This document shows positions 1 to 36,584 of a stretch of DNA of 36,584 nucleotides, one piece after another; position 1 is the first letter of the stretch, and the number at the start of each line of letters is the position of its first letter. The DNA comes from an uncultured delta proteobacterium. GTDB taxonomy: Bacteria > Myxococcota_A > Polyangia > Polyangiales > Polyangiaceae. The position numbers were made by a program, and so were the translations under genes. The stretch covers positions 1-36,584 of the forward strand of contig CAIVJW010000077.1 in the NCBI GenBank assembly GCA_903906315.1. Direction: 5' to 3'. The notes under the pieces were generated by a model. It ran no database searches and was not told the DNA's origin. It saw only the letters and a list, made by a program, of their open reading frames with translations.

Positions 1-249
1 GTGACGCCGTGCGCGCAGAACGGCAAGGTGGACGCCGGGCCGGCGTACGACGTGGCCTATTGCTGCAAGGAGCCGCCGCCCGTGTGCGACCCGCAGACGC
101 AGCCCTCGCCCCAGTGGGGCGTGAAGAACGGCCAGTGCCTGGGGTGCTGCGGGTGCATCGGCGGCACGAAGGCGTTCGACTCGCCGTGCGGCGCGCACGG
201 CATGGCGGACGCGGGCGCAGCCTACGACGTCGCCTACTGCTGCAAGTGA
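1..249 (+). CDS. C-terminal part of a Cys-rich repeat protein (5' partial)
   Basis: The reading frame is open from the first base and stops with TGA at 247-249, so the true start is probably upstream of the window. The 82 visible residues hold two related Cys-rich units. Each ends in a near-identical block: VDAGPAYDVAYCCK at about residues 10-23, and ADAGAAYDVAYCCK at the very C-terminus. The linker between them has a CLGCCGC cluster. About one residue in eight is cysteine, which suggests an exported, disulfide-stabilised protein, but the signal peptide would lie outside the window. I do not recognise the family and assign no function. The internal GTG at position 1 is in frame but cannot be shown to be the start. 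Confidence 0.55.
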   Translation: MTPCAQNGKVDAGPAYDVAYCCKEPPPVCDPQTQPSPQWGVKNGQCLGCCGCIGGTKAFDSPCGAHGMADAGAAYDVAYCCK

Positions 250-344
250 CCGGGGCGGGCCAGGCGCGCGGCGCGCTTCCATCGACGGCGCCTACCAGGT
301 CGACATGCCCGAAGACGATTGACACTCTTCGCGAGGAGACCGAT

Positions 345-738
345 GAATAGGAGGTGCATCCTGATGCGCCCGCTCGCTTCGCTCTCGGGCCGAAATTTGC
401 GCGTCGCCTTCGCGCACGACGCGGGGTCGCCGTCTCGATTGAGGGTCTCGCGCGTCGACGCGCTGCGCGCACCCGCGGCCGCGCCCGCAAAGAAGTCGAA
501 CGCGCCCACCGTGAGCGCGGAGATGACGTGCGTCGCGCGCGCGCGCAGTCGGCGCCCTCGAGCTCGTCCGACCGCGGACTGAGCCGGTCCGCCTCGTAGC
601 GGCCCACGATGGTCATGGCCACGTTGAGCTCCCCGGCCTTGGCGAGCTTCGCCTCGAGCTTCAGCGCGGCGGAGGGCACGTTCGCATAGAGCTCGTCGAC
701 GTCCTTGATGGTGACGCGGTCCTCTTTGCGCTCGGTCC
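345..738 (-). pseudogene. Remnant of a lipoprotein-like gene, truncated and frameshifted
   Basis: On the minus strand this stretch reads as a continuous protein-like sequence in two frames. The upstream part, about 722 down to 545, contains VTIKDVDELYANVPSAALKL and VAMTIVGRYEADR. The downstream part, about 544 down to 350, contains THVISALTVGAFDFFAG and NRDGDPASCAKAT. The frames meet inside a (GC)n run at about 533-548, where four extra bases would explain the shift. From memory this block resembles the C-terminal half of a lipoprotein family common in Polyangiales, of unknown function. The N-terminal half and signal peptide are missing, because at about 725-740 the sequence changes abruptly into an Rpn-like gene on the other strand. 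No start codon or ribosome binding site is present, so it is best read as a dead fragment. Confidence 0.55.
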
Positions 739-1508
739 CAGTCGAGTCGAGCGAGCTCGGCGACGTCGTCCCGCCGGAATACCGCGCCGATCTCGTGCTC
801 GTCCTCGAAGGCGCGGACGGCCGCCCCGCGCTCGCCATCGTGATCGAGGTCCAGCTCCGCGGCGACCCGCGCAAGCGCTTCACCTGGCCCGTGTACGTCG
901 CGTCGCTGCGCGCGCGCTTCGAGTGCCCCGTCCTCCTGCTCGTCGTCGCCGTCGACCCCGACGTCGCCGCCTTCTGCGCAGAGCCCATCGCCCTCGGGCC
1001 GCTGGGCTTCGTCCTCCGCCCGACCGTCCTCGGCCCCGACGCCGTCCCCGTGGTCGACGACGCCCGCGAAGCCGCCGACGACCCCGAGCTCGCCGTCCTT
1101 TCCGCGCTCGCCCATGCCCACGGGCCCCGCGCCCGCGACGTCGCTCGCGCAGCCCTCGCCGCTGCGGCGAGCCTCGACGAGGAGCGGGCCGCGCTCTACG
1201 CTGACCTCGTGCTCGCGTCGCTGGGCGACGCGGCGCGCGCCGCCCTGGAGGAACTCATGCTGAACGGGAAGTACGAGCCCATGAGCGACTTCGCAAAGCA
1301 CCACTTCGCGCGCGGCCGCGCCGACGGGGAGGCTCGCGGCCGCGCCGAGGGGGAAGCGCGCGGCGTCCTCGCCTTCCTCGACGCGCGCGGCCTCGCCGTC
1401 TCCGACGCCAACCGCGCGCGCATCCTCGGCTGCACCGACCTCGCCACGCTCGACCGCTGGGTGCGGCGCGCGGTCACCGTCTGCGCCGTCGACGAGCTCT
1501 TCGACTGA
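705..1508 (+). CDS. Rpn/PD-(D/E)XK transposase-like nuclease, probably 5'-truncated
   Basis: This 267-residue frame has the hallmarks of the Rpn-like (recombination-promoting nuclease / PD-(D/E)XK transposase-related) proteins abundant in myxobacteria. The core reads YRADLVLVLE, then AIVIEVQ (D at about 29 and the ExQ variant of ExK at about 48-50), followed by a hydrophobic strand. The C-terminus carries the family's typical repeated RGRADGEARGRAEGEARG linker and a short helical end. Homology seems to begin only at about VPVESSELGDVV. The first dozen residues are antisense to the neighbouring lipoprotein remnant, so about 40-50 N-terminal residues of the usual protein are lost. ATG 705 is merely the first in-frame start and has no convincing ribosome binding site. 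The gene may not be expressed. The nuclease assignment rests on motif pattern only. Confidence 0.6.
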   Translation: MMVTRSSLRSVPVESSELGDVVPPEYRADLVLVLEGADGRPALAIVIEVQLRGDPRKRFTWPVYVASLRARFECPVLLLVVAVDPDVAAFCAEPIALGPLGFVLRPTVLGPDAVPVVDDAREAADDPELAVLSALAHAHGPRARDVARAALAAAASLDEERAALYADLVLASLGDAARAALEELMLNGKYEPMSDFAKHHFARGRADGEARGRAEGEARGVLAFLDARGLAVSDANRARILGCTDLATLDRWVRRAVTVCAVDELFD

Positions 1509-1515
1509 CGCTCTC

Positions 1516-1549
1516 GGCCGGCGCGCGCCCAAGCCGCGCGCGCCCGGCC
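1516..1549. terminator. GC-rich hairpin between convergent genes
   Basis: GGCCGGCGCGCGC and CGCGCGCGCCCGGCC form a long stem with one bulged base and a short loop. The hairpin sits in the 51-bp gap between the ends of the Rpn-like frame and the minus-strand lipoprotein. It could act as a bidirectional terminator. No T-tract follows on either strand, as is common at this GC content. Confidence 0.45.
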
Positions 1550-1559
1550 TCGTCCCTCG

Positions 1560-2030
1560 CTACTTCGCGCGGAAGTTCCGGATCGACCACTCGATCTGGG
1601 GCGCGAAGCGCTCGATCTGCGCGCGCGGGCCGCCCGCCTCGATCAGGAAGACGTGCGCGTCGTCGACGATCACGGCGAGGTGGTAGAGGTGCGGGTCCTT
1701 GCCCTCGTCGTGGCCGAAGCGCAGGAGCGTGCCCTCGAGGGCGCCGGCCTTCACCGCGCGCTTCTCCAGCAGCGCATAGCCCCCCGTCTCGCGCATCCGG
1801 TTCTCGAGCACGCGAGTCCAGAAGGCCAGATCGCCCTTGGGCTCGTTCTCGAAGGCGCGCACACCGATCACGGCGCCGTCGGGGGTCGCGGCGCGATACT
1901 CCTTCTTGCCATACCGGTCGCCGAGGTCGACGAACCCGGGCGGAGTGGCCGGGAGGAACGGGCGGCCGCAGCCGGCGAGGCCGACGGCGAGCAGGAGAGT
2001 CGTGAGAAGGGCAGTCGTGGTTCGCTTCAT
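1560..2030 (-). CDS. Small lipoprotein, PsbP/DUF1795-like fold possible
   Basis: The protein has 156 residues. ATG 2030 gives a clean lipoprotein signal, MKRTTTALLTTLLLAVGLAGC, with lipobox LAGC and the acylated Cys near residue 21. The longer frame upstream is only overlap with the preceding gene. The mature part starts with a short Pro-rich stretch. It continues with alternating strands (VIGVRAFENEP, GTLLRFGHDEG, HLYHLAVIVDDAHVFLIEAG) and ends in a helix with QIEWSIRNF. This layout resembles small PsbP/DUF1795-type lipoproteins, in which the final segment asks whether a variance-like score is significant, but I assign only the fold loosely. It begins 11 bp after the stop of the DUF4349 gene and is surely cotranscribed with it. 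It acts at the envelope; its role is unknown. Confidence 0.8.
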   Translation of the reverse strand: MKRTTTALLTTLLLAVGLAGCGRPFLPATPPGFVDLGDRYGKKEYRAATPDGAVIGVRAFENEPKGDLAFWTRVLENRMRETGGYALLEKRAVKAGALEGTLLRFGHDEGKDPHLYHLAVIVDDAHVFLIEAGGPRAQIERFAPQIEWSIRNFRAK

Positions 2031-2041
2031 GGCGGTCCTCC

Positions 2042-2866
2042 TCACAGGCTCAGCAGGCGACCGAGGCCGAGCTGGTTGAGCCACGGGACGGGCAGGCGGA
2101 AGGTCGGCTTCTGGACGTCCTCGGTGTGGCGCGGCGAGAAGGTGACCGTGATGGTCGAGAACGTGGCCTTGTCGTGGAGGAACTTCATGCGGCCCTGGAT
2201 GCGGTCGAGCTCGCCCGTCACGCGCTCGAGCTCGCGCTCGATGGCCACGGACTCCTCGACCTTCTGCGCCTTCTGCAGCAGCTGCTCGAGGCGATCGCGC
2301 ACCGCGTGCAAGGTCTTGAGCCGCACCTCGAGGTCGCGGAACTCCTCGGTGACGTCCTCGGCGACCACGTTGCGGTGGAGCACGTCGCCGAAGCCCTCGA
2401 TGCGCTGGACGGCCTCGTCGAAGCGCCTCGCGGGCACCCGGATCGTGATCGCGCGGTCGTCGCGTCGGGCGAGGTAGCCGCCGACCTGCTTGGCGAGGTC
2501 CTCGACCTTCGCGAGGCTCGGCCCGACGTCGTAGACGGCCAGGGTGAGGTCGGCCGTGTAGATGAGCATCGGCGCGCGCGGCGAGGCGACCTCGCCGGCC
2601 TGCTCGGCGCCGGAGGCGTCCTTGTCGGGGCCGGGAGCGCGCTTGGCGGGCATGCTCGTCGGCGTCGACGGCGTTCGCGACGGCTGCGCCGGGGCGGGCG
2701 GCGGAGGCGGCGCCGACATGCCGCCGGGCGCACCGTCGGACATGGGCTCGGGTGCGGCCTCGACCTTCGCGAAGGCGGGGCTCGGGGCCGCCATGGACCC
2801 CTGCGCGCACGCCGTCGACGCGCACGCGACGAGGAGGGCGACCATTCGAAGCAAGCGCACGTTCAT
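2042..2866 (-). CDS. DUF4349-family lipoprotein
   Basis: The protein has 274 residues. The N-terminus is a lipoprotein signal (MNVRLLRMVALLVACASTAC, Cys about 20), followed by a long Pro/Ala-rich tether to about residue 95. The domain after it matches DUF4349: a strand MLIYTADLTLAVYDVG, a VGGYLARRDDRAITIRVPARRFDEAVQRI segment typical of the family, and then a Glu/Arg-rich coiled coil (about 155-215, EEFRDLEVRLKTL to ELDRIQGRMKFL). It closes with TFSTITVTFSP. Many DUF4349 proteins end in a transmembrane helix. Here the C-terminus is short and amphipathic, so anchoring would be by lipid only. An AAGGAG ribosome binding site lies just upstream of ATG 2866. It is the first gene of a two-gene lipoprotein operon. 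The function is unknown; an envelope role is inferred. Confidence 0.85.
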   Translation of the reverse strand: MNVRLLRMVALLVACASTACAQGSMAAPSPAFAKVEAAPEPMSDGAPGGMSAPPPPPAPAQPSRTPSTPTSMPAKRAPGPDKDASGAEQAGEVASPRAPMLIYTADLTLAVYDVGPSLAKVEDLAKQVGGYLARRDDRAITIRVPARRFDEAVQRIEGFGDVLHRNVVAEDVTEEFRDLEVRLKTLHAVRDRLEQLLQKAQKVEESVAIERELERVTGELDRIQGRMKFLHDKATFSTITVTFSPRHTEDVQKPTFRLPVPWLNQLGLGRLLSL

Positions 2867-2983
2867 CCCGTTCTCCTTGCCGGCCCGCGGCGCCGTCCCC
2901 GCAGCGCCAACGTCCGAACGGGCGTCACCTTACACCGAGACGGCGGCCCGCGGGCGGGCCGGGCGCGCGCCAAGGCCACCGAA

Positions 2984-3619
2984 TCAAGGGCCCCGAGGGG
3001 GCTTCGGCGCTCCGACCGCGCGGCGCCAGTACGCGACCCCCGCGACGACGCCGACCGGCGCCGCCACCGCGAGGAGCGGCCCGAGGGCAGCCGGCCACGC
3101 GATCGCGGCCATCACCGCGGCGAACTGCGCGACGGTGGCGGCCTTGCCGGGCGCGCTCGCGGTGACCTCGCGGAGCTCGGCGCCGCGGTGGCGCCCGGTC
3201 GCGACCAGCCACGCGAGGAGCGGCGCCTCGCAGAGCTCGCGCGCGAGGAGCGCGGGCACGGCCCAGAGCGGCAGCGCGTGCCGCGCGAGGAGCGTCAGAA
3301 CGACCGAGATCGCGAAGACCTTGTCGGCGAAGGGGTCGACGATCGCGCCGGTGAAGGTGACCTGACCGAGCCGCCGCGCGAGGCGGCCGTCGACGATGTC
3401 GCTCACCGCGGCCAGCGCCAGCACCCCCAGCGCGAGCGCCGGACGCGAGGACACGATCGGAAACGCGACCGCGAGCGGGAGCCGGATCAGGCTCACGAGG
3501 TTCGGCGGCAGCACGAGCTCCTCCAGCGAGAAGCCGCCGCGCGGCGCCGGACCGCTCCCCTCGACGGTCGCGCCGGTGGCCGGCCCCGGACGAGGGGCGA
3601 GCCACCGCCACCAACTCAC
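2984..3619 (-). CDS. CDP-alcohol phosphatidyltransferase (PgsA-like)
   Basis: This is a 211-residue inner-membrane protein of the CDP-alcohol phosphatidyltransferase family, which transfers a phosphatidyl group from CDP-diacylglycerol to an alcohol such as glycerol-3-phosphate. The full signature D-x2-DG-x2-AR-x8-G-x3-D-x3-D is present as SDIVDGRLARR...G...D...D at about residues 75-100, so all metal and substrate residues are kept. Hydrophobic segments before and after it give about five or six membrane helices. The start is GTG 3619, which overlaps the stop of the upstream UspA gene as GTGA, so translation is coupled. A 30-residue Gly/Pro-rich N-terminal extension precedes the first helix. 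PgsA, cardiolipin-synthase-like and PssA-type members cannot be told apart from sequence alone. PgsA-like is the best general label. Confidence 0.85.
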   Translation of the reverse strand: MSWWRWLAPRPGPATGATVEGSGPAPRGGFSLEELVLPPNLVSLIRLPLAVAFPIVSSRPALALGVLALAAVSDIVDGRLARRLGQVTFTGAIVDPFADKVFAISVVLTLLARHALPLWAVPALLARELCEAPLLAWLVATGRHRGAELREVTASAPGKAATVAQFAAVMAAIAWPAALGPLLAVAAPVGVVAGVAYWRRAVGAPKPPRGP

Positions 3620-4047
3620 GGCGCCCGCACGGTCATCACCGGCACCGGGCTGCGCCGGACGACCCGCTCGGCCACGCTGCCGAGGAACAGGTGCGACAGG
3701 CCCCTGCGCCCATGGGTGCCCATGACGATGAACCGAGCCCCCAGGTCCTTCGCCGCGTCGAGGATCTCGATGGCCGCGTCGCCCTCGCGCAGCATCGTGC
3801 GCAGGCCGCCCTGCGCCACGCCGAGCTGCTCGAGCGCGCGCCGCGCGGCCGCCATGACCTCGCTGTGGAAGCCCGGCAGGAGCCCGGGCTCGAGGCCCGG
3901 ATAGGTGTACACGGGCAGCGAGTACACGTGCACGAGCACGACCTCGGCGCCGATGCGACCGGCGAGGTCCTTGGCGAGGTCGAGCGCCTTCACCGAGGCC
4001 TCCTCGAAGTCCGTCGGGACGACAATCACTCCGCCCTCGTTCGCCAT
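3616..4047 (-). CDS. Universal stress protein, UspA family
   Basis: This is a 143-residue single-domain UspA protein. It begins with the family strand GVIVVPTDFEEASVKALDLA. It ends with the ATP-binding motif G-x2-G-x9-G-(S/T), seen as GTHGRRGLSHLFLGS at residues 110-124, then SPVPVMTVR. The intact motif suggests an ATP-binding rather than a UspA-like non-binding member. ATG 4047 is chosen because an AAGGAG site lies 7 nt upstream, whereas the longer frame has none. The gene stop overlaps the GTG start of the phosphatidyltransferase gene. It is divergent from the DUF362 gene. Its partner is not known; membrane-lipid stress is only a guess from context. Confidence 0.9.
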   Translation of the reverse strand: MANEGGVIVVPTDFEEASVKALDLAKDLAGRIGAEVVLVHVYSLPVYTYPGLEPGLLPGFHSEVMAAARRALEQLGVAQGGLRTMLREGDAAIEILDAAKDLGARFIVMGTHGRRGLSHLFLGSVAERVVRRSPVPVMTVRAP

Positions 4048-4148
4048 GATCAGCTCCTTTCCTCGCCCACCCGTCAACGTGGTGCCGCGAGCGACCCGCG
4101 CAAGACCTCGTACGCGCAGGAAGCACCGCGGCCGAAAGCGACCTCAGC

Positions 4149-4159
4149 TGCGCTACGCT
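4149..4159 (+). promoter_or_regulatory. Putative -10 promoter element in the uspA/DUF362 divergent gap
   Basis: The 175 bp between the UspA start and the DUF362 start hold no gene. TGCGCTACGCT at 4149-4159 resembles the TAnnnT -10 elements seen close to other starts in this window (TACGCT). Here the start codon is 63 nt away, so this would give an ordinary leader. No clear -35 element is visible. Confidence 0.3.
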
Positions 4160-4222
4160 GCCGGACAGCGCCTACGCGCTTGTCCCGCCCGAATCGACCA
4201 GGTAGATAAGTTCCGCAAGGTC

Positions 4223-5194
4223 ATGGCAGACACCTCCCGCCGCGACGTGCTCCAGCGGATCGGCGCCGCCGCCGCGGTCCTGGGCGGCGCTGCGGTCCTC
4301 GGGCGCGCGCGCTGGGACCAGGGGCACCCCTTCGGCGAGGGCACGCGCGACCGGCCGCAGACGCGCGATTTCCGCCTGAAATCAGGCCCCGGCGAGCTCC
4401 CCCAGCTCGCCGTCGCCACGAAGGACACGGACCCCGCGAGCCTCGTCCGCAAGGCCGTCGAGGCGCTCGGCGGGATGAAGCGCTTCGTCTCGCGCGGCGA
4501 CGTCGTGGTGGTGAAGCCGAACATCGGCTGGGACCGGACGCCCATCCACGCCGCGAACACGAACCCGAAGGTCGTCGCCGAGGTCGTGCGCCTCGCCTTC
4601 GACGCGGGCGCCAAGCGCGTCGTCGTGACCGACGCATCCTGCAACGAGCCCAACCGGTGCTTCCAGCGGTCGGGCATCTGGAAGGCCGCCTACGACGTCG
4701 GCGGCGAGATCGTCCTGCCCGCCGAGCACCGCTTCCGCACCATGCGCCTGCGCGGCGAGGTGCTCGACGAGTGGCTCGTCTACACGCCGATCGTGAACGC
4801 CGACAAGGTCATCAACGTCCCGGTAGCCAAGCACCACAACCTCGCCAAGTACACGGCCGCGATGAAGAACTGGTACGGCACGCTCGGCGGCCGGCGCAAC
4901 CGCCTGCACCAGAACATCGACGTCTCGATCGCCGATCTGGCGACCTTCATGCAGCCCACGCTCACCATCGTCGACGCCGTGCGCGTGCTGCTCCGCAACG
5001 GCCCTCAGGGCGGCAACATCGCCGACGCGAAGGACCTGCACACGGTGATCGCCACCACCGACCAGGTCGCCGCCGACGCCTACGGCTGCCGCCTCATCGG
5101 CCGCACGCCCGAGGAGATCCCGTACATCAAGCTGGCGCACGACCGCGGCCTCGGGACGATGTTCTGGCAGAACCTCCGCCTCGCCGAGGTGTGA
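4223..5194 (+). CDS. DUF362-domain protein with Tat-type signal
   Basis: The protein has 323 residues. The N-terminus MADTSRRDVLQRIGAAAAVLGG has the twin Arg and hydrophobic stretch of a Tat signal, so folded export is likely. The DUF362 core follows: DVVVVKPNIGWDR at about 95, then NPKVVAEVVRLAFDAGAKRVVVTDASCN. A lysine-rich central part (NVPVAKHHNLAKYTAAMKNWYG) precedes QPTLTIVDAVRVLLRNGPQGG and LIGRTPEEIPYIKLA. DUF362 proteins are often linked to iron-sulfur redox chemistry, but their reaction is not known. The stop codon overlaps the GTG start of the polyferredoxin gene, so the two proteins are probably made together and may be partners. ATG 4223 is preferred over upstream frame because the Tat signal begins there. 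An AAGG lies just before it. Confidence 0.85.
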   Translation: MADTSRRDVLQRIGAAAAVLGGAAVLGRARWDQGHPFGEGTRDRPQTRDFRLKSGPGELPQLAVATKDTDPASLVRKAVEALGGMKRFVSRGDVVVVKPNIGWDRTPIHAANTNPKVVAEVVRLAFDAGAKRVVVTDASCNEPNRCFQRSGIWKAAYDVGGEIVLPAEHRFRTMRLRGEVLDEWLVYTPIVNADKVINVPVAKHHNLAKYTAAMKNWYGTLGGRRNRLHQNIDVSIADLATFMQPTLTIVDAVRVLLRNGPQGGNIADAKDLHTVIATTDQVAADAYGCRLIGRTPEEIPYIKLAHDRGLGTMFWQNLRLAEV

Positions 5195-7008
5195 CGGTGG
5201 CCTCGTCCGAGCCCGCGCGCCCCGCCGGCAAGGCCGTCTCCGCGAACGATCTCGGCGGCGCCCTCGACAAGCTGCGCGCGATCCTGCCGAAGTCGAAGGC
5301 CCGCGCGGGTTCGGGGATCCCCGCGCGCAAGGTCATCCGCGCCCTGGTCTGGGCTCGGCGCTTCGCGCAGGCGGGCTTCCTCGGCGTCTTCCTCTGGTTC
5401 CTCTTCCAGACCGCCTTCCGGGGCACGTTCGCGTCCGCCGACACGCGCGTGCGCCTGCCGCTGCCGGTCGAGGGCTTCCTGCTCGCCGACCCGTTCGTCG
5501 GCGCCATGACCTTGCTCTCGACGCGCACCGTCTACCGCGGCCTGCTCTGGTCGCTCGTCACGATCGGCCTCACGGTGGTCTTCGGCCGCGTGTTCTGCGG
5601 CTGGATCTGCCCGTTCGGCACGATCCACCACGTCTTCGCGTGGATCTTCCCCTCGCGCTACGGCAAGGGCAGCAAGCGCGTCGAGTCGAACAAGACCTCG
5701 CCCCGGCAGCGGGTGAAGTACTACCTGCTCTATGCGTTCCTCGCGGCCGCCGCGGCCGGCAGCGCGGCGGGCGGCCTCCTCGACCCGATCTGCGTCGCCG
5801 TGCGCGCCATCGGCCTCGCGGTGATCCCGGCCGCGCAGTACGTGGCCGGCGTGGCCTCGTCCGGCGCCACGGCGACGGGCGTGCGCGCGCTCCAGAGCGG
5901 CGCCGACGCGACCGGTGACTTCCTCGCTCGCACCGTCTGGCAGTCGAAGCAGGTCTATTTCCACCAGACCTGGCTCGTCGGCCTCCTGTTCGTCGCGGTC
6001 CTGTTCCTGAACCGGTTCATCCCGCGATTCTGGTGCAGAGTCCTCTGCCCGCTCGGCGCGCTCCTCGGCGTGTTCGCGCGCTTCGCCCTCTTCGGCATGG
6101 AGAAGGACCACGCGAAGTGCACCGACTGCAACCTGTGCCTCGTGCACTGCCAGGGTGCCGACTCGCCGCAGGGCGGCGTGAAGCACCGGCAGGACGAGTG
6201 CCACATGTGCCTCAACTGCGAGGCCGCGTGCCCCGAGGACGTCATCAAGTTCCGCTTCCTCCCCGGCCGCGCGAGCACGGTCCGCACGCCCGACACCGCC
6301 CGCCGCACGGCCATCGCCACCGCCGCCGCCGGCGCCGCCATGATCCCGGCCGCGCGCATCGCCGACGTCCTCGACACGAACTACTCGAGCAAGGTCATCC
6401 GCCCGCCCGGTTCGGTCGAGGAGCGCGAGTTCCTCGAGCGTTGCATCCGCTGCGCCGAGTGCATGAAGGTCTGCCCCAATAACGCGCTCCACCCCGCGTT
6501 CTTCGAGGCCGGCGTCGAGGGGATCTGGACACCCATCCTCATCCCGCGCATCGGCTACTGCGAGCACTCGTGCGTGCTCTGCGGCCAGGTCTGCCCGACG
6601 GGCGCCATCCAGAAGATCACCGAAGAGCAGAAGCTCGGCGTCGGGATGAAGCCAGTCTCGATCGGCACCGCGTTCTACGACGTCGGCCGCTGTCTGCCCT
6701 GGTCGATGGCCACGCCGTGCATCGTCTGCGAGGAGTTCTGCCCGACCTCGCCCAAAGCCATCTGGGTCGAGGAAGCCACCGTCCCGAAGCGGCTGCCCAT
6801 CGCCGGCCAGGACGGCAAGGAGCCGGAGATGACGACGGTGCACGTGCAGCGCCCGCACGTCGACCCCGCGCTCTGCATCGGCTGCGGCGCGTGCGAGAAG
6901 GTCTGCCCCGTGCAGGACCAGCCGGCCGTCTACGTGACGAACGTCGGCGAGACGCGCTCGAAGACCAACGTCATCCTGCTCGAGAACACGAAATACTCGG
7001 GGAGCTAG
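5191..7008 (+). CDS. NapH/NapG-like membrane polyferredoxin
   Basis: This 605-residue protein looks like a fusion of NapH- and NapG/MauM-like parts. The N-terminal half has about four or five membrane helices and two CxxxCP sites: CGWICPFG at about residue 135 and CRVLCPLG at about 282. The Cys-rich half then holds 4Fe-4S motifs: CTDCNLC (310) with CHMCLNCEAACP (337), CIRCAECMKVCP (418), CEHSCVLCGQVCP (456), CIVCEEFCP (510) and CIGCGACEKVCP (561). RRTAIATAAAGAA at about 370-382 looks like an internal Tat-type signal or membrane anchor, exactly where a NapG protein would start. It most likely moves electrons across or along the membrane, from quinol to the DUF362 partner or the reverse. GTG 5191 overlaps the DUF362 stop; GTG 5197 is an alternative start. 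Confidence 0.88.
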   Translation: MTVASSEPARPAGKAVSANDLGGALDKLRAILPKSKARAGSGIPARKVIRALVWARRFAQAGFLGVFLWFLFQTAFRGTFASADTRVRLPLPVEGFLLADPFVGAMTLLSTRTVYRGLLWSLVTIGLTVVFGRVFCGWICPFGTIHHVFAWIFPSRYGKGSKRVESNKTSPRQRVKYYLLYAFLAAAAAGSAAGGLLDPICVAVRAIGLAVIPAAQYVAGVASSGATATGVRALQSGADATGDFLARTVWQSKQVYFHQTWLVGLLFVAVLFLNRFIPRFWCRVLCPLGALLGVFARFALFGMEKDHAKCTDCNLCLVHCQGADSPQGGVKHRQDECHMCLNCEAACPEDVIKFRFLPGRASTVRTPDTARRTAIATAAAGAAMIPAARIADVLDTNYSSKVIRPPGSVEEREFLERCIRCAECMKVCPNNALHPAFFEAGVEGIWTPILIPRIGYCEHSCVLCGQVCPTGAIQKITEEQKLGVGMKPVSIGTAFYDVGRCLPWSMATPCIVCEEFCPTSPKAIWVEEATVPKRLPIAGQDGKEPEMTTVHVQRPHVDPALCIGCGACEKVCPVQDQPAVYVTNVGETRSKTNVILLENTKYSGS

Positions 7009-7206
7009 CCCGACCGCCAAACGCAGCGTCTTCGCCGATCGCCGCACGCGCTGCGGCCGAGGCCGCGCCCGATCGAGCGACGGACGCCGAGCGACAGGGG
7101 ATTCGAGCGAAGCGCCTCGCAACCCGTGCGCGGCACGGCCTATGCCACTCCGCGAGCGGGGCAGTCCCCGCGACGGGCCGCGGGCAGGCGCACCACGGAG
7201 GCAGTC

Positions 7207-7665
7207 ATGGACCGCATCGTGAAGCTCGGGGCGGGCGGGATCGCGATCGTCGCCGCGGCGGTCGTCGCGATCGGCTGCGCGCGGGCGCTGCCGGGCACGT
7301 ATCTCGGGGAGGCCATCGAGTCCGGAACGCTCAAGCTCGCGGTTCCGGAGACCGGCCAGACGGCCACGAACGAGCGACCGCCGAAGGCGCTGCCCAAGGT
7401 CACCGTCACCGTCACGAAGCGGGGCGAGGGCGTCGGCGTTCGGTTCGGCGCGTGCGACCTCGAGGGCAAGCCGTCGGGGGCGGAGCGCGTCGTGCTGAGC
7501 GGCGACTGCCCGGTAACCTTCGCCGGCTTCGAGGGGCCGATGGCGATCTCGGGGACGGCGAGCCTCGTCGGAGACGCGATCGAGCTCTCGCTCAGCGGGC
7601 TCGCGAAGAACCCGACCACCGTCGCGACCTACACGTACTCGTACAAGGGCGCGCGGCAGGATTGA
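7207..7665 (+). CDS. Small lipoprotein of unknown function
   Basis: The protein has 152 residues. It begins MDRIVKLGAGGIAIVAAAVVAIGC, a signal with a relaxed lipobox (AIGC, Cys about 24). A GGAGG site precedes ATG 7207 by 6 nt. The mature part is rich in beta strands, including KVTVTVTKRGEGVGVRFGACDL, a second Cys pair region with SGDCPVTFAGF, and ISGTASLVGDAIELSLSG, ending in a Tyr-rich strand. This reads like a small beta-sandwich exposed in the periplasm. Nothing identifies a substrate. The 198 bp upstream (7009-7206) hold no gene or clear promoter. The gene may be read through from the polyferredoxin gene or may have its own promoter. Confidence 0.75.
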   Translation: MDRIVKLGAGGIAIVAAAVVAIGCARALPGTYLGEAIESGTLKLAVPETGQTATNERPPKALPKVTVTVTKRGEGVGVRFGACDLEGKPSGAERVVLSGDCPVTFAGFEGPMAISGTASLVGDAIELSLSGLAKNPTTVATYTYSYKGARQD

Positions 7666-7765
7666 CGCTGTCGCCTCGGTTCGCGGCCTCGCGGCGCCCC
7701 GCCCGCCGCCGCCGCGAACCAATCGCGGTCGCGCGGCTCGCGTCCGCGTCCGTGCGCCGCGAGCG

Positions 7766-7774
7766 CGCTATGCT
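7766..7774 (+). promoter_or_regulatory. Extended -10-like element before the rSAM gene
   Basis: CGCTATGCT carries a TATGCT hexamer and ends 8 nt before ATG 7783. A transcription start about 6-7 nt beyond the hexamer would make the message leaderless or nearly so. The same layout recurs at several genes in this window. Confidence 0.4.
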
Positions 7775-7782
7775 GCGCCCCC

Positions 7783-8418
7783 ATGGCCGTTGCGTACGCT
7801 TACGATGGAGTGCTCTACCTGGCCGTGACGCGCAGGTGCACGCTCGCCTGCACCTTCTGCCCGAAGATGCACGGTCGCTGGGTCGTCGCCGGCAACGACA
7901 TGAGCCGCGACCCCGAGCCCACGATCGAGGAGCTGATCGAGGCCGCGCGGGCGGCCGGCCTCGCGGATCACCCCGACGTCGCGTTCGTGGGCCTCGGCGA
8001 GCCGACCCTGCGCCTCGACGTCGTCGTCGAGGTCGGGCGGCGCCTGCGCGCGGAAGGCCACCGCGTGCGCCTCGTCACGGACGGGCTCGCGTCGCTGCGA
8101 TCGGGCGAGGATGTCACGCCGCGCCTCGAGGGCGCGGTCGACGAGGTGTCGGTCTCGCTCAACGCCGGTGACGGCGAGACCTACGCGCACATCTGCCCGA
8201 GCAAGTACGGATCAGACGCGCACGGCGCGGTGTGCGCGTTCCTGCGCGCGGCGAAGGACCACGTCCCGCGCGTCACGGCCAGCGTGATCGCGATGCCCGA
8301 GGTCGACCTCGAGGCCTGCCGCCACCTCGCCGACGAGCTCGGCGTCGAGCTGCGCGTGCGCCCCTACTTCGACCCGATCGGCGGCGAGCCGCACGGCCCG
8401 CCCTCGGCGCCCGCGTGA
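7783..8418 (+). CDS. Radical SAM protein, TatD-associated type
   Basis: This 211-residue protein is compact for a radical SAM enzyme. The cluster-binding motif is CTLACTFC at residues 19-26 (Cys 19, 23 and 26, the canonical C-x3-C-x2-C). It follows a first strand YDGVLYLAVTRRC. A GGE-like segment FVGLGEPTLR lies near residue 67. VDEVSVSLNAGDGETYAHICPS and RVTASVIAMPEVDLEACRHLADEL match the later strands of short rSAM proteins linked to TatD (TIGR04038 type). Its reaction is not known. No tatD gene is next to it here, so the usual partner would lie elsewhere. It ends 3 bp before the end of a minus-strand lipoprotein gene. Confidence 0.8.
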   Translation: MAVAYAYDGVLYLAVTRRCTLACTFCPKMHGRWVVAGNDMSRDPEPTIEELIEAARAAGLADHPDVAFVGLGEPTLRLDVVVEVGRRLRAEGHRVRLVTDGLASLRSGEDVTPRLEGAVDEVSVSLNAGDGETYAHICPSKYGSDAHGAVCAFLRAAKDHVPRVTASVIAMPEVDLEACRHLADELGVELRVRPYFDPIGGEPHGPPSAPA

Positions 8419-8421
8419 GCT

Positions 8422-9417
8422 TCAGCCGCGCGGGCGGGTGCGCATCGAGTCGGCCGCCATGCGCAGCAACGTGTGCACGAACGCGTCCTCGACCGGCATC
8501 GTGAACGCGACGTCGGCGCCCTGCGGCTGGATCTGCGGCGTCGGGACGGCCCCCCAGCCCCACGACGTGAACAGGCTGAGCATCTGGGTCATCCTCTGCA
8601 GGTCGCGCATGACCGGCGCGGCCCGGCCCGCCGCGTCCGCGTCCGCGTAGCTCAGCGTCCCCGCGACGTTCATGCCCGGCGGCTGGAAGTTGCCGATCAC
8701 GCGCACCAGCTTGAGCCCGACCAGGAACGGCACCTGGCGCGCGGTCGCGTCCGCCACCGCCTGCGTTCCGAGGTCGCCGGCCACCGTGAACGCGGCCCCC
8801 GGCGACTTGCCGAGGTCCACCATCCACGCCGGCACGGAGCGCTCGAGCTTGCCGAAGCGCAGCCGATCGAGCGCGCGCCGGATGCCCGTCTCGTTGCCCG
8901 AGAGCACGGTGTGGCCCGTGAGGACGGTGAAGCCGAGGTTGCCGACCGTGTAGAGATCCGACTCGGCGTAGCGCGATCGAACCATCGGCGCGCCGGCGAT
9001 GGTGACCGCGCGCGACGCCGCCGCGCGCTGGATCGCGTCGACGTCGAAGTTGCCCTGCACGACGACGCAGAAGTCCGCGCCCTGCATGGCGTAGGCGCCG
9101 CCGAGGACGCGCTGAACGTCGCGCGAGGCGACGAAGCCCGACTCCGCGCCGAGCGGGAGCACGGTCGCGATGAGCCCGCTCAGGTCGCCGCCATACGACG
9201 ACTGGAAGATGGACGGACCGTCGAGCGTGCCGAAGACGACGATGCCGCCCGGCAGCAGGGCCACCGGGTCGCGGTCGATCTCGGTCGGGTCGACCTTCTT
9301 GCCGCCGATGAGCACGGCCTGGTCGGCGCCCGAGCACCCCTCCCCGGCGAGGGCCGTCCCGGCGAGCGCGAACGCCGCGGCGAGGCGGCGAACGTGGCGG
9401 AGGATCGCGCGTCGCAT
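8422..9417 (-). CDS. Lipoprotein of unknown function downstream of the pheA-like gene
   Basis: The protein has 331 residues. MRRAILRHVRRLAAAFALAGTALAGEGC is a signal peptide with an AGEGC lipobox variant (Cys about 28). The mature domain starts with an ALLPGGIVVFGTLDG strand. It has repeated alpha/beta blocks, among them DFCVVVQGNFDVDAIQRAA, TGHTVLSGNETGIRRALDRL and GNFQPPGMNVAGTLSYADADAAGRAAP. These blocks resemble the repeated domain of secreted proteins that report values per model or component. I do not recognise a named family. Start ATG 9417 lies 8 bp after the end of the pheA-like gene, so the two are almost certainly cotranscribed. No catalytic motif is visible. Confidence 0.8.
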   Translation of the reverse strand: MRRAILRHVRRLAAAFALAGTALAGEGCSGADQAVLIGGKKVDPTEIDRDPVALLPGGIVVFGTLDGPSIFQSSYGGDLSGLIATVLPLGAESGFVASRDVQRVLGGAYAMQGADFCVVVQGNFDVDAIQRAAASRAVTIAGAPMVRSRYAESDLYTVGNLGFTVLTGHTVLSGNETGIRRALDRLRFGKLERSVPAWMVDLGKSPGAAFTVAGDLGTQAVADATARQVPFLVGLKLVRVIGNFQPPGMNVAGTLSYADADAAGRAAPVMRDLQRMTQMLSLFTSWGWGAVPTPQIQPQGADVAFTMPVEDAFVHTLLRMAADSMRTRPRG

Positions 9418-9425
9418 GGGGGCGA

Positions 9426-10538
9426 TCAGCGCCGCGGCAGGCTCGCCGGATCCGGCGGAGCCTCCTCGGGGACCTCGAGCGGGAACGACCCGATGATCTT
9501 CAGCATCTTGGCGGACCGCTTGACGTCGTCGAGCGCGGAGACGAGCGCCCGGTCGGTCATGTGGCCGCTCACCTCGACGTAGAAGACGTACTCCCAGCCC
9601 TCCCCGGCCAGGGGCCTCGACTGGATGCGGCGGAGGTTGCAGCTCCTCTCCTTGAAGTGCTGCAAGAGGTCGTGGAGCGCGCCCGGGTGGTCGTGCACGC
9701 TGAAGACCAGCGCCGTGGCGTCTTGCCCGGAGCGGGGCGCCGGCAAGCGCGACACGACGGCGTAGCGGAGGCGGACCTCGCCGGCGTCACCGAGGTTCTC
9801 GCGCGCGACCCGCAGCTCGTTCGTCCCCACCGACCCCGTGGGCACGATCGCGGCGGTGCCGTGGTTCTCCGAGGCGAGCTCCCAGGCGAGGCGCGGCGAT
9901 CGCACGTCGAGGATCGTGGCGCGCGGGTGGCTCGCCTCGAGGTAGTGCACGCAGGCCGCGCGGTCTTGCGGCGAGGCGTAGATCTTCTCGACGTCGGCCA
10001 GCTTGCCGGTGTGGTTCATCAGGACGAGCGTCTGGCTGACCTCGCGCTCGCCCACGACCTTCAGCTCGGCGGCCGCGATGGCGAGGATCGTCGGGAAGAT
10101 GGGGCCGTCCTCGAGCGACTCGTAGGGCACGATCCCGAACTCGGCCCGCGACCGTGCGACCTCGTCGATCGCTTGCGCGGTGCTGTCGGCCCGCACGAGC
10201 TCGGCCCCGAGCCCGAAGTGCGCGCGCGCCGCCGCCCAGCCGAACCCGCCCTCCGCGCCCAGGTAGACGACGCGAGGCGTGACCTCGGAGAGCCGGCAGC
10301 CGCCGTCGATGGCCGTGAAGATCGGCCGCACGGCCGAGGCGGGGAACGGCGACGTCACGGCCTTCTCGAGGGCGACCAGGTGCGCGCCGGCGGCGGTCGG
10401 CGCGTAGCGCGCCGTCCCCTTTCGCAGCTTGATGAGGTCCTGGGCGACGAGCGCGCGACGCTCGATGGTCCGCAGGATCTCCAGGTCGATCTCGGAGAGC
10501 TTGTGCTCGAGCTGATCGAGCCGCTTTTTCTCGTCCAT
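9426..10538 (-). CDS. PheA-like chorismate mutase/prephenate dehydratase-ACT protein with degenerate active sites
   Basis: The 370 residues follow the three-part PheA layout: an AroQ-type helix (MDEKKRLDQLEHKLSEIDLE to about 45), a prephenate-dehydratase domain (about 88-265), and an ACT domain (about 275-350, VHDHPGALHDLL with QSRP). In active enzymes this pathway turns chorismate to prephenate and prephenate to phenylpyruvate. Several diagnostic motifs are changed. The LGPxGTFS strand reads LGAEGGFG (93-100). PIENS reads PYESLEDG (138-145). The NxTRF motif with the catalytic Thr reads VRLRY (255-259). ESRP is QSRP. The mutase helix lacks an obvious Arg at the usual place. It may be a divergent, regulatory or altered-substrate paralogue. 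Start ATG 10538 sits 8 nt from a -10-like element. Confidence 0.75.
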   Translation of the reverse strand: MDEKKRLDQLEHKLSEIDLEILRTIERRALVAQDLIKLRKGTARYAPTAAGAHLVALEKAVTSPFPASAVRPIFTAIDGGCRLSEVTPRVVYLGAEGGFGWAAARAHFGLGAELVRADSTAQAIDEVARSRAEFGIVPYESLEDGPIFPTILAIAAAELKVVGEREVSQTLVLMNHTGKLADVEKIYASPQDRAACVHYLEASHPRATILDVRSPRLAWELASENHGTAAIVPTGSVGTNELRVARENLGDAGEVRLRYAVVSRLPAPRSGQDATALVFSVHDHPGALHDLLQHFKERSCNLRRIQSRPLAGEGWEYVFYVEVSGHMTDRALVSALDDVKRSAKMLKIIGSFPLEVPEEAPPDPASLPRR

Positions 10539-10546
10539 CGCAGGCA

Positions 10547-10555
10547 ACCCTAGCA
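10547..10555 (-). promoter_or_regulatory. Extended -10-like element before the pheA-like gene
   Basis: On the minus strand this reads TGCTAGGGT, a TGnTAnnnT extended -10. It ends 8 nt before the ATG. It predicts a leaderless transcript covering the pheA-like gene and the downstream lipoprotein. Confidence 0.45.
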
Positions 10556-10608
10556 CCGCCCGGGCGACGAGTTCCACCCGAGGGGGCAGGCGCCCCCTCG
10601 CCGTCGGG

Positions 10609-10992
10609 TCACGAGCTGCCGGAGTCGCCCTTGGTCGGCGTCGACCCGCTGCTCGGCGTCGACCCGCTGCTCGGCGTCGACCCGCCGCTCGGCGTCGACC
10701 CGCCGCCGCTCGGCGTCGACCCGCCGCTCGGCGACGACCCGCCGCTCGATGACGACCCACCACCGGGCGAGCTCGAGCCGCCCTCGCTCTTGCCGCCCTT
10801 GTTCGAGGTCGAGCTGTAGAGGTCCGAGAACCAACCCCCGCCCTTCAGGATGAACCCGGCTCCGCGCGAGATCTGACGACGGGCCGTCGCCGCGTGGCAG
10901 CTCGGGCACTCGGTCAACGCGGCGTCCTTGATGGACTGCTCGAACTCCCATTCGTGCGCGCAAGAGGTGCAGGCGTATTCGTACGTGGGCAT
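10609..10992 (-). CDS. FmdB-family zinc-ribbon protein with repetitive tail
   Basis: The protein has 127 residues. MPTYEYACTSCAHEWE (Cys 8 and 11) and LTECPSCHA (Cys 29 and 32) form the FmdB/CxxC_CxxC_SSSS zinc ribbon, and an ISRGAGFILKGGGWFSDLY segment closes the typical domain. FmdB-type proteins are proposed regulators, but the biochemical role is poorly defined. The last 55 residues are Ser/Gly/Pro/Thr-rich and built from hexapeptides such as GSTPSG, coded by an 18-bp tandem repeat. ATG 10992 is supported by AAGGAG 7 nt upstream; the longer frame is not. The gene stands alone between the pheA-like gene and the smc promoter region. Confidence 0.85.
   Translation of the reverse strand: MPTYEYACTSCAHEWEFEQSIKDAALTECPSCHAATARRQISRGAGFILKGGGWFSDLYSSTSNKGGKSEGGSSSPGGGSSSSGGSSPSGGSTPSGGGSTPSGGSTPSSGSTPSSGSTPTKGDSGSS
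10636..10764. repeat. 18-bp tandem repeat in the FmdB tail
   Basis: Six clear copies and one degenerate copy of the unit CGGCGTCGACCCGCTGCT run end to end from 10636. One copy has an extra 3 bp, and the last ones drift (GTCGAC to GACGAC). Every copy keeps the reading frame, so unit gain or loss would change tail length by six residues without breaking the protein. Confidence 0.85.
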
Positions 10993-11130
10993 TGGAACTC
11001 CTTGAAACCAGAAGAGGAATATGGCCACGCCGGCCACCCGTCAAGGTGGCTGCCGGGGCCCCTGGCGGTTTCGCGAAGGTCAAGTCTTGTGACCCGGGCG
11101 GGGCGCGTGTAGCCCTGGAGGGTGCCGAGC

Positions 11131-11163
11131 GTGACGGTACGTGCCATGCGGTGACCATATATC
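11131..11163 (+). promoter_or_regulatory. Possible smc promoter region
   Basis: The 277-bp gap 10993-11269 holds no gene. Its only AT-rich patch is CATATATC at 11156-11163, with GTGACG at 11131-11136 upstream. Spacing is longer than ideal for a -35/-10 pair, so the call is weak. An ATG-proximal CGCCCCGAAGGGGC hairpin near 11230 lies between this and the smc start. Confidence 0.25.
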
Positions 11164-11269
11164 GGGCTCGCGAGAGCCTGCCCGGTCGGCGGAGGCCTCG
11201 AAGGCTCCCTGACAGCCCCACCTCCTGCGCCCCGAAGGGGCACGGCAAGCGGGTTCGAGGACAGCACGG

Positions 11270-14200
11270 ATGCGCATCAAGAAGCTCGAGATCACCGGGT
11301 TCAAGTCCTTCGTCGACCGCACCATCGTGCATTTCGACGAGGACGTGGTCGGCATCGTCGGCCCGAACGGGTGCGGCAAGTCGAACATCGTCGACTCGAT
11401 CCGCTGGGCCATGGGCGAGCAGTCCGCGAAGCACCTGCGCGGCCGGGCGATGACCGACGTCATCTTCAACGGCTCGGAGCACCGCGGTCCGCACGGCCTG
11501 GCGGAGGTCACGATGACCTTCGACAACAGCGACCCGGAGGCCGCCGCGGCGCTGCCGCTCGAGTACAAGGAGTACGCCGAGATCGCCGTCACGCGCCGCC
11601 TCTTCCGCGACGGGACGAGCGAGTACCTCATCAACAAGACGCAGGTCCGCCTCAAGGACGTGACCGACCTCTTCCTCGGCACCGGCGTCGGCACGAAGGC
11701 GTACTCGATCATCGAGCAGGGCAAGATCGGCCTCATCGTCTCGGCGCGCCCCGAGGACCGGCGGATGCTCATCGAGGAGGCCGCCGGCATCACGAAGTAC
11801 AAGGCGCGGAAGAAGCAGGCCGAGCTGAAGATGGATCAGACGCGGCAGAACCTGCTCCGCGTCGGGGACATCGTCTCGGAGATCCAGCGCAACCTGGCCT
11901 CCCTCAAGCGCCAGGCGGCGAAGGCCGAGCGCTACGTTTCCTACCGGAACGAGCTCGAGGACCTGACGCTCCACGAGGCGTCGCACAAGCTGCTCGAGAT
12001 CATCGTCGTCGCGCAGCACGAGGAGGGCGCTCGGGCCGTGCTCGCCGAGACGGAGCAGGCCGCGCGCGCCAAGCTCGACGCACAGGAGGCCGATCTCGGG
12101 GTCCTGCGCGTGACGTCGCACGAGGCCGAGGACGGCGCCGAGAAGGCGCAGAACGCCGCGTTCAAGGCCGACAACGAGGTGCGCACGCACGAGGCCGAGA
12201 TGGCCCGGTCGCGCGACAAGCTGCGGCACCTCGACGAGCGCCGCGCCACGGCCGCGGGCGAGCAGATCGACCTCGTGCGGACGGTGACCGAGCTGCTCAC
12301 GGAGCGGACGGGGCTCGAGGCCGAGCTCGCCGCGATCGAGGCCGAGGCGTCGGGCGAGAACGAGGTCGCGGTCGAGGAGCACGAGCGGCTCGAGGAGCTG
12401 CGCCAGGGCGAGCGCGAGGCCGACCAGGAGGCGCAGGGCCTGCGGTCGCGGGTGTCGCACGCGCAGGCGACCGTGGCCGCGGCCGAGGCGACGCTGGTGA
12501 GCTTCGATCGGCGGCTGACCGAGATGACGCAGCGCCGCGAGCGCCTCGAGGACGAGGCGGGGCGCCTGCAATACGAGTCCGAGGACCTCGAGGGTCGCCG
12601 CAGCGCGCTGGTCAAGCACACGGCGGAGCTCGCCGACGGCAAGCGCATGACGGCCGAGCAGCGCACCGCGCTCGAGCAGGAGATGCGCGAGCTCCGCGAG
12701 TCCGCGGTCGGCATCGACCGCTCCGTCGAGCACGCGAAGAACGAGCACAACCAGAAGCGCAGCCGGCTGCGCGCGCTCGAGGAGCTGCACGCGCGCCTCG
12801 AGGGCGTCGGGCAGGGCGTGAAGAGCCTGATCGCGACGAAGGACAAGTCGCTGCTCGGGCTCGTGGCCGATCGCATCGAGGCGCCGGCCGAGCTGACCGG
12901 GGCGTTCGCGGGGCTGCTCGGCGAGCGGCTCCAGTGGGTGGTCGCGACCGACTCGCACCGGGCCGTCGAGCTCCTGGCGCAGCTCGCGCAGGGCAAGCGC
13001 GGGCGCGCGACGATGCTCCCCGCGCGACCGCCGTACATCGCGGGCGCCTCCCCGCTGCCGCTGCGCGGCGAGGGCGTGATCGGGCCGCTGGTCGATCGGC
13101 TGTCGTTCGCAGCCGAGGACGAGGCGCTCGTGCGCTCGCTGGTCGGCGACGCGGTCGTCGTGACGACGCCGGCGGTCGCGATCCGCCTCGCGCAGGAGGG
13201 CGCCGGCCGCACGATCGTCGCGCTCGACGGCACCGTGGTCTACGCGGACGGGCGCGTGAGCGGCGGCTCGGGCGACGCGGTCGCGGCCGGGATGATCGAG
13301 CAGAAGCGCGAGATGCGCGAGCTGCACGACGTCGTCGCGAAGCGCGGCGAAGAGGTCACGCTGCTGCTCGAGAAGCAGCAGGGGATCCGGCTGCGCCTGA
13401 CCGAGGTCGGGACGGCGGTCGACCGCGCGCGCAGCGAGGCCCACCAGGGGGAGCTCGCGCTGGTCACGGCGGAGAAGGACCTCCGCCGCGCGGAGGAGCA
13501 GCTCGCCGGGGTGCGCAAGCGCGAGGGCGTGGTCCGATCGGAGACCATCGAGCTGGCCGAGAAGCTCGCGCACGCGACCGACGAGCAGTCGGACGCGGAG
13601 CGCAAGCTCGAGGACGGGCGGTCTACGCGCGCGCAGTTCGGCGACGCGCTCGAGCGCGCCGAGGCGCTCGCGACCGAGTGGCGCGACCGCGTGGCGCGCC
13701 AGCAGTCGGTCGTGACCGATCGCAAGGTGCGCATGGCGCGCGTGCGCGAGCGCGCGAACGGCGTCCGATCGACGGTCGATCGCATGACGAAGTCGTGCGA
13801 CGAGCTGCGCGGGCGCATCACGCGCCTCGACGAGGAGCAGACCGAGTGCGCGCGCGGCGCCGGACAGGCGGCGGCGAGCGTGATGCTGCACCGCGAGCAC
13901 CTGAGCGACGCGGTGCGGACGGCGCTCGCGGCGCACGAGACGCTCGCGGCGGCGCGGCGCGCGCTCGACGAGGCGCGGCTCGCGCTCGCGACGCGCGAGG
14001 CCGACCTCCGCGGCCTGCGCACGGAGGTGGCCGAGGCCGGCGAGAAGCTCCGCAAGCACGAGATGGCGCTGCAGCGGCTCGCGATCGAGCGGCAGCACCT
14101 GATCGAGGGCGTGCGCGAGAAGTTCCGCGGCCTCGAGCTGCCGACCGTGGTCGGCACGTACCACAAGCGGGCGCCGGTCGACTCCAACCACCGGTCGCGC

Positions 14201-14878
14201 ATCACCGAGCTCGCGGAGCTCCTCGACCGCATGGGGCCGGTCAACGTCGACGCCGTGCGCGAGCACGCGGAGGCGTCCGAGCGGCACACCTACTACTCGG
14301 AGCAGGTCGCGGACCTCGAGAGCGCGCTGAGCGATCTCGAGAAGGCCATCTCGCAGATGAATCGCGAGTCAAAGCGGCTGTTCCGGCAGACGTTCGAGGG
14401 CGTGAACCACCGCTTCAAGGCGCTCTTCCCGAAGATGTTCCGCGGAGGCACGGCCGAGCTCCGGCTCACGAACCCGGACGACATGCTCGAGACCGGCATC
14501 GAGATCCTCGCGCAGCCTCCCGGCAAGAAGCTCGGCAACATCGAGCTCATGAGCGGCGGCGAGAAGGCCCTCACCGCGGTCAGCCTCATCTTCGCCATCT
14601 TCCAGTACAAGCCGTCGCCGTTCTGCATCCTCGACGAGGTCGACGCCCCGCTCGACGAGGCGAACGTCGCCCGTTACAACGAGGCGATCCGCGGGATGAC
14701 GAGCCACTCGCAGTTCATCCTCATCACGCACATCAAGCGGACGATGCAGTCGGTCGACGTGCTCTACGGCGTCACGATGCAGGAGCCCGGCGTGTCGAAG
14801 CTCGTCAGCGTCCGGGTCAACGAGAACGCGAAGCGCGCGGAGCGGCCGGCGCCCCAGGCGGCGGCAGCGGTCGCCTAG
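11270..14878 (+). CDS. smc: Chromosome segregation ATPase SMC
   Basis: This 1202-residue full-length SMC matches the usual bacterial length (about 1150-1200). It forms the ring-shaped condensin that organises and separates chromosomes together with ScpA and ScpB. The N-terminal head MRIKKLEITGFKSF holds Walker A GPNGCGKS at residues 31-38. Coiled coil runs from about 170 to 500. A hinge lies at about 510-650 (LLGLVADRIEAPAELTGAF, then WVVATDSHRAVELL). The return coiled coil ends at about 1030. The C-terminal head has the ABC signature LMSGGEKAL (about 1093), Walker B FCILDEVDAPLDEAN (about 1118) and the ITHIKRTM H-loop. No scp genes are nearby. ATG 11270 is the obvious start because the conserved N-terminus begins there. 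Confidence 0.97.
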   Translation: MRIKKLEITGFKSFVDRTIVHFDEDVVGIVGPNGCGKSNIVDSIRWAMGEQSAKHLRGRAMTDVIFNGSEHRGPHGLAEVTMTFDNSDPEAAAALPLEYKEYAEIAVTRRLFRDGTSEYLINKTQVRLKDVTDLFLGTGVGTKAYSIIEQGKIGLIVSARPEDRRMLIEEAAGITKYKARKKQAELKMDQTRQNLLRVGDIVSEIQRNLASLKRQAAKAERYVSYRNELEDLTLHEASHKLLEIIVVAQHEEGARAVLAETEQAARAKLDAQEADLGVLRVTSHEAEDGAEKAQNAAFKADNEVRTHEAEMARSRDKLRHLDERRATAAGEQIDLVRTVTELLTERTGLEAELAAIEAEASGENEVAVEEHERLEELRQGEREADQEAQGLRSRVSHAQATVAAAEATLVSFDRRLTEMTQRRERLEDEAGRLQYESEDLEGRRSALVKHTAELADGKRMTAEQRTALEQEMRELRESAVGIDRSVEHAKNEHNQKRSRLRALEELHARLEGVGQGVKSLIATKDKSLLGLVADRIEAPAELTGAFAGLLGERLQWVVATDSHRAVELLAQLAQGKRGRATMLPARPPYIAGASPLPLRGEGVIGPLVDRLSFAAEDEALVRSLVGDAVVVTTPAVAIRLAQEGAGRTIVALDGTVVYADGRVSGGSGDAVAAGMIEQKREMRELHDVVAKRGEEVTLLLEKQQGIRLRLTEVGTAVDRARSEAHQGELALVTAEKDLRRAEEQLAGVRKREGVVRSETIELAEKLAHATDEQSDAERKLEDGRSTRAQFGDALERAEALATEWRDRVARQQSVVTDRKVRMARVRERANGVRSTVDRMTKSCDELRGRITRLDEEQTECARGAGQAAASVMLHREHLSDAVRTALAAHETLAAARRALDEARLALATREADLRGLRTEVAEAGEKLRKHEMALQRLAIERQHLIEGVREKFRGLELPTVVGTYHKRAPVDSNHRSRITELAELLDRMGPVNVDAVREHAEASERHTYYSEQVADLESALSDLEKAISQMNRESKRLFRQTFEGVNHRFKALFPKMFRGGTAELRLTNPDDMLETGIEILAQPPGKKLGNIELMSGGEKALTAVSLIFAIFQYKPSPFCILDEVDAPLDEANVARYNEAIRGMTSHSQFILITHIKRTMQSVDVLYGVTMQEPGVSKLVSVRVNENAKRAERPAPQAAAAVA

Positions 14879-14908
14879 CCCACCCGAGCGATCGGCGGAC
14901 GGCGCGCG

Positions 14909-15724
14909 ATGGTGAGCCCGGCGCGAGCCCCGCGCTTCGAGCTGCGACGGGGCGATCTCGTCGGGCGGGGCGCGCCGGTCGCGCTGCTGCACGGGTTCCT
15001 GGGGCGGCCCGCGAGCTGGGACGCGGTGGTCGACGCGCTGCCGCGGCGCGGGCCGCTGGCCCTCGGCGAGCTCCCCGGGCACGGGCCCGATCCGATCGTC
15101 GCCGAGGGCGCGACGTTCGACGAGGTCGCCGACGCGCTGGTCGACGCGCTGCCGTTCGTCGATCCGACGTGGCTCGTGGGCTACTCGATGGGCGGTCGCC
15201 TCGCGCTCGCGATGGCGCTGCGGCGACCCGATCGCGTCCGCGGGGCCGTCCTCGTCGGCGCGAGCCCCGGGCTACCGTCCCCCGCCGACCGCGCCGCGCG
15301 AGCGAGCTGGGACGACGATCAGGCCGCGCGGATCGAGCGCGAGGGCCTCGCCCGGTTCGTCACGAGCTGGGAGGCCCTGCCCCTCTTCGCGAGCCAGGGC
15401 GCGCTCCCCGAGGAGACCTTGGCCCGGCAGCGCGCGCACCGCCTCGACCACGTCCCGGCCGCGCTCGCCTGGAGTCTGCGCACGCTCGGGCTGGGCCGGA
15501 TGCCGCCCCTGTGGAGCGAGCTCGCCTCCGCGCGCACCGAGATCGTGATCGTCGCGGGATCACTCGACGCGAAGTTCTCCGCGCACGCGCGGGCGGTGGC
15601 GCGGACGACCGAACACGCGCGCGCCGTCCTCGCCGCGCAGGTCGGCCACAACGTCGGCCTCGAGGCGCCGTCGGCGCTGGCGCGCATCGTCGACGGCGCG
15701 ATCGCACCGACGACGACGCGCTGA
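14909..15724 (+). CDS. MenH-like alpha/beta hydrolase
   Basis: This 271-residue alpha/beta hydrolase has the full triad pattern: the HGFLG oxyanion segment near residue 30, the nucleophile elbow GYSMGG at about 91-96, an acid in GSLDAKF near 214, and the final His in VGHNVGLEAP near 247. ELPGHG early and the lid stretch W-x2-LPLF, R-x-HRLDHVPAALAWSLRTLGLGRMPPLW are typical of MenH. MenH makes 2-succinyl-6-hydroxycyclohexadiene carboxylate in menaquinone synthesis. No other men gene is in view, so the substrate is inferred from motif pattern only. It starts 30 bp after smc and is probably read with it. Its stop is 9 bp from the end of ychF. Confidence 0.8.
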   Translation: MVSPARAPRFELRRGDLVGRGAPVALLHGFLGRPASWDAVVDALPRRGPLALGELPGHGPDPIVAEGATFDEVADALVDALPFVDPTWLVGYSMGGRLALAMALRRPDRVRGAVLVGASPGLPSPADRAARASWDDDQAARIEREGLARFVTSWEALPLFASQGALPEETLARQRAHRLDHVPAALAWSLRTLGLGRMPPLWSELASARTEIVIVAGSLDAKFSAHARAVARTTEHARAVLAAQVGHNVGLEAPSALARIVDGAIAPTTTR

Positions 15725-15733
15725 GGACAGGGA

Positions 15734-16765
15734 TCAGACGTTGAAGCGGTAATTGACCACGTCGCCGTCGAGCATGACGTAGTCCTTGCCCTCGACGCGG
15801 ATCTTGCCCTTCGACTTGAGCGCGGCCTCGGTGCCCTCGGCCTGCAGGTCCTCGGGGCGGTAGATCTCGGCGCGGATGAAGCCGCGCTCGATGTCGCTGT
15901 GCACCTTTCCAGCCGCCTTTCGCGCGCTGATCCCGCGGCGGATGGGCCACGCGCGGCACTCGTCGGCGCCGGCGGTGAGGAAGCTGATGAGGTCGAGCAG
16001 GCGGTACGCCTCGCGGACGAAGACGTTGCGCGCGGGCTCGCCGAGGCCGAGGCCCTCGAGGAAGTCCTTCTGCTCTTCGGGGGCGAGGGCCGCGATCTCG
16101 GCCTCGACCGCGCCGCAGATGGCGAGGGTCACGGTGTTCTTCTCGTGGCGGGTGACGCGGAGATCGGCGAACGCCGCGTCCGACCAGGCGGCCTCCGAGA
16201 GGTTGAAGACCGTGATCAGGGGGCGCATCGAGAGCAGCTGAATGCCGGGGCCGAGGGCCTTCACCTCGTCCTCGGTGAGATCGAGCGTGCGCAGGGCCTC
16301 ACCCGACTCGAGGTGCGCGAGGCACTTGAGGTTGACGTCGAGCTCGGGCCCCTTCTTGTTCTCCTTCTTGAGGCGCTCGACGCGCTTCTCGACCGTGCCG
16401 AGGTCGAGCAGAAGGAGCTCGTCGTTGAACGCTCGCTCGTCGCGGCGCGGATCGGGGGGCGTGGACAGCGACGGGTTCTCGAAGCCGCGGACGACGTGCG
16501 CGAGGAGGTCGGCGTTGCGCATGTTCTGGAGCACGTTCGGCGGGAAGGCTCCGCCGGCCTTGCTGCCGCCGCCGACGTCGACGAACGTGACCTCGGCGTA
16601 CGTCGTCTTCTTGGGCTTGAAGGCGCCGGCTAGGAAGTCGATGCGGGCGTCCGGGACCTTGATGTTGCCGAACGACACCTCGCGGTCGGCCTTGCCGCCG
16701 GGCGCGAGGGCCGTGAACACCGTCGTCTTCCCCGACCCCGGATAGCCACAGATTCCTACGTGCAT
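15734..16765 (-). CDS. ychF: YchF/OLA1-family ATPase
   Basis: This 343-residue Obg-related P-loop protein resembles YchF, which binds ribosomes and prefers ATP over GTP. Walker A is GYPGSGKTT at residues 7-15, changed from the more usual GxPNVGKST. The DxxG region reads FVDVGGGSKAG at about 61-71. The base-recognition segment is FNLSEAAW (NxxE in place of NKxD, as in ATP-specific members). A helical hairpin at about 110-165 is rich in Lys and Glu. The C-terminus carries the TGS domain, RAWPIRRGISARKAAGKVHSDIERGFIRAE, ending VMLDGDVVNYRFNV. It is slightly shorter than E. coli YchF (363). ATG 16765 begins directly with the P-loop strand. Confidence 0.9.
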   Translation of the reverse strand: MHVGICGYPGSGKTTVFTALAPGGKADREVSFGNIKVPDARIDFLAGAFKPKKTTYAEVTFVDVGGGSKAGGAFPPNVLQNMRNADLLAHVVRGFENPSLSTPPDPRRDERAFNDELLLLDLGTVEKRVERLKKENKKGPELDVNLKCLAHLESGEALRTLDLTEDEVKALGPGIQLLSMRPLITVFNLSEAAWSDAAFADLRVTRHEKNTVTLAICGAVEAEIAALAPEEQKDFLEGLGLGEPARNVFVREAYRLLDLISFLTAGADECRAWPIRRGISARKAAGKVHSDIERGFIRAEIYRPEDLQAEGTEAALKSKGKIRVEGKDYVMLDGDVVNYRFNV

Positions 16766-16772
16766 GCGCGCC

Positions 16773-16781
16773 TATTTACCA
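16773..16781 (-). promoter_or_regulatory. Extended -10-like element before ychF
   Basis: Minus strand TGGTAAATA lies 7 nt before the ychF ATG. It fits the TG-n-TA pattern seen at other starts here, although its last base is A. It is among the most AT-rich nonamers in this region. Confidence 0.4.
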
Positions 16782-16807
16782 CGACGGCGCGCCGCCGCCG
16801 AGGGAGG

Positions 16808-16838
16808 AACGGCGACCGCGCCTGTCCAGGCCGCCGTT
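16808..16838 (-). terminator. Hairpin downstream of the Cys-rich lipoprotein gene
   Basis: AACGGCG pairs with CGCCGTT around an inner GCCTG/CAGGC stem. It lies between the end of the Cys-rich gene and ychF, with both genes on the minus strand. It could end the Cys-rich gene transcript. There is no T-tract. Confidence 0.35.
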
Positions 16839-16875
16839 CGGGCTCCGTCGGAGCGTGGCCGTCGCCGCGCCCTCG

Positions 16876-18264
16876 TCACTCGCAGCGACGGAAGATCGCG
16901 CCCTCGACGAGGTCGCCGCCCGGGGGAGCCACACACTTCGACCCGGTCGGGCACACGCCGTCGGCGGTACAGTCGCGGCTGCACTTCTTCGCGTCGGTGC
17001 AATAGCCGAAGACGCAGTCCGCGCTCTTGGAGCACGCCGCGCCGACCTCGCCGGTTCCGACCGGCAGGCAGAGGCCAATCCGGCCATTGCCCACCCCGGC
17101 GAGCGCCGAGCAGGCGAGGCCGTAGGGGCACCCCCCCTGGTAGCGACACGTGTCGACGCAGGAGTCGCCGGCGGAGCCGGGGACCGAGACGTTGACCGGA
17201 CACTGGATCGGCGGCGGGCTCGGCAGCGAGAAGGTCGCGAAGTTCATGTGCTGCGCGTCATTGCAGAGGCTGACGACCTGGCCGCCGTAACAGGCATACT
17301 CGGCCGGGGCGCCGCCGGGGAGCGGCCCCACGACGTCCTGGGGACGGCGGCAGAGGCCATCGCACGTCCACGGGCTCAGGCCCTTCGCTCGACGTGGGCA
17401 GTCGGCGGCGGTGTCGCAGGCGAGCGTGCAGCTCACGACGAGGATCGTGTCGTCGCACGCGGCGGGGACGACGCACTTCTTGTTCGCGCCGAGAGGCTGG
17501 CACGAGTCGGCCTCGGCCTCGGCCTTGATGCAGACCCGCTGGCCCCCGATGGGCATGCACCCATATCCATTGGGACAGTCCGAGCCGGATCCGCACGGGA
17601 CGGTGCAGTACCCGGGCCCGGGGATGCAGGCGAAGTTGCACTGTGCGCCGGAGTTGCAGTTCTTGCCGACGTCGGCGGCGGCGCAGTACTGCGCGCCGTT
17701 GACGTCGAGGCACCGCGCGCCGGCCGGGCACTCGGAGTCGGTGGCGCACGGCAGAGAGCAGCGTGACGCGCCGTTGCGCTGAAAGGGCTCGCAGAGGAGC
17801 GGCGCGGCGCAGTCGGCGGCCTTCTGGCAGAGGTCGAGCTCCTTGCCGCCGACCGGGGGGGCGCCGCCCTGGCCCTGCCCGCCGGTGCTCGTCGTCGAGC
17901 TGCCGGACGAGGTCGTTCCGCCCGCGCCCGCCCCGCCGGCGTTCGCGCCGCCGACGCCCGTGCTGCCGCCCGTGCCCGCGCCCCCGACGCCCGCCCCGCC
18001 GGTGCCGGTCGACGTCCCGCCGCCGCTGCCGTCGTCGACGGCGCACTTGCCGATGACGCTGCACACGCGCGCGATCGGGCAGTCGAGCGCCGAGTCGACG
18101 CAGTCGTGCTTGCAGGTGCCGTTGTCGCAGTACTCGTTCACGCAGTCGCTGTTGAACTGGCACGGAGTCTTCGACGCGCAGCCGGCGGGCGCGCCGACGG
18201 CGGCCGCCGCGAAGGCGAGGAGGAGGACGATCGACGGCGCGGCGAGGCGAAGAAGGCGGGGCAT
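16876..18264 (-). CDS. Large Cys-rich exported lipoprotein
   Basis: The protein has 462 residues. MPRLLRLAAPSIVLLLAFAAAAVGAPAGC is an export signal with a likely acylated Cys near 29. A first Cys-rich block (CQFNSDCVNEYCDNGTCKHDC) is followed by a Gly/Thr/Ser-rich linker at about residues 78-135, and then several Cys-rich units of the kind C-x5-DC-x4-CxxG (DSECPAGARC, GSDCPNGYGCMPIGG, SADCVFGYCTDAKKC). This modular pattern is typical of myxobacterial secreted lipoproteins. Disulfides would form in the periplasm or outside. The function is unknown. ATG 18264 is preferred to a start 10 codons upstream because the signal begins there and an element like those before other starts lies just upstream. 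Confidence 0.8.
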   Translation of the reverse strand: MPRLLRLAAPSIVLLLAFAAAAVGAPAGCASKTPCQFNSDCVNEYCDNGTCKHDCVDSALDCPIARVCSVIGKCAVDDGSGGGTSTGTGGAGVGGAGTGGSTGVGGANAGGAGAGGTTSSGSSTTSTGGQGQGGAPPVGGKELDLCQKAADCAAPLLCEPFQRNGASRCSLPCATDSECPAGARCLDVNGAQYCAAADVGKNCNSGAQCNFACIPGPGYCTVPCGSGSDCPNGYGCMPIGGQRVCIKAEAEADSCQPLGANKKCVVPAACDDTILVVSCTLACDTAADCPRRAKGLSPWTCDGLCRRPQDVVGPLPGGAPAEYACYGGQVVSLCNDAQHMNFATFSLPSPPPIQCPVNVSVPGSAGDSCVDTCRYQGGCPYGLACSALAGVGNGRIGLCLPVGTGEVGAACSKSADCVFGYCTDAKKCSRDCTADGVCPTGSKCVAPPGGDLVEGAIFRRCE

Positions 18265-18275
18265 GGCGAGCGCCG

Positions 18276-18284
18276 AGGCTATCA
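18276..18284 (-). promoter_or_regulatory. Extended -10-like element before the Cys-rich lipoprotein gene
   Basis: Minus strand TGATAGCCT fits TGnTAnnnT and ends 11 nt before ATG 18264. It predicts a very short leader. Confidence 0.4.
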
Positions 18285-18304
18285 CGAGGCCCACGGCGCC
18301 CGCC

Positions 18305-21300
18305 TCAGTGGAAGTCGCGCGAGGGCGCGACGAGCGGCTCGCCGCCGGGCAGATCGAGGCGTTCCATGCGCCGGACGAGGACGTGGACGACCTCTCCTTG
18401 GCGCTCGACGCGGCCGTGGACGAGGAGGATCTTGGCGTGGCGCGCGGTGACGTAGTGATCGTCGAAGACCTGCTTCTGCACGATGAGGTTGGCGACGCCG
18501 GTCTCGTCCTCGAGCGTGAAGAAGGTCACGCCGCTCGCGGTCACGGGGCGCTGCCGGCCGAGCACGAGGCCGGCCACGGCGACGCTCGCGCCGTCACGCA
18601 GACCGACGAGCTCCTTCGCGAGGCGCACGCGCGCGCCCCCCTTTCCTGCGAGGCGTGGGCGCACGTGCCGCATCGGGTGGTCGCGGAGCGACAGGCCGAC
18701 GCGGCCGTAGTCGAGGACGAGCTGCTCGACCGGCCGCAGGGGCCGGAGCTTCGGATCGTCGCCGACCTCGAGCGGGACGCCCTCGAAGAGGCCGCCGAGG
18801 CGCGGGGCGCGCGCCTTCCACAGCGCGTCGCGGCGGCCGGGGACGAGCGCCGCTACCGCGCCGGCCTCGGCCAGCGCCTCGAGGTCGTCCTTCGCGAGGC
18901 TCGTCCGACGGACGAGGTCGTCCAGATGCGCGAAGGGCGCGGCCGCGCGGGCCTCCTCGAGGGAGCGCGCCGCCGCCCGCCCGAGGCCACGCACCTGCCG
19001 CAACCCGAGCCGCAGGGCGGACGGGTGCCGGTCCTCGCCGGGCTGCGCGCCCGTCATGTCGGCCGGCTCGAGCGTCGAGTCCCACGCACTGGCGACCACG
19101 CACACGGGGCGCACCTCGCCGCCGTGGGCCTGCAGATCGCGCACGAGGCTCGACGCGCTGTAGAAGCCCATCGGCTGCGCGTTGAGCAGGGAGCACGTGA
19201 ACTCGACGGGATGGTGGACCTTGAGCCACGCCGACGCATAGACGAGCAAGGCGAAGCTCGCCGCGTGCGACTCCGGAAAGCCGTACTCGCCGAAGCCCTG
19301 GATCTGCTGGTAGAGCGCCTCGCCGAAGCGCGCGGCGATGCCGCGTTCGGCGAAGCCCGAGAGCAGGCGTTCGCGGTGCTGCTCGAGGCGGCCGTGCTTC
19401 TTCCAGGCCGCCATGTCGCGCCGGAGCTGGTCGGCCTCGCCCGCGGAGTAGCCCGCGCCGACCATGGCAATCTGCATGACCTGCTCCTGAAAGAGTGGCA
19501 CTCCGAGGGTCCGTGACAGGATGGGCTCGAGGCACGGGTGCGGCGCGGTGGGCGCCTCCTCGCCCGTGCGCCGGCGGAGGTACGGGTGCACCATCCCGCC
19601 CTGGATCGGGCCGGGGCGGACGATCGCGACCTCGATGACCAGATCGTAGAACACCCTCGGCCGCAGGCGCGGCAGCATGGCCATCTGCGCGCGGCTCTCG
19701 ATCTGAAAGACGCCCACCGTGTCGGCGTGGGAGATGGCCTCGTAGACGGCGGGGTCCTCGGCCGGGATGGCGGCGAGCGCGGCGATCGGGTCGAACGCAC
19801 GACCCCCAGCCACCAAAGCCCCATTTTTAGCGATTTCCGGCGGACATGGTGAGTCGGAAAGGGCGTCTCTGCTCTCCTCCCCTCCCCCCGGAAATCGGGG
19901 GGAAGGGCCGGGGCCGGGGGGCGCCTCGTGGATCAGCGCCAGTGTCTTGCGGATGGCCGTCAGCATGCCGAGCGCGAGGACGTCGACCTTGAAGAAGCCG
20001 AGCGCGTCGAGGTCGTCCTTGTCCCAGGGGATGACCGTGCGACCCTCCATGCGCGCGGGCTCGACCGGCGCCACGTGATCCAGCGGGTCGGCCGAGAGGA
20101 CGAAGCCGCCGACGTGGATGGAGAGGTGGCGCGGGAAGCCCTCGAGCGCGCCGGCGAGCAGGAGCACCTGACGGAGGCGGGCGTCCTTCGGGTCGAGGCC
20201 GGCCTCGGCGACGCGGCGCTCGGTGAGGTCGCCGAGGTCCCAGTGCGTGACGAGGCCGGAGAGCAGGCCGACCTGGTCCTCCGAGAGGCCGAAGACCCGG
20301 CCGACCTCGCGGACGGCGCTCTTGCCGCGATAAGCGATGATCTCGGACACCATGGCGGCGCGGTCGCGGCCGTAGGTCGCGTAGATCTCCTGGATGACCT
20401 CCTCGCGGCGCTCGTGCTCGAAGTCGACGTCGATGTCGGGGGGCTCGGCGCGCTCGGCCGAGAGGAAGCGCTCGAAGAGCAGGCTCGATCGCGCCGGGTC
20501 GACGGCGGTGATGCCGAGGACAAAGCAGACGGCGCTGTTGGCGGCGCTGCCGCGGCCCTGGCAGAGGATCCGGCGCCGGCGCGCCATGGCCACGATCTGC
20601 TGCACGCTGAGGAAGTACGCGGCGACGTCGAGGTGCGCGATGAGGGCGAGCTCCTTCTCTATTTGCGCGCGGACGGCGGGGGGCGTGCCGCCCGGGTAGC
20701 GATCGAGACATCCCTCCTCGACGAGCCGACGGAGGGCGTCGTCGGCCGTCTCGCCCTCGCGACAGAGGGTCTCGCTCGGGAAGCGATACCGAAGCTCGGC
20801 GAGGGAAAAGTGGCACTCTTCGGCGACCTCGACGGTGCGCGCGACCCACGCGGGGCGCTCGCGGAAGAGGGCGCGCATCTCGGAGGCCGATCGCAGCGTC
20901 GCCTCGGCGTTGGGCGAGAGCGCGGTGCCGGCGCGGTCGAGCGTGGTCCTGTGACGGATGCAGTGGAGGACGTCGGCGAGCGGCTTGCGACTGCCGTGGT
21001 GGTAGAGCGCGCGGGCGGTCGCGAGGGGGCGCAGGCCGAAGCGCGCCTCGATGGCGTCGGCGGCGGCGAGGCGCGCCGGGTCGTCGGGATCGAGGTGGCG
21101 CCACGCGGCGACGAAGGCGCGGTCGGCGAAGGCGTCGCGGAGGGCGCCGAGCACCTCGTCCGAACCGGGCGCGCGGTCCAGATCCGAGCGGTGGATCGGG
21201 CGGATGGCGACGAGGCCGCGCGAGGCGGCGGCGACGGCGGCGAGGCCGATGCCCGCGGAGCCCTTCTCGTGGCCCGCGTGGGCGGCCGTGAGCAGGCGGC

Positions 21301-21583
21301 AGAGGCTCGAGTAGCCCTCGTGGTCGGCCGCGACGAGCGCGACCGTGCCGGGGGCGCCCTCGAGCGTGAGCTCGGCGCCGACGAGCACGCGCTGGCCGGC
21401 GGTCTTGCCCTCGGCGTGCGCGCGCACGACGCCGTAGAGGCCGTCGCGGTCGCAGATCGCGAGCGCCGAGAGGTCGAGGTCCTTCGCGCGGCGGACGAGC
21501 TCGTCTGGGTGACTGGCGCCCTCGAGGAACGAGAAGCACGAGCGGCCGAGGAGCTCGGCGAAGCCGGGGGCTACTCCATCCAT
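18305..21583 (-). CDS. dnaE2: Error-prone DNA polymerase III alpha subunit DnaE2 (ImuC)
   Basis: This 1092-residue C-family polymerase is the catalytic subunit of the ImuA-ImuB-DnaE2 translesion mutasome. The N-terminal PHP domain begins YAELL-like (FAELLGRSCFSFLEGASHP). The palm has PPDIDVDFEHERREEV at about 380 (catalytic Asp pair) and the third Asp in FKVDVLALGMLTA at about 530. VFQIESRAQMAML, RPGPIQGGMVHPYLRRR and GFGEYGFPESHAASFALLVYAS are hallmark DnaE2 stretches. A C-terminal OB fold includes VTFFTLEDETGVANLIV. Residues about 553-591 (nt 19810-19925) are a low-complexity Pro/Gly stretch not expected in the family; see the repeat entry. ATG 21583 overlaps the imuB stop by 13 nt, so the two are translationally coupled. 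It lacks the usual beta-clamp tail of DnaE1. Confidence 0.95.
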   Translation of the reverse strand: MDGVAPGFAELLGRSCFSFLEGASHPDELVRRAKDLDLSALAICDRDGLYGVVRAHAEGKTAGQRVLVGAELTLEGAPGTVALVAADHEGYSSLCRLLTAAHAGHEKGSAGIGLAAVAAASRGLVAIRPIHRSDLDRAPGSDEVLGALRDAFADRAFVAAWRHLDPDDPARLAAADAIEARFGLRPLATARALYHHGSRKPLADVLHCIRHRTTLDRAGTALSPNAEATLRSASEMRALFRERPAWVARTVEVAEECHFSLAELRYRFPSETLCREGETADDALRRLVEEGCLDRYPGGTPPAVRAQIEKELALIAHLDVAAYFLSVQQIVAMARRRRILCQGRGSAANSAVCFVLGITAVDPARSSLLFERFLSAERAEPPDIDVDFEHERREEVIQEIYATYGRDRAAMVSEIIAYRGKSAVREVGRVFGLSEDQVGLLSGLVTHWDLGDLTERRVAEAGLDPKDARLRQVLLLAGALEGFPRHLSIHVGGFVLSADPLDHVAPVEPARMEGRTVIPWDKDDLDALGFFKVDVLALGMLTAIRKTLALIHEAPPGPGPSPRFPGGGEESRDALSDSPCPPEIAKNGALVAGGRAFDPIAALAAIPAEDPAVYEAISHADTVGVFQIESRAQMAMLPRLRPRVFYDLVIEVAIVRPGPIQGGMVHPYLRRRTGEEAPTAPHPCLEPILSRTLGVPLFQEQVMQIAMVGAGYSAGEADQLRRDMAAWKKHGRLEQHRERLLSGFAERGIAARFGEALYQQIQGFGEYGFPESHAASFALLVYASAWLKVHHPVEFTCSLLNAQPMGFYSASSLVRDLQAHGGEVRPVCVVASAWDSTLEPADMTGAQPGEDRHPSALRLGLRQVRGLGRAAARSLEEARAAAPFAHLDDLVRRTSLAKDDLEALAEAGAVAALVPGRRDALWKARAPRLGGLFEGVPLEVGDDPKLRPLRPVEQLVLDYGRVGLSLRDHPMRHVRPRLAGKGGARVRLAKELVGLRDGASVAVAGLVLGRQRPVTASGVTFFTLEDETGVANLIVQKQVFDDHYVTARHAKILLVHGRVERQGEVVHVLVRRMERLDLPGGEPLVAPSRDFH
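19815..19925. repeat. Inverted-repeat element inserted in frame in dnaE2
   Basis: This about 110-bp stretch differs from the surrounding coding DNA. CGATTTCCGG (19831-19840) is the exact reverse complement of CCGGAAATCG (19888-19897). A second hairpin, TCCCCCCG / GAAAT / CGGGGGGA, spans 19883-19903, followed by a GGCCGGGGCCGGGGG run. It looks like an intergenic palindromic element. It is read through as a Pro/Gly/Ser-rich insert between LALI and IPAEDP of DnaE2, where relatives have about ten residues. No stop or frame loss occurs. The exact borders cannot be set without comparing other copies. Confidence 0.6.
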
Positions 21584-23232
21584 CCCTGAAGGACCCCCTC
21601 CCCCGTCGACCGGTCGACGAAGGCCCACGCCTCCCCGCACGCCGCGCCCTCCGCCCCGTTTGCGGCAGAAACGAGCCAGGCGCGGGCGTAGTCGCGCGAC
21701 GTCGGCGAGGGCGTCCACCAGCCGACGCCGTCGAGGCGCAGCGCGAACTCGACCCGATCCAGGGTATAGAGCTGCCGGTCGACGTACCCGCCGGCGCCGC
21801 GCGAGAGCTTGCCAATCCCGACGCCGGCCGGGAGGATGCGAGTCGGCTCGATTGCCGCCAAAGAGAAAGAAGAAGCCCGGATGACAAGCGACGCAGATCG
21901 GACCGAATCGGCCCCCGCGATCTCTCCCACGGGGACGAGGCGGGAGCGCGCCTCGGGCTGGTGGGCGTCGACGACCTCGAGCACGCCCACGCGCTCGGCG
22001 CCGATCTCGGCGCTGAGCTCGGCGAGCAGGGCCGGCAGCGCGTCCGGGCTCACCGCCGTGCCGCGCGAGAGGTCGAGCTGAACGCGCCGCGCCTCGGTGA
22101 TCTGCGGGATCGTGAGCGAGAGGCCGATGGCCGGCGCGGGCAGCTCGGCGCGCTCGAGCTTGGCCTTGAGCGCGCGGAGGAGATCGTTCGGGTCGGCGAG
22201 CGGCGCGGGCAGGTCGACCGACAGCGCGAGCTCGTCGGCGACGCCGCGCAGGCGCGCGATCGACCGGTCGAGCGAGATGGTCACCTCGAGGCGCGCGGCC
22301 GCCTCGCCCCGCGCCGAGAGCCGCGCGCCGAGCCGCGAGGTCATCGCGCGCAGCACGAAGATCAGCGACTCGGCGCCGAGGACGCCCTCCTCGAACGAGG
22401 TCGCCTCCTCGAGCACCCGCGGCGCGACCCAGGGCACGAGGGGCGCGGCGTCGCGCCCGGCCGCGAGATCGAGCGTGATCGCCCCCTGCGAGCCGAGGCG
22501 CGCGCCGAGGCTCGACCGGGGCAGGCGCGCGAGATCGCCGACCGTCACCACCCCGAGCCGCAGGAGAAAGGTCACCATCCCGGCGTCGATCGGCAGGCAT
22601 TGCACGGGCAGGCCGGCCATCGCCCGCGCCCCCTCGCCCGCGGGCGCCACGGCCGGGCAGCCGGCGATCGCGCCGTGCCGCGCGAGGGCCTGCGCGATCC
22701 GGGGGCCGTCCGCGATCGCCGCGTGCACGCGGTGGCCGAGCGGCGCGAGGCGGGCGTCGAGCTCGGCGAGCAGGGCCTCCTCGCCGCCGACGAGGTGCGC
22801 GGCCCCGGTGACGTCGATCCACACCGTGTCGAAGGGCGCGCCTCCCGTGGGCGATCGGAGGCGCGCCGACTCGCGGAGCACGATCGCCGCCGTCGTGCCG
22901 AGCCCGAGCGCGATCTCGGCCACGCGCCCGAGGGCGGCGTCGATCTCGGCGTACGTCACGCGGTGCACCGTCAGGCGGCCGACGAGCGCCGCCGCCTCCG
23001 CGACGCGCTGCCCGGGCCGCACGCCGTGGCGACGCGCCTCGTCGTCGACCGCGTCGAGAATGGCCATCCCGGGCGCCTCCTCGGGACTGCCACTCTCGTC
23101 CGATGCGCGGTCGCCGGCGAGGGGCGCGAGGAGGACCCCGAACGGCCCTGTGACCGCGACGCGCTGCCGCACGAGCTCGCACGCGAGGGCGGGCAGCACG
23201 ACGGAGACGATGCGGTGAGGAGGGCTATCCAT
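21571..23232 (-). CDS. imuB: Y-family polymerase-like protein ImuB
   Basis: This 553-residue protein is the non-catalytic adaptor that links ImuA and DnaE2 to the sliding clamp. It has the Y-family layout but not its active site. The first strand reads RIVSVVLPALACE, without the metal-binding Asp of DinB. The later strand is FDTVWIDVTGAAHLVGGE, the ImuB-type replacement. The fingers/thumb helix-hairpin-helix region is LRLGVVTVGDLARLP. A little-finger domain follows (about 300-400). The C-terminus, rich in Arg/Trp (GWWTPSPTSRDYARAWLVS), matches the family tail. ATG 23232 lacks a clear ribosome binding site, and an inverted repeat sits immediately upstream. Usually imuA and imuB nearly touch; here they are 110 bp apart. 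Confidence 0.92.
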   Translation of the reverse strand: MDSPPHRIVSVVLPALACELVRQRVAVTGPFGVLLAPLAGDRASDESGSPEEAPGMAILDAVDDEARRHGVRPGQRVAEAAALVGRLTVHRVTYAEIDAALGRVAEIALGLGTTAAIVLRESARLRSPTGGAPFDTVWIDVTGAAHLVGGEEALLAELDARLAPLGHRVHAAIADGPRIAQALARHGAIAGCPAVAPAGEGARAMAGLPVQCLPIDAGMVTFLLRLGVVTVGDLARLPRSSLGARLGSQGAITLDLAAGRDAAPLVPWVAPRVLEEATSFEEGVLGAESLIFVLRAMTSRLGARLSARGEAAARLEVTISLDRSIARLRGVADELALSVDLPAPLADPNDLLRALKAKLERAELPAPAIGLSLTIPQITEARRVQLDLSRGTAVSPDALPALLAELSAEIGAERVGVLEVVDAHQPEARSRLVPVGEIAGADSVRSASLVIRASSFSLAAIEPTRILPAGVGIGKLSRGAGGYVDRQLYTLDRVEFALRLDGVGWWTPSPTSRDYARAWLVSAANGAEGAACGEAWAFVDRSTGEGVLQGWME

Positions 23233-23250
23233 GACGCGGAGAAGGAGAGT

Positions 23251-23380
23251 GGCGCCAGGGACGCCAAGGACGCCAAGAGCGCCAAGGAGAAGGGAGCTTG
23301 GGCGCCTTCGGCGCGAGGAGGACGAGGCGGAAGATCATCCAATCATCCGATCCCTTCCCTTGGCGTCCTTGGCGCTCGTT
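23251..23380. repeat. Inverted repeat element between imuB and imuA
   Basis: The left arm (23251-23295) contains tandem GACGCCAAG-type units and AGAGCGCCAAGG...AGAAGGGA. The right arm (23351-23378) holds TCCCTTCCCTTGGCGTCC then TTGGCGCTCG, whose complement repeats the left arm with a small gap. The right arm lies inside the imuA frame and codes its last 12 residues. The motif CTTGGCGTCCTTGGCG is, from memory, a repeat found between genes in many bacterial genomes. Confidence 0.6.
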
Positions 23381-24125
23381 CCGGGGCCTCTTCTGGCGCT
23401 TTTCTGGTGCTGAAGGAGAGATCGACCGAAGAGAGCGCCCCCACGGCGAGGCTCACCGGCGGGGCGACGCGGCCACGGCGGTCCTTGGCCACCCGCAACG
23501 TGAGGCGATCCGCGCTCGGGCGATCGAGCTCGAGGCGCAGCGCGGTGGGCAAGGGCAAAGACCGGGGAGCCTGCTTGTCCGTGACGAGGATCACCGTCGT
23601 GTCGCTGCCCTCGACCGCGAGGGCGAGGCGGCGCACGACCGTCGACCAGCGGTCGAGCGATCGGCCGGCCGACGCCGAGCACCCGGGCACGCCGGCCGCG
23701 TCGACGACGACCACCGAGAACGCGCGGCTCGACGCGACGCGCACCGCCACGCGCGCGAGCGCCTCGATTGAGGGGCGCACGACGAGCAGGCGCCCGAGGT
23801 CGACGCGGGCGGCGAGCACGCCCGGCGCGAAGAGCGTCGCCCCCGGCTCGATCCACGCGCACCACGCGCCCGGGGTGGCCTCGTCCCCGCTGCGAAAGCG
23901 CGCCTCGGCCTGGGCCGCGGCGCAGGCGGCGAGCGCGAGCGACGTGGCGCGCGCGAGGCCGCGGGGCGAGGCGATCTCGACCACCGCGCCCCGCGGCAAA
24001 CCTGCGTCCGGCAGGGCCGCGTCGACGGCCGCGAGCCCGAGCGGCAGGGCCCTGGCGCGGGCCTCCGAGGCGAGCGAGACCCCGAGGCGGACGGCGCGGT
24101 CGAGGGGGAGGGCTGCGAGGCTCAT
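23343..24125 (-). CDS. imuA: RecA-like mutasome protein ImuA
   Basis: This 260-residue protein is the RecA/SulA-like partner of the ImuA-ImuB-DnaE2 mutasome and is required for damage-induced mutagenesis in related operons. The RecA-like core is seen in LPLGLAAVDAALPDAGLPRGAVVEIASP, then FSVVVVDAAGVPG (Walker B-like strand) and DTTVILVTDKQ. A P-loop Lys is not visible: the usual GxxxxGKT position reads SPRGLARATSL, so ATP binding may be lost. LRVAKDRRGRVAPPVSL is the typical C-terminal strand pair. The last 12 residues (RAPRTPREGIG end) come from an inverted repeat. ATG 24125 is chosen over ATG 24134 because AGGA lies 8 nt upstream of it and the SOS box then sits directly in the operator position. 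Confidence 0.88.
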   Translation of the reverse strand: MSLAALPLDRAVRLGVSLASEARARALPLGLAAVDAALPDAGLPRGAVVEIASPRGLARATSLALAACAAAQAEARFRSGDEATPGAWCAWIEPGATLFAPGVLAARVDLGRLLVVRPSIEALARVAVRVASSRAFSVVVVDAAGVPGCSASAGRSLDRWSTVVRRLALAVEGSDTTVILVTDKQAPRSLPLPTALRLELDRPSADRLTLRVAKDRRGRVAPPVSLAVGALSSVDLSFSTRKAPEEAPERAPRTPREGIG

Positions 24126-24126
24126 A

Positions 24127-24142
24127 CTGAACATCCTATCAG
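24127..24142. promoter_or_regulatory. LexA-type SOS box at the imuA start
   Basis: CTGAACATCCTATCAG is an inverted repeat of the form CTG-N10-CAG with CTGA/TCAG ends. It lies 1-17 nt before ATG 24125 and contains the alternative ATG 24134. It agrees at about 13 of 17 places with the Myxococcus LexA consensus as I remember it. A repressor bound here would block transcription of the whole imuA-imuB-dnaE2 operon. Confidence 0.6.
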
Positions 24143-24276
24143 CTGGCGACCTCCTCGCCAAATCCCGGGCGAACGCGGGCCATTTCCCGTCCCTCCCGTT
24201 CGCGGTCGGCGAACCGCCGAGCGAGCGGGCGCGAAAGGCGCGAGGTCCGACGGCGCGTGTCGATCGAGGAGCCTCG

Positions 24277-24870
24277 GTGTACCCTCCGCCCGTGCGCGCG
24301 ATCCCGACCCTCGTCCTCGCCTCGTTCGCGCTCGCCGGCTGTCCTCGCGTGGCGCCCCCGACGTCCCCCGAGCGCGAGGTCGGCGAGCTCGCCCTGGACG
24401 AGCCCGAGCGCGAAGCTCCGTTCGACGACGACGAGCGCGTACAGTCGAGTGGCAAGCTCGGCGGCGTGTGGAGCGCGTGCTACCGCGGGCTGCGGCCCGA
24501 GGGCGAGCCGATCGCCTCGCTCGGGCGCCTCGCGGCCGCGTGCGCGAAGCCGACGGGGCTCGCCGCCGTCACGCCCGTGAAGATCGGCGAGACGCAGGGC
24601 GCCGACGATCCCGCCGATCGCTTCGCCTTTCGCGCCCGCGGCGGGCGCTGCTACCGGGTGTTCGCCGTGGGCGACGACGGCGTCGACGACCTCGACGTCG
24701 CGGTGCTCGACCCGGACGGCCGCCTCGCCGCCGCCGACGTGTCGCGCGATCGCTTCCCCGTCGTGCCGCCGCGCGGGCCGCTCTGCGCGCCGCGCGACAC
24801 CGTCTACACGCTCGAGGTCGCCGTCGTGAAGGGCCGCGGCGCCTACGCGCTGCAGGTCTACGGCGACTGA
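24277..24870 (+). CDS. Lipoprotein with a C-terminal beta domain
   Basis: The protein has 197 residues. GTG 24277 has a GAGGAG site 5 nt upstream; GTG 24292 is a later option. The signal RAIPTLVLASFALAGC has a good lipobox (LAGC). An acidic tether (EREVGELALDEPEREAPFDDDE) follows. A domain at about residues 75-197 has paired Cys (ACAKP, GGRCYRVFAVGDDGVDDLDVAVLDPDGRL, LCAPRD) and ends in YTLEVAVVKGRGAYALQVYG. The strand pattern is like the pre-peptidase C-terminal (PPC) type fold used by secreted proteins for surface or polymer contact. No enzyme motif is present. It is divergent from imuA and ends 5 bp from a convergent barrel gene. Confidence 0.75.
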   Translation: MYPPPVRAIPTLVLASFALAGCPRVAPPTSPEREVGELALDEPEREAPFDDDERVQSSGKLGGVWSACYRGLRPEGEPIASLGRLAAACAKPTGLAAVTPVKIGETQGADDPADRFAFRARGGRCYRVFAVGDDGVDDLDVAVLDPDGRLAAADVSRDRFPVVPPRGPLCAPRDTVYTLEVAVVKGRGAYALQVYGD

Positions 24871-24875
24871 CCGCC

Positions 24876-26081
24876 TCAGAACCTCGCCACCGCGCCCAGC
24901 ACGACCAGCGCCTGATCGCGCCCGCGATCCGGCGTCGCCGACGCGAGGAGCCGGGACAGGCCGAACACCGGCGTCGTCGATCGGTCGTAGCGCCCCTCGA
25001 GCTTGATCACGATCGCCTCGTGCGGGCGGCCTTCGAGCGTGAACGTGCCTTCGACGATCCGCTGCCCGTACGCCGAGACCGCGCCGCGCGGATCGCCGAA
25101 GACCTCGCCGCGCGCGGCGACCGAGAGGAACGGCAGCACGGCCGCGCGCGCGTAGCCCGCGACGCCGTACCAGCCCGCGGCCGAGGGCACGCCGGCCGCC
25201 GCGTCCTCGCCCGGCACGAGGGCGCGCGACGGCGAGCGATGATCGACGCCGACGTCCACGGCGGCCGCGAGCCGCAGCCAGCCCGTCGCCTTCACGACGG
25301 CGTGGAGGTCCGCGATCGCTCGGACCGAGGTGTCGTCGTTCGGCTGCTCCGGCCCCGCGAGCCCTGCGATCGCGACGATCAGCCGCTCGCCCTCGTAGGC
25401 GAGGCGCGCACCTACCGACTTCCCCCGGTTCACGTCGCCCACCGTCTGCCACCCATTGACGAGGTAGAGCCCGGCCGTGAACGCCGGCGCAACCTCGTAT
25501 TCGAGCCGGACGCCGGTCTGGAAGTAGGGCGAATACTCGGCCATCCAGCTGCGCGTATACGACCAGTTGCCCTGCGAGGCGTAGCCCTCGAAGCCGAGGT
25601 GAGAGGGCATGATGCCGGCCTCGACGATCAGGCCGCGGCCAATCGGCACCTTGCCGGCGACCGTCGCGCGCTGCACGAGATTCCACGCGCCGGGGCCGAG
25701 GCCCGGGCCGACCGGCTCGGCCTCGTGCAGTATCGTCGCGCCGGATCCCACGTGGAGCGTGAGATTGAACCCCACCGGCGCCGGGTCGAGCGACACGCCG
25801 AGCGCGGCCTGGCCGAGGCCGATCTCGCCGGCCCGCTTCGCCGTCGTGCCCGTGCCGGGCAGGAAGCTCGCGCCATCGGCGGGGCGGTTCGCGTTGTACG
25901 CGGCGTACACGTCGACGTACCCGTGGGCCTCGACGCGCTTCCAGATCGGCACCTCGGGGGCGCCCCCGAACGGCGCGGCGGGCACGTCGGCCGAAGCCAC
26001 CCCGGCGGCCGAAGCCATCGCGGCGACGGCGATCGCCGCGAGGCGAGCGCGGCGCCGAGCGCCTGCGGATCGACCGGACAT
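24876..26081 (-). CDS. Outer-membrane beta-barrel protein, BBP2/OmpL-like
   Basis: The protein has 401 residues. From ATG 26081 it begins with a signal peptide (MSGRSAGARRRARLAAIAVAAMASAAGVASA). The mature protein is built of alternating amphipathic strands separated by Gly/Asn turns. Typical porin-2 features are YVDVYAAYNANRP near the start, GEIGLGQAALGVSL, WSYTRSWMAEYSPYFQTGVRLEYE, and VNGWQTVGDVNRGKSVGARLAYE. It ends with VVLGAVARF, whose C-terminal Phe is a barrel-assembly signal. It may form a pore of unknown specificity. The alternative GTG 26102 adds seven residues and has no ribosome binding site either. It is divergent from the acetyl-CoA hydrolase gene. Confidence 0.75.
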   Translation of the reverse strand: MSGRSAGARRRARLAAIAVAAMASAAGVASADVPAAPFGGAPEVPIWKRVEAHGYVDVYAAYNANRPADGASFLPGTGTTAKRAGEIGLGQAALGVSLDPAPVGFNLTLHVGSGATILHEAEPVGPGLGPGAWNLVQRATVAGKVPIGRGLIVEAGIMPSHLGFEGYASQGNWSYTRSWMAEYSPYFQTGVRLEYEVAPAFTAGLYLVNGWQTVGDVNRGKSVGARLAYEGERLIVAIAGLAGPEQPNDDTSVRAIADLHAVVKATGWLRLAAAVDVGVDHRSPSRALVPGEDAAAGVPSAAGWYGVAGYARAAVLPFLSVAARGEVFGDPRGAVSAYGQRIVEGTFTLEGRPHEAIVIKLEGRYDRSTTPVFGLSRLLASATPDRGRDQALVVLGAVARF

Positions 26082-26208
26082 CCCCCCTGAAGCGCGGCTC
26101 ACCCGGACGGTCTACGCGGAGCGGCAGGCGGGCGGCAAGCGATCGCCGCATCGCGCCGCGCCGACGGCTCGGCGACGGCAGGAACGAGGCACACCTCCGT
26201 CCCGGTCG

Positions 26209-26217
26209 TGCTAGAGC
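26209..26217 (+). promoter_or_regulatory. Extended -10-like element before the acetyl-CoA hydrolase gene
   Basis: TGCTAGAGC matches TGnTA and ends 7 nt before ATG 26225. The final base is C rather than T. It fits the leaderless pattern seen elsewhere. Confidence 0.35.
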
Positions 26218-26224
26218 GCGCGCC

Positions 26225-28090
26225 ATGGACCGACGAGAGTGGCAGGTACGCTTCGCGGACAAGGTGACGACCGTCGAGCGCGCCATCCGCGCGATCCCGC
26301 GCGGCCGGCGCATCCTCATCGGATCGGGCGCGGCCGAGCCCGTCACGCTGGTCGAGGGGCTCATCAAGCACGGCCAGCACCTCGCCGACAACGAGATCGT
26401 CCATTTGCTCACGCTCGGGCCCGCTCCCTACGTCGCGCCCGGGCTCGAGGGCCGCTTTCGTCACACCGCGTTCTTCATCGGGCCGAACGTGCGGAGCGCC
26501 GTGCACGACGGGCGCGCGGACTTCATGCCCGTCTTCCTCTCGGACATCCCCGAGCTCTTCCGCACGCGCCGCGTGCGCATCGACGTCGCGCTCATCCAGG
26601 TGAGCCCGCCCGATCTGCACGGCTACGTGAGCCTCGGCGTCGCGGTCGACGTCATCCAGGCGGCCGTCGCCGCGGCCGATCTCGTGATCGCCGAGGTGAA
26701 CCCGAACATGCCGCGCACGCACGGCGACTCGTTCATCCACGCCTCGCGCATCAGCCACATGGTGCACGTCGAGACCCCGCTGCTCGCGCTCACCCCCGAG
26801 CCGCTCGACGACGTCGACCGCGCGATCGGCGAGCACGTCGCGCACCTCGTGCCCGACGGCGCGACCCTCCAGACCGGCATCGGCAAGATCCCCGACGCCG
26901 TGCTCGCCGCGCTCTCGAACAAGCGCGATCTGGGCGTACACAGCGAGATGTTCTCCGACGGCGTGATGAAGCTCGTCGAGGCGGGCGTCATCAATGGGCG
27001 CAGAAAGACGCTCCTGCCGGGCAAGCTCGTCACGTCGTTCGTGATGGGATCGAAGGCGCTCTACGACTGGGTGGACGAGAACCCCGCGGTCGAGATGCGG
27101 CCGTCGAGCTTCACGAACGACCCGTTCACCATCGCGCGCAACGACCGCATGATCGCGATCAACTCGGCGCTCGCGGTCGACCTCACGGGCCAGGTCGCCG
27201 CCGACACGGTGCGCGGGCGGTTCTTCTCGGGCATCGGCGGGCAGGTCGACTTCATCCGGGGTGCGGCGCGCAGCCGCGGCGGCAAGCCGATCATCGCGAT
27301 GCCGTCGACAGCCAAGGACGGCACGATCAGCCGCATCACGCCGGCGTTCGAGGCGGGCACGGGCGTCGTCACGAGCCGCGGCGACGTGCACTACGTCGTG
27401 ACCGAGTACGGCGCCGCGGACCTCTGGGGCAGGAACGTGCGGCAGCGCGCGCTCGCGCTCATCGAGATCGCGCACCCGGACTTCCGCGCCGAGCTGCTCG
27501 CGGGCGCGAAGGAGCGCCGCTACGTCTTTCAGGATCAGATCGCCCCGCGCCAGCCCCATCCGTGGGAGGAGGAGCGCGCGGCGCAGCTGCCGGCCGGCGA
27601 GCACATGATCGTGCGCCCGGTGCGCATGACCGACGAGGAGCTCCTGCAGGACCTCTTCTACCGGCTCTCGAACGAGAGCACCTACAAGCGCTTCATGGGC
27701 CACAAGAAGGCGCACCCGCACCAGGAGATGGCCGAGCTCGTGAACCTCGACGCCGAGGACAGCGTGGGGGTCGTGGTCTGCTCCGACGACGAGGGGCGCC
27801 AGATCGTAGCAATGGCGCGCTACGACGTGGACCCCGCGACGAACCTCGCGGACATCGCCTTCGTCGTGCAGGACGAGTGGCACGGACGCGGCGTCGGCAC
27901 GCTGTTGATGCGGTCGATGGCCGAGATCGCGCGGGCGCGCGGGCTCGACGGCTTCACGGCCGACGTGCTCGCCAGCAACAAGTCGATGATGATGGTCTTC
28001 CACCGGAGCGGACTCAAGGTGAACGCCGACCTCGAGGGCGGCGCCTACCACCTGGTCGCGCGCTTTCCCACGCTGAACCCGTCGGAGTGA
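26225..28090 (+). CDS. Acetyl-CoA hydrolase/transferase fused to a GNAT acetyltransferase
   Basis: The protein has 621 residues and two parts. Residues about 1-440 form an acetyl-CoA hydrolase/CoA-transferase (Cat1/4-hydroxybutyrate CoA-transferase type). It has IGSGAAEPVTLVEGL, VSPPDLHGYVSLGVAVD, LQTGIGKIPDAVLAAL and HSEMFSDGV, whose Glu 241 should be the CoA-thioester nucleophile, plus IGGQVDFIRGAARS and VTEYGAADLWG. Residues about 455-615 form a GNAT domain: IVRPVRMTDEELLQDLFYRLS, IAFVVQDEWHGRGVGTLLM (acetyl-CoA loop QxxxxGxG) and a final VFHRSGL. The first part could release or exchange acetate on CoA; the second could acetylate a protein or small molecule. Both use acetyl-CoA, so one may regulate or feed the other. 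A strong promoter-like element lies 7 nt upstream. Confidence 0.88.
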   Translation: MDRREWQVRFADKVTTVERAIRAIPRGRRILIGSGAAEPVTLVEGLIKHGQHLADNEIVHLLTLGPAPYVAPGLEGRFRHTAFFIGPNVRSAVHDGRADFMPVFLSDIPELFRTRRVRIDVALIQVSPPDLHGYVSLGVAVDVIQAAVAAADLVIAEVNPNMPRTHGDSFIHASRISHMVHVETPLLALTPEPLDDVDRAIGEHVAHLVPDGATLQTGIGKIPDAVLAALSNKRDLGVHSEMFSDGVMKLVEAGVINGRRKTLLPGKLVTSFVMGSKALYDWVDENPAVEMRPSSFTNDPFTIARNDRMIAINSALAVDLTGQVAADTVRGRFFSGIGGQVDFIRGAARSRGGKPIIAMPSTAKDGTISRITPAFEAGTGVVTSRGDVHYVVTEYGAADLWGRNVRQRALALIEIAHPDFRAELLAGAKERRYVFQDQIAPRQPHPWEEERAAQLPAGEHMIVRPVRMTDEELLQDLFYRLSNESTYKRFMGHKKAHPHQEMAELVNLDAEDSVGVVVCSDDEGRQIVAMARYDVDPATNLADIAFVVQDEWHGRGVGTLLMRSMAEIARARGLDGFTADVLASNKSMMMVFHRSGLKVNADLEGGAYHLVARFPTLNPSE

Positions 28091-28198
28091 CGCGCGGCGC
28101 GCGGGCGCCCTCGAAGGGGCGCCTCCGTGCTAGACCCTCGCCGAAAAGGATTTGCAGCAACATCACGCGGGACTCGTGGGCCACCCGGAGCAGAAGCT

Positions 28199-28276
28199 CA
28201 CCACGGAGGCACGGAGGCACGGAGGCACGGAGGCAGATCAAATCTGAACTCTGTGCCTCTGTGCCTCCGACGTGGG
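28199..28276. repeat. 8-bp tandem repeat in an inverted-repeat hairpin
   Basis: In the 259-bp gap before the receiver gene, CACGGAGG occurs four times in tandem at 28202-28233. A CAGAT/ATCTG hairpin follows (28234-28246). Then comes CTCTGTGCCTCTGTGCCTCCG, the wobble-compatible complement of the left arm. As RNA it would fold into a long stem with G-U pairs. From memory, this GAGGCAC/GTGCCTC element occurs between genes in many unrelated bacteria. The rest of the gap shows no gene. Confidence 0.65.
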
Positions 28277-28329
28277 GGGCGCGGCTCTTCGACGGTCGCC
28301 AAGGCGGCAGCGCTTTTCGGCGAGGGCCG

Positions 28330-28338
28330 TGCTAGGTT
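28330..28338 (+). promoter_or_regulatory. Extended -10-like element before the receiver gene
   Basis: TGCTAGGTT fits TGnTAnnnT exactly and ends 11 nt before ATG 28350. It predicts a leader of only a few bases. Confidence 0.45.
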
Positions 28339-28349
28339 CGACTGCGGAC

Positions 28350-28727
28350 ATGACGAACGAAGGCGTCCCGCTGCTCGTGGTCGACGACGACGACGATCTG
28401 CGGTCGCTCCTCGCCGAGGTGCTCGAGGACGACGGCTACGCGGTCACGACCGCGGCCGACGGCGCCGAGGCGCTCCGGATCCTGCGGTCGACCACGGCGC
28501 GCCCCCGCCTGGTGCTGCTCGACCTCGTCATGCCGCTGCTCGACGGCCGCGAGGTGTGCGACGCCATGCAGGCGGACGCCGACCTCCGCGACATCCCCGT
28601 CCTGCTGCTCACCGGCGATACCACCGGAGAAACGCTCGATCTCGGGCGCCGGACGGTCGGCCTCGTGCACAAGCCGATCGACCTCGACCGCCTGCTCGCG
28701 AGCGTCGACCGCGCCTGGCGAAGGTGA
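28350..28727 (+). CDS. Single-domain response-regulator receiver protein
   Basis: This 125-residue stand-alone receiver domain has no output domain. The acidic pocket is VVDDDDD at residues 11-16. The phosphoacceptor is Asp 58 in LVLLDLVMP. The switch Thr is 88 in LLLTGD, and Lys 108 lies in VHKPID. All key residues are present, so it should be phosphorylated by a histidine kinase elsewhere in the genome. It would act by binding a partner, as CheY or Spo0F do. It starts close behind the hairpin element and ends 7 bp before trmO, so the two may be cotranscribed. Confidence 0.9.
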   Translation: MTNEGVPLLVVDDDDDLRSLLAEVLEDDGYAVTTAADGAEALRILRSTTARPRLVLLDLVMPLLDGREVCDAMQADADLRDIPVLLLTGDTTGETLDLGRRTVGLVHKPIDLDRLLASVDRAWRR

Positions 28728-28734
28728 GCGCCCG

Positions 28735-29541
28735 ATGACCGCGCGAGGCGAGCCTCCGACGCTCACGCTGACGGCCATAGGCGTCGTCCGGTCGCCGTTC
28801 GTCTCACGGGTGGACGCGCCCCGGCAGCCGGCCGCGACGGAGGGCGCGCGCGGCGAGATCGTCCTCTACCCGGGGCGAAACCTCGAGCACGCCGTCTTGG
28901 ATCTCTCCGAGTGGAGCATGATCTGGGTGCTCTTCTGGTTTCACCTGAACCCGGGGTGGCGGCCCAAGGTGCTCCCGCCACGCAGCGAGGGGCGGCGCCG
29001 CGGCGTCCTGTCGACTCGCTCGCCGCACCGGCCGAACCCGATCGGCCTCTCCGCGCTGCGGCTCGAGGAGGTCCGCGGACTGACGCTCTTCGTGCGCGAC
29101 CTCGACCTGCTCGACGGCACGCCGGTGATCGACGTGAAGCCCTACGTCCCGTACACCGACGCGCACCCGGACGCCCGGTCGGGCTGGCTCGAGTCGCTGT
29201 CGGCCCCGGCCGACCCCGCGCCCGCGTGGGAGGTCGTCTACGCGGCGCGCGCGCGGGCCGAGCTCGACTGGCTGCGTGACGGCCACTCGGTCGATCTCGA
29301 GACGCCCGTGACGCGCACGCTGTCGCTCGGCCCGCAGCCCCACCCCTACCGCCGCATCCGGCCCGACGGCGACGGCTTCCGGCTCGCAGTGAAGGACTTT
29401 CGCGTGCGGTTCCGCGTCGACGGGCGGCGCGTCGACGTCCTGGGGATCACCACCGGGTATCGCGCGTCGGAGCTCGCGACGCGCGCAGGACCGGATCTCG
29501 ACCTGCACCGGGCGTTCGTCGCGCGTTTCGCGGGCGGATGA
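28735..29541 (+). CDS. trmO: tRNA t6A37 N6-methyltransferase TrmO
   Basis: This 268-residue TsaA/TrmO-family protein uses S-adenosylmethionine to methylate N6-threonylcarbamoyl adenosine at tRNA position 37. The N-terminal barrel has the family motifs in order: IGVVRSPF near residue 15, SEWSMIWVLFWFHLN near 58, GVLSTRSPHRPNPIGLSAL at about 91-108, and LDLLDGTPVIDVKPYVPYTDA at about 122-143. A smaller C-terminal domain includes FRLAVKDFRVRFRVDGRRVDVLGI. Length is close to that of full two-domain members such as E. coli TrmO (about 235), with a slight excess. The ATG is 7 bp after the receiver-gene stop. Lateral origin is not suggested. Confidence 0.9.
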   Translation: MTARGEPPTLTLTAIGVVRSPFVSRVDAPRQPAATEGARGEIVLYPGRNLEHAVLDLSEWSMIWVLFWFHLNPGWRPKVLPPRSEGRRRGVLSTRSPHRPNPIGLSALRLEEVRGLTLFVRDLDLLDGTPVIDVKPYVPYTDAHPDARSGWLESLSAPADPAPAWEVVYAARARAELDWLRDGHSVDLETPVTRTLSLGPQPHPYRRIRPDGDGFRLAVKDFRVRFRVDGRRVDVLGITTGYRASELATRAGPDLDLHRAFVARFAGG

Positions 29542-29545
29542 CGGC

Positions 29546-29565
29546 GACGCCGGAGCGCCGGCGTC
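29546..29565. terminator. Perfect hairpin between trmO and the B12-type radical SAM gene
   Basis: GACGCCGG, loop AGCG, then CCGGCGTC form an 8-bp perfect stem in the 27-bp gap between two convergent stops. It probably acts in both directions. A C-rich run, not T-rich, follows on the plus strand. Confidence 0.5.
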
Positions 29566-29568
29566 CCC

Positions 29569-31662
29569 TCACCGCTTGGTCGAGCTCGCCGCCCCGGACG
29601 GCCGCCGCCCGAGCCCCTCGCGCCGCTTCGGCCGCGCCGCCTCCTCGCGCACCGCCTCCGGATCCATGCCAATCGCGATCCGGAATCGCCCCGGCTTCGG
29701 CCGCGCCGGCGGGATCGTCGCCGCCAGCGCCTCGTAGTCCGCGCGGCGCACCGAGCGCCGCACGCGCACGAGCTCGTGCCAGATCGCGGCCTCGTGCTCG
29801 GCGGCGTCGGCGCTCACGGCGACGACGTCGTACCGGGACCGGACGAGGCGCGGCTTGGCGCCCGGCACGCGCGGCGCCGGCGTCGCGCCGAGGCGCCGGA
29901 AGACGTCCTTTCCGTGGCGCACGTACCAGAGCATCGTGTGCGCGGTCGAGAGCGCTCCAGCCCACGGATACCGGTGCAGGCGCCAGCGACTCGCCAGCTC
30001 GCCGACGGCCGCCTCGAGGCGGTCCTCGTCGGCGGCGCGGCGAGAGCGGCGTCGCTCGGTGTAAAAGAGGCCCGTCGCGAGCTCGTCGCCGTCGACGCGA
30101 TAGACCTCCTCGATGCCGAAATCCCCCGGTCGCTGCGCGACGAGCGAGCCGTGCGTCAGATCGAAGCGACCGAGGATGAAGAGCGACAGATCGTCGGCGA
30201 GGCCGTCGACGAAGCGCACCGTCTCGAGGGCCTCGCGCACCGTCTCGGTTGGAAAGTCGGAAAAGCACATGGCCTCGACCGCGACGCCGGCGGCCGAGAG
30301 GTTCTGGATCGCCGTGCGCACGTCCTCCGCCGGGATGCCCTTGTCGATGAGCGAGAGCACGCGCCGCGACGCCGACTCGACGCCGAGCGACGCGGAGAGC
30401 GCCCCGCCGGCCACGAGCTCCTCGCAGCGCTCCTTGGTCAGCGATCGCTCGGGGCGCATGTCCGTGCCCCAGCGGAGATCGAGGCCGCGCGCGCGGATGC
30501 CCCGGGCGATCGCGCTCGCGATGCGCGGGGAGAAGACGTCCTGAGAGAGGTAGACCACGCGCGACCCGTGCCGGCGCGACAGGGCCTCGAGGTGCGTGAG
30601 GACGGTGTCGACGGGGCGCTCGCGGTAGCGGGCCGTGCCGACCTCGGCGAGACCGTAGTGGCAGAAGGTGCAGACTCCCCAGTAGCAGCCGCGCGTCGGG
30701 TCGTAGGGAAGCACGAGCTCGGGGGCGAGGTAGCGGTCGAGCGGCAGACCGTCGAAGTCCGGCGACGGCAAGATCGAGAGGTCTTCGATGGTCGTGCCGC
30801 GGAGCACGCGGCCGCCCGCGCAAGGGTCGTCGCCGCGCTCGAGGGTGCGCACGAGATCGAGCAGCGCGTGCTCGCCCTCGTAGATCACCGCGGAGTGGAA
30901 GGGTCCAATCGCGCGCTCGAGGGCGTCGCCCGAGAGGCGCACGAGGATCTGCGTCAGCGCCGGCCCGCCGACGGTGACGTGCACGCCCGGCAGGCGCGAG
31001 CGCAGCAGGTGCGCGAGCGAATAGGCCGGCTGCACCTGGCCCGGGAATGCGACCGAGATGCCGACGAGGCCTACGCCCTCGGCCCGCAGGCGCTCGGCGA
31101 GCGCCTCGAAGTAGGCGTGGAACGGGTTGCGATCCGGGGCGGCGTCGCGCTCGATCTCGTCGGCCGTGAGCAGCGAGAACGGCGTCCGGTACCCGACGAA
31201 GTCGACGGCGAGCGGCGCGTGCGCGGCGCTTACGAGGCGCTGCGCGGCCTCCACGGTCGCGACGGCGGACTCGTACTCCGCAGGATCGTAGAAGCGCTCG
31301 CCCGATCGGTCGCGCAGCACGGCGAGGGCCCCCGCGATCGCGGCCGGCACGTAGGCCGCCTCGGCGCGCGCGCCGAAGAGCGCCGCGTGGAGGAGCGCGT
31401 CCTGATGCGAGAGGCGCGGCTTGGCCTCGAGATCGGCGATCCTCGCGAGCACGCGATCACCGAGCCCGCGGAGCACGTCCTCGCGCAGCACGTGCTCCCA
31501 GGCCTCGAGGTTCGCGTCGATCGGCAGGACCCGGACCTCGTGCTGGCGGAGCCACGCGGCGAGCGTCGGCAAGGAGAGGTACGGCGCGGTCGGGTCGGCG
31601 CTCGGCGGGAAGACGAGAGCGACCTTGACGCTCCGCGCGGAGGCGGCGGGAAGCGACCCCAC
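29569..31662 (-). CDS. B12-binding-type radical SAM protein
   Basis: This 697-residue protein has an N-terminal Rossmann-like, B12-binding-type part (VKVALVFPPSADPTAPYLSLPTLA; GLVGISVAFPGQVQPAYSLAHLL; GVHVTVGGPAL). No DxHxxG histidine motif is seen. The radical SAM domain starts near residue 320: YDPTRGCYWGVCTFCHYGL. Its cluster Cys are spaced C-x4-C-x2-C instead of the usual x3-x2. Later blocks include VVYLSQDVFSP, DLRWGTDMRPERSL, SLGVESASRRVLSLIDKGI and a HGSLVAQRPGDFGIEEVYRVDG C-terminal part. The last 150 residues are Arg-rich and poorly conserved in look. The substrate is unknown. It starts with GTG 31662 two bases after the msrA stop, so the two are coupled. It may be a natural-product or protein-modifying enzyme. 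Confidence 0.82.
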   Translation of the reverse strand: MGSLPAASARSVKVALVFPPSADPTAPYLSLPTLAAWLRQHEVRVLPIDANLEAWEHVLREDVLRGLGDRVLARIADLEAKPRLSHQDALLHAALFGARAEAAYVPAAIAGALAVLRDRSGERFYDPAEYESAVATVEAAQRLVSAAHAPLAVDFVGYRTPFSLLTADEIERDAAPDRNPFHAYFEALAERLRAEGVGLVGISVAFPGQVQPAYSLAHLLRSRLPGVHVTVGGPALTQILVRLSGDALERAIGPFHSAVIYEGEHALLDLVRTLERGDDPCAGGRVLRGTTIEDLSILPSPDFDGLPLDRYLAPELVLPYDPTRGCYWGVCTFCHYGLAEVGTARYRERPVDTVLTHLEALSRRHGSRVVYLSQDVFSPRIASAIARGIRARGLDLRWGTDMRPERSLTKERCEELVAGGALSASLGVESASRRVLSLIDKGIPAEDVRTAIQNLSAAGVAVEAMCFSDFPTETVREALETVRFVDGLADDLSLFILGRFDLTHGSLVAQRPGDFGIEEVYRVDGDELATGLFYTERRRSRRAADEDRLEAAVGELASRWRLHRYPWAGALSTAHTMLWYVRHGKDVFRRLGATPAPRVPGAKPRLVRSRYDVVAVSADAAEHEAAIWHELVRVRRSVRRADYEALAATIPPARPKPGRFRIAIGMDPEAVREEAARPKRREGLGRRPSGAASSTKR

Positions 31663-31664
31663 GG

Positions 31665-32315
31665 CTAGCTCGCGTGGACGCCGGAGGGGCAGGCGACGCC
31701 GGTCCCGCCGAGGCCGCAGTAGCCGCTCGGGTTCTTGGCGAGGTACTGCTGGTGGTACTCCTCGGCGTAGTAGAACGTCGGCGCCGGGAGGATCTCGGTC
31801 GTGATCGGGCCGTAGCCCGCGCCGAGGAGCACCTCGGCGTACGCATCGCGCGACGCGAGGGCCGCGGCGAGCTGGGCGTCGGACGCCCCGTAAACCGCCG
31901 ACCGGTACTGCGTGCCCGTGTCATTGCCTTGCCGCATCCCCTGCGTGGGATCGTGGCTCTCCCAGAAGAGGTGGAGCAGCTCCTCGGTCGTCACGACCCC
32001 CGGATCGTAGACGACGAGCACGACCTCGGTGTGCCCCGTCTGGCCGGTGCAGACCTCGCGATAGGTCGGGTTCTCCGTCACGCCGCCGGCGTAGCCGACT
32101 GCGGTGGTGAAGACGCCGGGCACCTGCCAGAGCTTGCGCTCGGCGCCCCAGAAGCAGCCCATTCCGACGACCAGCCGGACGAGCCCCGCGGGGAACGGCG
32201 GCTCGAGGGGCGCGCCGCAGACGAAGTGCGCCGGCGGCACGACCATGCGTTCGGGCCGCCCCGGGAGGGCTTCGTCCTTGGTGGGCAGCGTCGGCTCGCG
32301 GCGAAAGAAGCGCAT
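31665..32315 (-). CDS. msrA: Peptide methionine-S-sulfoxide reductase MsrA
   Basis: This 216-residue protein reduces methionine-S-sulfoxide in proteins with thioredoxin as donor. The catalytic motif GCFWGAER has Cys 54. [47 protein letters not shown] and the C-terminal YHQQYL are all standard. Two further Cys near the end ([15 protein letters not shown]) are the resolving pair. ATG 32315 is chosen because MRFFRREP begins the conserved length, similar to E. coli MsrA, and an -10-like element lies 8 nt upstream. It is the first gene of an operon with the radical SAM gene. Confidence 0.95.
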
Positions 32316-32323
32316 CGGCGCGG

Positions 32324-32332
32324 ACGATAGCA
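32324..32332 (-). promoter_or_regulatory. Extended -10-like element before msrA
   Basis: Minus strand TGCTATCGT fits TGnTAnnnT and ends 8 nt before the msrA ATG. It predicts a leaderless msrA-rSAM transcript. Confidence 0.45.
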
Positions 32333-32367
32333 CGGGATTCCAGGAAGTCGGCTAGACAAGCCGTGCG

Positions 32368-32988
32368 TCACCGCGACGCGAGGGTACGCCGCGCCGCGGC
32401 ATCGCCGCCCGCGCCGGGAGCGCGCCGCTGAACGAGCGCGCGCAAGGCGACGCGGCGCCCCTCGCCTCGGTCGACGCGCGCCTGCATCGCCGCGAGCCGA
32501 TCCTCGAAGGGGCCGATCGCGAAGCAGTCCCCCGGGTCGAGGTCCTCGATGGGAGGCCCCGCGACGCCGTTCAGCGGGCACTCGTCGCGAACCTCGACGG
32601 GCGCGCCGTCGTCGCCCGCCTCGATCCAGCGGAGGGGCAGGCCCTGCGTGCGGCACACGTACGGCCGATGCGCGTAGACGCGACAGGCGCCCTCGGCGTC
32701 GAGGAGCGCGCAGGCGCCCGGCGGGCCCGCGTTCTCGGCCTCGAGCAGCGCGCGGTGGTGGCGGACGATCACCGCCGCCTCGATCTCGAAGACGCCGAGG
32801 TCGTCGACGCAGCAGCCGGCACAGCCGCGCGCGCACGCGAGGCGGGGGCCGAGGCGGGCCTCGATCGACGCGGCCAGCGACCCCACCGAGGCGTGGAGCC
32901 GTTCGACCCAGTCGACCGCCTCGGCCGGCAGCGCGGCGAGCGCATCCAGGGACGCGAGCAGGATCGGACTCTCGGGGTGGACGGTCAC
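32368..32988 (-). CDS. YkgJ-family Cys-cluster protein
   Basis: This 206-residue protein has the YkgJ (CxxxCxxCC, zinc/iron-chelating) signature CARGCAGCC at about residues 52-60. Later Cys are CALLDAEGACRVYAHRPYVC, typical of the family's second half. Members are proposed to bind Zn or an Fe-S cluster; the reaction is unknown. The start GTG 32988 is preferred because VTVHPESPILLASLDAL begins a helical N-terminus and TAGGCT lies 10 nt upstream at 32999-33004, like the leaderless pattern elsewhere. It is on the same strand as msrA but about 50 bp apart, with msrA carrying its own promoter element. Confidence 0.75.
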   Translation of the reverse strand: MTVHPESPILLASLDALAALPAEAVDWVERLHASVGSLAASIEARLGPRLACARGCAGCCVDDLGVFEIEAAVIVRHHRALLEAENAGPPGACALLDAEGACRVYAHRPYVCRTQGLPLRWIEAGDDGAPVEVRDECPLNGVAGPPIEDLDPGDCFAIGPFEDRLAAMQARVDRGEGRRVALRALVQRRAPGAGGDAAARRTLASR

Positions 32989-33040
32989 GGCGGAGCGGAG
33001 CCTACGGCGCCGCCGGGAACGGTCAAGCGCGCGGAGGGGG

Positions 33041-33988
33041 CTACGGCTTCGCGCTCCGGTGCCCCGTCCGCCCGAAGAGCTCGACGCCGAAGACCATCCG
33101 CCACTCGGGCGCGCCGAACCGCGGGTCGAGCCCCGCCCCGACGCCGACGCGGGCGCGGAGCTGCGGGCCGTCCTCCGCGGTGCCCTCGACGCGCAACGAT
33201 AGGAGCCCCTCGACGCCCGTCGACTGCGCGCCGAACGCCGATCGCAGCGCCGTCTCACCGAACACCTCGGGCCCAACGACGATCGCCGTCGGACCGAAAG
33301 GCAGCCGCGCGCCGACGGCGAGGCCGAAGAGCAGCTCGCTGCCGCGCGGGCCGCCCGGGATGGAGGGAACGTCGAGCGGTCGCAGGTGAACGCCGAGCTG
33401 CCCGGCGTAGGTCAGCGCCCCGTGATCACCCGCGAACGAGCTCAGGATCACGCCCCGATACGTGCCGTCCGTGACGTAGTCGACGCGGTCCCCGGAGGGC
33501 ACCCGGAGCTCGGCCGACGCGCCGAGGCGAAACCCGCCGGCGGGACCGCCGAGGAGGCGCGCGGAGGCGCCGACGCGCGCGTCCGAGAGGGTGTCGGGGT
33601 GCCGGCCGAGGCTCACGTCGGGCGCCTCGATCCGCGCCGCGCCCACGCCCGTCGACCGCCCGCTCACGCGGAGCGGGCTCGTCAGGCCGAGGTGCGCACG
33701 GAACCGATCCCAGGTGACGGAGGCCGCGACGTCGGCGAAGGCCTGATTGGCCACCACCGGAGTCCCATCGACCCGCAGCGGGGCGCGCGCGTACCCGCCC
33801 GAGAGGGCGACGGCCCCGCCGAGGCCGCCGCGCATGTCCAGCGAATCGAGCGCGATCCACCCGGCGCCGGGGGGCGCGAGGCGCAGCCGCTCCACCGCGA
33901 AGCCGTCGGCGATCGCGGGAGTCGACGCCGCCGCGGTCGCAATCGCGATCGCCAAGGCGGGCGCGGTGGCGCGGCTACAGCTCGGCAT
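33041..33988 (-). CDS. Outer-membrane barrel protein, OmpA-N-terminal-like
   Basis: The protein has 315 residues. From ATG 33988 a signal peptide (MPSCSRATAPALAIAIATAAASTPAIA) precedes FAVERLRLAPPGAGWIALDSLDM. From memory this start and the rest of the barrel (GYARAPLRV, FAVNQAF-like segments, FRLGASAELRVPSGDRVDYVTD, LTYAGQLGVHLRPLD, LRARVGVGAGLDPRFGAPEWRMVFGVELFGR) match the N-terminal barrel of myxobacterial OmpA-family proteins. Those proteins usually carry a peptidoglycan-binding domain at the end; none is present here. Its start overlaps the OprB-like gene stop by 14 nt, so translation is coupled. It may help assemble or anchor the porin. Confidence 0.75.
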   Translation of the reverse strand: MPSCSRATAPALAIAIATAAASTPAIADGFAVERLRLAPPGAGWIALDSLDMRGGLGGAVALSGGYARAPLRVDGTPVVANQAFADVAASVTWDRFRAHLGLTSPLRVSGRSTGVGAARIEAPDVSLGRHPDTLSDARVGASARLLGGPAGGFRLGASAELRVPSGDRVDYVTDGTYRGVILSSFAGDHGALTYAGQLGVHLRPLDVPSIPGGPRGSELLFGLAVGARLPFGPTAIVVGPEVFGETALRSAFGAQSTGVEGLLSLRVEGTAEDGPQLRARVGVGAGLDPRFGAPEWRMVFGVELFGRTGHRSAKP

Positions 33989-35483
33989 GGATCCTCGCTC
34001 CAAACACGTCGACGGGGCCGCGATCGGCGTTGAACGCGGGGTTCCAGAGGTGCTGCCAGTCGGCGGCTACCCAGAGCGACGACAGGACGTTCACGCTGTA
34101 GAAGAGCTCGATCACGCCCTCGGGGGCCTGCCTCAGGTGGCCGTCTCCGATGAACCCGTCGACGCCGCCCGCGCCGAGGTACTCGGCGTGATCCCTCGAG
34201 ATCCAGCCGACCCCGGCGCCCACCCCCGCGAGATCGAGCGGCCGACGCCAGGGTGCGCCGCGCGCGAGGGCGCCGAAGGACAGCGATCGATCGGTCGCGG
34301 TGTACGAGTACACCTCGGTCTGCCCGTCGGAGAACATGCCCCGGAAGAACACGCCGAGGTCGTCCGTCAGGTGCTGCTCGAGGTTCACCCCGACGCCCAT
34401 CTTGACGTTCGCGCGCCGCACCCAGCAGAGGTCGGGCGCGCCCGGGTTGGCCGATCCGTAGCTGAAGCCGGTGCAGGCGGCCGCGTTCTTGCCGGGATCG
34501 GCCCGGCGCGCGGCGACGGCGTCGTCGAAGCGGCCCATGTTCTCGCGGTTGCGATAGCCGAGCAGGCGCACGGCGCCGCTCTTGCCGAGGATGCGGTGGA
34601 CGTGCTCGACCTCGACCTGGTCGCCGTAGTAGGTGCCAATCCGGAAGTCGATGGCGAGCTGATTGGGCTCCTTCGGGGGCGTCATCCGCGCGACGCGAAC
34701 CGCCCAGTCGTCGAGGTAGAGCTCGACGAGGCCGCCGAAGGCGTAGCCGCGCGCGTCCGCCGCGAAGTCGTAGGCGGCGTGCGTGAGAAAGGCCATGTTG
34801 AAGAACTGCCGCCGGAGATCGCCGGAGAACGTGTTCTTGTCGACGAAGTCGACGACGCTGAAGTTGCCGACCGTGACGACGATCCGGCGCGAGTCGACGG
34901 TGGTGCCGAGCGACAGCGGGTCGGAGAGCCGCTCCTCGCGCTCGCCGCCGAGCCCGAACGTCTGCCGCACATAGGCGCGCGATCGGTAGATCTGCGGGGT
35001 GACGACGCCGGTCTTCTGGAGCTCGAAGTTCTGGATGGCGCCGCCGAGGCCGTGCAAGTCCGAGAGCGGCCGCTCGGCGACGACCTCCGGGGCGAAGTAC
35101 GCCTCCGCCCCGGGCCAGAGCCGCGCGCCGAGGTAGACGGTCGCGGTGCCGGTGAAGCTACCCTCCGCCGCGGGCGACAGCGAGCCGATGGACCCGTTCG
35201 CGTTGGTGTACGGAGCGTGGAACGGCGCCTTGTACTGGCCCATCAGGGTGACCTGGCCGTACGCATTCCAGCGCTCGTCGCGGAGGTCGTGCAGGCCCCG
35301 GTGCGCGAGCACGTTCATGACGTCGAACTGGTCGTCCGGCCGGGGCGCGGCCTCGCTCACCTCGGCCGCCGCGCCCGCGGGCGCGAGGGCGACGATCGCG
35401 GCGACGATCCACGCCGCAGCTCGCCGGAGGCGGCGCGCGGACGGAAGCTTGGCGCACGCCTGCGGGGTCACGCGCTGCGCCAT
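33975..35483 (-). CDS. OprB-family carbohydrate-selective porin
   Basis: This 502-residue outer-membrane barrel should let sugars or other small solutes through. ATG 35483 begins MAQRVTPQACAKLPSARR, followed by a hydrophobic signal AAAWIVAAIVALAPAGAAA. OprB features are HGLHDLRDERWNAYGQVTLM near the start, VVTPQIYRSRAYVRQTFGLGG, VVTVGNFSVVDFVDKNTFSGD, and the C-terminal block VIELFYSVNVLSSLWVAADWQHL, then NPAFNADRGPVDVFGARIHAEL. The last block is the family hallmark. A weak GCGAGG lies 18 nt before the ATG. It shares 14 nt with the next gene, so the pair is one operon. Confidence 0.88.
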   Translation of the reverse strand: MAQRVTPQACAKLPSARRLRRAAAWIVAAIVALAPAGAAAEVSEAAPRPDDQFDVMNVLAHRGLHDLRDERWNAYGQVTLMGQYKAPFHAPYTNANGSIGSLSPAAEGSFTGTATVYLGARLWPGAEAYFAPEVVAERPLSDLHGLGGAIQNFELQKTGVVTPQIYRSRAYVRQTFGLGGEREERLSDPLSLGTTVDSRRIVVTVGNFSVVDFVDKNTFSGDLRRQFFNMAFLTHAAYDFAADARGYAFGGLVELYLDDWAVRVARMTPPKEPNQLAIDFRIGTYYGDQVEVEHVHRILGKSGAVRLLGYRNRENMGRFDDAVAARRADPGKNAAACTGFSYGSANPGAPDLCWVRRANVKMGVGVNLEQHLTDDLGVFFRGMFSDGQTEVYSYTATDRSLSFGALARGAPWRRPLDLAGVGAGVGWISRDHAEYLGAGGVDGFIGDGHLRQAPEGVIELFYSVNVLSSLWVAADWQHLWNPAFNADRGPVDVFGARIHAEL

Positions 35484-35917
35484 AGCCCGTTCGACCTCGC
35501 GGGGCGAGCGGAACGGGCGCGCGCGCGGCGGTACGGCGGCGGGCTTGGCAGCGCGTCCCGTTGCCCGAGCGCCGCGCCCACGGGACGGCCTGCGCGACCA
35601 GCGCGACCGCTGGCCCATCAACCGGCGGCGCGCGCGGACCGAGGTGTTCCCCTCGATGACGTGGCGCCGGAAGCCGGAGCGTCTTGACGTCGAGCTCGGC
35701 GCCGTACCGCGCCAGCCCGAGTAACGCCGGTCCGTCTACGATGCCGTGCGCACGGTCCGCACCAGCTCGCGAATCGTCTCCTCGGATTGCAGCGTGGTCC
35801 CTTCGGAGACCACCGCCGAGCGCTCGTTCGACACCGGCAGGTCCCTGAGGCAGACCATGATCTCGTCGAGCTTGCGTCGCCAGGTCGCGATCGGGGGAGC
35901 CATCAGGGCCGCCGCAT
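35484..35917. other. Gene-poor stretch without a supported gene
   Basis: About 430 bp between the porin start and the transposase remnant hold no frame I can support. A 64-residue minus frame (35736-35930) contains SNERSAVVSEGTTLQSEETIRELVRTVRTAS, which looks protein-like. It may be the tail of a gene cut by the neighbouring insertion sequence. No hairpin or promoter stands out. Confidence 0.35.
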
Positions 35918-36442
35918 CTAGACCTCGCAAATCCGTGCAAGAACATCAAACGCAAAGTCCGGGTTCCAGCCAGCGATCTTGCGTTTTTGCGCAATGCTCC
36001 TTGCCCGACCGGCGGGGGTGCGCTTGAGGAGCGAAGCCGAGAGCTTGCGGAGCGCGGTGAGGTTGGCTGCCGAGTTTCGGTCGCGGACGCGCGACCTGTC
36101 CTCGCCGAAGGTGACGTCCAGGACCCAGTGCAGAGAGTTCTCAATGCCCCAGTGAGAGCGAATGCGCGCACCCATGGTCTCCGCATCGACGGCGAGGCTG
36201 CTGATGTAGTACGCGCGCTCGATCGACGTCTTCTCGCCGGTGGTGCGGGTGCGCTCGACCTCAACGATGCTCGTCGCATTCTTCCGCGCTGAGATGCCCT
36301 CGATCCACCGGATGTCGCGAGTGACTCGAACCTGGCGACGCTCGCTGCGTCCATGCCCGTTCTCTTGCGTCACGTGCTTCTTCTCGACACGGCGCTGCAC
36401 CGGGTGGGAGGGATCCTGGAATCCTGGAAGGGTGCAGATCGA
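35918..36442 (-). pseudogene. C-terminal remnant of an ISAs1-family transposase
   Basis: The open frame runs from an in-frame TGA at 36443-36445 down to TAG at 35918-35920. The last 145 residues read GHGRSERRQVRVTRDIRWIEG, TSIERAYYISSLAVDAETMG, RSHWGIENSLHWVLDVTFGEDRSRVRDRNSAANLTALRKLS and AGWNPDFAFDVLARICE. This is the C-terminal third of ISAs1 (H-repeat-type) transposases, with the HWGIENSLHWVLDV signature kept. The N-terminal two thirds, with the first catalytic acidic residues, are absent. It is therefore a broken copy and not able to move by itself. Base use is less GC-rich than nearby genes. No terminal inverted repeats could be matched. Confidence 0.8.
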
Positions 36443-36447
36443 TCATA

Positions 36448-36464
36448 ACGGTAATGTTTACCGT
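36448..36464. repeat. Perfect palindromic hairpin
   Basis: ACGGTAATGTTTACCGT has seven paired bases around TGT. It sits directly beside the broken transposase end, in an AT-richer patch than the rest of the window. It may be an insertion-sequence end, an operator or a terminator; nothing decides which. Confidence 0.4.
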
Positions 36465-36494
36465 CGCTTGAACTGCTTTTCGTGAAGACAAACC

Positions 36495-36548
36495 GGGGCC
36501 CCATGGTTAGGTATTGGGTGTCAAAGTCCATACCTACCAAAAGGCCCC
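36495..36548. repeat. Imperfect inverted repeat before the last frame
   Basis: GGGGCC with GGTTAGGTAT on the left faces ATACCTACC and GGCCCC on the right, with one bulged T, over 54 bp. It ends 1 bp before an ATG. It could be a terminal repeat of an insertion sequence or a leader hairpin controlling that gene. Confidence 0.45.
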
Positions 36549-36549
36549 G

Positions 36550-36584
36550 ATGAGCACAGCGTACCAGCAGATCAACGACGCGGA
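36550..36584 (+). CDS. Start of an unidentified frame, cut by the window end
   Basis: ATG 36550 opens a frame reading MSTAYQQINDA before the window stops. AAGG lies 6 nt upstream inside the repeat arm. Its place between transposase remains and a strong inverted repeat suggests a mobile-element gene, but 11 residues cannot show this. Confidence 0.25.
   Translation, partial: MSTAYQQINDA

Follow-up and report, generated by a model that had tools for sequence, protein, structure and literature searches.

The window analysed here is a contig of 36,584 nucleotides (C77) in an assembly of 8.79 Mb, with 455 contigs and an estimated completeness of 98.55%. On its reverse strand lies dnaE2 (18305–21583), encoding an error-prone DNA polymerase of the ImuC type with 1092 residues. 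The gene was delimited with a home-made gene caller; its product scores 1279.7 bits against NCBIfam NF004225 (error-prone DNA polymerase; cut-off 939) and contains the Pfam domains PHP, DNA_pol3_alpha, DNA_pol3_finger, HHH_6 and tRNA_anti-codon, with the palm match spanning residues 283–537 and the finger match residues 602–747. It is preceded by an ImuB-like gene (21571–23232; Pfam IMS and IMS_C). Among the matches listed, the closest named DnaE2 proteins come from a Polyangiaceae MAG (60%) and a Myxococcales MAG (57%). Asp534 is invariant in our alignment (A2) and, from established knowledge of the DnaE2 family, we take it to be the third catalytic aspartate.

An in-frame insert between palm and finger

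Between the palm and finger matches, starting 20 residues past Asp534, DnaE2 contains an insert (residues 554–596; 19796–19924, reverse strand), defined at the protein level by comparison with relatives, Pfam and AlphaFold2. The insert is real, is read in frame without a stop codon and consists to 49% of Pro, Gly and Ser, against 20% for the entire protein. The original prediction, made from the letters of the window, had described just such a Pro/Gly/Ser-rich stretch about 20 residues after the third catalytic Asp. It had also placed about ten residues at this site in relatives, and Taq Pol III alpha (3e0d) indeed has residues 638–647 between the aligned blocks. The open frame is in itself unremarkable, since across 12 copies of the underlying element 52 of the 72 frames contain no stop. 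Element length, ancestral loop length and reading frame together leave the borders of the insert unfixed.

At the DNA level the insert corresponds to a dispersed palindromic element of about 119 bp (19803–19921, no strand assigned), delimited by copies elsewhere and by alignment to the copy on contig C186. Its two hairpin units are inverted relative to each other, and C-tracts and G-tracts form its ends. The right unit (19878–19921, forward strand), a hairpin with a G-tract tail, is the better kept and scores 53.9 bits with covariance model R1. The left unit (19803–19850, reverse strand) is degenerate and was placed by aligning it with the corresponding half of the C186 copy; it is too decayed to give a match to R1 at E ≤ 0.1. 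The perfect 10-bp arms described in the original prediction, CGATTTCCGG (19831–19840) and CCGGAAATCG (19888–19897), both given on the forward strand, are confirmed. The hairpin with an 8-bp stem (TCCCCCCG/CGGGGGGA) is present too, within a longer pair of 12 nt with 92% complementarity.

The 10-bp palindrome of the dnaE2 copy is by itself at chance level. The window contains 29 pairs of perfect 10-bp arms within 60 bp, where 40 shuffles give a mean of 23.8 (range 9–42), and 48 of 1000 shuffled versions of the element contain such a pair. The gapless inverted-repeat score of the insert has p = 0.073, and the folding z-scores are weak (DNA −0.48, RNA −1.55). The case is therefore carried by the genomic copies and not by the palindrome.

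The AlphaFold2 model of DnaE2, from 47 aligned sequences, has a mean pLDDT of 86.9 and a pTM of 0.88, and its best solved neighbours are the Pol III alpha chains 4iqj, 2hpi, 7pu7 and 3e0d. Segments with pLDDT below 50 are residues 1–3, 560–592 and 657–664, the only long one being the insert. The insert is thus predicted to be unstructured in an otherwise confident polymerase and would lie at the surface, in keeping with the suggestion of a loop outside the fold. It is probably translated as a floppy loop. Its low pLDDT may stem in part from the fact that no other sequence covers it.

Absence of the insert from most relatives

Thirty family and order relatives were searched, none of the same genus, which is why an exact empty site and a target duplication are not readable here. 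In the 25 with a match that extends across the site, the stretch compared has 63–86 residues, against 105 in the DnaE2 of the window. Left out of this comparison were the own copy (L050), a DnaE1-like match (L079) and three matches that do not span the site (L058, L073, L075). The longest loops within the family (82–86 residues in L051, L052 and L053) lack this element; inspected by eye as candidate further palindromes, they revealed nothing clear. The wider family gave the same picture: among the best 80 of the listed DnaE2 matches in genome contigs, the stretch is exactly 63 residues in 73 and 57–73 residues in 78, and the only longer ones are L092 (99 residues) and L159 (115). The insert is therefore not a general feature of DnaE2, a possibility raised with the original prediction; 78 of these 80 proteins do without it.

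A dispersed repeat family in the genome

The element is one of many. Searched with at most 3 mismatches, a 19-base core is found 21 times in the 8.79-Mb genome, and its reversed control not once. A 47-position unit model was built from 18 typed units, which match it by construction. Applied to 150 of 4739 candidates, it gives at least 38 hits to single units at E ≤ 0.1 and misses four of the 21 places found with the core pattern (C188:1095, C200, C286, C430). The many copies anticipated for the element are thus present, and a single genomic copy, which would have spoken against it, is ruled out. The nearest relative of the dnaE2 copy, on C186, aligns to window positions 19802–19921 with 74% identity over about 120 bp (E = 9.9e-14), and the better-kept copy on C34, used as query, finds 20 matches at E ≤ 0.01 in the same genome. 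Stems of the form CTCTCCC..GGGAGAG mark a sister type, found 17 times in the genome at E ≤ 0.05.

Expansion of the element was local, because 15 copies of a 17-base core (at most 1 mismatch) occur in this genome and at most one in each of the 97 other genomes of the family, ten of which have one. The reversed control of this core occurs once in each of two of the 98 family genomes. A Y1/RAYT transposase was considered as the mobiliser and set aside: Y1_Tnp (PF01797) has no match in this genome, at its 98.55% completeness, and matches in five of 14 control genomes.

A typical copy runs from C-tracts through a hairpin of the CCCCC-GATTTC-GGGGG type, a spacer and an inverted hairpin to G-tracts, often with GGGGGTAGGGGG. 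Opposite-strand unit pairs at C34, C197, C116, C186 and others form inverted dimers with spacers of 20–100 bp. In many copies GGGGGTAGGGGG lies 3' of the hairpin and not at the foot of the stem; the dnaE2 copy reads GGGGCCGGGGGG there. At least one G-quadruplex-type motif on either strand, by pattern match only, occurs in 20 of 32 loci, against 0.269 per kb in the stretches. By eye, several copies, C34, C449, C228 and C203, are flanked by GACTCGAGTTTCGC-like and GCGAAACTCAAGTC-like ends; C34 (L030) and C449 (L032) are longer copies within inverted GACTCGAGTTTCGC-like ends, and C449 has, again by eye, a 10-base direct repeat, CCGCCTCGGA, on either side. The dnaE2 and C186 copies have neither type of end.

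Placement relative to genes

Placement was read from a home-made codon-usage gene caller at the 32 loci with model hits, the four pattern-only matches being excluded. Although the stretches are 85% coding, 25 loci are intergenic, five intragenic and two at contig edges. The intergenic gaps are unidirectional in 13 cases, convergent in eight and divergent in four; convergent gaps thus make up 8 of 25, against 26 of 180 neighbouring gene pairs. Two intergenic copies (C250 and C447) overlap the 3' end of a gene, and at C250 the copy encodes the C-terminal tail of a TetR-like regulator (L214:3722-4426).

The five intragenic hosts, a count limited by the 150 of 4739 candidates scored with the model, are dnaE2, a DUF2126/transglutaminase gene (C186), a gene for a membrane-like protein without family match (C247), a type ISP restriction enzyme (C420) and UvrA (C322). 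The element is translated in frame in dnaE2 and in the DUF2126 gene. The latter was considered as a second clean empty-site case and rejected, because its linker is hypervariable (135 residues here, 117–166 in relatives) and its length does not demonstrate a gain. The copies in C247, C420 and C322 are of the sister type with weak model scores (E 0.01–0.08; 0.035 for the type ISP enzyme and 0.08 for the unit in UvrA). The putative insert in UvrA has about 11 extra residues relative to three solved UvrA chains, which is suggestive only.

The open frame on C322 (L242:1121-7001) spans at least 1960 residues and matches UvrA twice, at 145–1075 and again from 1446. It thus encodes a fused double UvrA, and the small repeat-like in-frame insert lies in the first copy. 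On C420 (L240:2211-6722) the type ISP restriction-modification enzyme contains an in-frame repeat-like peptide between helicase parts.

Inserts in the DnaE2 of other bacteria

A MAG titled Rhizobium sp. Q54 (L159) has, at the same DnaE2 site (4637–4736), an inverted pair with 38-nt arms that are 92% complementary. This palindromic dimer is itself dispersed: counting this copy, the genome of L159 has 55 matches spread over 37 places. Further on in the same gene (5641–5796) lies another palindromic insert, related to the first and likewise in frame. The palindrome in L159 is independent of the one in the window, at a site shared across two phyla. In Roseomonas genomospecies 6 (L148; 5383–5512) a palindromic dimer occupies another DnaE2 loop; counting this copy, that genome has 72 matches spread over 41 places. 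A third long insert at the site of interest, of 36 residues in Acuticoccus yangtzensis (L092; 4633–4773), was tried as a palindrome and is non-palindromic (p = 0.73). Inserts elsewhere in DnaE2 contain inverted repeats in L150 (p = 0.03) and L085 (p = 0.000), both values from 300 shuffles and uncorrected. Across 81 DnaE2 proteins there are 11 inserts of at least 20 residues, in five of which an inverted repeat reaches p ≤ 0.03, compared with 0.073 for the window copy (all uncorrected). About six DnaE2 loops accept such inserts, so that two palindromes at one loop are not in themselves improbable.

Discussion

We propose that a family of dispersed palindromic repeats, specific to this genome and resembling REP dimers, gave rise to the insert: a degenerate copy landed in a tolerant loop between palm and finger of DnaE2. 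We put the probability of this reading at roughly 0.86, with the caveat that the genome is a many-contig assembly. The element would have arrived in dnaE2 as a non-autonomous mobile element. Its survival there would follow from a high GC content with a scarcity of stops, from a length that preserved the reading frame and from a loop tolerant of some 36–42 extra flexible residues. Its effect on the polymerase is probably nearly neutral.

Several features of the insert would also be expected of a hypervariable low-complexity linker grown by slippage, whose palindromic look reflects GC-rich DNA: the palindrome is at chance level, loop length varies among relatives and the long insert of L092 at the same site is non-palindromic. 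However, slippage does not account for an alignment of some 120 bp to the C186 copy that takes in both units and the spacer, and it is contradicted by the presence of the family elsewhere in the genome; we regard it as very improbable. Mobilisation by a transposase as a MITE, with longer terminal inverted repeats and the hairpin dimer as its core only, has the flanking ends of C34, C449, C228 and C203 and the direct repeat around C449 to recommend it. Such ends are lacking from the dnaE2 and C186 copies, and a direct repeat is seen in few copies only, which leaves this an unlikely, if serious, alternative.

The insert might instead have been retained for an effect on DnaE2, such as altered polymerase activity or partner binding. 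A speculation along these lines exists for repair genes (Di Nocera 2013, PMC3733652), and the independent palindromes in L159 and L148 point in the same direction; yet the insert is predicted to be unstructured and one copy has decayed, and such a role seems improbable. Removal or skipping of the element at the RNA or translation level would draw on its predicted RNA hairpin, but the frame is open and removal hence unneeded, the RNA z-score is only −1.55 and Rfam at gathering scores has no family in the window. We find this scarcely credible.

The closest description of the dnaE2 insert is a REP-type dimer within a gene. The original prediction had likened it to the in-frame palindromic elements of Rickettsia, and the likeness holds in that both are palindromic repeats whose host genes, unrelated to one another, translate them in frame. 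It does not extend to placement: according to the review PMC10969869, the Rickettsia elements are about 150 bp long and nearly half of them lie within ORFs, whereas here most copies are extragenic. REPs are hairpins of 20–40 bp in many, mostly extragenic copies; the 47-position unit with its matches and the 25 of 32 intergenic loci fit that description. In Di Nocera 2013 (PMC3733652), REPs of the GTAG and CGTC super-families are likewise short hairpin units, often inverted dimers with a spacer, that are mostly extragenic with a preference for convergent or unidirectional gaps; some copies are read in frame within host genes, among which dnaE2 and uvrA are named. Those REPs have an unpaired GTAG or CGTC motif at one end of the stem. 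In the element neither motif sits at the 5' base of the stem, and a GTAG-containing G-tract lies 3' of the hairpin in many copies. It shares the inverted hairpin pair with REPINs, which, in contrast, have a cognate Y1 tyrosine transposase (RAYT, TnpA-REP). Like MITEs it is small and non-coding, with inverted ends and without a transposase of its own, although neither terminal repeats nor a target duplication can be made out clearly at the dnaE2 copy.

Palindromic repeats read in frame in dnaE2 are already known. PMC3733652 reports REPs wholly within ORFs in several species, with many hosts in DNA synthesis and repair, DnaE2 and UvrA among them; Myxococcota go unmentioned there, with no occurrence of 'myxococc'. 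Our literature search found no report from Myxococcota and no later paper on dnaE2 palindromes. New are the lineage (the nearest named DnaE2 relatives are Myxococcota), a family of this kind in a genome in which no Y1/RAYT transposase was found, and the site shared across two phyla. Since unrelated dispersed palindromes sit at the palm-finger loop both here and in L159, we suggest, tentatively and with more doubt than confidence, that this loop is a recurrent landing site and that DnaE2, perhaps repair genes generally, are preferred or specially tolerant hosts across phyla.

Protein-coding palindromic repeats are thus not a peculiarity of Rickettsia and occur where no RAYT transposase is found. 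With the list of Di Nocera and two further DnaE2 cases, the question of why error-prone polymerases and repair genes receive such repeats can be addressed by direct counting. The dnaE2 site itself offers a polymerase with a removable loop of 40 residues, ready for experiment.
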